Virus record (IMG/VR): IMGVR_UViG_3300048115_000126
Location: 1-42,169 of that record
Origin: a virus
Reading direction: 5' to 3' (one strand)
DNA: 42,169 nucleotides
The translations under genes and the position numbers were made by a program. Shown here piece by piece: positions 1 through 42,169 of the stretch; position 1 is the first letter of the stretch; every line of letters begins with the position of its first letter. A model generated the notes under the pieces. That model was not told where the DNA came from. It did no database searches and saw nothing but the letters and a program-made list of their open reading frames with translations.

Positions 1-1166
1 CTGGCTTCAGTGCCGTCAGCTCATTCTTAGAAACATGCTGTGGTTTGAAACACATGATTGTTGACGAATCAACCTGCATTAAGAATCCAAAAGCTATACA
101 AACAAAACGTGTGCTACGTATTGGTAAAGCAGTTGACAGACGTTGGATACTTAACGGTACACCAATTACTCAGAGTCCACTCGACCTGTTCACACAGTGT
201 CAGTTCTTGTCAAAAGATTGTATACCCTACAACACATACACTGCGTTTAAACATGCATTTGCTGTAGAGACTACAATGACTATGGGTAGCCGTTCATTCC
301 GTAAGATTATCGGTTATCAAAACTTACCACAACTAACTAAACTTCTTGAGCCATTTACACTACGCATTGAAAAAGAAGATTGCTTAGACTTGCCTGACAA
401 AACGTTTACAAGATTAGCTGTTGAGCTAACGCCCTTACAAAAGAAACTATACAAGTCAATGAAAGACGATTGTCTTGCACTGCTTGATGGTGGTGAATTA
501 GTAACAACTACAATGGCTCTGACCAAAATAGTTAAGCTACACCAAATTCTTACAGGGTTTATTACGGACGACGAAGGTACAGAACACCCCATTGAAAACA
601 ACAGGATAGCTTCTCTTATGCAAATAGCAGAGACTACAAAGCCTTTGGTTGTGTTCTGTGCCTATCGTCAAAATGTACGAGATATTGCTGAAGCACTAAA
701 CAAAAAGTATCCAGACAAAGCAGTGTTGTTTACTGGAGACCAAGGGTCAAATGAACGCAACGAAGCTGTTGCTAAGTTTCAAGAAGGTGAAGCAGACTTT
801 TTTATTGCTACATCAGCAGCTGCTAAGGGTTTGACATTACATAAAGCATCCACGATGATTTATTACTCAAACAACTACAGCCTTGAAACACGTTTACAAA
901 GTCAAGACAGAATCCATCGGATTGGACAAAACAAAAAATGTACATACATTGATCTTGTTGTTCCAAATAGTATTGACGAAGCAATTATAAAACGACTTGA
1001 AGAAAAGAAAGAACTGTCCAGCATGGTGTTGGACGACTTAATAGAAATTATAAAATGACCACACCTGCAACAAACCGACCACTCTTCGACCAGAGCGAAG
1101 TTAAAATTCTTGAACGAGGACTACACACTATGAGCTTAGCTTGTGAAGCCCTATCTAAACAAAACG
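1..1166. repeat. Left copy of diverged long terminal duplication
   Basis: Bases 1-1166 align without any gap to 41004-42169 (constant offset 41003). They cover the helicase 3' part and the start of the 62-aa gene. Bases about 1013-1166 match almost perfectly, with A versus G at 1061/42064 the only difference I noticed. The upstream kilobase differs at many, mostly third-codon, positions. This is either a contig-closure overlap between two strains or a genuine diverged duplication. Confidence 0.9.
3..1058 (+). CDS. SNF2/SWI2-type DNA helicase, 3' part (5' end cut by window)
   Basis: The reading frame is open from base 3 and carries the DE-S-T Walker B-type motif, the NGTP motif III and the C-terminal helicase block ending in the SNF2 hallmark QDRIHRIGQ, so this is the C-terminal two thirds of an SF2 ATPase of the Snf2 family. 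The Walker A part would lie before base 1. It is collinear with residues from about 121 onward of the complete helicase at 40643-42061, and I judge the proteins about four fifths identical by eye. The last codons overlap the next gene by ATGA. The start is a window-edge truncation, not a real start; internal TTG (45) and ATG (54) codons are not credible starts because homology continues upstream of them. Expected role: ATP-driven translocation on DNA during replication or recombination. Confidence 0.85.
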   Translation, partial: GFSAVSSFLETCCGLKHMIVDESTCIKNPKAIQTKRVLRIGKAVDRRWILNGTPITQSPLDLFTQCQFLSKDCIPYNTYTAFKHAFAVETTMTMGSRSFRKIIGYQNLPQLTKLLEPFTLRIEKEDCLDLPDKTFTRLAVELTPLQKKLYKSMKDDCLALLDGGELVTTTMALTKIVKLHQILTGFITDDEGTEHPIENNRIASLMQIAETTKPLVVFCAYRQNVRDIAEALNKKYPDKAVLFTGDQGSNERNEAVAKFQEGEADFFIATSAAAKGLTLHKASTMIYYSNNYSLETRLQSQDRIHRIGQNKKCTYIDLVVPNSIDEAIIKRLEEKKELSSMVLDDLIEIIK

Positions 1167-1243
1167 ACACACTCAATAAAGACTTAGTAGCACTAAAGCG
1201 TAAGAACAGTATACTTGAGGATAAAATAATAACCCTTACATAA
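1055..1243 (+). CDS. Small putative coiled-coil protein (62 aa), unknown function
   Basis: The ATG overlaps the helicase stop (ATGA), which indicates translational coupling. Residues about 15-60 are strongly helical, with regularly spaced Leu/Ile and Lys, compatible with a short coiled coil (LSKQNDTLNK, then LKRKNSILEDKI). No catalytic motif is visible. It may be an accessory subunit of the helicase or phosphoesterase, but that rests only on position. The first 37 codons are repeated at the right edge of the window (42058-42169) with a Thr3-to-Ala change. The next gene begins two bases after the stop. Confidence 0.7.
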   Translation: MTTPATNRPLFDQSEVKILERGLHTMSLACEALSKQNDTLNKDLVALKRKNSILEDKIITLT

Positions 1244-1244
1244 C

Positions 1245-2216
1245 ATGAAAAAAGTAGACGTAGTTAAAGAATACATCCGTAAGTTTCCTGAACATGGTAA
1301 CAGGACCATTGCTCAGTTAGTTGTTAAAGAAAATCCCAATCTATACCCAACCTTAGAAGGTGCACGTTCTGCTGTACGTTACGCTCGTGGCAATGTTGGC
1401 AAAGCGGCTCGTGCTACAGGAGATAACACACTACACCGTAAGAATGGTAAAGCTGGTGAGTACAAGATTCCAAAGTCTTTAACCCCTAAGAAACGTATCG
1501 TACGTATTCCTGATGGTAAAACATTACTACTCTCTGATATTCATTTGCCATACCACGATGTGGAAGCACTCGAGTGTGCACTAGAGCATGGTCGCGATGC
1601 TGACAACATTATACTTAACGGTGACACTGTAGACTTCTACGCTACTAGTCGTTGGGACACAGACCCTAATCACCGTGACTTAGCTGGTGAGTTACAAGCC
1701 AGCCGTCAGTTCCTATGTCACCTACGTGAACGCTTCCCTAATGCCAATATATACTTCAAGATTGGTAACCACGAAGAACGCTGGGAGAAGTTCCTATGGC
1801 GTAAAGCTCCTGAGTTATGTGGTGTACCTGACTTTAAGATGGAGAAGCTACTTAACTTTGAAGACCTTGACATCCAAGAGATTGGTGGTCGTCAGCTAAC
1901 AAAGGCTGGTGGTCTGTGGATATTACACGGACATGAGTTCTTCAATACCTTTGACCCTGTTAACTTTGCACGTACACTACAAGTTAAGACTGGTGTATGT
2001 ACTATTGCTGGGCATAAACACAAAACAAGCCAGCACTCCGTCAAATCTATGGACGGAGATACTGTAGCTTGTTGGTCAGTCGGTTGCCTATGTGACCTTG
2101 AGCCTGACTATATGCCAGTCAATCAATGGAATCTAGGCTTTGCTGAGATTGTACACAAAGGTAAAACCTTTGATGTGAACAACTACCGTATTATTGACGG
2201 AGTTGCTTATCGTTAA
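1245..2216 (+). CDS. Calcineurin-like metallophosphoesterase
   Basis: The 323-aa protein has the full metallophosphoesterase signature: D98-x-H100 (SDIH), G126-D127-x-x-D130, G174-N175-H176-E177, H228-G-H230 and G256-H257-K-H259, the ligands of a two-metal phosphodiesterase or phosphatase centre. Residues 1-60 form a separate helical segment (repeated Ala/Arg-rich motifs, ARSAVRYARG) that resembles a small DNA-binding or HTH-like domain fused ahead of the catalytic core. Such enzymes are common in phage replication modules, but the substrate is usually unknown; a DNA exonuclease, nucleotide hydrolase or RNA-end phosphatase are all possible. It is the last plus-strand gene and its stop lies two bases from the stop of the convergent late module. 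Confidence 0.88.
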   Translation: MKKVDVVKEYIRKFPEHGNRTIAQLVVKENPNLYPTLEGARSAVRYARGNVGKAARATGDNTLHRKNGKAGEYKIPKSLTPKKRIVRIPDGKTLLLSDIHLPYHDVEALECALEHGRDADNIILNGDTVDFYATSRWDTDPNHRDLAGELQASRQFLCHLRERFPNANIYFKIGNHEERWEKFLWRKAPELCGVPDFKMEKLLNFEDLDIQEIGGRQLTKAGGLWILHGHEFFNTFDPVNFARTLQVKTGVCTIAGHKHKTSQHSVKSMDGDTVACWSVGCLCDLEPDYMPVNQWNLGFAEIVHKGKTFDVNNYRIIDGVAYR

Positions 2217-2218
2217 GC

Positions 2219-2893
2219 TTAATTCTTAGTCAACGTAAGTTTAGCACCAGTTAATTTATTGGTATAACCGCCACTTCTTTTAAATTTAATAGTGATGTAA
2301 GTAGCAGTTGACGATGCTGTATCCGTAATATCAATAGTAGCTGAACCCTGTGTGTCTTGATTTATACCAGTTTCTGCTCCAATTTCTGTAGCAGAATCAG
2401 TTGCTATACTATTAGAATACACCGTTGCTGTTACACGAAAACCATGAATTTCTAAAGAAGTTGCTGTGTAACCTGTAGGAATATCATATGAAAATATACC
2501 CAAAACTTCATTACTAATAGACGCTCCTGAAAGGTATGAACCATCATCCTGTAGTCCATTAGTTTGAATGTCACCACCACTAACTCTAGTTCTTGTAATA
2601 TCAGCAGGCGTTATTAACACACGAGATATTGTAGGTACTGTAGTATCTACAAAGTCTTTAACAGCAGCACTAGTGGGAATGCTTGTCTCGTTGTCAGTAT
2701 TAGATATACCAACAGCCTGTGTAGTTACTGTCTTAGTCTTGAACGGTCCAAGCTGTGTCTCAATATAATCAAAGACACCGTTACTTGTGACCATGTCATC
2801 TGAGCCATTAGTTGGTTCCGCGTCAGCACCAACTACAGCTTGTAATGCTAAGTTAATTTGAGATGCTGTGTTTGCTAGTGGGTAATTTGCCAT
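2219..2893 (-). CDS. Putative tail fibre / virion appendage protein (224 aa)
   Basis: This is the last gene of the minus-strand late module. The N-terminal 100 residues carry the polar, Thr/Asn/Ala-rich pattern of phage fibre attachment regions (repeats of the type VVGADAEPTNGSDDMV and IPTSAAVKDFVD that I know from phage tail fibre shafts). The C-terminal half is predicted beta-rich (alternating V/T/I strands, ending GAKLTLTKN), like a small receptor-binding or carbohydrate-like beta-sandwich. No enzyme motif is seen. Its place beside other adhesion-type genes (5.1-6.7 kb) supports a host-recognition role. The assignment is by composition and context only. Confidence 0.5.
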   Translation of the reverse strand: MANYPLANTASQINLALQAVVGADAEPTNGSDDMVTSNGVFDYIETQLGPFKTKTVTTQAVGISNTDNETSIPTSAAVKDFVDTTVPTISRVLITPADITRTRVSGGDIQTNGLQDDGSYLSGASISNEVLGIFSYDIPTGYTATSLEIHGFRVTATVYSNSIATDSATEIGAETGINQDTQGSATIDITDTASSTATYITIKFKRSGGYTNKLTGAKLTLTKN

Positions 2894-2902
2894 AATTGTG
2901 TA

Positions 2903-3142
2903 TTAACATTTCCACTTACGTAATGCAAGTGCTTTTCGTGTTGGACGACCTTTGCTGTCTTTCATCGGACCCTTGACACCGCTCATACGAGCACAGAACG
3001 ACTTGCGTCGTCCAGCAGCCTTAGACCCACGTTTAACCTTACCAGTTACAGGTGCTTTTAGATTAGCACCTTCCTTGGCTTTAAAGTAGCGACGACCAGC
3101 GGCTGTTAAGCCGCCAGTCTTACTCTTGTGTTCTTTCCTCAT
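2903..3142 (-). CDS. DUF6321-like small basic phage protein (79 aa)
   Basis: A highly basic protein of 79 residues with the hallmark segments KTGGLTAAGRRYFK, AGRRKSFCARMSGVKGPM and the C-terminus PTRKALALRKWKC, which I recognise as the DUF6321 pattern found in many aquatic phages. Function is unknown. The positive charge and the conserved Cys residues suggest nucleic-acid binding or a role inside the virion. It is one of five consecutive small basic proteins (2903-4461). The ATG overlaps the stop of the upstream gene by four bases (3139-3142). Confidence 0.75.
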   Translation of the reverse strand: MRKEHKSKTGGLTAAGRRYFKAKEGANLKAPVTGKVKRGSKAAGRRKSFCARMSGVKGPMKDSKGRPTRKALALRKWKC

Positions 3143-3669
3143 TTACCCTTGTTAAGTTTTTTCATTAACTTATTAGCTGATTCTGGATCAGGTTTTTTTC
3201 TTGCAAAAGGATTAGTAGTTTGTTTTTTAATAAACTTCTTACCTGCTTTTGTAGTCTTTCCAATAGTTGTTCCTTTTGGATCTTTATCATGAGCTTTAGT
3301 CCCACGAGGATCTGTATCTCGCGTACCTGTAACCTTTCCAATGGTTTTTCCTTTTGGATCTTTATCATGAGCTTTAGTCCCACGAGGATCTGTAGCTCGC
3401 TTTACAAAAGCTTTGAATTTCTTTAAACGCTTTTTATTCTTAGCTTTGCGATTATTCTCCAAGTCCTTAGCAAACTCACGAGTGTTCTTACGCTCTTCAG
3501 GAGTCCCACGACCAATTAATGGTGTAAACTTCTTACCAGCGTACTTCTTCTTCATGTCTACTGATTTCTTCTCACCAGTCCTACTAGTCCTACCAATGTA
3601 GTTCTTCTTCTTCTTCTTCGTAGATGGGCGACCTACTTGGCTACCGTATGTTCCTTCTCCTTGTGGCAT
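3139..3669 (-). CDS. Lys-rich basic protein with tandem 26-aa repeat
   Basis: The longest frame begins at 3714, but the start at 3669 is preferred because MPQGEGTYGSQVGRPSTKKK is the characteristic N-terminus of a small basic protein family in phages, and the upstream extension (LLNVNKLKPN) looks like leader sequence. From 3669 the product is 176 aa. A 26-residue unit (DPRGTKAHDKDPKG-T/K-TIGK) occurs twice in tandem. The protein is strongly Lys-rich throughout with no hydrophobic core pattern, so it is probably intrinsically disordered and DNA-binding, possibly packaged or used in DNA condensation. Function is inferred from composition. Confidence 0.65.
   Translation of the reverse strand: MPQGEGTYGSQVGRPSTKKKKKNYIGRTSRTGEKKSVDMKKKYAGKKFTPLIGRGTPEERKNTREFAKDLENNRKAKNKKRLKKFKAFVKRATDPRGTKAHDKDPKGKTIGKVTGTRDTDPRGTKAHDKDPKGTTIGKTTKAGKKFIKKQTTNPFARKKPDPESANKLMKKLNKGK
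3256..3400 (-). repeat. Tandem 78-bp direct repeat inside a coding region
   Basis: Two copies of a 67-bp core (3256-3322 and 3334-3400) with period 78 bp encode the repeated 26-aa segment of the Lys-rich protein. The copies differ at only a few bases, so the duplication is recent or kept homogeneous, and a copy-number polymorphism between strains is likely. Confidence 0.9.
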
Positions 3670-3688
3670 AATAATATTGGGTTTAAGT

Positions 3689-3961
3689 TTATTTACGTTT
3701 AATAGCTTTAACACGTCTAGGTGCTCCAGATGGTTGACCTAAACGTTTCTTCTGTAAAATTCTACTTCGCTTTTGTGCGGTTGTAAGTTCTGATGCAGTA
3801 GCAGGGGTTTTTGAGGTGACACGCTTTGATGGTCTGCAATAGGGCGTTCCTCGCTTCTCGCCCTTGCGTCGTCCGCAAGGCTTTCCTGATCGGACATCGA
3901 CCCACTTTTCCTTGAACCATCTTTTCAGGTTCATTCCTGACTGTGTCTTCCTTACCGCCAT
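3689..3961 (-). CDS. DUF5872-like small basic protein (90 aa)
   Basis: Contains the segment NLKRWFKEKWVDVRSGKPCGR followed by GTPYCRPSKRVTSKTP, which I recognise as the DUF5872 signature present in phage and giant-virus proteins. The domain occupies residues about 10-50. The rest (residues 55-90) is a Lys/Arg-rich tail. Two Cys in the core (PCGR, PYCRP) could bind metal or form a disulfide, but this is not established. The ATG directly follows the stop of the 43-aa gene upstream (TGAATG). Function is unknown; it belongs to the basic-protein cluster. Confidence 0.72.
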   Translation of the reverse strand: MAVRKTQSGMNLKRWFKEKWVDVRSGKPCGRRKGEKRGTPYCRPSKRVTSKTPATASELTTAQKRSRILQKKRLGQPSGAPRRVKAIKRK

Positions 3962-4093
3962 TCACTTCTTCCTCGCTTTAATCTTGCGTGGTCCTCCAGC
4001 TTTACGACACTTAGCGATAGCCCCACTTGCATAAGCAGATGGGAATACTTTGTATTGGGCTTTAACCTTACGATAACAAGCGTCTTTAGGCAT
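3962..4093 (-). CDS. Very small basic Cys-containing protein (43 aa)
   Basis: A short frame beginning MPKDACYRKVKAQYKVFPSA and continuing YASGAIAKCRKAG before a Lys/Arg tail. The pattern CYRKVK-x-YKVFPSAYASGA-x-AKCRK is a conserved small protein motif that often accompanies DUF5872-type genes in phages. It fits exactly between its neighbours: its start overlaps the upstream stop by one base (TAATG at 4093) and its stop abuts the next ATG. That spacing supports it being real despite its size. Function is unknown, likely nucleic-acid or virion associated. Confidence 0.7.
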   Translation of the reverse strand: MPKDACYRKVKAQYKVFPSAYASGAIAKCRKAGGPRKIKARKK

Positions 4094-4461
4094 TAGTTCC
4101 GTCTTCCACGTTTGTATTCACGAGCCATAGTTTGACCTGCTGCTTTTGCGCCTGCTTTGGTAGCTGCTGCTGCTCGTTTTGCTCGTTCTACAGCTGTTGG
4201 AGTTTTAGCTTTAATTCTCCTAGCTGCTGTCTTAGTAGCCTCTGCTGTAGATTTTGCAGCTTTCTTAGCTACAGGAGCTGATTTTGCTGCTGCAATCTTA
4301 GCTGCAATTGCAGCTTTTTCTTTAGCTGTCTTTGCTGCTTTTTTTGCTTTCATAAGAGCGTCAATAGTCTTCTTAGACTTTGCTGCTGCTTTTACTACAC
4401 GAACACCAGTCCCTACGGTTGCTGCTGCTTTTCCTAATAATGCTAATGCTGGTAATGCCAT
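4093..4461 (-). CDS. Ala/Lys-rich histone H1-like protein (122 aa)
   Basis: After a short hydrophobic N-terminus (MALPALALLGKAAATVG) almost the entire protein consists of Ala and Lys in helical spacing (KKAAKTAKEKAAIAAKIAAAK, and so on), ending in an Arg-rich tail. This is the composition of histone H1-tail-like and phage internal DNA-condensing proteins. It has no enzymatic motif. The alternative is a minor virion protein whose hydrophobic N-terminus contacts membrane. It is the first (most upstream) gene of the basic cluster and follows the holin-like gene by seven bases. Confidence 0.6.
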   Translation of the reverse strand: MALPALALLGKAAATVGTGVRVVKAAAKSKKTIDALMKAKKAAKTAKEKAAIAAKIAAAKSAPVAKKAAKSTAEATKTAARRIKAKTPTAVERAKRAAAATKAGAKAAGQTMAREYKRGRRN

Positions 4462-4467
4462 AATATT

Positions 4468-4872
4468 TTATTTAACTTGAGATGATCCAAAATAGAAGCC
4501 GACGATAGCCAATGCTGTCTGCCGAACTTCTGGTAAAATTACGTAACCTGTTACAGTTTCCCACTTTGCACCCTTGAACAAGCCGAACAAGAAGCTAGTG
4601 TCTTTTTGGATAGTAACTCCAAAGTCTGTAAATGCAAGCACGAATGGGGCTGCTATGACAGCAAACATCGTACTTACCACGATAAAACGTCGTATCCACG
4701 CTCCACCGTCACCGCCACGCTTCTCAGCAGCGTCAGCAGATGCATCGGCAGTCTGTTGTTTCTTGATTGTCTGCTCAAATAAACGAGCTTGGTTTTGGGC
4801 TTGGGATGCCATAAACTTCATAATGAAGCCACTAGCTCCGCCACCTAACATTGCTATAAGTTCTGGTGTCAT
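4468..4872 (-). CDS. Small membrane protein, holin candidate (134 aa)
   Basis: Residues about 1-20 form a Gly-rich amphipathic segment, 25-55 a polar helix with Gln/Lys/Glu, 61-83 a clear transmembrane segment (FIVVSTMFAVIAAPFVLAF) and 115-131 a second weaker hydrophobic segment. Size, topology and position next to a TM-plus-coiled-coil protein suggest a lysis cassette holin. No family signature can be proven by eye, so a virion or other membrane role remains possible. It overlaps the upstream gene by four bases. Confidence 0.5.
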   Translation of the reverse strand: MTPELIAMLGGGASGFIMKFMASQAQNQARLFEQTIKKQQTADASADAAEKRGGDGGAWIRRFIVVSTMFAVIAAPFVLAFTDFGVTIQKDTSFLFGLFKGAKWETVTGYVILPEVRQTALAIVGFYFGSSQVK

Positions 4873-5150
4873 TCTACTATATTTTCTATTTTAAGAACCC
4901 TGCTTTCAAGGAACTCTATTTTATTATTTTGTATAATGTCAGCAGGTAGTAGACCTTCTTTCTCCCAGTCTACAATCCACTGCTTATTATCAATTACCTT
5001 ATTTCGTATCATAGACAACTCATGCTCAAGCATTGTAACACGCTCAGTAACATGGAAATATCCAGTCACAGCTATTGCTGTACCAGCTACTAATGCAAGC
5101 AAGTTGCGTAGCGGTATAGTAATAGTAGTGTTATCGTTTATACTTGGCAT
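4869..5150 (-). CDS. Membrane-anchored coiled-coil protein, possible inner-membrane spanin
   Basis: A 93-aa protein with one N-terminal transmembrane segment (about residues 13-33, RNLLALVAGTAIAVTGYF) followed by an alpha-helical stretch with heptad-like Leu/Ile/Val spacing (VTMLEHELSMIRNKV, then KIEFLESRVLKIENIV). This N-terminal-anchor plus periplasmic coiled-coil layout is that of i-spanins, but small XhlA-like lysis proteins look similar. No embedded Rz1-type lipoprotein was found. It overlaps the holin candidate (4869-4872) and shares one base with the start of the next gene upstream. Confidence 0.45.
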   Translation of the reverse strand: MPSINDNTTITIPLRNLLALVAGTAIAVTGYFHVTERVTMLEHELSMIRNKVIDNKQWIVDWEKEGLLPADIIQNNKIEFLESRVLKIENIVE

Positions 5151-6037
5151 TATGTAAGATTGTTAAAGTTTCCTACAGATACTCTGTAAGTTCCTGAAAC
5201 TGAGTTATCGCTATTTATTTGTGCAATAGCGTTATTAAGTGTTTCATCTGCAACGTAATAACCATAATACGGACCAGCTCCGCCTCCGCCAGTAAGATAT
5301 GTAGACACCAACCATAATTCACCTTCTACCGCCATCCATATAGGATTTGATGAATCATTTAAAACTATAGCCTCGTACAAAGCTAATCTATCAGGATCAG
5401 TAGGTGTTCCAAATGTTACTGATTCCCCTGAATTAGTAAAGTTACCTATGTCCCTGCAATGTAATTTACGCTCTTGGTCTGTAGATATAAGAGCATAATC
5501 TGTTGCGCTTAAGGTATTAAACTCATGAGGGGCAATCTTACATGGAACAATAGCACTAGGTAAGTCCGAATCTAACAATACAATAGCTCCATCTTTATCA
5601 CTAAGTATATCAACATCTGTAACTGTTCGAGATATAATTGTATTGTCTTCAGTTACAAAATACAACGTATCCCCATTAGATGGTTTGAAATGCCAAGCAG
5701 TAACGCAATGACGCTTAGTAATTGCAGTACAAAGTTTTTGTTCAGCTGTGCCACTAGTTCCGTTTGCAGCAGTCAGACAGGTCAACGCCTCAGTGTAGTC
5801 AACCATCCAGTTATTCACATTACGTGTATAAGCTGGTGTAGATTCATCTACGGACGAGTACAGTGTAATCTGTGTAGATACATTAGTAACCTTAGTGCGG
5901 TTATCTATATCTTGAGATATACGATTAGCTAATCCAGTGTAAGTAAAGACATTTGTATACTCAGCATTAGTCTGGCTCACGTTTTCGTTTTTGCCATACT
6001 CCTGTGAACTAGACATAACTGTCTGGAGTGTACTCAC
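5150..6037 (-). CDS. Virion appendage protein with a degenerate trypsin-like fold
   Basis: The frame opens at a GTG (6037) overlapping the upstream stop as GTGA; an ATG at 6016 (MSSSQEYGKN) is the alternative. From about residue 95 the protein follows the phage-borne chymotrypsin-fold module I know: a His segment (HCVTAWHF, His116 in the TAAHC position), an Asp region (SDKDGAIVLLDSDLP) and a Ser region. The usual GDSG-x-P is NDSSNP here (residues 227-232), followed by the typical GELWLVSTYLTGGGGAGP strand. The candidate triad residues are present, but the oxyanion-hole glycines are replaced. Residues 1-90 would anchor it to the tail. A host-surface binding or processing role is inferred. Confidence 0.55.
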   Translation of the reverse strand: MSTLQTVMSSSQEYGKNENVSQTNAEYTNVFTYTGLANRISQDIDNRTKVTNVSTQITLYSSVDESTPAYTRNVNNWMVDYTEALTCLTAANGTSGTAEQKLCTAITKRHCVTAWHFKPSNGDTLYFVTEDNTIISRTVTDVDILSDKDGAIVLLDSDLPSAIVPCKIAPHEFNTLSATDYALISTDQERKLHCRDIGNFTNSGESVTFGTPTDPDRLALYEAIVLNDSSNPIWMAVEGELWLVSTYLTGGGGAGPYYGYYVADETLNNAIAQINSDNSVSGTYRVSVGNFNNLT

Positions 6038-6198
6038 TTATTCAATAATTCTCTTATTACTTTAATAGCACTTGATGCCATATACAAAAATGTAGCAACA
6101 CCAACACAAAATCCTAAGACTTCATTCACAGGCGATAATCCAATTGTGGCAAAAAAACCAGTAGTTCCGATAAACGACCTGAAAATAACATCTTCCAT
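6034..6198 (-). CDS. Small membrane protein (54 aa)
   Basis: The frame runs from the ATG at 6198 (MEDVIFRSFIGTTGFFATIG) to the TGA at 6034. It has two hydrophobic stretches (residues about 9-22 and 26-43) and a short basic tail (KVIRELLNK). It fills the gap exactly: the stop overlaps the next gene's GTG by four bases, and the upstream gene's stop is one base away. It might be a lysis accessory or a membrane peptide acting with the holin-like protein downstream. No family is recognised. Confidence 0.6.
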   Translation of the reverse strand: MEDVIFRSFIGTTGFFATIGLSPVNEVLGFCVGVATFLYMASSAIKVIRELLNK

Positions 6199-6199
6199 T

Positions 6200-6739
6200 T
6201 TAAATGTCTCCGCCTACAAAACTGCCAAAGCTCATTGCTGAGTAATCATTACCACCAAATCCCTCAGACCATGTAATTAATGAAGACCAAGGAAACGTGT
6301 AATCATACTTCCATTGATTACTTTCAAAGTTAGTATCAGAAAATTCGTTAATTAGTGTTGACTCAAAAAAGCCACCTGCATTAGTACCAGTTGCATTCGG
6401 GTTAAAGTCTGCATCATAAAGTGACCACTTCAAAGATGCATCTTGACCTGATGCTGCAACAGAAAATTCATGTCCGTTGGCACCAGTTGCATATAGTAAA
6501 TTAGCATCACCTGCACCGCCAGCTCCATATGGTCTTGTAATTGTGTAGGCTCCGTTTATGTCATCTTGACCTCCAGCAGTAGAAACGCCACTAACGGTAA
6601 ATGCAGTAATTAAATGTGGGCAGACTGAGTGACTGCCAAAGGGAGCACTATACTCTTGTTTAGTTTCCCGTGAAGTATTTGAACCAGCGGTAATGCCAGT
6701 CTCTAGTGCCGTAGCACGTGTAGTTTCATATTTGGACAT
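6200..6739 (-). CDS. Putative virion/appendage protein, Gly/Ser/Thr/Asn-rich (179 aa)
   Basis: Not recognised. The composition (Gly, Ser, Thr, Asn, aromatic, few Lys) and alternating strand-like pattern suggest a beta-rich structural protein such as a fibre tip or adhesin. The N-terminus MSKYETTRATALETGITAG resembles tail-fibre or appendage adaptors. The C-terminal part (WSSLITWSEGFGGNDYSAMSFG) is aromatic and Gly-rich. It lies between the largest internal virion protein and the trypsin-fold appendage gene, in the usual position for tail fibre and adhesion genes. Confidence 0.45.
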   Translation of the reverse strand: MSKYETTRATALETGITAGSNTSRETKQEYSAPFGSHSVCPHLITAFTVSGVSTAGGQDDINGAYTITRPYGAGGAGDANLLYATGANGHEFSVAASGQDASLKWSLYDADFNPNATGTNAGGFFESTLINEFSDTNFESNQWKYDYTFPWSSLITWSEGFGGNDYSAMSFGSFVGGDI

Positions 6740-6795
6740 AGTAAATATATATGGTTTATAAGTGTATTAAGTAAGTTAAAGTATATAGTGTCAAG

Positions 6796-9700
6796 CTACT
6801 CTGCGGTTGTTCGTCTATCAATTTCCTGCCTGAGTTCTTCAAAATCAGTTATTTCGCCAAAACGAGTTAATTCGTCACCAGCAATGTTGTTTAAGGTCTC
6901 ACTAGCAACAAATGACACCTTCTTCATTAACGGTCCAATGATTGGATAGTTTGTACCTAGAAGGGGGTCTACAGCCTGTTTAATGTCTCCTGAGAGTACA
7001 TCCTTACCAGCACCCACAAGCGGAGCAAACGCAGCGTCTGCACCAAATCTCTGGGCGTTAAGAGGTAGTTCTAAAACACCAAGTACACCTGACTGGCTAA
7101 GCAATCGCAACATGTCATTCTCAGACATATCTAGTGGACTAATTGGTTCTTTGAATCGAGACAAGTCCTTAAGTACGGTTGTCATATAGGCAAATGCTAA
7201 TGCAGTTCCCAAGTAAGCAATAAGGTGAGCGTTACGCATAGCCTGTTGTTTCTTGTTGCCTGTGTAGCCGTTCATAAATCTACGATACACCACACGAGAC
7301 ATACCAAGCATAAAGCTTGAGTACTGAAACGCTATACGAGCTGATTCACCCGCAAACGTACCAGCTTGCAATCCAAGACGTGATATTGCCTGTGCACCAG
7401 CGTCTGGCTCAATAACTGCCTCTTTCATGTAGTGTCCATAAAAAGTGCTGAGCTTACGCTGTAGTTTAGTATTGTCTCCAATGTTAGACGGACCAAGACG
7501 ATACACACCATCAGGAGTCTTCTGTACATACTTTGCAAGTGACATAACTTCGTCAGGAGTAAATCCAAACTCGGTCATGCGAAGCATAGTAGTGTCGTTC
7601 ATCTTACCAGTGCGGAGTTGCTTAGCTATGTCTGACGATAAGTAATCAAGAAAGAATTGTTGGTGAGCTCCTGTAAACCTGTTAAGACCGTTAATTTCAA
7701 ATAGCGCATTACTACCAAAGTCAAGCCAACCCATACCCTTACCTTCATCGGTAACGACACGACCTGCATAAGTTCTCATAACCATATCAAAACCAGCACC
7801 TTGAGCTTTATACCAAGCACTCATAGCTTTCTGGTCGCCTTTAAACTGTCGAGATACCGCTTCCTTGTAAGATTTTACAAAGCCTGCAAACCCTCTGCCA
7901 TCAATCCCCAAAAAGCTTAACGTAGCTAAGGACAGTGGTATGTCTGACAGAGTTGATAGTCCAGACCCCGCTAAGTAAGCCAAGTTTGATACACTACGTG
8001 CCTTCTTGAAGATTGATGATAACTGTACATCTGCAGGATTATCTAATACACCCGAGACTTGGTCAACTGTAGCATCAAAAACCTTGTAGGACAGCGAGCC
8101 ATCATTAAGGTTGTTATCTCTAGCAATCTTCTTAATATTGCCACCTACATCGTGACCTAAGTGTTTGACTAAAGATATGCGTTCTGAACGACCACGAATC
8201 TGCTCAAGCATCAAACGTCCAAGACTTTGGTAGTTACCAAATTCAATACGTGCTTCGATCTCAAAACGTGGCTTAAACGCAATCTTCATAGATTTGCGGA
8301 ACGCACCAACTGCTGATGGATTTGCAACGTCTGGGTCTAGTTCAAACTTACCATTAACAATCTCGTTGTACATAGTCGAAAGCATAGCTCTGTGATCAAA
8401 CTTAACATATGCCTTCTTCTTAACATTCTTAGCCTTATCAACTGCCGAGACAGGTGGCTCCATAATACCACCGTGTAGCATAAAAGTTTTACCCAGATCC
8501 ATCATGTTCATCATTTTACTAATGAACTCTTTCTCTGTCATCGAAGCTACAACCTGACGATCATAGCGCATTGTGTAACCAGAGAAACCTTTGCGTTCAC
8601 GCATGTTAACACCGAGATAGTTAATCTCAGCCATCTGACCTTTGTTAATCTTACGGATAACATCAACCAGACCCTCCCAAACTGGGATACCTTCCCAACG
8701 CTTGGGCATCTTACCAGTTGTCATTGCGGTCATTATATCAATGTGCATCTGTTTAGACGCAGCTTTGACATCATTACCGTAAGCCCGTATTAAAGCTGGA
8801 TTATCAAACGAAGCTTTCTTATACGAACTCATGTAATGAGATACATCTTCGCCTAAGAATATAACTTCTAAATCATGCTGTGTTAAATAGTCCAACAACG
8901 GTAGTTGGTCTCTGCGAATCTGCTCTTCAACAAGACGTTGCACAGACGGTCCTAAATCTACACCAGCTCGGCGGTTGCCGTCTAACAAAGTCTTAAGCTG
9001 TGCAAGTTTAGCCTTAGCAGTCTTCTTACCCGCAATCGCTTCAATAAGCTTACCACGTACTGATGCGTCGTGAACAGCACGTAGAATCATTGCATGATCT
9101 TCCTCAACTAAATACTTACGTACTTCTGATAATTTCTCAACTGTAGTCTTCTTCTCCTGCAGTAGTATAGTGCCAATGCGCTGAGCGGGGTCTAACGGTA
9201 GCCCCTTGTCTTTCATCATAGCAAGTGCTGCTAGGATTTGATTAGGGTCGTTGAGCTTAGCAATCTTATATATTAGACGAGACCGTTTCATCGAAGCGTC
9301 TAAATTAATAATCATATCCTTCACGTTTTGTGCAGTAAGTGGGATATTAAGAGACTCACTTTCAACAAGTTTAGTGATTGCTTCTGTACGCTTGACGGGA
9401 TCGCTAATCTTAGCGATGTTTAAAATAGTTGGGACAAAAGTATCATCCTGTGTAAGACGAGCAATTGTATCTTCTAAATACTTTTTAGGGTCGGCTTGAT
9501 ACTTGTCATTTTCGTTAGCACGACTGTTAAAGTTATCATTCTCATATGTTTTAGATAATGATGAGTCGCGTGTATCTAAAGAATCATAAACATCAATTCT
9601 AGACACATCAGCTGGTGATGGATTATCTTCGTAAGCTTTCTTAAGTTTTCCTGACAAAGAAGCTTCTTTGCGTAGATCACTCATTATCTTACCTACCTCA

Positions 9701-11700
9701 TACGCTACATCCTTAGGTTTTAATTTTTTATTAAAAACAATATCACTCTTACCGAGGTATCGAGCAATGTTGCCTGCTACGTTAGATATGAAATCAATTA
9801 ACTGACGGTACAAAGACTTGTTTCCGTCATGCAGTGCTTGCCAATAACCCTCTTGACCCATAGCCCATTCCAACAGTACCGCTGGTCGTTCTGTTTTAAA
9901 AGTATCTGGTTTATATTTATTGCTAGTTAAAAATTCATTTAAAGCTTTAGCAATTAGCGGACTATCTGCATAGTCAGTAAGTTGAGTTAAAAGTTCAGGT
10001 GCAAAGTCTTGAATCACGTGAATAGACTCGTGCATCATCATTGAATACATATCAGCAAAATATGCATCGTTAACATTTTTTTGAGTTAGAGGATCACCAA
10101 ATTCAAATGGAGATAATCTTGAATTGTCTAATACTCTGTGTGGTAACTCAACTCGTATTGTAGCACTGCCTTTCTTAACAGCTCCTCTAACGTAAATACC
10201 TTGTCTAATATCTTCAAGAGCAGTTAGTACTCGTCTGCTTTTTTCAAACTTCTTACCTTTAATGTTTAAATTAAAAGTTTTATTAACCATTTCTATAGCT
10301 TGAGTTTCAACCTGATCAAAATACTTACCGTGTGTTTCGTAATATGCATCAAGAGCGTTATTAAGTTCGAGTTCTTTTTTCTTAATAAGCTGAGCATCTT
10401 GTAAAGTCAAAGGTCGACGATTGCCGTTTTCATCAAAGATTAAAGCAGATAGTTCAAGCTCCAAGTTGTTCAAATTAGACGTTTCCTTTAGTAAGCTGTT
10501 AGATAAAGCATATTCTTCCGCAGGGTGGTTAGACGGCACTTTTTTGAGCTTAGAGTGATTTACAACTGTGCCAGTTTCATCTAACTCAATGTCATACTTC
10601 TTGAGTAACGCTATGTCGTCGTCTGTAAGTTTTTTAGTGACCTTACCGCTAAGCACAGCTTCAACAATCCGACTCATTCTATCGGTGTAATCTTTACGTC
10701 CTTTGATCATAGACTTCCCAGAATAGTCTTTACTGTTTAGAATTTCCTGAGCAATATCTTGCTGTAGAGCTTTCAGCTTTAAACCATTAACGTGCGTGTC
10801 TAACGACATATACATTAATGATATATCGTCTACATTGAGATTTGCACCTTCTGGATCTTTTCCTGATAAAAAGTCTTTAATACGAGGATTACCATACAAC
10901 ATCTCTTTAAGGTTAGGATTATCATCCATAGCCATTTCCATTGGAGATCTAAAATCATCAGCCTCCATTAACAAGTTGTGTTGATTTAGCTGTCTCCGAG
11001 CATTTTTAATTTTAAGTGCTTGGCGACTAGCTAAGTATCCGTGACCACCGCCCATAACACCACCTAAAAGTAAATTCATCCCAGCTGACATTTTCAAATG
11101 ATCCAGTGTGTATTCCTCAACACCCGTATCATTCATCACCAACGCATATGGCAACTCTAAAGATGCGTTAACTGCTAACACGTTTTTAAACGTAAGCTTG
11201 CCTTGGTGGAATGCAGTAGCTGCACGTCTACCAGCAGAAGCGTTCATTGCAATAGTTGATTTCGCTAGTTTAGCTGGCAAAGTTAATGGCACTAGATTAA
11301 CTGGGTCTGCCATGCCTCCAGCAAAACTACTAACAAAGTTAGTTATCATCCGATCCTGCCCTTGAATCATTTCGTTCTGACGTGCTCTTCGAGCACCTTG
11401 TTGAATCCGAAAATCTAACTGAGCTTGATTTTCTTCTTTAAATTCAAGACCCAGAATAGGAGCATAGGATTTACCAAACTCGTCTTCTGTAACGTTAGGA
11501 CTGTCGTCTGCTAAGGATTTCGTCTTAACCCAGTTAGCAAACGTTTTCATTATACCAGCTTCATAACTGGATTGAGCCGAGTAAGCTGCTCCAACAAGTC
11601 TACCATAATCTGTAAAACTGTTGCCAGTTTCTCGTTGACGTTCGCGAAACGTAGGTCTGTTAAACTTTGCTTCGTAGCTATCTTGATTTAATGACTGCAT
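6796..11700 (-). CDS. Giant internal virion protein with embedded HExxH zincin motif
   Basis: A 1634-aa protein in the place of T7 gp16, after gp14- and gp15-like genes, so it probably belongs to the ejected core that helps DNA cross the cell envelope. T7 gp16 carries an N-terminal transglycosylase; no such domain is visible here. Instead residues 557-561 read HESIH, in the context MMMHESIHVIQDF, with downstream acidic candidates at E604 (TERPAV) and E611 (LEWAM), consistent with a zinc metallopeptidase-like domain around residues 470-660. The remainder is long, helical and Lys/Asp-rich, with one hydrophobic stretch near the C-terminus (LIAYLGTALAFAYMTTV). The peptidase activity is inferred from the motif. 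Confidence 0.75.
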   Translation of the reverse strand: MQSLNQDSYEAKFNRPTFRERQRETGNSFTDYGRLVGAAYSAQSSYEAGIMKTFANWVKTKSLADDSPNVTEDEFGKSYAPILGLEFKEENQAQLDFRIQQGARRARQNEMIQGQDRMITNFVSSFAGGMADPVNLVPLTLPAKLAKSTIAMNASAGRRAATAFHQGKLTFKNVLAVNASLELPYALVMNDTGVEEYTLDHLKMSAGMNLLLGGVMGGGHGYLASRQALKIKNARRQLNQHNLLMEADDFRSPMEMAMDDNPNLKEMLYGNPRIKDFLSGKDPEGANLNVDDISLMYMSLDTHVNGLKLKALQQDIAQEILNSKDYSGKSMIKGRKDYTDRMSRIVEAVLSGKVTKKLTDDDIALLKKYDIELDETGTVVNHSKLKKVPSNHPAEEYALSNSLLKETSNLNNLELELSALIFDENGNRRPLTLQDAQLIKKKELELNNALDAYYETHGKYFDQVETQAIEMVNKTFNLNIKGKKFEKSRRVLTALEDIRQGIYVRGAVKKGSATIRVELPHRVLDNSRLSPFEFGDPLTQKNVNDAYFADMYSMMMHESIHVIQDFAPELLTQLTDYADSPLIAKALNEFLTSNKYKPDTFKTERPAVLLEWAMGQEGYWQALHDGNKSLYRQLIDFISNVAGNIARYLGKSDIVFNKKLKPKDVAYEVGKIMSDLRKEASLSGKLKKAYEDNPSPADVSRIDVYDSLDTRDSSLSKTYENDNFNSRANENDKYQADPKKYLEDTIARLTQDDTFVPTILNIAKISDPVKRTEAITKLVESESLNIPLTAQNVKDMIINLDASMKRSRLIYKIAKLNDPNQILAALAMMKDKGLPLDPAQRIGTILLQEKKTTVEKLSEVRKYLVEEDHAMILRAVHDASVRGKLIEAIAGKKTAKAKLAQLKTLLDGNRRAGVDLGPSVQRLVEEQIRRDQLPLLDYLTQHDLEVIFLGEDVSHYMSSYKKASFDNPALIRAYGNDVKAASKQMHIDIMTAMTTGKMPKRWEGIPVWEGLVDVIRKINKGQMAEINYLGVNMRERKGFSGYTMRYDRQVVASMTEKEFISKMMNMMDLGKTFMLHGGIMEPPVSAVDKAKNVKKKAYVKFDHRAMLSTMYNEIVNGKFELDPDVANPSAVGAFRKSMKIAFKPRFEIEARIEFGNYQSLGRLMLEQIRGRSERISLVKHLGHDVGGNIKKIARDNNLNDGSLSYKVFDATVDQVSGVLDNPADVQLSSIFKKARSVSNLAYLAGSGLSTLSDIPLSLATLSFLGIDGRGFAGFVKSYKEAVSRQFKGDQKAMSAWYKAQGAGFDMVMRTYAGRVVTDEGKGMGWLDFGSNALFEINGLNRFTGAHQQFFLDYLSSDIAKQLRTGKMNDTTMLRMTEFGFTPDEVMSLAKYVQKTPDGVYRLGPSNIGDNTKLQRKLSTFYGHYMKEAVIEPDAGAQAISRLGLQAGTFAGESARIAFQYSSFMLGMSRVVYRRFMNGYTGNKKQQAMRNAHLIAYLGTALAFAYMTTVLKDLSRFKEPISPLDMSENDMLRLLSQSGVLGVLELPLNAQRFGADAAFAPLVGAGKDVLSGDIKQAVDPLLGTNYPIIGPLMKKVSFVASETLNNIAGDELTRFGEITDFEELRQEIDRRTTAE

Positions 11701-11703
11701 TAT

Positions 11704-14595
11704 CTATTTTTGATACTCTGTAAGAATTTTCTGGAGTCTGGCTTTTTCTTCTGGATCCTTTTCACGAGCAATACCTTGCTTCAAATCATCAATTACTCTT
11801 TGGTCTGCCTGCTCTTCAGTTAAACCAAGTAGAGGTCGATACTTCTCAGTTCTGCTTAATTCACCACGATATTTAATTCCGTGTTGTTCATCAACTCGTT
11901 TCTGCAAAGCTCCTTCGTTTACTCCAAGAATGTTCCTAGCGTAGTAAGAAAATCCTGATACAAAACTTGTGTCTGGGTCTAAGTAGTTATTAAAAAAATC
12001 TACAATGCTTGGCATTACTGCTTCAACAGTTCCGATTGCTTGGTTTACGTTAAAGCCCATAAAGCCGTCATCTGTCTGAACCTTTACGTAGTCTCTATTT
12101 GCTGTCAAGATTAAAAACGGTGCTCGTAGTTGTTGAGTTCCGTCTGGCATAGTCACCATTTCAGGCTCCCCAAATCTTGCTAGCGGTCTCCCTTGCTCGT
12201 CTGTGTTGTTCAACACACCATTGACCCAAGCTTTTGCGTCTTGATCTTCTTGAGTTTGCTCATCTGTACGAGCTGGCAGAGCCCCCAAATTTGTAAACAC
12301 TGTTGGACCAGCAATACTGCGGTCATCTGGTATTCGACCTTCTATGTCGCTATAAAACTCTCTAAGATTTATCTCATCGCCGTATTGATCAAACATTTGG
12401 TTCAAGCCAGAAGCTGCGTACATAAACGCCACATTACCTAAAGTTTCTTGATCGCCCATCTTTCTTTTAAGAATGCTGTAACCACTCACGGTTTTAAGTA
12501 TACCGTCTTCATGCAGGTCATCACTAACATATCCAGCGAGTGCGTTAGGAACTTGAATCAAAGCTCCACTTTCGGAGCGAGCAACTTTGGGTATTAGCAT
12601 ATCAGCTTCACGCATTGCAGTTCTTATATGCTCATACCTTTCTTTATCACTCTTATCACTTAATACATCTAAATCTTTTTGAATAAACCCTTTAAAAATA
12701 GTATCTAATAAATTAGCTCTTGAATTTAATCCCAAGTTTTGTAATAAAGCTTTTTGATTTAATAAAGGTAAAGCATCCTCATATTCGTCCATATCGTTTT
12801 TATTTGAACGAGTAACTAAGTCACTATAAATAGCGTTAACTTCAGTAGATGCTTCCGTCCCTGATTTATAATACGAAAAGAAAGATTCAAGATCGCCTTG
12901 AACCTGTTGAGCTAATAACGCACGTTCTGATTCGGTAGCACTATCTCCACCCATCGTTAACATTCTAGTAGCTGCCATTTTCTGGGCTGTGTAGTTTAAG
13001 AGATCCATTGCGGTTAGGTCTCCACGCTCTAGCCTATAGTTTGCATTAACTATAACATTATCTAGTTCATTCTTAATTATATTTGTTCTTACACTAGCAA
13101 CAGCAGTTTCAACTGCACCAATTGATCCAGTTGGGAACGAAGCTTGTTCTATGTAGAAAACATTTGGAACGCCTTTAATATTTGGGTTTGAGTCAATAAA
13201 AGATTTATATTCTCGCTCTAAATTTGAGTATGCAAACGAATCACCGTTCTTAACTTTTTTAAGTAGATCCGCATGGTACGGTGACAACAACCCTATGTTT
13301 TCTGGTGCGTCTGCAACCTTGTTTAAATCTTTCATCCTAGAACTAAACCAATCATTTAAGCGACTAGCTTCAGTTGGTTGTAGCTTAAATGTGTCAACAT
13401 TACTACCGCCCATTGTTTTGAGCATATCCTCTACCGATTGACGACTAGATTCAGGCTGCATAGCCATTACTTCCAGCATTTGATAAGCAATTGGTTCTGA
13501 GTTGTAATCCTCAGGGTCAAAAAGAATTGCAAAGCTTAACAATGATTGCTTCTTAGTAACCTGCGTTGGGTTTAAATACTCATCGGGTATTGCTGAAATT
13601 ATACCAATCAGTTTAGAAGAATCTTGCGGTGTAATCTGACTTTGATTTGAAACTAAAGATAAACTGCTGTCCGCATTATCTAAATTCGTTTTAGCCAATT
13701 GTTTTTGATATTCAGGATTTTCAATTTCCGTTCGTTTGGCTTTGTATGCTTTACGATACTTAGCAAGGTCACCAGCATCAAACTCAAATCGTTCTCCGTA
13801 TTGTTCAAAGACTTGCTCAACAGCATCACGTCGATCATTAAGCTCATCAATTGTCAGTGGTGTCCCCACTACAAACTGATGCTCAATTAAGCCCATTATA
13901 GAAGCGCGTTCTGAATTACGAAACGCTGGCTGACCCTGATCAATAGTAGCTCCGTCATATGCAATACGTAGCAGGTCATTGTTTGCAACTCCGTCTACAA
14001 TTTCAAGTATCTTATCACCAGTATTGCCCTCTTTATTCTGCCTGTTATTATTCAGTATTGATTGATCAAGTGTTTTTAACGCCTCAAACTGACCTTTAAG
14101 CACGTCTTTTTCTGATAATTCTCTTTCAAACTTACGTTGAGCCCTGTCATATTCGTTCTTTAGGTCAATCATTGCTTTTGTAGAATAATTGTTTTCTGTG
14201 ATATCAGTTGCTGTGCCATCAGCTCGATTTGCGTTTAGCTGGTCTAAACTTAGTTCTATGTTAGCATAAGCATCTCGAGCTGCTTTAAGTTGCTCTATGT
14301 CACCTGTGTTTGTGTGATGCGAGACTTCATCTGCAGCAGCTTTTATTATCGCACTAAGATTACTTCTCGAACCATACACAGCTAACTCCTGAGCAGCATT
14401 AGACTTTCGCTTCAATTCAGCGGTCGCACGATCGGCTTCTACCTCTGCACGTTGCTCAACACGAGCCTGTCCAGCACCAGCTTGTTGAAGTGCTTGACCT
14501 ACTTGAGTGAGTCCGCTCTTAAAGTTAGACGATGTGTCGAAAGCACTGAACGGTGCTTTCTGTTGTTGGGGAGTTCCTGAAAGTCTAATAGCCAT
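11704..14595 (-). CDS. Internal virion protein, gp15-like (963 aa)
   Basis: A long, largely helical, Gln/Asn/Glu-rich protein with no membrane segments and no catalytic motif seen. It starts MAIRLSGTPQQQKAPFSAFD, with an Ala/Gln-rich region (QALQQAGAGQARVEQRAEVE) typical of podovirus core proteins. Length, and its place between a gp14-size protein upstream and the 1634-aa protein downstream, match the gp14-gp15-gp16 order of T7-like phages. It probably forms part of the internal core/ejectosome. The spacing to both neighbours is two or three bases. Confidence 0.65.
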   Translation of the reverse strand: MAIRLSGTPQQQKAPFSAFDTSSNFKSGLTQVGQALQQAGAGQARVEQRAEVEADRATAELKRKSNAAQELAVYGSRSNLSAIIKAAADEVSHHTNTGDIEQLKAARDAYANIELSLDQLNANRADGTATDITENNYSTKAMIDLKNEYDRAQRKFERELSEKDVLKGQFEALKTLDQSILNNNRQNKEGNTGDKILEIVDGVANNDLLRIAYDGATIDQGQPAFRNSERASIMGLIEHQFVVGTPLTIDELNDRRDAVEQVFEQYGERFEFDAGDLAKYRKAYKAKRTEIENPEYQKQLAKTNLDNADSSLSLVSNQSQITPQDSSKLIGIISAIPDEYLNPTQVTKKQSLLSFAILFDPEDYNSEPIAYQMLEVMAMQPESSRQSVEDMLKTMGGSNVDTFKLQPTEASRLNDWFSSRMKDLNKVADAPENIGLLSPYHADLLKKVKNGDSFAYSNLEREYKSFIDSNPNIKGVPNVFYIEQASFPTGSIGAVETAVASVRTNIIKNELDNVIVNANYRLERGDLTAMDLLNYTAQKMAATRMLTMGGDSATESERALLAQQVQGDLESFFSYYKSGTEASTEVNAIYSDLVTRSNKNDMDEYEDALPLLNQKALLQNLGLNSRANLLDTIFKGFIQKDLDVLSDKSDKERYEHIRTAMREADMLIPKVARSESGALIQVPNALAGYVSDDLHEDGILKTVSGYSILKRKMGDQETLGNVAFMYAASGLNQMFDQYGDEINLREFYSDIEGRIPDDRSIAGPTVFTNLGALPARTDEQTQEDQDAKAWVNGVLNNTDEQGRPLARFGEPEMVTMPDGTQQLRAPFLILTANRDYVKVQTDDGFMGFNVNQAIGTVEAVMPSIVDFFNNYLDPDTSFVSGFSYYARNILGVNEGALQKRVDEQHGIKYRGELSRTEKYRPLLGLTEEQADQRVIDDLKQGIAREKDPEEKARLQKILTEYQK

Positions 14596-14597
14596 AA

Positions 14598-15254
14598 TTA
14601 ACGATATGCTTGTCTACCTAATGTTGAATAGTTTCCTACTGTGGGTGTTTTTGATTGAAACATCGGTCCTTTACCAAAGTTGTTACTCATTTCAGCTGCA
14701 TTAGCAAAACCACCAATAGCAGTAGAAACTGCACCAAGCTTAGCTTGACTAGCTTGTTGTCTAAATTGGAATGCTTGATTAGCTGCCGATGCTAGAGTTA
14801 AATCACGATCTGCCATACCAAGAGAATACGCAAGACCCATTTGTCTGCCAGAATCTTGGTACTGTTTAAATCCTTCGTAAGTCTTTTGCGACGCATCAAA
14901 GTCAAACTCAGCAAGTTGAGTGTTAGCTTGATTTTCAGCTGCTTTAAATACATCTAAATAAGAACCACCAAATTTAGGTCGATTACGAATTTTACCTAAC
15001 TCAGCTGTAAGTTTTTGAGATAAATTCTTACGTGCAACAAGAGATTGTCGCATCATTGTATTCTTTTCTAACTGACTAACGCTTTGTTCGAACGATAAAT
15101 CGTTCTGCTGTGCTACCATATTGTTAACAGCCACCTGAGCATTATAACGACCCTGAGCCTCAGCTGCTGTTGCTGCCTTTCTTTGAGCAGCAGCTTGATC
15201 AAGTTGTCCTTTTACGGAGACTGCTGTCCCCAAGAGAAATATTGCAGTAGCCAT
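14598..15254 (-). CDS. Internal virion protein, gp14-like (218 aa)
   Basis: An Ala/Gln-rich helical protein with a mildly hydrophobic N-terminus (MATAIFLLGTAVSVKGQLDQ) and a long amphipathic central helix (residues 20-90, AAAQRKAATAAEAQGRYNAQV). This is the usual appearance of T7 gp14-like ejection proteins, which insert in the outer membrane. It sits between the gp12-like tail protein and the gp15-like protein, as in T7. Its ATG overlaps the upstream stop by one base. Assignment is by length, composition and synteny. Confidence 0.6.
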   Translation of the reverse strand: MATAIFLLGTAVSVKGQLDQAAAQRKAATAAEAQGRYNAQVAVNNMVAQQNDLSFEQSVSQLEKNTMMRQSLVARKNLSQKLTAELGKIRNRPKFGGSYLDVFKAAENQANTQLAEFDFDASQKTYEGFKQYQDSGRQMGLAYSLGMADRDLTLASAANQAFQFRQQASQAKLGAVSTAIGGFANAAEMSNNFGKGPMFQSKTPTVGNYSTLGRQAYR

Positions 15255-18199
15255 TAATTTAAGTCGGTTTTAGTAGTGATTGATGCAATTGTCAACGGAT
15301 ATGGCTCGGAATGTTTGATTGTTGGTACATTATCTACACCAAACGTAGAACCTGATACTGGGTGTTCTTTATCGAACCCAGTAAATCCTGTTGAACCATA
15401 TGATGTAAATACACGTTTTGTATCGAACGAATCTTTAATACCAAGCTTATAGCTCCATGAGTTAATTAAGAAAGGCTTGAGTGATATGATACGAGCGTTG
15501 TCCGAACCGTAAGCTGGTTTGTTAGAACCATCCCATGTTGGGAACATCATCTTAAGTTCACCCTCGTACTTGTTGCCAACTACTAAGTCTTGAGTAGTTG
15601 AGCGATTTGAAATTGTAATAACACCACCAGCTACAGTTTGTTCACCAATGTATTCACCGTCCTGTATGACTGACACAGATGTGCCATCACTAAACCGTGA
15701 GCTTACTGTCACACTAATATCTGAACCATCTGTTGGTTTAGTCATTGTTAGGTGACTATCAAGGAATGGGTACACAGTCTCTTGGAGTGGATCAGTTTGA
15801 GATAATGCTTCGTTGTAGACTGAAGATCCACGTCGCACGACTACCCAGAGTTGGTCTAGTTCTGACTGTGCACCCCTATGCATTACTGATATGTCATATA
15901 TAGCATCAGCTGATATATCATGTTCAGACCAAGCATAGAATTCTTCCTGTCTGTGATAGGACAAGCAAAAAAGTTTATTTCCTGTAGTACGCACCCACAA
16001 CCTCGGCTGTGGTGTGTGTTGATACGCAAGCTGTTTGATCGGATCCTTCAGGAAGGTGGGGTAGATCAATTTGGATACATCATTAGATGATGCGCTTGTA
16101 ATATTAACGTCGTACTTATATTCCATCAATCGAGTACCCGACTGGTCAGGATAGAATATAGATGAGCCAACAACTTCAGATTGTTGATTACATGGCTCTT
16201 CTTCTGTCAATTCAATACGAATTGTTTTCGGACTAATACCATATTGATATTGATTAGGTACAATGCGGTAGATGCCGCCTGTAGTTCCGATAACTAAATC
16301 ACGAGATGCACTCAGCCAACGGATACCTGCTGTGGAGTTATCTAACTCATATGTAATCGCATCTGTATCTAATACATTTCCGTCATTTTGTACAGTTGCA
16401 AAGTTCTCTTCATCTGCATTACGGCTAAAGAATAAGTTATTAGGATTAGCGTAAGTGCCACCAAATATTCTACGTTGTTCAAACTTAGCTACAGTACGTG
16501 GGTAATTATCTGTATACCAAGCTCCAAAGTTAAACTCTGTAAAGTCACCGTTATTCTCATACCCTAGTGTACGTGTATCTTTCGGTACTGGAGATAACAA
16601 CTCAGCAGTTACTTGCGTGCCTGAGTCCTGTGATAAAATCTTCATGTACACAACTCCAGACGGTAAACGACCACGTACATAACGACCAATGTCGGATGCA
16701 ACAAATGACGCTCCCTTAGCGTTAAGCTTTACATCGTTAGCTACGGCTGTGATTGTTAATGTACCTGTAGGTATAATCAACTTATCGCCACTTTCAATCT
16801 TAGGTGTTGTTTCACACTCAACTACATCAAATTGTTTAGATGTAGTTAGGTTGCCAAATATATCAGTAGTTGCTCCTGAATATACAGGGTTGTTAGCATG
16901 CCCAAACGGGTGGGCTGGGTCAGTTCCTAATCCATTTACAAAGGTATATGCTCGGTTACCCGCAGGTTGTATAATAGCGTTTGTTACACCTAATGCACCG
17001 TGTACATCTGGACCCATCATAAACAGGTCGGCTGCAAGAGGTCCGTAAGCTTTGTATATACTACCTGATACATAATCTCCGTTATCGTAAGTACCTCTGT
17101 AAAATTCAACAGGGTGGTCTTCAGTACCACGATGTTCTTTAATCTTCAACCAGCGAGTTGAAGTCCTAGCTTGACCAACTACCACGTTGTCATTCCTACG
17201 ATCGCTACCAACGCGAATAAAAGAACCTTCGTAACCTTTATTAAATACTGTAGTGTCACAGCGTAAATGTATCTTGTTATCTGGCACACCGTCAAAACCT
17301 AACGCAGCAATGTCAGTTGCATCAGCTGTTTCCTCAGCATCAAGTAAATACAATTGAGCTGCGTTGTCTTGAATATCAACAATAGATTCAACAGGCTCCA
17401 CATATACAACTGTGTTTGTGGGATCTGCAATAGTGTAATCGCCACCAAGTGCGGCATCTAATACCTTGCCCAAGAACTTCTCACCTTCGACTTCATACTC
17501 TACGTAATAAGATTCCCAATTACCATCACCAGCAGTCACAATTGCTGAGAATTGACTTGTGGCACTTTCAATCTTAACAATCCGTTTGTTAGTTGAAATG
17601 TTAAATGATTTAGTCTCAGGCTCGGGAGCTAAGATTGGTTCAATATCAAACGGTAGATCCGATAGAGTCCACGATGTATCACCCTGCACTTCAAGGTTAG
17701 CTGTTAGTGTGAGCCCGTCAGACGATACAAGATTCTTCTGAGAACCCCCATCATCAGCTGTGAGTATTTGACTAACTGTTATTAAGTCAGCAGTTAATTT
17801 AGCTGGTCTATAAAGACCGTGCGCAATGTATAAAGCATCTGTCTCTGAGCTAAACCGAAGATCTGGTATAACTGCTGCTGAATACGGTGATGGTGATATA
17901 GTGTCTTTAAGTGTACCAAGTGCATCATACACCTTTATACTCTCAGGAGTAAATACTACTCGGTAAGGTACGTCAGTAGCTAAAGTTACATCAATACCTC
18001 GTGCTGCCTGAGTAGTTGATGTATGGCTACTAGAATGCTGGAAACCAGATCTAAAGATAGCTGGTCCTTGTAGGCTTGGAAAGAAGTTCTTAAATGTGCG
18101 AGCTGAGTTAGCTACACGTTTAATATCTAAACGCCCTAAGATGTAGTCACTAATTAGACCACCTGAGAAATCTGATTGTACGTTACTATACCTTGCCAT
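15254..18199 (-). CDS. Tail tubular protein B-like (T7 gp12-like nozzle protein)
   Basis: A 981-aa protein beginning MARYSNVQSDFSGGLISDYI, with LGRLDIKRVANSARTFKNFFP following. The motif of a short N-terminal strand, FSGG, then a region describing the number of gaps and the PxxGPAxFRSGF turn is very characteristic of podovirus tail nozzle proteins. The rest alternates beta-rich segments, as expected for the beta-propeller and platform of gp12-type nozzles. It directly follows the gp11-like gatekeeper with a 14-base overlap, reproducing the T7 gp11-gp12 pair. Confidence 0.85.
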   Translation of the reverse strand: MARYSNVQSDFSGGLISDYILGRLDIKRVANSARTFKNFFPSLQGPAIFRSGFQHSSSHTSTTQAARGIDVTLATDVPYRVVFTPESIKVYDALGTLKDTISPSPYSAAVIPDLRFSSETDALYIAHGLYRPAKLTADLITVSQILTADDGGSQKNLVSSDGLTLTANLEVQGDTSWTLSDLPFDIEPILAPEPETKSFNISTNKRIVKIESATSQFSAIVTAGDGNWESYYVEYEVEGEKFLGKVLDAALGGDYTIADPTNTVVYVEPVESIVDIQDNAAQLYLLDAEETADATDIAALGFDGVPDNKIHLRCDTTVFNKGYEGSFIRVGSDRRNDNVVVGQARTSTRWLKIKEHRGTEDHPVEFYRGTYDNGDYVSGSIYKAYGPLAADLFMMGPDVHGALGVTNAIIQPAGNRAYTFVNGLGTDPAHPFGHANNPVYSGATTDIFGNLTTSKQFDVVECETTPKIESGDKLIIPTGTLTITAVANDVKLNAKGASFVASDIGRYVRGRLPSGVVYMKILSQDSGTQVTAELLSPVPKDTRTLGYENNGDFTEFNFGAWYTDNYPRTVAKFEQRRIFGGTYANPNNLFFSRNADEENFATVQNDGNVLDTDAITYELDNSTAGIRWLSASRDLVIGTTGGIYRIVPNQYQYGISPKTIRIELTEEEPCNQQSEVVGSSIFYPDQSGTRLMEYKYDVNITSASSNDVSKLIYPTFLKDPIKQLAYQHTPQPRLWVRTTGNKLFCLSYHRQEEFYAWSEHDISADAIYDISVMHRGAQSELDQLWVVVRRGSSVYNEALSQTDPLQETVYPFLDSHLTMTKPTDGSDISVTVSSRFSDGTSVSVIQDGEYIGEQTVAGGVITISNRSTTQDLVVGNKYEGELKMMFPTWDGSNKPAYGSDNARIISLKPFLINSWSYKLGIKDSFDTKRVFTSYGSTGFTGFDKEHPVSGSTFGVDNVPTIKHSEPYPLTIASITTKTDLN

Positions 18200-18797
18200 A
18201 GTTCTGATGTCCGCCTAAGAACTGAGAGTTCTCTTCGTTAATATATGTTTGAGCTGGTCCTTGACGACCTTCCAATACTCGTGCTCGCTTAAGAGCTTTC
18301 TGATATTGTACATATAGTATCTCGTGGCGATTCTCAGAACCTGACAACTCAATAGCCATGTTCTGTGCCATATGTAGTGTGAGAACACGAGTCAGAAACT
18401 CTGGCAACGCAGATGCCGAGGCGAGGTCAGGAACAAAGGTGTAAGTTATCTTTAACGATGTCTTATCTGCGTACAGCAAACCATTTACAATCCTGTATTC
18501 TCCGCAAAGATAATCATCTTCATCCTCAATAATAAGGATAATGTTTAAATCTGATGGCAGTGTGTATGAGTGACTAAACTTTTTGAACTCAGTACTGCCC
18601 GATACACCTGTAAGCGTAGAACGCTTGGTGTTGTAGTTAAATATATTGTCGCCAAACAATTCCGTAACAGCTTGTTCGTAAGCTCTGTTGGCGATCTCGT
18701 AGGTTGTACTAGTCTCATCACTAGCTTCAATGTGGTAACTGCCCACCATACGAAGGGCAGAATTGAGTATCTTTAGCTTGGTTGCTTCTGTAGACAT
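18186..18797 (-). CDS. Tail tubular protein A-like (T7 gp11-like gatekeeper)
   Basis: A 203-aa protein with N-terminus MSTEATKLKILNSALRMVGS, followed by a Tyr/Glu-rich region and the motif ITYTFVPDLASASALPEFLTRVLTLHMAQNMA around residues 117-150. Small-residue/hydrophobic N-terminal helix (ILNSALRMVG) and LPEFxxRVLTLHMA are the hallmarks of the podovirus gp11/adaptor family that binds below the portal. It lies right after the capsid gene and its terminator and overlaps the gp12-like gene, which fits the family's conserved order. Confidence 0.8.
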   Translation of the reverse strand: MSTEATKLKILNSALRMVGSYHIEASDETSTTYEIANRAYEQAVTELFGDNIFNYNTKRSTLTGVSGSTEFKKFSHSYTLPSDLNIILIIEDEDDYLCGEYRIVNGLLYADKTSLKITYTFVPDLASASALPEFLTRVLTLHMAQNMAIELSGSENRHEILYVQYQKALKRARVLEGRQGPAQTYINEENSQFLGGHQNYGKV

Positions 18798-18800
18798 ATA

Positions 18801-18840
18801 AAAAAAGAGTAGTCTCCCCCGAATACACAGGGGAGACTAC
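18801..18840 (-). terminator. Rho-independent terminator after the capsid gene
   Basis: Read on the minus strand, an 11-bp stem (GTAGTCTCCCC pairing with GGGGAGACTAC) closes a short loop and is followed by a run of T residues (18801-18806 as A on plus). It lies in the 51-bp gap between the capsid and gp11-like genes, so it can lower tail transcription relative to capsid. Confidence 0.85.
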
Positions 18841-18848
18841 GAATAGAA

Positions 18849-19889
18849 TTAGCTTTCGTTACAGCGGATCTCGCCAGAAACCTCACCCCACATACGAGAT
18901 GCTTCAGCGCAAAGCTTGAAGTATACGTAAGGAATGTTTTTCTTAGCAGGAACGCGCCACACGTCACCCTTAAGGGCTGTACCTGTAGAGAGCTTAAGTG
19001 CTTTCGATGTAGAGATGATGCAACGACGCTCATCTCCGTCACCACCAGTAGATAGTGGAAGACGCTCGGTGTGGATGAAGCGGAAGCCCATGAATGTAGT
19101 TACGCTACCTTCTGCGAGGGATTTGCGAACTGCGAAGTCAGAGCTAACAACTTCAGTAATGCCGAGTAGATCATCAAGCTGTTTTGCGGAAACAAAGCAG
19201 TTAACGATTTCGTCTTGGTCGATAGCGTGGAGACGAAGCATTGTGCGACGTGCTGCACGAAGTTTAGCAAGAGTAAGACCAGAACTAGCAGCACCGAAGT
19301 CACCACCAACAGAGAAACCTTCAGTTTCTCCACCAGCAACAACATAGTCACCAGCAGCTGTGATATCTCCAGCAGACTTAGTACCAACAACGATGTTAGA
19401 GCGATTTTCATCGCCAACACCTTCTGCGAAGGTACGAGTAGTTCCACCAGACTTACCAACGTAAGCTTCACCGAAGAACTTGTCGATGATGATGTCGTCA
19501 ATCTTACGGCGACCAGAAGCAAGAAGTGCTTGTGTGTAAGCATTCATTGGATCTGTAAGTACGCGTTTTAGATCTTTCTCATCAACATACTTGCCAAGCT
19601 CATAGTCTTTAAGACCAATACGACGGCGATCGTGTGTGATTTCACTGTTAGGGTTGTCCGCATAACGACTTACGTCCTCAGACATCGCTTCAGCTACGCC
19701 GACGCGATCGAAATATTGGAACTCTTCGTTTTGTGATTCTTGTTCAAAATAAGGCTGAAGTTTAGATTCAGATTGTTGAAAAGCTTGCTCGAAGCCAGCT
19801 TTGTACGCTTGTACATAAGCGTCATTGATAGTGATACCACCAGCAGGTGTACCAGTTTGTGCCATATAGGCAGGATCAGAATATGCCAT
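18849..19889 (-). CDS. Major capsid protein (T7-like/HK97 fold)
   Basis: A 346-aa protein positioned between scaffold and gp11-like tail adaptor, with N-terminus MAYSDPAYMAQTGTPAGGIT and the pattern QAYKAGFEQAFQQSESKLQPYF, then DRVGVAEAMSEDV, then DRRRIGLKDYELGKYVDEKDL. I know this arrangement from podovirus capsid proteins. Internal Gly-rich loops and FRFIHTERLPLSTGG near the C-terminal half agree with the HK97 fold. It has its own control: terminators on both sides and a roughly 110-base leader after the upstream terminator. Codons look more optimised (GCT, CGA and GAG mix) than in neighbours, as expected for the most abundant virion protein. Confidence 0.85.
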   Translation of the reverse strand: MAYSDPAYMAQTGTPAGGITINDAYVQAYKAGFEQAFQQSESKLQPYFEQESQNEEFQYFDRVGVAEAMSEDVSRYADNPNSEITHDRRRIGLKDYELGKYVDEKDLKRVLTDPMNAYTQALLASGRRKIDDIIIDKFFGEAYVGKSGGTTRTFAEGVGDENRSNIVVGTKSAGDITAAGDYVVAGGETEGFSVGGDFGAASSGLTLAKLRAARRTMLRLHAIDQDEIVNCFVSAKQLDDLLGITEVVSSDFAVRKSLAEGSVTTFMGFRFIHTERLPLSTGGDGDERRCIISTSKALKLSTGTALKGDVWRVPAKKNIPYVYFKLCAEASRMWGEVSGEIRCNES

Positions 19890-20001
19890 AATAAAAAATA
19901 ATTTAAGTTTTAAGTGAGGTTTGGTTGTCGATGAGCTACCCTTTCGGACTCTTCTAGTTGTACGAAACCAACGGCTTTCCTAAAAAGCTTGTATTCGGAC
20001 C

Positions 20002-20038
20002 TAAAAAAAGGCTACCCCAATATCACTGGAATAGCCTT
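20002..20038 (-). terminator. Rho-independent terminator between scaffold and capsid genes
   Basis: On the minus strand GGCTATTCC pairs with GGGGTAGCC (one mismatch/wobble) around a short loop, followed by seven T residues (20003-20009). It separates the packaging/portal transcript from the capsid gene. The remaining bases 19890-20001 form the capsid leader, which includes complementary TTGGTT/AACCAA segments about 50 bases apart and an AT-rich stretch before the ATG with no evident Shine-Dalgarno. Confidence 0.8.
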
Positions 20039-20062
20039 GTTAAAGGTAATTGTCAAGTAAAA

Positions 20063-20959
20063 TTACACAGTTGGGTATAACTTGTTGTATAAGTTAGCCC
20101 GTTTCTCTAATAATTCCTGACGTTTGCTACGATCTCGCATACTTAGACCCGATGGATCCGACATAATAAGTTGAGCATTGCCCTCGTCAATCTCAGCAAT
20201 CTGCGCTTTAATGCCGTGAGTATTCTCGTTAGCAAAACCACTAGCTGGGTTGTTCTGCGCCATAGGTAGTGTATCGCCTGATACTTCAGCTAGACGATGA
20301 AATAACTTCAACACTGCTGGATGATTAGCTACCATCGGATCGGACTCAACTAACTCTTTGATCTCAGGGATTTCAGATGACATAGCCTCATACGCTTGAT
20401 TGGCTAAGGCTAAGTTAGTGTTATACTGATCGCCCCAATCTAATTGGACTGCTTGACGTAATTCACTAATTGAACTCTTATACTCTTGAAGGCTTTGGTC
20501 TTCACCATCAGCGGATAAGTTTACATAGCGATCGTACAAAATATCAAACTGTTTCTGGGATAGTCCCATCTCAGCTGCAAAATCAACAAGCTCTTGTGCT
20601 TGCTCATCAGGCATATCATATTCTTCACCATCTTCTGTTGCTAGTTCTGGAATTGAATACTCGTCATCTTCTGGACGAAGCTGATCAAATAAACCATTCC
20701 ATTCTTCATCACCCCAGTCTTCTTGTGGTGCTTGAAGTCGTTTAGTACCTAATGCGCTTTGAGCATTTACTAATTGACCCGCCAACGATTCTAAGTCCTT
20801 GGTATTTCTAATTGTCTCATTGCTCTGCAATTCTTCAGGCAGTGAGTCATAAAACGACTGGTATGCGTCGTTGCTCTCAGGTTGTTCTGCTACTGGTTGT
20901 TCTGCTAAACCGCCACCCAGACCACCTGTCGATTCTTCTACTTCAGTTTCTTCAGACAT
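20063..20959 (-). CDS. Scaffolding protein
   Basis: A 298-aa, acidic, helical protein with a Gly/Glu/Pro-rich disordered N-terminus and the segment SFYDSLPEELQSNETIRNTKD followed by a Leu-rich helix; the phrase SLPEELQSNxTIRxxKDLESLAGQLVNAQ is a familiar scaffold signature of podoviruses. The C-terminal 60 residues are helical and charged (EIDEGNAQLIMSD, then RDRSKRQELLEKR), as expected for the coat-binding end. Its position immediately upstream of the capsid gene supports the assignment. It overlaps the Bbp19-like gene by eight bases. Confidence 0.8.
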   Translation of the reverse strand: MSEETEVEESTGGLGGGLAEQPVAEQPESNDAYQSFYDSLPEELQSNETIRNTKDLESLAGQLVNAQSALGTKRLQAPQEDWGDEEWNGLFDQLRPEDDEYSIPELATEDGEEYDMPDEQAQELVDFAAEMGLSQKQFDILYDRYVNLSADGEDQSLQEYKSSISELRQAVQLDWGDQYNTNLALANQAYEAMSSEIPEIKELVESDPMVANHPAVLKLFHRLAEVSGDTLPMAQNNPASGFANENTHGIKAQIAEIDEGNAQLIMSDPSGLSMRDRSKRQELLEKRANLYNKLYPTV

Positions 20960-21227
20960 TTTTCTTATTCTCTAATTCTAGTTTGTTGATTAATTGCTGA
21001 GGGTCGTCTTGACCAATCAGCGTTAGGAAACTCATAGCTAAACGTCTGCGTCCTTCACACTCACGAAGCTTAGCCTCGTCTGTGTGGAATACAGGTTTAG
21101 TTACGTGACATTCACGAAGTAGTATACTAAAGAACCTCTGCCCAGCAGGAGTCTCTAGTATGTTAATAAGATCATTACGAAGTTGCGATTTCTCACGCAA
21201 CCTCCCAAGGGAGTCCATTACTTTCAT
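20952..21227 (-). CDS. Bbp19-like small structural protein (91 aa)
   Basis: The segment TPAGQRFFSILLRECHVTKP and the following EAKLRECEGRRRLAMSFL match the conserved pattern of the Bbp19-like phage protein domain (T-x-A-G-x-R-x-x-x-x-LLEx-C-G-V then EGRRx-x-x). The domain occupies residues about 27-75. It is usually found between portal and scaffold in podoviruses, as here. The exact role is not known; a minor virion or head-assembly protein is likely. The ATG is close to the portal stop, and its 3' end overlaps the scaffold gene. Confidence 0.75.
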   Translation of the reverse strand: MKVMDSLGRLREKSQLRNDLINILETPAGQRFFSILLRECHVTKPVFHTDEAKLRECEGRRRLAMSFLTLIGQDDPQQLINKLELENKKNV

Positions 21228-21228
21228 A

Positions 21229-22863
21229 TTAAATATTTAGCAGCTGACCAACACCTTCAGGGTCGATCTGCTTAGCCTGTGCAATATCTTTCATTGCACC
21301 TCCGAGTTGCGGAGCGGCTTGCACTTGCATCATTTGTTCTTTTTGTTGATTTGCTTGATCCATCTGAGCCTTCACTTCTTCAGCAGTCTTAACAACCGCT
21401 GGATCAATATTACGATACTTAGCATAGCTCGCCAGTAAAGTCTGCTCATTGATCGCCCCCATAACTTCAGGTTTAACTTGAGCAAGAGGAGCAATGTCTC
21501 GCATGAAAGAACTAATATCTGATAGACGTGTCGCATATTGTGATTGGGAAGCTGGGCTAGAGAATGAAATTTCTAGCGAACCACCATTCAACGACTCAGG
21601 TCTTTCAGGTAACTGACCTTGACGCTCAAGTAACTCAAAGGTTGCTTCAATCGCAGGGCATAGATATTCAGTCTCCATACGATTAAGTAGCGGTGCAAGT
21701 TGGTTCAACATCTGTCCACGCACGTCTTGGATCTCGGTAACACTCTGACGTTCCTTCTTCTCTTGTCGAATAATCTGATCGACAAAGAATGAACGGTTGA
21801 TGCTATCACGATACATACGAATCATTTCCATTACATACTGTGGCTGATTGCCTGCCAAGATTGGCGACGGCTTCTCAGACCCAGCTTCGTGGAACATAAT
21901 CTGACGTGACCCGTACTTCATCGGAAGCATGATGCTGTCTTCCTCTGCAGTAAGGGTTGGGAAATTTAAATACTCAGCAGAGATCAAGGCTTCCTTGACC
22001 ATCTTGTTGAGTGCACGGATTTGAGACAAGCATGAGAATGCTGGTCCACGTCCGTGTACCTCGTCAGCCAACTTAGACCAACGCGGTACTAGGAAAGTAA
22101 AGTAACTAGATCCGCTTTCTTGGATTACATCCTTAAGTTGCGGACTCCAGTAAGTAACCTTATAAGGGCGACCCTTACCTACACGTCCACCTTTCTTAGC
22201 AGCTGGATCGTTATTAGGTTCGATTGCATATACAAGTTCAAATTTATTGTGAACTGACATGTTCTTGTCGAAACCATCCATGTCAGCTACTTGTGGGAAC
22301 GCCTGCATCATCTGACGTGCTGTCTTATAGCAACGATAGAATACAGTGTCTACAGTACCATGCTGATCTGTATCGAAAAATACATCAGCAAGAGGGCGAG
22401 ACCTAAAGTTAATAACCCCATCGACATCAGTGATCTGTACAGGAGAAGTACCGTAAGCCCCAATATCAAGGAAACACTCGTGACTTGAGCTATAAAACTG
22501 TGATTTAGGAAGACTAAATTCGTGAAGAATTCTGTCTGCGACTTGCTGAAGATATGCAAGTTCATCTGATGATAACTCTCCTGTTGGTTTGTCGGTTACT
22601 TTTAAATAAAACCAGCGATCTGCTTTTGGTATTAAGTTAGAACTTAAACCATTCGCGAACATCTGATTACACCACACTGCGGTGTCATCAAAGATCTCAC
22701 GTGAGCCATCGTCTTGAAAGGGTGTATGTCCGTGATCAAACTTGTTAGAGTTTGGTCGGACATACTTTTGGGCATCAAGAAACATTCCATCAAGGTGAGA
22801 CCTTAACAGTTTGAGTTCTTCATACCGCTGACGTAATGCGTTAACCATATAAGTTTCCGCCAC
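21229..22863 (-). CDS. Portal / head-tail connector protein
   Basis: A 544-aa protein with the podovirus portal opening: a helix LRQRYEELKLLRSHLDGMFL, then the DAQKYVRPNSNKFDHG region and the W-x-N-Q-M-F-A-N-G-L-S-S-N-L segment (residues about 66-80). The C-terminal third contains the family's Q-x-x-Y-A-x-R-L helix (SQSQYATRLSDISSFMRDI) and a Met/Gln-rich tail. The length agrees with T7 gp8-like connectors. It sits between terminase and scaffold genes. It forms the dodecameric ring at the packaging vertex, by family knowledge. Confidence 0.9.
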   Translation of the reverse strand: MAETYMVNALRQRYEELKLLRSHLDGMFLDAQKYVRPNSNKFDHGHTPFQDDGSREIFDDTAVWCNQMFANGLSSNLIPKADRWFYLKVTDKPTGELSSDELAYLQQVADRILHEFSLPKSQFYSSSHECFLDIGAYGTSPVQITDVDGVINFRSRPLADVFFDTDQHGTVDTVFYRCYKTARQMMQAFPQVADMDGFDKNMSVHNKFELVYAIEPNNDPAAKKGGRVGKGRPYKVTYWSPQLKDVIQESGSSYFTFLVPRWSKLADEVHGRGPAFSCLSQIRALNKMVKEALISAEYLNFPTLTAEEDSIMLPMKYGSRQIMFHEAGSEKPSPILAGNQPQYVMEMIRMYRDSINRSFFVDQIIRQEKKERQSVTEIQDVRGQMLNQLAPLLNRMETEYLCPAIEATFELLERQGQLPERPESLNGGSLEISFSSPASQSQYATRLSDISSFMRDIAPLAQVKPEVMGAINEQTLLASYAKYRNIDPAVVKTAEEVKAQMDQANQQKEQMMQVQAAPQLGGAMKDIAQAKQIDPEGVGQLLNI

Positions 22864-23068
22864 CGCCTAATGGCGAGCGACCTTGAGTCTTCTTAGTTTG
22901 GTTTCTATTTCTTCGCGGTAAGACACTGCCCATTCCAAACAACGTACCAGTAGTCAACTTCCGAGTCGGACGAGCTGCTTTCGCAATCGGCTGACGTGCC
23001 ACAGGTGTGGGTGGAGGAGGTGGTGCTGGTGGAGCTGGAGGAGGCGGTGGCTTAGGTGAAGAGCCCAT
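22841..23068 (-). CDS. Pro-rich small protein between terminase and portal (75 aa)
   Basis: The N-terminal 30 residues are nearly all Pro/Ala (MGSSPKPPPPPAPPAPPPPP); the rest is Arg/Lys/Gly-rich, ending PLGGGGNLYG. A Pro-rich small protein at this place occurs in other podoviruses, and this overlaps portal (23 bases) and the upstream gene (17 bases). No fold is predicted. It is probably a flexible adaptor or minor virion component. The overlaps and composition make it likely real rather than a frame shadow. Confidence 0.6.
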   Translation of the reverse strand: MGSSPKPPPPPAPPAPPPPPTPVARQPIAKAARPTRKLTTGTLFGMGSVLPRRNRNQTKKTQGRSPLGGGGNLYG

Positions 23069-23447
23069 ATTTAGATATACGTTTGAAAGTTTCCCACTTA
23101 TATTGCTTAAATGGATTAGTACTGTTCATCTTGTGATAGCGACAAAACTCTATCCTGTCAAGCGGAAATGGCGCAAGTTCCATAAACTTACTAGATAAAT
23201 ACTCAGGATTCCTGTGAGCTGCGTAGCATATGTGCCAGAACATGCCATCCTCATCTTCCTTGACCAAAGCTAGCAGTAAGTAATCGGGACCTCCGAAAAA
23301 ATATTTCTGTTCGTCATTAGGGGAATTCACTATGTTGTTAAACAATGCAGCAAAGTCCTGACCCTGCGTATTATACAGGACACATGCTTCATCGTACATC
23401 GACAACCTGTGGTCGTCACCAATTAAGACTTTTGACTTGGTACTCAT
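23052..23447 (-). CDS. Unknown protein between terminase and portal, possibly GNAT-like (131 aa)
   Basis: A globular protein with several aromatic residues and the segment LALVKEDEDGMFWHICYAAH, then SKFMELAPFPLDRIEFCRYH and PFKQYKWETFKRISKYG. The layout beta-strand, turn, then a 'DRIEFCRYHK...NPFKQYKW' tail recalls phage acetyltransferase-fold (GNAT/DUF2833-like) proteins that sit near the gp13 position of T7-like genomes, but the acetyl-CoA motif is not convincing. It overlaps the terminase large subunit gene by 32 bases. Function unknown. Confidence 0.6.
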   Translation of the reverse strand: MSTKSKVLIGDDHRLSMYDEACVLYNTQGQDFAALFNNIVNSPNDEQKYFFGGPDYLLLALVKEDEDGMFWHICYAAHRNPEYLSSKFMELAPFPLDRIEFCRYHKMNSTNPFKQYKWETFKRISKYGLFT

Positions 23448-24729
23448 TCGTTTGTTTGTGTTTGCTAAAGCTTGGTTGTTTTAATCCTACAGCCAGTGTA
23501 CGGAATGCGTCAGCTCCGTGAGAGTTCTTATCGTGGACAGGTGTCTTACGAAAAACTCCTCGGCTAGAATCAAACTCTTTGTGGTAACCCTTGAGTGCTT
23601 CAAGTCCTGCGTAGCATCCATCCTTTGCAAACCAGCAACGGTTTAAGATATTACGCACGGCTTCAATGCCATCAATGATCGCCAGCTTCTTTACTGTTAC
23701 AAATTTTAAACCTAGACCTCTGGCGGTCTCAAGCCGTGACTTACCAGTTCCTAACTCACGTACCTTAATATCGTGCGGTGCGTAATGTTTGCCGTAGGTC
23801 ACGTCTTTCTGATTAGACCACACATGTAAGTATCTTGCATAGTGGGGTAATCCTTCTCCACTGTTCTCGTAGTAGTGCACTACACGGATCTCATTCTTGA
23901 ACAGCTGGACAAACCAAATGGTAGTAGCGTCATCCATTCCCAAGTCCCACGCCGTGTGGACTGGTAACATCGGATCTACTGCAATCGTATCCATCACACG
24001 TTTCTCCTTGTAAGCCTTGTTGATCTGCGCTCCGTAGTACGCTCCCTCAACTGGAGTCTTGAACGAACACATGTACTCCGATTGGAATCGAGCTTCGTTG
24101 TTCAGCTCGTTGCGAGCTTTACGAAGTTCATCGGCAGGTATCACCTTCGTGTCTTTGACCGACAGGTGACTACTATACCAGTCACCCTCCGACTGAGCTC
24201 GCAGTAGTACTTTGTAGAAATGGTTCTCGCCACGTGGCGTTCCATTAAACAATGCCCAACCTCCGTTCTCCGCAAGAATCGGATTGATCAACTGCCACGC
24301 AGACGGATCTGAAATACTATACTCAGAGAATACTACGCCGATTGGATTCGCTCCCACCATTTTATCTGGGTCGTCAGATCCCATTAGTTGAATGACTGAG
24401 CCATTCTTCAGGTGGATACGCATCTCCTGCTCGCTCTTCTTCTCAACTACCTCCTTGGGGAAGTAGTCAATAAACTTCTTGCCCTCCCCTGTCATACCAT
24501 TCCAGACAATACGTCGGGCTTGGTTGGCATACGGTAAAACATACCAATACGTGCCCACACGTTGGAATGCTTTGATCGCCATGATATTGACGCACGTCAA
24601 ATCTTTCCCAGCACGTCGATGCCATGCGACTACCGCACGTAACGACCGTTTCTTCTGAGACATATATTTCAGTAGCGGAAGCTGATACGGTCTCGGCTCC
24701 CAACCCTGTGCAGGTATTCTAACACTCAT
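23416..24729 (-). CDS. terL: Terminase large subunit (packaging ATPase/nuclease)
   Basis: A 437-aa protein with the terminase Walker A variant HRRAGKD (residues 37-43), a Walker B-type VVFSE (132-136) and the coupling motif FNGTPRG (161-167), forming the ATPase half. The C-terminal RNase H-like nuclease carries acidic residues at D262 (TAWDLGMDD), D320 (APHD) and D407 (SHGADAFR). All key residues are present, so it should drive DNA packaging and cutting. It is shorter than T7 gp19 (586 aa), as in several marine podoviruses. It overlaps neighbours on both sides. Confidence 0.92.
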   Translation of the reverse strand: MSVRIPAQGWEPRPYQLPLLKYMSQKKRSLRAVVAWHRRAGKDLTCVNIMAIKAFQRVGTYWYVLPYANQARRIVWNGMTGEGKKFIDYFPKEVVEKKSEQEMRIHLKNGSVIQLMGSDDPDKMVGANPIGVVFSEYSISDPSAWQLINPILAENGGWALFNGTPRGENHFYKVLLRAQSEGDWYSSHLSVKDTKVIPADELRKARNELNNEARFQSEYMCSFKTPVEGAYYGAQINKAYKEKRVMDTIAVDPMLPVHTAWDLGMDDATTIWFVQLFKNEIRVVHYYENSGEGLPHYARYLHVWSNQKDVTYGKHYAPHDIKVRELGTGKSRLETARGLGLKFVTVKKLAIIDGIEAVRNILNRCWFAKDGCYAGLEALKGYHKEFDSSRGVFRKTPVHDKNSHGADAFRTLAVGLKQPSFSKHKQTNEYQVKSLNW

Positions 24730-24985
24730 CTATTTCTTCATCATCCTCATCGTCCTTCACTTCCTCCCATTCCCACTCATCGTCTTCGTGGATTGCTGTA
24801 GTGCCTCCAGCTAGATAAGTGTCGTGGTATTGTAGTGCTGATTTTAATAATCCTTGTGCTGCGTAAGGGTCACTGAACCTCACGTCATATGCTAAGGGGT
24901 CTTCATCATCAGACGCAATGATCACATAGTTGCGGAAATGTTCCCCAAGTATCGCCTGTGCATCTGAGATTGGTTCGTTGCTCAT
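24719..24985 (-). CDS. Small acidic protein (88 aa), packaging-module hypothetical
   Basis: No family recognised. Residues about 1-60 look folded (AQAILGEHFRNYVIIASDD, then DPYAAQGLLKSALQYHDT) and the last 25 are almost entirely Glu/Asp/Trp. The ATG overlaps the small terminase stop (24982-24985) and the 3' end overlaps the large subunit by 11 bases. The tight packing suggests a terminase accessory role or a regulator such as a DNA mimic. That role is speculation from its charge and place. Confidence 0.65.
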   Translation of the reverse strand: MSNEPISDAQAILGEHFRNYVIIASDDEDPLAYDVRFSDPYAAQGLLKSALQYHDTYLAGGTTAIHEDDEWEWEEVKDDEDDEEIDEC

Positions 24986-25524
24986 GTTTGTTCTTCGTCA
25001 CTTACAAACTCATCATAGTCTCCCTCATTGTCAATCACCTCCGCCTCAACTATGTCTTTTATCTGACTCTTAGATACAGCACTGTAGTCCACAGTCATGA
25101 TCTTCATCTCGCCAGTTATGTTCTGTTGGACATCTACACTCTTCAACTTTGGCTGTGTGTAGCTCGCTAGTTCCTTCCAAATTGCTATTTTCTCTTTTAC
25201 GGGAACTTCCTCGTCCTTTGTAAAACTCATCAACTCTTCAATGGGGTTGACTCCTCTATCAGCGAACATTGCAAGAAGTGCCTTACGTTGCTCAGCTGGA
25301 GTGGGGGCTCTGCTCATCATATCAAGAAACTGTTGCTTGATATCCAGATCCTTTTCGACCTTAGCTAATTCCTTCTGCGCATCTTTCATGTCTACCTCAG
25401 CTTTCATTCGCTTACGATGACACCGAGATCTCTTCGCTGCCTGTTGCTTAATTACTTGCTTAGGAGTCTTCCCAGAAGCATACGTTCGTTTATCTGTTAC
25501 TTTATCTTTCGTTTCGTCCACCAT
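24982..25524 (-). CDS. terS: Terminase small subunit (candidate)
   Basis: A 180-aa protein. A basic N-terminal segment with a long helix (KRMKAEVDMKDAQKELAKVE) is followed by a motif typical of podovirus small terminases: AEQRKALLAMFADRGVNPIEEL and then PVKEKIAIWKELASYTQPKL followed by KSVDVQ (residues about 87-140). It is the most upstream gene of the minus-strand late module, directly before terL, as expected. It would recognise the packaging site and recruit TerL. The ATG is used as start, and a promoter-like sequence lies close upstream. Confidence 0.72.
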   Translation of the reverse strand: MVDETKDKVTDKRTYASGKTPKQVIKQQAAKRSRCHRKRMKAEVDMKDAQKELAKVEKDLDIKQQFLDMMSRAPTPAEQRKALLAMFADRGVNPIEELMSFTKDEEVPVKEKIAIWKELASYTQPKLKSVDVQQNITGEMKIMTVDYSAVSKSQIKDIVEAEVIDNEGDYDEFVSDEEQT

Positions 25525-25527
25525 TTA

Positions 25528-25557
25528 CATATAGAATCCTTCCATACGCTGTGTCAA
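25528..25557 (-). promoter_or_regulatory. Sigma-70-like promoter candidate for the late module
   Basis: Read on the minus strand, TTGACA (25557-25552) is followed after 18 bases by TATATG (25533-25528). The expected transcript start falls close to or just inside the first codon of the small terminase gene, so either the message is almost leaderless or translation begins at a later codon. This is one match in a long intergenic region and is not experimentally supported. Confidence 0.3.
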
Positions 25558-25570
25558 CTTAAAACAGGAT

Positions 25571-25818
25571 GGAACACTTGGTACACCTATGGAACACTTT
25601 TTTCGGGGGGGTGTACCCAATTCTATTATATGATTATTAAGGACTTACAGAATCTGGTACACTTGGTACACTTTTTTCTGGGAAAATTTTATTTTTTATT
25701 TTTTTGTCTAGAAAAAGCGTACCTTCTGTTCCATATTTCATAAGTCGTTGATAAAGCTACAGACTTATAACATTCAAAAGTGTACCAAAAGGTGTGTCCA
25801 AGGTGTACCAAGTGTACC
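25571..25818. repeat. Iteron-like cluster of a 9-bp motif in opposite orientations
   Basis: Copies of GGWACACYT: 25571-25579, 25580-25588, 25591-25599, then 25656-25664 and 25665-25673 forward; reversed copies at about 25609-25617, 25778-25786, 25801-25809 and 25810-25818, plus a degenerate one at 25791-25799. Spacing is exactly nine bases within the tandem pairs. Between forward and reversed groups is an AT-rich stretch (25671-25710, long T and A runs). Such iterons around an AT-rich core suggest a replication origin or a cooperative operator. Confidence 0.8.
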
Positions 25819-25842
25819 ACAATTGTCTCTTTTGGACTACAA

Positions 25843-26160
25843 CTACCATAACACCCCCTGAATCTGTTGAGCATTATCCCCCAAATTCCTGAAAACTGAA
25901 AATTGGATACGCAGGTAGGGACTCCTTGTGTGTCCCGATACGTGAGCCCCCCATGCCCCCCCCATGTTCAATGTGTCGTGGCACATGGTCGGGGATTTAC
26001 AGTACATCGTAGCGTTCAGCCTAATCCACATGCACCTCAAGTCCACCCGACCACTACTCCCCAAACCTGCGAGGGATATGTCGTTGGACTAGAGGAGCTT
26101 ACAGGATTTATGAGACAACATACACGGCTGATGCACGATGAACCACCCTATCTATAGTTA
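25843..26160. other. Gene-free stretch, no feature resolved
   Basis: No convincing reading frame lies here. Short frames on both strands have no recognisable content. The sequence contains long C runs near 25945-25965 and a small hairpin-like segment near 25969-25986 (ATGTG/CACAT). It lies between the iteron cluster and the hairpin-rich segment and is probably part of the same control region. Confidence 0.5.
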
Positions 26161-26211
26161 GTTAATGCGTAACGAGGTTTGTAGCATACGGCTCAAGCAC
26201 AGACAAAAGGC

Positions 26212-26786
26212 GACAGATTCCAAGTATTCATCTGTCTTAGTTAGTAGTGGAACAAAGAAAAAGAGAACTTCTAGAACGCTCCCGCTTTGTTCTTCTTTTT
26301 CTTTATTCAGGTGTTCTTTTGTCCTTAGCTTTCGTAGATTAGCCATCGCTTGTGGCGATGGTAGATGTTTCAAAGGGGGGTTTCGAGAACCACAAGTCAT
26401 GTTCGTACACTCCCACATTCTAGACATCCATTGGGTCAGATGCTGGTGAGCATCTTCGAAACGCCATCTGAGGATTGGGTGTCCCCCCAATCCACAGCTG
26501 TCGGATTCGCCCCAAGCTATGTCGTCGCCTGTGGAGCAATCGGCAAGCGATTGCTAACGTTGCTCAAGAAAAATGTGGAAAAATTCAGCTTCCAGAGCTG
26601 TCGCTCTGCTGTATTTTTTCCACATCAAGCCTACGGTTTTCTTGACCGCAATGCTACATAGTTAGCGAGCAAAGCTCGCAGGAGTAGAGACGATGTTCCA
26701 TCGTCAAGGTCATTCCTGCACCCTCTTTGTTCATCGCAGGCGATGAAGACGAGTGCTTGGAATGATGTATCATTACCCGAACAAAG
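26212..26786. ncRNA. Hairpin-rich structured non-coding region (large RNA or origin candidate)
   Basis: About ten mostly perfect hairpins follow each other: GACAGAT/ATCTGTC (26212-26236), CCATCGC/GCGATGG (26343-26361), AGATGCT/AGCATCT (26438-26455), GGATTGGG/CCCAATCC (26472-26493), AGCAATCG/CGATTGCT (26535-26555), ATGTGGAAAAA/TTTTTCCACAT enclosing CAGAGC/GCTCTG (26573-26625), GCGAGC/GCTCGC (26665-26679), GACGATG/CATCGTC (26689-26705), TTCATCGC/GCGATGAA (26730-26747), and AATGAT/ATCATT (26761-26774). CTTTGTTC (26725) and GAACAAAG (26779) enclose the last two, and CCACAG/CTGTGG encloses other parts. No protein-coding frame fits. Strand is undecided. Confidence 0.65.
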
Positions 26787-26883
26787 CCATGCGATATATG
26801 GGACATATAGATAGAGATGACTAAGTTGTTGGAGATACAAGCTGTGTCTTCCTTAGTAACTTCTCTATCTACTACATAATATC

Positions 26884-27315
26884 ATGAACAAAGAATACAT
26901 CACAACTTATTTCGCACGTACAGCCGACGACGTTTTCAATCTCAACCGTAAGGAACTTGAGCAACGTTTGTCAGACTACGCTCTTCCTTCCGCTGACAAT
27001 TACCGTGCAGAGATTACAGCGCGTCTTGCCCTTATCAACCACATGGTACAAGAACACGTGTTCGAAGTTAGCGAGTTAGATTACGAGTCAGATTACGAGT
27101 CAGATTACGGAGTTCACGAGCCAGACTACGTTTACAACCAACCATACACCGAGTCATGGGAAAACAAGCTGGGCTTCACGCTCGTATTCGAAGTGGATCC
27201 TGACAGCTCTTGGACAGCAAGTATACGTGGCGAAGTTATCAAATCTGGTTTCGATCACGACTCGCTCACTGCTTACAAAGAACTCACTCTCAACCCTAAC
27301 TACACCAACGTATAG
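26884..27315 (+). CDS. Early protein of unknown function with acidic YESD repeats (143 aa)
   Basis: First plus-strand gene after the control region. The N-terminal 60 residues look helical (NRKELEQRLSDYALP), then comes a short acidic repeat (DYESDYESDYGVHEPDY, residues about 66-82), then a probably beta-rich C-terminal half (KLGFTLVFEVDPDSSWTASI). No family recognised. The acidic Tyr/Asp/Glu repeat is encoded by a small tandem DNA repeat. First-expressed phage genes often inhibit host functions, but there is no direct evidence here. Confidence 0.7.
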   Translation: MNKEYITTYFARTADDVFNLNRKELEQRLSDYALPSADNYRAEITARLALINHMVQEHVFEVSELDYESDYESDYGVHEPDYVYNQPYTESWENKLGFTLVFEVDPDSSWTASIRGEVIKSGFDHDSLTAYKELTLNPNYTNV

Positions 27316-27363
27316 AGAATGGTGTACGTTCTTATCAATACTAACCCACATATATCAAACATT

Positions 27364-27672
27364 ATGTCATTCGATACATCAAAACCAAACTCACATGAAG
27401 TAGTTACCTGCTTCATTACAGAAACTGCTCACGATCTCAAGGACGGTGAGCTCGCCCTAACTAAAGTACTCACCAAGTCCAAGCAGATGCATACCATCTG
27501 GAACCGCGATAACAAACCGCTCGGTCGTAAGGGCGAAGTCATCAATGTTCTGTTCACCACAGGCGACAAGCTCGTCAATGGCTCGGACAACGAGTACTAC
27601 GCCGACTATTCGGCAGTTCCCTCTGGATTCTTCGACGCTGACCCAGCTGTCGACGAGCCTGTGCTTCTCTAA
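27364..27672 (+). CDS. Early protein of unknown function (102 aa)
   Basis: A longer frame opens at 27319, but the ATG at 27364 (MSFDTSKPNSHEVVTCFITE) is preferred because the upstream 15 residues look like leader sequence. The protein is about 100 aa, contains KDGELALTKVLTKSKQMHTIW and ends in an acidic tail (ADPAVDEPVLL). It has more C-ending codons than the late genes. No motif or family recognised. Confidence 0.6.
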   Translation: MSFDTSKPNSHEVVTCFITETAHDLKDGELALTKVLTKSKQMHTIWNRDNKPLGRKGEVINVLFTTGDKLVNGSDNEYYADYSAVPSGFFDADPAVDEPVLL

Positions 27673-27717
27673 TCTTCCTACCGTCCTGAGCATGACGCTA
27701 ATCTGCTCCTTTACATT

Positions 27718-27900
27718 ATGAACATATCAACCTACACCGTCAGTTGGATATCATCCGACGACCAAACCCAGTCAGTCCTCACCGAGGAGCTTGACTCTAT
27801 CGAGGAAGCGTTCGAGTTCGCTACCTTAAAACTGAACGATGGCGAGCTCAGCATCCAAGTCTCAACCCAATCACCTAACGGAACCCGAGTAATATTATGA
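27718..27900 (+). CDS. Small early protein (60 aa), unknown
   Basis: Starts MNISTYTVSWISSDDQTQSV and looks like a small beta-alpha-beta protein with a conserved-looking acidic helix (EELDSIEEAFEFATLKLNDGE). Its stop overlaps the next start as ATGA, so the two are probably translated together. Not recognised. Confidence 0.6.
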   Translation: MNISTYTVSWISSDDQTQSVLTEELDSIEEAFEFATLKLNDGELSIQVSTQSPNGTRVIL

Positions 27901-28736
27901 ACATATCGAAGCTTATCCGTGACACACTATCCGCTGACCGTTACTCCGACGAGTACACCGCAGGTTGGCGTTCCATTTTCCAGCACGCTGATACTATCAC
28001 TCGTGATTTACGTTCACAGACCAAAGGTACTGTGTTCGAGCGTGATGTTGACGCTTCCACAATCGTTGACGCTCTCGTGCTGGATCACGAGTTATACACC
28101 GACCATTGCAACCCCGACGACGATGCCCAATGCGGTGACGAGTCATGCATATCTGCTCTGAGCCGACAGCAAGATGCGTACATCCTTGAGCTTTACACGC
28201 TCTGGTGGGATTTGCTTCAAGATAATTCAGTGCCTCACCACGCAGTGGAACGTGCCTACCAATTGCTCAAGGATGAAGTCAACACTTCTATCTCGTCTGT
28301 GTCGTATGAGACCTACGAGTCCTTGCACGATTCAGCGAAGTTCGACAACGTCGAGTACATCGATGACACCCAGAAGCACATCAATCGTGTAGAGTATCAC
28401 AAGACCTTCAAGCAGGATCCAGAATGCGATCCCGATGATTCCCATTACGTAGGCGACACCACTCGCCGTAACAACCGCAAGCCACGAGGTAACGTTGGCT
28501 TACTCAACGGTGTGTACCAACAGACCGATGCCGAGCCTAGTTACCGACCAGCTGTTGACCGCAAGAAGATGTTGCTACGTATGATGAAGTCGGACAACCC
28601 TGTCGAAATTCGGCTCGCATATTCTTGCAGTCCACTACATAAGCGTGACTACGAGACTCGTAGCGACTACCGTGAACGTGTCGAAAAGAGAAATCGTAAG
28701 CGTGATTTGCGTATGCACCGTGCCTCACGTTCATAA
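27897..28736 (+). CDS. Early protein with basic C-terminus, unknown (279 aa)
   Basis: Translationally coupled to the 60-aa gene. The first 150 residues are acidic and helical, with Asp/Tyr/Trp (TAGWRSIFQHADTITRDL, then DNCNPDDDAQCGDESCISAL). The last 70 are strongly basic (LRMMKSDNPVEIRLAYSCSP, then DYRERVEKRNRKRDLRMH), resembling a nucleic-acid-binding tail. No catalytic motif recognised. Codon choice is C-rich compared with the replication genes, as in its neighbours. A terminator follows directly after the stop, closing the first early operon. Confidence 0.65.
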   Translation: MNISKLIRDTLSADRYSDEYTAGWRSIFQHADTITRDLRSQTKGTVFERDVDASTIVDALVLDHELYTDHCNPDDDAQCGDESCISALSRQQDAYILELYTLWWDLLQDNSVPHHAVERAYQLLKDEVNTSISSVSYETYESLHDSAKFDNVEYIDDTQKHINRVEYHKTFKQDPECDPDDSHYVGDTTRRNNRKPRGNVGLLNGVYQQTDAEPSYRPAVDRKKMLLRMMKSDNPVEIRLAYSCSPLHKRDYETRSDYRERVEKRNRKRDLRMHRASRS

Positions 28737-28755
28737 TTATCGTTCATAACTACCT

Positions 28756-28789
28756 AGCCAGTCATCCTTCGGGATGGCTGGCTTTTTTT
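28756..28789 (+). terminator. Rho-independent terminator closing the first early operon
   Basis: AGCCAGTCATCC pairs with GGATGGCTGGCT (one G-U pair) around a TTCG loop, followed by a run of seven T residues. This is the strongest terminator in the window and lies 19 bases after the stop of the 279-aa gene. Confidence 0.93.
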
Positions 28790-28824
28790 ACTACCGCTCA
28801 ACTGGATCCAAAACAATATATACT

Positions 28825-28995
28825 ATGGAAAATATAATCATAACTATTCTTGCAATGTTCACAGCATTCCTAATATTCGGATGTTTCGTTACGTCATGGT
28901 TGTTCATCAAACAAACGTGGAACGAACATCAATTCGAAAAACGTGCACGCAAAACTAAAGAGTTTCAAGAAATGCTTAAGAGAGTTAAACTTTAA
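28825..28995 (+). CDS. Small membrane protein (56 aa)
   Basis: The frame can be extended to 28774, but that start overlaps the terminator hairpin; the ATG at 28825 gives MENIIITILAMFTAFLIFGC with one strong transmembrane segment (residues about 3-27) and a basic, helical cytoplasmic tail (EKRARKTKEFQEMLKRVK). Unknown role. It resembles small phage membrane proteins that block host processes or superinfection. Confidence 0.6.
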   Translation: MENIIITILAMFTAFLIFGCFVTSWLFIKQTWNEHQFEKRARKTKEFQEMLKRVKL

Positions 28996-29017
28996 TTAGA
29001 ATCAAGTAACAAGTAAC

Positions 29018-29353
29018 ATGGAACTAGTAATATTCTCATTCTTCTCAGCTTTCGGTATTATCTTGTTGTTCACACGAACAATTGGAATACGCCGAACACT
29101 AAAAATACGTAAACCACTTGACGTAATAACAACCCTCGGACTACCTATACTATTTATAGGTACGTTCGCTGGGATGATTACTGCGTTCTTTACAGGTTTA
29201 TGGATTACACTAATGACTAGCATTCTCAACATGTTCTTCAAAGCACCGAAATGGGCTCGAAAGATCTATCATGATGAAGAAACGAGTAATGCAAACAATG
29301 TTAGTGGCAATTGTCCCTCTCGCCCTAGACGTAATGAAGTGCGCCCTCACTAG
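29018..29353 (+). CDS. Membrane protein with 2-3 transmembrane segments (111 aa)
   Basis: Hydrophobic segments at residues about 2-20, 38-60 and 61-75 (LPILFIGTFAGMITAFFTGL) with basic loops. The C-terminal 25 residues are polar and low in complexity ([18 protein letters not shown]) and correspond to a stretch that also codes in another frame (29271-29402). No family recognised; a small phage membrane protein is the only safe description. The start follows the preceding gene by 22 bases. Confidence 0.5.
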   Translation: MELVIFSFFSAFGIILLFTRTIGIRRTLKIRKPLDVITTLGLPILFIGTFAGMITAFFTGLWITLMTSILNMFFKAPKWARKIYHDEETSNANNVSGNCPSRPRRNEVRPH

Positions 29354-29402
29354 ATATACGTATAAGGTTCTAAGAGATGTTGAACGTCGGAGACAACCCT
29401 AA
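29271..29402 (+). CDS. Possible overlapping small protein (43 aa)
   Basis: In another frame than the preceding gene, [20 protein letters not shown] continues to a basic tail ending RDVERRRQP. It has a short hydrophobic segment (residues 10-24) between basic ends, a signal- or membrane-peptide-like shape. It extends 49 bases beyond the stop of the 111-aa gene, where no other gene exists. Only shape and position support it, so this is a weak call. Confidence 0.3.
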
Positions 29403-29408
29403 CAACAA

Positions 29409-29439
29409 GCACCCTCATTCCAATACGGAGTGAGGGTGC
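29409..29439 (+). promoter_or_regulatory. Strong stem-loop in the leader of the sigma-like gene
   Basis: GCACCCTCATTCC pairs with GGAGTGAGGGTGC (13 bp, one G-U) around AATAC, ending 13 bases before the ATG of the region-4 sigma protein. There is no T run after it, so it is more likely an RNA stability or translation-control element, or a weak terminator, than a strong terminator. Confidence 0.6.
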
Positions 29440-29452
29440 ACAATTTATACTT

Positions 29453-29755
29453 ATGGATTTAGATTTAGATAAAGCACTCAACTTACTCAGTCCAATGGAG
29501 CGTAACATTCTATACTTGCGCTACGGTCTTGACAACGGCAGTCCAAAGACTCTTGAAGATATTGGAGAAGAGTATGGTATTACTCGTGAACGTATACGTC
29601 AGCTCGAAGCCAAAGCATTACGTAAGCTTCGTCAACCTGACATGGTTCGCATCATCATCAAACACGTAGACAGCCTCCCCGCACAAGGCGAGGAGGCTGA
29701 ACACAACAACAATACGAATGATAACAATAAACAACACCGAGTGGATGGGTTGTAA
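29453..29755 (+). CDS. Stand-alone sigma-70 region 4 protein (100 aa)
   Basis: Residues 12-62 match region 4 of primary sigma factors with striking closeness: [18 protein letters not shown], then [30 protein letters not shown]. The -35-recognition residues R45, E46 and Q50 (numbering here) are in place. Regions 1-3 are absent: the protein begins 11 residues before region 4 and ends with a Gln/Asn-rich tail ([14 protein letters not shown]). By family knowledge this part binds the -35 element and the RNA polymerase beta flap. Without region 2 it cannot work as a full sigma factor, so it may act as a co-activator or competitor that redirects host polymerase. The phage has no RNA polymerase of its own. 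Confidence 0.9.
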
Positions 29756-29838
29756 TGATATGTTGGTATTGAAAATCATTTCTGTCAAACGCTTTCTCGC
29801 TCAACTGAGCACAACACAACAACAAACCAAATAGTAAT

Positions 29839-30063
29839 ATGGCTAATGTAACAATCCGCTACGGTCTTACAAACTCTGTAACTCGTAGCTTCGACGACGA
29901 TGTCACTGTCGGTGACGTACTCTCGGATCGCTCGATCCGCATGGCACTCTCAGCTCCAGAAGCTGTAGTTGCTGTTTCCAACGGTGAAACCCTAAGTTCC
30001 ACCAGCCTGATTGAACATTACGATTCAATCACTCTTGAGCAACAAGCCTCAAGCAAAGCATAA
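29839..30063 (+). CDS. Ubiquitin-like beta-grasp protein (74 aa)
   Basis: A small protein with a clear MoaD/ThiS/ubiquitin-like pattern: strand VTIRYGLTNS, strand SVTRSFDDDV, helix TVGDVLSDRSIRMAL, strand AVVAVSNGETLSS, then SLIEHYDSITLEQ. It resembles the Ubl (protein C-like) of PRTRC cassettes. The C-terminus is ASSKA, without the Gly-Gly tail of classical Ubl proteins. It is followed directly by a terminator and then by E2-like, E1-like and JAB genes. It is the likely modifier of this cassette. The family resemblance is by eye; the conjugation role is inferred from the neighbours. Confidence 0.7.
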   Translation: MANVTIRYGLTNSVTRSFDDDVTVGDVLSDRSIRMALSAPEAVVAVSNGETLSSTSLIEHYDSITLEQQASSKA

Positions 30064-30103
30064 TTTCTGCGTAGACCGTAGAGATATTGTATATATATGT
30101 GTT

Positions 30104-30135
30104 ACCTGTCACTCCTTCGGGGGTGGCAGGTTTTT
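30104..30135 (+). terminator. Terminator between the Ubl gene and the E2-like gene
   Basis: ACCTGTCACTCC pairs with GGGGTGGCAGGT (two G-U pairs) around TTCG, followed by five T residues, an A and further T residues. It would let the Ubl be made in excess over the enzymes downstream, which would need read-through or their own promoter. Confidence 0.88.
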
Positions 30136-30147
30136 ATTTTTATAATT

Positions 30148-30945
30148 ATGGCTAATCAAATAAATCAAGAAATCATCCTGCAAGATGGTAAGTTCTACAG
30201 ACGTACAGTCTGCGAGACATTCTTGCAAACTCAAGAAGATGCGTTACGCAACATTGACCAATCTTCTTTGTTCTATGTATCACCGTTCCAACCTAAAAAG
30301 AATGTATACACCGCAGCCTTTATCGGCAGCAACGTATCACCAGACAAACAATACTTCTTCAGGGAAATAGATGGCTTCCACTTCCGTGGTGCTACGCTGA
30401 CTAAAGGAGCAGAAGACAGCGATTACCGAATGCATATAACAGGTAATAGCCCTTGGTCGCTAAACGAAGACATGCCTAGGGTAGCAACTAATACATTCAA
30501 TGATGGACAAGGTCTAATCTGGAAACCAACAGGTTTCAGAATGTTTCTAATGTTTGAATACCTAGCACAAGAAAAAACAAGAGTTAGATCAATGGCACCG
30601 TACATATTCATGTACCATATAGAGAACAAAAAATCATATATACCTAATCTTCCAAATGTATTCGACCGTGGTCAAATCTGCACTGGTGATGATTTCCCAT
30701 GTAACCATGATACATGGTCAGAACTAAATGACGCACAAATGAATCATCTAAAAACAAGTTTCTGTAACAACGATTTGAGGATGAACCCTAGTGATGAGCG
30801 CAATTTCATAGCATTTACATCGCAAGGCGAGACAGTACAGCGTCCTGAATCAATCCCTAACAAAGAAGACAGTGGAAATCAGTACTACGTAGAACCAACC
30901 TTAGAACCAATTACAGAATTTACAAAATGGCTTATCAAGACATAA
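30148..30945 (+). CDS. E2-like protein of a Ubl cassette (PRTRC protein B-like)
   Basis: The frame opens at 30097, but the ATG at 30148 (MANQINQEIILQDGKFYRRT) is chosen because the upstream codons overlap the terminator. It is 265 aa. Residues 150-185 read PYIFMYHIENKKSYIPNLPN, then VFDRGQICTGDD. The NV-x-x-x-G-x-(V/I)-C-x-G pattern with an invariant Cys (C178) is the signature of the divergent prokaryotic E2-like family (family D, PRTRC protein B). Placed between a Ubl and an E1-like protein, this supports a transfer role through C178. The N-terminal 140 residues are unrecognised. Confidence 0.6.
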   Translation: MANQINQEIILQDGKFYRRTVCETFLQTQEDALRNIDQSSLFYVSPFQPKKNVYTAAFIGSNVSPDKQYFFREIDGFHFRGATLTKGAEDSDYRMHITGNSPWSLNEDMPRVATNTFNDGQGLIWKPTGFRMFLMFEYLAQEKTRVRSMAPYIFMYHIENKKSYIPNLPNVFDRGQICTGDDFPCNHDTWSELNDAQMNHLKTSFCNNDLRMNPSDERNFIAFTSQGETVQRPESIPNKEDSGNQYYVEPTLEPITEFTKWLIKT

Positions 30946-31262
30946 CAGACGCACTGAACAATTGTATACCTGTTTATGAGATGGGTCACCACTGTATCAG
31001 TGACATAGGATCAAATCGTCATATACATGCAGCTCGACAAAGAATCAATCGTGAATCAGAACAAGCTGAAGACACGTACGAAGTTGAGCACGGTCTAAAC
31101 CATAAAGAATTACGTATTCTATTTAAAATACTAGCCAAACAACTCCCAGATTGTGGTCGTAAGCGTGGTGCAATACTACGCTACATTAAAGCATTCCAGA
31201 AAGAGGAAACAAAAAATATTCCAAAATCATTACATAAATATCTTAAAACTTATGAAACCTAA
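30927..31262 (+). CDS. Unknown protein inside the Ubl cassette (111 aa)
   Basis: It overlaps the E2-like gene by 19 bases and the E1-like gene by 11, so it is probably a regular part of the operon. The product is helical and charged, with two His/Cys-containing patches (EMGHHCISDIGSNRHIHAAR) and a basic C-terminus (RYIKAFQKEETKNIPKSL). No family recognised. It could be an adaptor, a target or a substrate-recognition part of the cassette; this is only inferred from position. Confidence 0.65.
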   Translation: MAYQDITDALNNCIPVYEMGHHCISDIGSNRHIHAARQRINRESEQAEDTYEVEHGLNHKELRILFKILAKQLPDCGRKRGAILRYIKAFQKEETKNIPKSLHKYLKTYET

Positions 31263-31977
31263 ACTAACAGCAACTATTGTAGGCGCAGGCGGTGTGACCA
31301 GTTACATGTTACCTGCTCTCAAAAACAGTTTTGATCTCACATTGAATCTGTTCGACGGCGACCGATTAGAGAAACACAATCTAGATCGTCAATTGTTTCG
31401 CAACAATCAAGTAGGTGAGTTCAAAGCTCGTGCACTAATGAAGTTATACAACTTCCGTAAATCAGAAGGCATAGCAGTAACCGAGTACTTCAGCACTGAC
31501 TTACTCAACACAGAATACAAAGCACTGTTCGCCAACTGCGACATCATCATCTGTTGTGTGGACAACCACCCAGCACGTAAAGCCTGTGTCGAAGCAGCTA
31601 TACAGTACAAGAAACCAATTGTCATCTGTGCTAACGAGTACCACACAAGTCAAGCGTTCTACTACGACCCCAAGCTTGTGCAAGACTTTCCACACATGCA
31701 TCCATTTGCACGTTATCCAGAGATTGCAACTGACCGCACAGGTAACCCAATCAGTTGCCAAGGTGATGCACTAGAATCAGACCCACAACTTGCAATTGCA
31801 AATCAAGTAGCTGCATCATTCGGCAACTATCTTGTATGGCTATGGCACGGTGTAGATGGTAACTTAGCTAGTCAATACGACGAGATTAAGTACATGCCTG
31901 TTGAGTTTCAATCAACCTTCTCACGCATCCAGACTATCACTTTGGATGACTTAGACAAAATTCAAAAATCAGCTTAA
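31252..31977 (+). CDS. ThiF/E1-like adenylating enzyme
   Basis: The ATG at 31252 (MKPKLTATIVGAGGVTSYML) is preferred to the longer frame, since the nucleotide loop G11-A-G13-G14 then sits near the N-terminus as in the family. It is 241 aa. D35 (LFDGD), N43-L-D45-R46-Q47, K58 and D104 in CCVDNHPARK match the ATP-binding and adenylation residues of ThiF/MoeB/E1 proteins. C169 in GNPISCQGDALESDPQLAIA corresponds to the PSC-x-x-A-E-x-QD segment of PRTRC ThiF and may be the catalytic cysteine. There are no CxxC zinc pairs. It should activate the Ubl by adenylation. Confidence 0.82.
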   Translation: MKPKLTATIVGAGGVTSYMLPALKNSFDLTLNLFDGDRLEKHNLDRQLFRNNQVGEFKARALMKLYNFRKSEGIAVTEYFSTDLLNTEYKALFANCDIIICCVDNHPARKACVEAAIQYKKPIVICANEYHTSQAFYYDPKLVQDFPHMHPFARYPEIATDRTGNPISCQGDALESDPQLAIANQVAASFGNYLVWLWHGVDGNLASQYDEIKYMPVEFQSTFSRIQTITLDDLDKIQKSA

Positions 31978-33116
31978 TGGTTATACACGACAACAAAGTA
32001 TACGAACAAGTCACTACTGACTTGTTCACGGTGTTCAAAGAAGTTGATACACCTTTAACACCAGACATTGAACCTGAGTTTCACGGCAAACCCATACCAA
32101 TGTCTATGTGGCATGACATCATGCACTGCATGAAACAAACACAAGATAAGTTCAACTCCGAAGCACTTGTGTTCTTGTTCTATGACACCAGCAACACAGA
32201 ACCTTGGTCGTGGTGGTTGCCACCGCAACAGACCAACGGTATGACTGTCAAGTCGTTACCCGACGATCCTGAGTACAAGAAGCAACGTGCAATGTACCCT
32301 GATCTAATGCTTGGTACTGTCCACCATCACTGCACAAGCTCAGCGTTTCAATCAGGCACTGACGAAGCTGACGAAGTAAACCGTGAGGGTCTACACTTTA
32401 CAATCGGTCATCTTGACAAACCTAAGTTTGACGTACACTTCCGTATGTCACTTGGTGGTCAATGCATTGAAATGGATGCACACACATACATTGAATCTGT
32501 ACGTTCACCGTTCAAAAAGAATGTTAAAGTATCAGACGAAGTGTACAATGCAGTTATTCAGCGCATGACTAAAGATGAAATGCTAGACTACAATCCAGAC
32601 AAACAAGTAGATCATTCTGCTTTGTTTGACAATATACACAAGCCTGCAATTACTATGGGTTTCAAATCTAAAAGTGATTACGGACTTGGCTACAGCAACA
32701 AAGCGTGGTTCGATGCCAGAGAACCATACATTAACAATTATACAAAATCTAAAAAAAACTCGCACGAAGAAGTCGCAGATGACTTAATCACTCAAGTGTT
32801 CACAGACTACGAATATGAAGACATTCTTAACAACTATTACCACCATATCGGTGATAACACATCTATACAAAGACTTGCAACATCAGAAGCAACTGAAGAA
32901 GACTTGCGACAAGATTTGCTCAAAGCTTTCGAAGATGAAACATTCCAAACCACTCAAGACGGTAGAAAGTTCCTTAAACAAATTGAAGCATTCCTTCAAG
33001 AACAAAAGAGATTCGGTGTTGACAGCACAATCACAGACCTCCAATATGGGCTCTCACAACTTAACTTTGAAGAAGGAAGCACAATTCAACCAATGGATAC
33101 GGAGGCAGTTTTATGA
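31977..33116 (+). CDS. JAB/JAMM metallopeptidase with C-terminal extension
   Basis: The 379-aa protein starts at the TAATG overlap with the E1 stop. H116-x-H118-x7-S126-x2-D129 (HHHCTSSAFQSGTD) is a perfect JAMM zinc motif, and E62 in a preceding hydrophobic strand (SEALVFLFYD) is the likely catalytic Glu. Such enzymes remove or process ubiquitin-like modifiers. Residues about 165-379 are an extension unlike a JAB core: a mostly helical region with LRQDLLKAFEDETFQ and FLKQIEAFLQEQKRFG. In PRTRC systems JAB is protein A. Its 3' end overlaps the nuclease gene by 71 bases. Confidence 0.85.
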   Translation: MVIHDNKVYEQVTTDLFTVFKEVDTPLTPDIEPEFHGKPIPMSMWHDIMHCMKQTQDKFNSEALVFLFYDTSNTEPWSWWLPPQQTNGMTVKSLPDDPEYKKQRAMYPDLMLGTVHHHCTSSAFQSGTDEADEVNREGLHFTIGHLDKPKFDVHFRMSLGGQCIEMDAHTYIESVRSPFKKNVKVSDEVYNAVIQRMTKDEMLDYNPDKQVDHSALFDNIHKPAITMGFKSKSDYGLGYSNKAWFDAREPYINNYTKSKKNSHEEVADDLITQVFTDYEYEDILNNYYHHIGDNTSIQRLATSEATEEDLRQDLLKAFEDETFQTTQDGRKFLKQIEAFLQEQKRFGVDSTITDLQYGLSQLNFEEGSTIQPMDTEAVL

Positions 33117-33465
33117 ACAAACCGACGGAAAACTTGTTGTACAGCGTATCGAGAATACTACGTCTAACGGAGTTCCTGATATCTTGGTTATCTTGCAAGA
33201 TAGAGTACTACTTATTGAGAGCAAGTTTGAGACTGGAAAGGTACGTCCTGAACAGTCGGCGTTCCAGATCAAATGTAACGAAGTCATCAAAGACAGCGTC
33301 AACAAATGCATCACACTCACAGCCTATCCAAAGACCAAGAGATTTGTAATGCGTAGGTTTGATTCATCTTGCATTGGTGAGACTGGGATTGAAGACCCAT
33401 GTCCAGTAACATTCTCACTTGACCCAACAGGGTTCAAAGACTTCTTTAACTATATAACTAAATAA
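33046..33465 (+). CDS. VRR-NUC-type PD-(D/E)XK nuclease (139 aa)
   Basis: The start at 33046 (MGSHNLTLKKEAQFNQWIRR) is chosen over an upstream in-frame start because the nuclease core begins there. Residues 41-60 read NGVPDILVI then LLIESKF: D45 and E58-x-K60 form the PD-(D/E)XK active site, and R34 with the preceding helix completes the VRR-NUC arrangement. It probably cuts branched DNA or acts in recombination. It overlaps the JAB gene, which suggests shared transcription but not necessarily a functional link with the Ubl cassette. Confidence 0.8.
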   Translation: MGSHNLTLKKEAQFNQWIRRQFYEQTDGKLVVQRIENTTSNGVPDILVILQDRVLLIESKFETGKVRPEQSAFQIKCNEVIKDSVNKCITLTAYPKTKRFVMRRFDSSCIGETGIEDPCPVTFSLDPTGFKDFFNYITK

Positions 33466-33756
33466 CTTTGGCATATCGGAGGCACGTTCAATCTGCGGTT
33501 TCTAACTAACATGATTAACAAGACCTTCCAACTCCCAAACTAGCGACTCTGTACACCTAGTTCCCATTGTACAGACTGGGCGACAAACGTGACCACTTCC
33601 GAGTTTGTATCCACCGTCCTTCCCAGATAACTGGTTAGCCCCTTCGGGGGCAACCCAGCCAACTTTAAGGTCACAAGACTGAGTGTTCAAAGCCTTATGG
33701 CTGTGGACTGGCTTTTCCCTCTTTCGCCCGATAAGTAAAGAGGTTCCTTTATAATT
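33466..33756 (+). ncRNA. Structured non-coding segment, candidate small RNA or leader
   Basis: A 291-base stretch without a plausible gene. It contains CTGTACA/TGTACAG (33549-33574), a strong hairpin GCCCC-TTCG-GGGGC with flanking GGTT/AACC pairs (33631-33658), and AGCCA (33657)/TGGCT (33709), which enclose AGCC-TTAT-GGCT (33691-33702) and end with TTTT. The arrangement could be a small RNA with a terminator-like end. I tested it for a tRNA cloverleaf and did not find one. A short frame on the minus strand is not convincing. Confidence 0.45.
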
Positions 33757-34077
33757 ATGTCCAACACAAGTAAATCATCATCATACAAACAATTCATAGG
33801 TATAGATCCAAGCTATAACGAACGTAAATCTAACAAAGATCTATACGATATGATTGACCGCAGAGCAAAGGAAATACTAGCTGGGGATTCTACCTACGAG
33901 TTTCGTAAAGCAGTCAAAGAAGCTGAGGCTAAAGGTGACATTCGTGACTTGACAGAGCGTCAAATAAAAGTACGCATGGACGACAGACACTGGAGAAAAG
34001 TTAACCAAACTATACGCAAAAATGAAGCAAGACATAATACTACTGATAATGGCACTGATCCAAGTCGAGAGCGGTAA
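33757..34077 (+). CDS. Unknown charged protein upstream of the muramidase (106 aa)
   Basis: Starts MSNTSKSSSYKQFIGIDPSY. The protein is helical, highly charged, with many Lys/Arg/Asp (DLYDMIDRRAKEILAGDSTY, then KVRMDDRHWRKVNQTIRKNE). An AGAGG sequence lies 11 bases before the ATG, one of the few Shine-Dalgarno-like sites in this region. Its 3' end overlaps the muramidase gene by 56 bases in another frame. No family recognised. Confidence 0.6.
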   Translation: MSNTSKSSSYKQFIGIDPSYNERKSNKDLYDMIDRRAKEILAGDSTYEFRKAVKEAEAKGDIRDLTERQIKVRMDDRHWRKVNQTIRKNEARHNTTDNGTDPSRER

Positions 34078-34375
34078 TCGTGACGACATAATCGGAGACA
34101 ACGGTAAAGCTTACGGGTGTCTACAGATGCATGAGGCATATGTACAAGACGCAGCACACCACTCAGGTATACCTTATGCACATGAAGATGCGTTCAATCG
34201 TGACTTAGCTATAGATATATTTAAGATTTACATGGGCATCTACGCTAACAAGTATCGACTTCAACGTGAGCCCACCTTTGAAGACATAGCTCGTATCCAC
34301 AACGGTGGACCAGACGGCTGGCAGAAAGACAGCACCAAACCATACTGGGAGAAAGTTAAAAAGTATTTAGATTAA
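34022..34375 (+). CDS. Muramidase / SLT-type transglycosylase (endolysin candidate)
   Basis: A 117-aa single-domain protein. The catalytic Glu is E16 in QVESGNRDD, followed by GDNGKAYGCLQMHEAYVQDA and the C-terminal HNGGPDGWQKDSTKPYWEKVK. The G-x-x-x-x-G-CLQM and NGGPxGxxKxST-xxYW-xK patterns are those of small phage transglycosylase-like lysozymes. The N-terminus (DIILLIMALIQ) is mildly hydrophobic but part of the first helix. It should cleave peptidoglycan at lysis. It is not next to the holin-like gene (4.5 kb) but lies in the replication module, its stop overlapping the polymerase start by one base. Confidence 0.85.
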   Translation: MKQDIILLIMALIQVESGNRDDIIGDNGKAYGCLQMHEAYVQDAAHHSGIPYAHEDAFNRDLAIDIFKIYMGIYANKYRLQREPTFEDIARIHNGGPDGWQKDSTKPYWEKVKKYLD

Positions 34376-36201
34376 TGCAACAACCTTTATTCATACCTGA
34401 ATCCAACTGGCGACCACCAGCATCGTTACCACACTTTGACAAAGTAGTAGCAATTGACTTAGAAACATGCGACCCCAACCTCAAGATCAACGGACCATCC
34501 TACAAACGTGGTGAGGGTAAGGTTGTAGGTATTGCGATTGCAGATGAACATAAAGAAATATATTTACCCATTGACCATTTCGGTGGTGATAACCTTGACC
34601 GAAGAATAGTAATACAGTACGTCAAGAACGTAGTAGCAAACAGTTTTGAAGTGTTGTTTGCTAATGCGGCATATGACCTCGGCTGGCTTGAGACATTGGG
34701 CATCACTGTCTCTTGCCCAGTCCGAGACATACAGATTGCTGAAGCTTTGATTGATGAAGAACAGTTCTCATATAGCCTTAACAACTTATCCAAGAAATAC
34801 TTAAACAGAACTAAGTTCGAAGATGAACTTAAGAAAGCAGCACAAGCCTACGACATCGACCCCAAGAGTGAGATGTGGAAACTACCTGCTAGGTTTGTAG
34901 GTGAGTACGCTGAGATTGACGCACGTAACACGTGGGACATCTACCAATATCAGAAACCTGTACTACGCGAGCAAGACTTATGGACTGTGTGGGAGCTTGA
35001 ATGTAAGCTCACGCCAGTACTTGTACACATGACAATGAAAGGTGTACCTGTTGACCTTGACAGAGCAGAAGTACTCAACAATGACCTCAAGCAAAAAGAA
35101 CTACAACTCAAGAAACATTTTAAACACGTTGATATCTGGTCTGGTAATCAACTAGCCAAGCACATTGAAGGGCTAGGCTTAGTTGTACCTAAAACAGAAA
35201 AGGGCAACCCATCTATATCCAAAGACTTCCTAATCAACTGTGACCACCCAGAAGTCAAACTTATACATGAAGCACGAAGCATTAACCGACTCAGAAAAGT
35301 ATTTATCGAGGACACCATCCTCAAGCAAAACTACAAAGGACGCATCCACGCAGACTTCAAGCAAACTGCATCGGACTCTGGTGGCACTCGCTCAGGGAGG
35401 CTCTCTTCAGCGAATCCCAACATGCAACAAGTACCTAAAAGAAGTGATATCGGTAAAGCTATCCGAAGTCTCTACATCGCAGAGCCCAACAAACTCTGGT
35501 GTAAAGCAGATTACTCTTCCCAAGAACCACGTCTCCAAGTCCACTATGCGTTACTTGGCGAGTTCAATCGACCACTCCCAAAAGCTCAGGAAGCTTTAGA
35601 AGCATTTAAACGTGGTGAGAAGTTATACACATTCTTTGAAAAAGCAACAGGATTACCTTACGACACCTGTAAGATGCTGTGTCTAGGTATCAGTTACGGT
35701 ATGGGCATGAAGAAAATGGCAAAGACGCTAGGCATATCTGAAGAGATGTGTACCTCAACTATGCGTAAATTCAATTCAGAAGCTCCATTCCTTAAAGTGT
35801 TGTATGACAACGTGATGAACCTAGCAAGCTCACGAGGCTACATCAAAACAATCATGGGACGCAGAGCACGATTTGACTTTTGGGTCAAAGAGTTCGGCGA
35901 TACCCCAGTCAAGACTTTAGCAAAAGCAAAAGAAAAACATCCCAACTCTGCACTCTTCCGTGCATTCACCAGTAAAGCATTGAACAGACTCATACAAGGA
36001 TCAGCCGCAGACCAAGCTAAACAAGCTATGGTGGATGCTTATGATGCTGGTTTTGACATGCGATTACCAGTGCATGACGAAATTAACTGCATGGTTAATT
36101 CAAAAAAAGAGAGTTTGGACTTGAAATTAATCATGGAGAATGCTATACAACTCAACGTACCAGTTATTGCGGATATTGATCTCGGTAAAACTTGGTGCTA
36201 A
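34375..36201 (+). CDS. Family A DNA polymerase with 3'-5' exonuclease
   Basis: 608 aa. The exonuclease domain has D28-x-E30 (AIDLET), D101 (NAAYDLGW) and Y178-x3-D182 (YAEIDARNT). The polymerase domain has motif A D379 (KADYSSQEPR), motif B K433-x3-L437-G-x-x-Y441-G (KMLCLGISYG) and motif C H567-D568-E569 (PVHDE). All catalytic residues are present. The position equal to E. coli Phe762 is Leu437. No 5'-nuclease domain is present. The ATG overlaps the muramidase stop by one base. It is the main replicative polymerase, by context. Confidence 0.95.
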   Translation: MQQPLFIPESNWRPPASLPHFDKVVAIDLETCDPNLKINGPSYKRGEGKVVGIAIADEHKEIYLPIDHFGGDNLDRRIVIQYVKNVVANSFEVLFANAAYDLGWLETLGITVSCPVRDIQIAEALIDEEQFSYSLNNLSKKYLNRTKFEDELKKAAQAYDIDPKSEMWKLPARFVGEYAEIDARNTWDIYQYQKPVLREQDLWTVWELECKLTPVLVHMTMKGVPVDLDRAEVLNNDLKQKELQLKKHFKHVDIWSGNQLAKHIEGLGLVVPKTEKGNPSISKDFLINCDHPEVKLIHEARSINRLRKVFIEDTILKQNYKGRIHADFKQTASDSGGTRSGRLSSANPNMQQVPKRSDIGKAIRSLYIAEPNKLWCKADYSSQEPRLQVHYALLGEFNRPLPKAQEALEAFKRGEKLYTFFEKATGLPYDTCKMLCLGISYGMGMKKMAKTLGISEEMCTSTMRKFNSEAPFLKVLYDNVMNLASSRGYIKTIMGRRARFDFWVKEFGDTPVKTLAKAKEKHPNSALFRAFTSKALNRLIQGSAADQAKQAMVDAYDAGFDMRLPVHDEINCMVNSKKESLDLKLIMENAIQLNVPVIADIDLGKTWC

Positions 36202-36213
36202 CAACAAACAAAT

Positions 36214-36795
36214 ATGTCAGACGAACTAATAAACGAAAGTAACATCATACCACTCGACAAGGTCGAAGGTATTGATACTAGCAACGTCCCACAAGACGAC
36301 TTAGCTATGCTCAAGGAGTTGGGTGATACACTCAATGATTTGAATAACAAAGTACTCGCAGCCGAAGTAGAAGTAAGCGACCTCAAAGCAACACGTACAC
36401 ACGTGGCTGAAGAACTTATACCTGACCTAATGAACAAGGTTGGTCTCAAACTTATACAACTTGATAACGGAGCAAAGATACAAATCAATGAGTTTGTAGA
36501 TGCTCGTATCAAAGACGCAGAAGTTGCATTCGATTGGCTACGTGCTACAAACAACGAGTCAATTATCAAAAACCAAATACAAGTTGTACTTGGACGTGGT
36601 GATGATGCTAAGGCTCAAGAGATACTACAAACTTTAAAAGAGAATGATGTGGACGCTGATCTTAAAATTACCGTACATAATCAAACACTCAAAGCTTTCT
36701 GTCGTGACGCACTGGACAACCCAGAGCTGGCAGAATCATTACCTCGTGAAGCCTTTGGTATCTACCAAGGTAAGCGAGCGAAAATAACCCAATAA
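36214..36795 (+). CDS. Coiled-coil phage protein, DUF7173-like (193 aa)
   Basis: Residues about 25-75 form a coiled coil (MLKELGDTLNDLNNKVLAAE). Then comes ELIPDLMNKVGL, an ordered region with strands (KIQINEFVDARI) and AFDWLRATNNESIIKNQIQV, then LGRGDDAKAQEIL and a C-terminal HNQTLKAFCRDALDNPELA, then GIYQGKRAKI. I know this layout from a conserved protein next to phage PolA/SSB genes (DUF7173-like); its function is unknown. The distance to the polymerase (12 bases) and the SSB candidate (15 bases) suggests a replication role. Confidence 0.65.
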   Translation: MSDELINESNIIPLDKVEGIDTSNVPQDDLAMLKELGDTLNDLNNKVLAAEVEVSDLKATRTHVAEELIPDLMNKVGLKLIQLDNGAKIQINEFVDARIKDAEVAFDWLRATNNESIIKNQIQVVLGRGDDAKAQEILQTLKENDVDADLKITVHNQTLKAFCRDALDNPELAESLPREAFGIYQGKRAKITQ

Positions 36796-36810
36796 AAGAA
36801 AGATAGAATC

Positions 36811-37542
36811 ATGGCATTCGATATCACAACAGTAGCAGGACAAGGCACAGAAAACCTAGACTCAGGTGGCTCAGCCTTGCCCTTCATCCGTATCCTGCAA
36901 GACCTCAGCCCTCAGCTGAAGAAACAAAAAGACGAATATGTCGAGGGCGCAGAGTCTGGTGACTTATTCTTTGCTAAGACGCAAAGTCTAATTGACCAAC
37001 CAGCAGAGATCATCCCGTGTTACACTAAGTCCATCTATACCGAATGGGTTCCCCGTTCGAAAGGTGGTGGCTTCAAGGGTAACCATCCGCTCACTATCGT
37101 TAGTAACCCCAACTACGAGAAAGGTCGTGAGCGTCAATACGATGAATGGCTTGGAGAGAACGAACTTAAGTTCACAACTTACTGGTTCGTTATGCTCAAA
37201 GTAAACGGCACTTGGGAAAACGCTGTCATCCCGTTCACATCATCACAGCTTCGTGTCTCACGTAAGCTTACAAACGATATTAATCGTTTCCGATATGATG
37301 GCATGGATGTTCAACCTCCCCTGTACGCTCAGGCTTGGCAACTCAAGTCAGTGCTAGAGACCAGCAAGAATGGAGATGACTACTTCAACTTCGAGTTTGT
37401 AGAACCACGTGTTCTCGACTTCGAAGCGGATGAAGACATCCTCACTATTGCATCTGATACATACAAAAATGCATCAGACACACCGTTGTTGCAGACAGAA
37501 GACCAACCTAAGTTGGTATCTTCCGACGCATTACCCTACTAG
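36811..37542 (+). CDS. Probable phage single-stranded DNA-binding protein
   Basis: 243 aa. The N-terminus with a SALPFIRILQDLSPQLKKQK motif, the strand-rich middle (IIPCYTKSIYTEWVPRSKGG, YWFVMLKVNGTWENAVIPF) and the acidic, hydrophobic-ending tail (DEDILTIASDTY ... SSDALPY) are consistent with the OB-fold SSB-type proteins that follow phage PolA genes. The family cannot be fixed by eye, and a related DNA-binding protein is possible. A strong terminator follows the stop, so this closes the polymerase operon. Confidence 0.6.
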   Translation: MAFDITTVAGQGTENLDSGGSALPFIRILQDLSPQLKKQKDEYVEGAESGDLFFAKTQSLIDQPAEIIPCYTKSIYTEWVPRSKGGGFKGNHPLTIVSNPNYEKGRERQYDEWLGENELKFTTYWFVMLKVNGTWENAVIPFTSSQLRVSRKLTNDINRFRYDGMDVQPPLYAQAWQLKSVLETSKNGDDYFNFEFVEPRVLDFEADEDILTIASDTYKNASDTPLLQTEDQPKLVSSDALPY

Positions 37543-37554
37543 TTAGTACAGTCT

Positions 37555-37588
37555 AACCCTAGCCTCTAACTGGGGCTAGGGTTTTTTT
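37555..37588 (+). terminator. Terminator after the SSB candidate
   Basis: AACCCTAGCC pairs with GGCTAGGGTT around a nine-base loop, followed by a run of seven T residues. The next gene starts only seven bases after it, so the primase needs read-through or a promoter within the hairpin region. Confidence 0.93.
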
Positions 37589-37594
37589 GCCCTT

Positions 37595-39136
37595 ATGATT
37601 CCAATTGCAGATTTAGCTTTCCGTTTCAACGACTTATTCGTCTGTAACCCAGACGTACACGGTCAAACCTCATTAACAGGTAAGACTCGTGACCGTGACG
37701 GCAAAGCAGACTCAAAATCTTTCCTTGTGAAAGCGTCCCTTACTACAGATATATGGGAACAGCATCTCAAAGGTGATAAGATTATTGGGTGTACACCGCT
37801 CATCAACGAAGACCGTGTTCGTTGGGGCGTACTTGACGTAGACGTATATCAAGAATCCAATACGATAGAAGATATACTTGCCAAAGTCAAAGAACATAAA
37901 CTACCGTTTGTCGTCTGCCGTTCCAAATCTGGCGGTGCTCATGTATACTTGTTCTTCTCAGAAGAAGTATCAGCAGCCAGTGTAATCGACAAACTTAAAT
38001 CTTTCTCAGCCTTCTTTGGTCAAGGTGCTTGTGAGATATATCCCAAGCAACCAAAGATTGGCAACCGCAAAGACGACTCTAAGTATGGCAACTGGATTAA
38101 CATGCCGTACTCAGGCAACCCGACTTTGCAGTATGCCTTTGATACCGACGGTAACGCACTCAACCCCGAAGAGTTCATATCCTACGTTGGCACTAAGATA
38201 TTAAACAAAGAAGTATTCGACGCTTTAGTTGTACCACAGATGGACACAGAAGAGCTACCCGAAGGACCACCATGCCTTAATTATATCTTTCAGAACCGCA
38301 CACAACACAGCGAATCACGTAACATCACACTATCCAACGTAGCTGTATATCTTAAAAAAGCTCAACCCACTGACTGGAAACATCTACTTCCCAAGTACAA
38401 TCGTAAATTCTCTGAGCCACTAGAAGACAGAGAGGTTGAGGCAATCATCAGCTCCTACTCTAAGAAAGACTACAAGTATCAATGCTCTAACCAACCGCTA
38501 TGTAAATACTGTGACGCTAGTCTATGTGGTCAACGTAAGTTTGGTATCGGTAAGGAAGAGTTCCTACCTAACAATCGTTCGCTCATGCAACTCAAGAGTG
38601 ACCCACCCTTGTGGTTCTTGACGCTCGATGACGCTGAGATACAACTTACTACTGAGCAGTTTGACAACTTCAATCAGTTCAATCAAAAGGTTATGGAGAA
38701 GATGCTGTTCAAGTATCCACCCATTAAACAAGAAGATTGGGTCAAGCAACAAAACTTACTACTTAAGAACTGTACACAGATTGACATACCATTCGAGATG
38801 ACCCCAGTCGGTCAGTTCGTAGAGTATGTATCTATGTTCTGTGCTAGTGCAAGTGACAACGCAGATGCAATCAAGAATGGACCAATCAAAGTAAATGGTT
38901 GTTATCTGTTCCGCATGATTGACTTGCGTGACTACCTCAGTCAACAAAGATTTAAAGAATTACCCGATAACAAAATACTATCATCGCTGAAACAAGTACT
39001 CAAAGCTGACGCAGCGATGCACACAATAAAAGAACCAATACGACTAAAGGTACGTTGCTGGCGTATACGTGAAGAGAACTTACGTATGGATCCAACAGCC
39101 CCTATGCCAAACCTCGATGAACAATCAGCCTACTAA
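37595..39136 (+). CDS. Archaeo-eukaryotic-type primase with PriCT-like and Cys4 regions
   Basis: 513 aa. The catalytic core shows D81-V-D83 (GVLDVDVY), S112-G-G-A-H116 (KSGGAHVYLF) and E147 near CEIYPKQ, followed by GNWINMPY; this is the pattern of the AEP primase found in TOTE-type and phage elements. A middle region (PPCLNYIFQNR, then SRNITLSNVAVYLKK) resembles PriCT. A Cys4 cluster lies at C297, C303, C306 and C311 (QCSNQPLCKYCDASLCGQRK), probably metal-binding. Residues 330-513 are unrecognised. It would make primers for PolA. It overlaps the UvrD-like gene by 20 bases. Confidence 0.85.
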   Translation: MIPIADLAFRFNDLFVCNPDVHGQTSLTGKTRDRDGKADSKSFLVKASLTTDIWEQHLKGDKIIGCTPLINEDRVRWGVLDVDVYQESNTIEDILAKVKEHKLPFVVCRSKSGGAHVYLFFSEEVSAASVIDKLKSFSAFFGQGACEIYPKQPKIGNRKDDSKYGNWINMPYSGNPTLQYAFDTDGNALNPEEFISYVGTKILNKEVFDALVVPQMDTEELPEGPPCLNYIFQNRTQHSESRNITLSNVAVYLKKAQPTDWKHLLPKYNRKFSEPLEDREVEAIISSYSKKDYKYQCSNQPLCKYCDASLCGQRKFGIGKEEFLPNNRSLMQLKSDPPLWFLTLDDAEIQLTTEQFDNFNQFNQKVMEKMLFKYPPIKQEDWVKQQNLLLKNCTQIDIPFEMTPVGQFVEYVSMFCASASDNADAIKNGPIKVNGCYLFRMIDLRDYLSQQRFKELPDNKILSSLKQVLKADAAMHTIKEPIRLKVRCWRIREENLRMDPTAPMPNLDEQSAY

Positions 39137-40646
39137 TGAAACAATATTTGTAGCCAGTGCAGGTACAGGTAAGACATCCACTCTGATGGATTTACTTACT
39201 GAAGTGTTAGATAAAGAGACATCACCCAAAGACATTTGCTTCACCACCTTCTCCAAGGCTGGTGCTCAAGAAGCTATTGATCGTGCTTTGGTTAAGAATC
39301 CCAACTATCACATATCTGACTTTACTGGATTCAGTACCCTCCACGCACTGTGTTACAGACGCATACCACGCAGACAGATGCTAAACTACCAAGACTACAA
39401 GTTACTTGGTGAGCTATCAGGCTTCCCAATCTCGGGTAGTGCAGCGTACTCAAACAAAGATGGTATGTCATACAATAACAACGCTGGTGACATTATCTTA
39501 ACTTACGATAGTCTCAAGCGTAATCTTAAAGCTAGTAGTGAGGACATACTCAGTTCACAACTCAACGCTCGTGTAACACCTGATGAGCTTGACCAGTTTA
39601 CTGAGTTCTACAAACAATTTCGTGCTCAGAAAAACAAGTACGACTTTACCGACCAACTTGAGAAATACATTGAACAAGACATACGACCTCGCTTTGAATA
39701 TGTATTCATTGACGAAGCTCAAGACTTGTCACCATTACAATGGGATGTAGTTGACTTTATCAGCCAAGATGCCAAAGAAGTATTCGTAGCTGGTGATGAC
39801 AAACAAAGTATCTTCAAGTTTGCTGGTGGTGACCCATCGTCGCTCATCAACAGACAAGGTAATCGAGTAGTGTTAGATACGTCCTACCGACTACCACAAC
39901 CTGTACTTGAATATGCAGAACGCATTGCAGAAGACATTGAAGAGAAACAAGCTTACACTGTACAGAGCCGTAAAGAACAAGGTAGTGTACAACACATACA
40001 TAGTGTTAATGACGTTGACTTTAGTGAAGGTACTTGGTTTCTACTATGTCGCAACAAGGCAATGGTTGAGATATTTGAGTGTGAGCTTATGCGTATCAAA
40101 CAACTATTTGTATCCAACAGTCCTAACTCCCTGTTCAGCGAGAAACAGATACAGAACATTCTTATGTGGGAACAACTACGTAAGGGCTACAAGTTCAAAG
40201 CACACAAACTAAAAGTACTTTACAATGACTTTCTACCTACTGGTACTGCAGTTGCTCGTGGTGCTAAGAAACTTATTAACTCTATGCCCGACGCAGAACT
40301 GTTTGACAAAGACGACTTAAAGAATAGTTTCGGACTTCGAACAACAGAGAAGTGGGATAAGGTGTTTAAGTTGCCTGACATAACAAAAGAAGTGCTACTT
40401 AAAGCTGAAGCCGAAGATAAACTAGACAAGAGTACAAACATTGAAATTAGTACAATACACGCTACCAAAGGTCGTGAGGCTGATAATGTGATTATCTTAC
40501 CTGATATGACATATACAACTTACAAAGGTATGCTCAAAGACCCTGACAATGAACACCGTGTATTTTATGTTGCGGCTACTCGTGCTAAACAAAACCTTTA
40601 CATACACACTCCTGTAACAGATAAATTTTACAACATGCCACGATGA
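39117..40646 (+). CDS. UvrD/Rep-like superfamily 1 DNA helicase
   Basis: The ATG at 39117 (MNNQPTNETIFVASAGTGKT) is chosen because the longer frame starts inside the primase gene with no homologous content. 509 aa. Motifs: Walker A GTGKT (16-20), Walker B YVFIDEAQDLSPLQWD, motif III VAGDDKQSIFKFAGGD, motif IV LDTSYRLPQPVLEYAE, motif V STIHATKGREADNVI and motif VI RVFYVAATRAKQNL. All are intact. It would unwind DNA during replication or recombination. The stop overlaps the SNF2-like gene start (ATGA). Confidence 0.92.
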   Translation: MNNQPTNETIFVASAGTGKTSTLMDLLTEVLDKETSPKDICFTTFSKAGAQEAIDRALVKNPNYHISDFTGFSTLHALCYRRIPRRQMLNYQDYKLLGELSGFPISGSAAYSNKDGMSYNNNAGDIILTYDSLKRNLKASSEDILSSQLNARVTPDELDQFTEFYKQFRAQKNKYDFTDQLEKYIEQDIRPRFEYVFIDEAQDLSPLQWDVVDFISQDAKEVFVAGDDKQSIFKFAGGDPSSLINRQGNRVVLDTSYRLPQPVLEYAERIAEDIEEKQAYTVQSRKEQGSVQHIHSVNDVDFSEGTWFLLCRNKAMVEIFECELMRIKQLFVSNSPNSLFSEKQIQNILMWEQLRKGYKFKAHKLKVLYNDFLPTGTAVARGAKKLINSMPDAELFDKDDLKNSFGLRTTEKWDKVFKLPDITKEVLLKAEAEDKLDKSTNIEISTIHATKGREADNVIILPDMTYTTYKGMLKDPDNEHRVFYVAATRAKQNLYIHTPVTDKFYNMPR

Positions 40647-42061
40647 TCTACAAAACAAAACCACTCAAGCATCAAGAAGATGCTGTCAATAGATTTCACA
40701 AACAACCTTACGGTGCTCTATTCTGTGAGATGGGTACTGGTAAGACTAAGATTGTCCTTGACATCTTACGTAACTCCACTGACTTATTCGAAGCTGTAGT
40801 TATTGCTCCCAACGGACTGCACCACAACTGGGCTATCAACGAGATACCTAAACACATTGGCAATCCCGAACTCAACCCTGTAGATGTCTACTGTTGGAAG
40901 GGACCAATCAAGACTAAAAAAGGTAAACAAGAGTTTGGTAGATTCCTAAAGCCTGAGTCATCACGTATCTTACTTATCAATGTCGAAGCCCTCCGTACTT
41001 CGTCTGGCTTTGAGACTGTGTCTGCTTTTTTGCAGACTTGTTGCGGTCTGAAACATATGATCATTGATGAATCCACGTGCATTAAGAATCCCAAAGCTAT
41101 CCAAACAAAACGTGTGCTTGACTTAGCTCAGTGCGTTGACCGACGTTGGATACTCAACGGTACACCGATTACCCAGAGTCCCCTTGACCTGTTTACTCAG
41201 TGCCGATTCCTCAGCAAAAACTCAATACCTTTCAATACTTACACTGCATTCAAACACTCCTTTGCCATTGAAACAGTGGTCACTATGGGTAGCCGAGCGT
41301 TTCGTAAGATTATTGGATACCAGAACCTTGAACAATTGACCAAGTTACTTGAACCGTTTACCTTGAGAATTGAAAAGAAAGATTGCCTTGACCTACCAGA
41401 CAAGACGTTTACACAACAAGCTATCGAACTTACCCATAAACAAAAGCGTATCTATAACAGTATGAAAGATGACTGTTTAGCATTTCTTGAAAGTGGTGAA
41501 CTCGTTACATCGACCTTGGCACTAACCAAGATCGTAAAGCTACACCAAATTCTTACAGGGTTCGTGACCGATGACGAAGGCGTAGAACACCCAATTGAAA
41601 ACAACAGAATAGCTGCTCTCATGCAAATAGCTGAGACTACAAAGCCGTTGGTCGTGTTCTGCGCTTATCGTCAAAACGTCAAAGACATATCTGAAGCGTT
41701 AAACGACAAGTACCCCAACAGGGTGGTCAAGTTCTCAGGTGACCAATCGACCACTGAACGAAATAGTGCTGTGGCTAGATTTCAAGAAGGTGATGCAGAC
41801 TTCTTTGTTTGCACATCAGCAGCTGCAAAGGGTTTGACATTACACCGTGCATCGACAATGGTATATTACTCAAACAACTACAGCCTTGAAACACGATTAC
41901 AAAGTCAAGACCGCATCCACCGTATTGGTCAAAATAATAAGTGTACATACATTGACCTTATTGTCCCAAATACAATTGACGATGCAATACTTAAACGATT
42001 AGACGAAAAAAAAGAACTGTCCAGCATGGTGTTGGACGACTTAATAGAAATTATAAAATGA
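40643..42061 (+). CDS. SNF2/SWI2-type DNA helicase (complete copy)
   Basis: 472 aa. Walker A GTGKT (31-35), Walker B D142-E143-S-T, motif III LNGTPITQSPLDLF, motif V TSAAAKGLTL and motif VI SQDRIHRIGQ (421-430), all intact. The N-terminal 25 residues (KPLKHQEDAVNRFHKQPYGA) are the usual Q-motif region. It overlaps its neighbours on both sides by ATGA. Such small Snf2-like ATPases sit beside AEP primases in several mobile elements. Its 3' two thirds are matched by the partial copy at 3-1058. Confidence 0.92.
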   Translation: MIYKTKPLKHQEDAVNRFHKQPYGALFCEMGTGKTKIVLDILRNSTDLFEAVVIAPNGLHHNWAINEIPKHIGNPELNPVDVYCWKGPIKTKKGKQEFGRFLKPESSRILLINVEALRTSSGFETVSAFLQTCCGLKHMIIDESTCIKNPKAIQTKRVLDLAQCVDRRWILNGTPITQSPLDLFTQCRFLSKNSIPFNTYTAFKHSFAIETVVTMGSRAFRKIIGYQNLEQLTKLLEPFTLRIEKKDCLDLPDKTFTQQAIELTHKQKRIYNSMKDDCLAFLESGELVTSTLALTKIVKLHQILTGFVTDDEGVEHPIENNRIAALMQIAETTKPLVVFCAYRQNVKDISEALNDKYPNRVVKFSGDQSTTERNSAVARFQEGDADFFVCTSAAAKGLTLHRASTMVYYSNNYSLETRLQSQDRIHRIGQNNKCTYIDLIVPNTIDDAILKRLDEKKELSSMVLDDLIEIIK

Positions 42062-42169
42062 CCGCACCTGCAACAAACCGACCACTCTTCGACCAGAGCG
42101 AAGTTAAAATTCTTGAACGAGGACTACACACTATGAGCTTAGCTTGTGAAGCCCTATCTAAACAAAACG
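41004..42169. repeat. Right copy of diverged long terminal duplication
   Basis: Collinear with 1-1166 without indels. The last 154 bases (42016-42169) are almost identical to 1013-1166; the rest is diverged. See the left copy. Confidence 0.9.
42058..42169 (+). CDS. Small coiled-coil protein, 5' part (cut by window end)
   Basis: Starts MTAPATNRPLFDQSEVKILE at the ATGA overlap with the helicase stop and is the second copy of the 62-aa gene at 1055-1243. It ends at the window edge after 37 codons. It differs from the first copy by Ala3 for Thr3. Confidence 0.85.
   Translation, partial: MTAPATNRPLFDQSEVKILERGLHTMSLACEALSKQN

Follow-up and report, generated by a model that had tools for sequence, protein, structure and literature searches.

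The DNA analysed here, referred to below as the window, is the whole 42,169-nucleotide stretch of IMG/VR virus record IMGVR_UViG_3300048115_000126. Five consecutive plus-strand genes encode, in order, a small ubiquitin-like modifier (Ubl), an E2-like protein, a short protein designated X, an E1-like enzyme and a JAB peptidase (Table 1). All five reading frames of the original prediction exist, and the description of the set as a complete Ubl/E2/E1/JAB cassette is supported by the results below. The coding regions overlap at the E2/X, X/E1 and E1/JAB junctions, and the JAB gene also overlaps a gene for a nuclease resembling VRR_NUC proteins and Holliday-junction resolvases. The cassette is on the same strand as the replication genes, with the structural genes on the opposite strand. 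Placement in a T7-like phage holds in outline, since the portal/connector, the tail tubular proteins and the internal virion proteins all belong to the podovirus type. No single-subunit RNA polymerase was found among the window's scanned reading frames. The nearest named relatives of the portal include that of pelagiphage HTVC010P. When the termini of the window were compared for an exact repeat, identity was limited to the last 105 bases.

Table 1. Features at the cassette locus, in window coordinates.
Feature	Position	Strand	Basis or remarks
Five-gene cassette Ubl-E2-X-E1-JAB	29839-33116	+	all five reading frames present
Ubl, 74-aa ubiquitin-like modifier	29839..30063	+	fold model, Foldseek, profile matches, conserved tail
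Intrinsic-terminator-like hairpin, Ubl-E2 gap	30104..30131	+	12-bp stem, UUCG loop, U-tract; predicted attenuator
E2-like protein (Prok-E2_D-like), 265 aa	30148..30945	+	motif LPNVFDRGQICTG, presumptive active-site C178
X, 111 aa	30927..31262	+	alignment; invariant GRKRGAI.RYI core
E1-like (ThiF/MoeB-fold) adenylating enzyme, 241 aa	31252..31977	+	full ATP site, C169
JAB/JAMM metallopeptidase, 379 aa	31977..33116	+	catalytic part about 35-166; C-terminal extension poorly conserved
VRR_NUC / Holliday-junction-resolvase-like nuclease	33046..33465	+	Pfam VRR_NUC E 4e-4, slightly short of cut-off; PHROG hits

That the 74-residue protein has a beta-grasp fold had been proposed from the sequence, and structure prediction bears this out. 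The AF2 model has a pLDDT of 92.2, its top fold matches in the PDB by Foldseek are ubiquitins (TM about 0.7), and a profile search against the PDB also returns ubiquitins (E 0.0024-0.014). Direct scans of Pfam, PHROGs, NCBIfam and PADLOC gave nothing credible for the window's Ubl or for its E2-like protein, although one member of the Ubl family matches Pfam ThiS (8e-4).

The Ubl does not end in Gly or Gly-Gly. Its exposed C-terminal tail, disordered in the model, reads QASSKA and stops there, and the same tail is found in 42 of 43 complete distinct Ubls of clade A, the remaining one having QASCKA. Each codon of the tail varies synonymously across 44 genes, and the changes are synonymous only, so that the tail is conserved at the protein level. 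Ubls of distant clades end K-A, K-G, K-Q or K-N, and some of those from distant phages extend 1-10 residues beyond K-A. A terminal alanine is known in a donor: the last residue of the cGAS of CBASS systems is Gly or Ala, and a system with an Ala end conjugates (PMC10097602). The only lysine of the window's Ubl, K73, is invariant in a set of 33 Ubls whose identity falls to about 19%. Elsewhere the protein lacks lysine in 37 of the 41 distinct Ubls of clade A, which suggests single tagging and not chain formation.

The gap between the Ubl and E2 genes holds a hairpin resembling an intrinsic terminator (z of -5.65 for 30060-30150). In a strict scan the same gap was positive in 27 of 52 distinct loci, against 2 of 536 control windows within E1 genes; an energy-based scan found it in 25 of 52 loci, against 2 of 140 controls. 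By both scans the hairpin is absent from part of the loci. Its position 3' of the Ubl gene, together with the overlapping E2-X-E1-JAB genes behind it, suggests a transcriptional attenuator that would keep the tag in excess over the enzymes. A longer ATG frame for the E2-like protein begins at 30097, and is unlikely to be the one used because its start precedes the hairpin.

The E2-like assignment of the 265-residue protein is supported on the side of profiles. In an alignment of 37 sequences, reaching down to 11-18% identity to the window's protein, the presumptive active-site cysteine C178 is invariant, as are N170, D209 and L210. No invariant histidine follows C178 in these sequences, and N207-x-D209-L210 is found there instead. 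Pfam Prok-E2_D matches 7 of the 37 family members (best 5e-8), the window's protein not being among them, and hhalign aligned 23-31 columns around the cysteine with PRTRC_B. Structure searches give the E2 fold no such confirmation: the model is of good confidence (pLDDT 88), but no E2 is among its listed PDB matches by Foldseek, only two uncharacterised proteins matched in a viral structure library, and we did not count the one E2 enzyme found by a profile search of the PDB (E = 1). Activity as an E2 is a prediction.

For the E1-like enzyme the original prediction of a ThiF relative with a full set of ATP-binding residues is confirmed. It matches Pfam ThiF at 2.6e-17, and every phage E1 in the two groups examined has, without exception, the GxGG motif, D35, D37, N43, R46, Q47, K58 and D104, along with C169. 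As MoeB and ThiF share this cysteine, C169 alone does not show thioester transfer. In the E1 tree the phage enzymes form a clade of their own apart from MoeB/ThiF and beside, not inside, the PRTRC enzymes (support 99/96 and 99/97). The JAB peptidase was likewise correctly recognized by its motif: HxHx7SxxD is kept in 56 of 56 distinct JABs longer than 280 residues, and the metal site is complete (Glu, HxH, Ser and Asp).

X has no family match in the four database scans named above. Small proteins fill the X slot in distant phages, with no detectable homology to the window's X. X was also compared with PRTRC_E and PRTRC_F and gave no match, which removes it as a homologue of either. It is possible that X is an E1/E2 adaptor or a substrate-recognition factor; no E3-like protein was found.

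The relatives of this phage are uncultivated, and their contigs are metagenomic. Gene order is the same in all related viral loci long enough to show it. With the DNA polymerase gene as an anchor, 17 of 18 contigs reaching more than 5 kb upstream of the same polymerase keep the cassette order, while in the eighteenth the Ubl gene is cut by the contig end. The same block is present in distant phages, most of which have no other detectable homology to this genome; in loci L107, L110 and L112 it lies near primase/helicase genes. The expected co-occurrence of the gene set in related phages is therefore observed, and conserved order rules out a chance arrangement. A cellular homologue was also considered and rejected, since the single GTDB match, in a Sneathiella metagenome-assembled genome, is a phage contig, its genes for portal, terminase and polymerase sharing 70-86% identity with the window's. 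No close relative of the E1 or the JAB was found among the named phages of INPHARED. The cassette is a core component of the phage group rather than a patchy one, kept as a fixed block across the whole uncultivated group and in unrelated phages. The VRR_NUC-like gene adjoins the cassette in clade A and is found close to it in L107, L110 and L112; it is a conserved neighbour for which we claim no membership in the Ubl cascade.

The best explanation of these observations, and a likely one, is that the cassette is a phage-encoded system for reversible Ubl conjugation. The E1 would adenylate Ala74 of the Ubl and then hold the Ubl as a thioester, with C169 as the candidate residue, before handing it on to the E2-like protein at C178. 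That protein, perhaps with X, would couple the Ubl to target proteins through a lysine or another amine, and the JAB peptidase would strip it off again; in distant phages with residues after K-A, the JAB may also trim the Ubl. Tags would be mostly single, with the tag outnumbering the enzymes. We consider covalent conjugation itself probable, with good confidence. Because the cassette shares its strand with the replication genes and not with the structural genes, early action directed at proteins of replication, of the host or of defence is likelier than action on the virion, and we somewhat favor activity early in infection. As to the target, a host or defence protein has an even chance, a phage replication protein is a possible lesser candidate, and a virion protein is unlikely.

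A distinct role in the virion, with the Ubl placed on a structural protein or serving assembly as has been suggested for the Ubl/JAB pair of the lambda tail, has a precedent in the tail pairs of lambdoid phages, but the described lambda neighbourhoods contain no E1 or E2 (PMC1779556), and the strand of the cassette and its primase/helicase neighbours in the three loci make this reading improbable. Slightly less probable still is a sulfur carrier, in which the E1 would thiocarboxylate the Ubl as with ThiS or MoaD, providing sulfur for tRNA, cofactor or DNA modification, and the JAB would trim the carrier. The ThiF/MoeB fold of the E1, its superfamily cysteine and the one ThiS match fit this idea, and Ubl-JAB-E1 sets are known in siderophore and sulfur operons (PMC1779556). 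Nevertheless, an E2-like protein with an invariant cysteine is always present, no rhodanese, desulfurase or sulfur-acceptor enzyme was found among the window's scanned reading frames, the tail ends in Ala rather than Gly-Gly, and the E1 tree places the phage enzymes beside the PRTRC type and away from MoeB/ThiF. We give equally little weight to a decoy that jams or strips a host Ubl defence (Bil, or Cap2/Cap3 of CBASS), either by JAB cleavage of host conjugates or by the Ubl tying up host E1/E2. Such defences do exist (PMC10097602), and the phage E1 matches PADLOC E1-E2 models at 4e-12, as other E1-like enzymes might, but a decoy would not need the full gene set with intact catalytic residues, defence-driven genes are often patchy where this cassette is core, and neither Bil nor Cap proteins are matched closely. 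For the role of the cassette, counter-defence is one of several options.

On the reading as reversible conjugation, these phages probably tag proteins during infection by means of the predicted system. More broadly, we lean narrowly toward the view that phages have a Ubl-conjugation family of their own, with a non-Gly (K-A) tail and an attenuator setting the ratio of tag to enzymes, core to one lineage and spread across unrelated phages, which mono-tags host or phage proteins during takeover. So far, Ubl conjugation in bacteria has chiefly been known either as a means by which hosts fight phages or from uncharacterised plasmid cassettes. If our reading is correct, an intact core phage module would mean that phages tag proteins for their own ends, and it would offer a compact five-gene model for Ubl conjugation through a terminal alanine and for its evolution. 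No account of a phage system of this kind turned up within the literature searched, which took in few preprints and left subscription papers mostly outside.

Among known systems, the Bil (bacterial ISG15-like) systems have the same gene set as the phage cassette, namely Ubl, E2, E1 and JAB. They are host-encoded defences, however, and in a comparison made through PADLOC alone the phage E1 matches BilD weakly (E 0.007). The crAss-like phages cr128_1 and DAC17, the latter a phage of Bacteroides, have adjacent JAB-like and E1-like genes, but no nearby homologue of the window's E2 or Ubl is detectable. Their E1 is without R46 and groups with MoeB/ThiF, at a join that the tree tool marks as possibly false. 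Proteins I (Ubl) and K (JAB) of lambdoid phages are phage-encoded as well, although they belong to a tail operon and the JAB carries an NlpC/P60 domain (PMC1779556). Type II CBASS Cap2/Cap3 shares E1 and E2 activities and a deconjugase (PMC10097602), whereas its donor is a cGAS-like enzyme rather than a beta-grasp Ubl, E1 and E2 are in one protein, and it serves host defence; no cGAS-like gene was found among the window's scanned reading frames.

The closest comparison is with the type 6d operons of Iyer, Burroughs and Aravind (2006, PMC1779556) and the PRTRC plasmid cassettes, which likewise have a stand-alone Ubl, a Cys-bearing E2-like protein, a ThiF/E1 and a JAB as neighbours. The proposed PRTRC resemblance is clear for the E1 (hhalign to PRTRC_ThiF, 99%, E 8e-20) and the JAB (to PRTRC_A, E 4e-6, with metal-site residues aligned), modest for the E2 and undetectable for the Ubl, and PRTRC-specific features fail. 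The JAB alignment begins at residue 74 of PRTRC_A, leaving the N-terminal part unaligned; no JAB-N domain with its conserved Arg and Trp is matched, and the downstream His of the type 6d E2 is missing. The type 6d/PRTRC Ubl ends in Gly, and PRTRC gene order is ParB-E-C(Ubl)-F-B(E2)-A(JAB)-ThiF. Capture of a true PRTRC system is thus the least probable reading, despite homologous E1 and JAB and a distantly related E2, as neither a ParB-related gene nor PRTRC_E was matched in six frames of the window, scores fall far under the NCBIfam cut-offs (29 against 101.8 bits for PRTRC_A, TIGR03735, at E 6e-7; 44 against 144.75 bits for PRTRC_ThiF), the E1s form separate clades, and tail and gene order differ. 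By these sequence comparisons, the phage cassette appears as a relative of PRTRC and not a member.

All five genes that the original prediction had assigned to a ubiquitin-like conjugation cassette were found and their exact limits set, with direct family matches confined to the ThiF-type E1 and the JAB peptidase (table).

Cassette genes and other features of the window
Feature	Positions	Strand	Direct family match
Ubl (ubiquitin-like protein)	29839-30063	+	no credible direct family match
E2-like	30148-30945	+	no credible direct family match
X	30927-31262	+	no credible direct family match
E1	31252-31977	+	Pfam ThiF family, 2.6e-17
JAB	31977-33116	+	PRTRC_A the sole NCBIfam match, 6e-7, below that model's cut-off
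Small stand-alone sigma-70 region 4 protein	29453-29755		Pfam, 5e-19
Second strong UUCG terminator-like hairpin, after 279-aa gene	28756-28783
Primase	37595-39136		TOTE-system archaeo-eukaryotic primase domain (Pfam, 2e-13)
Common helicase 3' region	1-1166 and 41004-42169

Thirty-nine IMG/VR loci were retrieved with the window E1 as query, and mapping of the window genes gave the order Ubl-E2-X-E1-JAB-nuclease as far as each contig extends. The full set is present in 17 of the 18 contigs extending more than 5 kb upstream of a related DNA polymerase, the contig end truncating Ubl in the remaining one. A profile search yielded a distant phage group (L107-L119; contigs of 24-113 kb) with E1 proteins 30-39% identical, and every one of these has Ubl, E2, E1 and JAB in unchanged order. 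Three of them (L107, L110 and L112) have replication genes in common with the window, and the rest (L108, L109, L111 and L113-L119) gave no other homologue of 27 window proteins tested in the available stretch. Because the order is kept in distant phages, most of them without other window homologues, the cassette behaves as a unit in apparently at least two phage backgrounds. The sole cellular-genome match is a phage contig within a MAG.

This contig (L052, NZ_NZMB01000001.1, from a GTDB Sneathiella MAG) is a phage of the window's group, with portal and terminase 86% and 85% identical, and its presence there is either a binning artefact or a hint of the host. L108-L119 have an extra gene (~200-540 aa) between E1 and JAB, which in several encodes a shared LIKxAPxNxxxR...IKxWIEFN segment and, C-terminally, a motif rich in tyrosine and aspartate (e.g. 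YDYHNHNATD).

The predicted beta-grasp fold of Ubl was borne out by a model from a 33-sequence alignment (pLDDT 92.2; beta-grasp layout, floppy tail). In a fold search the model came closest to archaeal and human ubiquitin (TM about 0.7), and ubiquitins also rank first in a profile search of PDB sequences. QASSKA and a stop end 42 of 43 complete distinct Ubls in the window's group, the other ending QASCKA, and since every tail codon varies synonymously across 44 distinct QASSKA genes, the tail is kept by protein-level selection, not recent common DNA descent. Distant-phage Ubls end ...(A/S)(N/S)xKA, frequently with 1-10 further residues, and that of L115 ends KGS. Ubls of the PRTRC plasmid cassettes end ...AKG(AYA) or TKG, so a common K-(G/A) end is plausible; a profile comparison of phage and PRTRC Ubls detected no homology. 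An Ala terminus is workable: CBASS donors have either Gly or Ala as their last residue, and conjugation has been found in an Ala-ended system (PMC10097602). Of 41 distinct Ubls in the window's group, 37 have a lysine-free body, whereas lysine makes up 7.1% of the residues in 13 other proteins of the window; the chance of zero lysines in 68 residues is about 0.007 for a single protein, the Ubls being related and hence not independent. The L112 Ubl (712-1071) has an N-terminal extension made of KKPAAKKPAAKKP repeats.

No phage E1 of either group lacks C169 or any of the ATP-site residues in an alignment that took in PRTRC, cyanobacterial plasmid, crAss-like, MoeB and ThiF sequences. Conservation of C169 does not prove thioester transfer, since MoeB and ThiF also have the Cys. 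In a midpoint-rooted tree with some long branches, the 22 phage E1s form one clade (99/96); its neighbours are PRTRC sequences, those of cyanobacterial plasmids and a single gut sequence, and MoeB/ThiF fall outside. Across 56 JAB sequences, E62, H116, H118, S126 and D129 are each conserved at 97% or above, and the alignment with PRTRC_A is confined to the catalytic domain. The GRKRGAI.RYI core of X is invariant within the window's group.

Within the cassette, divergence is greatest among the E2-like proteins, which are 11-46% identical to that of the window but retain N170, C178, D209 and L210 without exception. Seven of 37 matched Prok-E2_D (best 5e-8), and profile comparison with PRTRC_B, the plasmid E2, gave an alignment limited to the active-site stretch. 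The E2 fold is unconfirmed, because a PDB search with the model (pLDDT 87.9) gave no E2 among the matches listed and a viral structure library returned two uncharacterised proteins.

Gene set, residues and layout fit an E1-E2 cascade together with a deconjugase. Sulfur transfer instead of conjugation is less likely, because E2 is never missing from the cassette. A hairpin (12 bp, UUCG loop, U-tract) lies in the Ubl-E2 gap; a strict scan found terminator-like hairpins there in 27 of 52 distinct loci, among them quite different sequences from distant phages, versus 2 of 536 control windows, and an energy scan with a threshold of -14 kcal/mol or lower gave 25 of 52 versus 2 of 140 controls, some loci having no hairpin by either scan. 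This hairpin after Ubl and the overlaps among the E2, X, E1 and JAB genes suggest that more tag than enzyme is produced. The cassette shares a strand with replication genes while the structural block is on the other, a placement that makes activity in takeover or replication the likelier reading.

The sigma-70 region 4 protein just upstream of the cassette, a possible regulator, is present in only some relatives. The two helicase regions at the window's ends are 79% identical (248 mismatches/1166), the final 105 bases being identical. The contig seems to close on itself via a second strain's allele; the assembly, which may combine strains, therefore probably covers nearly all of a genome of about 41 kb.

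Related gene sets occur elsewhere. JAB-like and E1-like genes adjoin in the crAss-like phages DAC17 (cultured; L161, 2895-5151) and cr128_1 (L162, 2974-5148), and 1096-1701 of the latter begins with a possible Ubl-like stretch, judged by eye. Human gut phage fragment MT835919 (L163, 7-2761) has JAB, E1 and a protein resembling, by eye, a DNA sliding clamp in succession. Each of two cyanobacterial plasmids (L168, 3645-6798; L049, 1739-6795) encodes a protein of 274-290 aa together with a relative of the phage E2s (1e-14 and 8e-9) and an E1 that branches with PRTRC; L168 additionally has a JAB.

No description of a complete phage-encoded Ubl system was found in the literature covered, whose coverage was limited. 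The nearest known systems are the type-6d/PRTRC cassettes (PMC1779556), the resemblance originally predicted. Their defining ParB and PRTRC_E were not found in six frames of the window, their JAB-N has no alignment in the phage JAB, the downstream His of their E2 is absent, and the phage cassette differs in its terminal Ala and gene order. Because these defining features fail, the phage cassette, which judged from sequence would work like type-6d/PRTRC, is not one of them.
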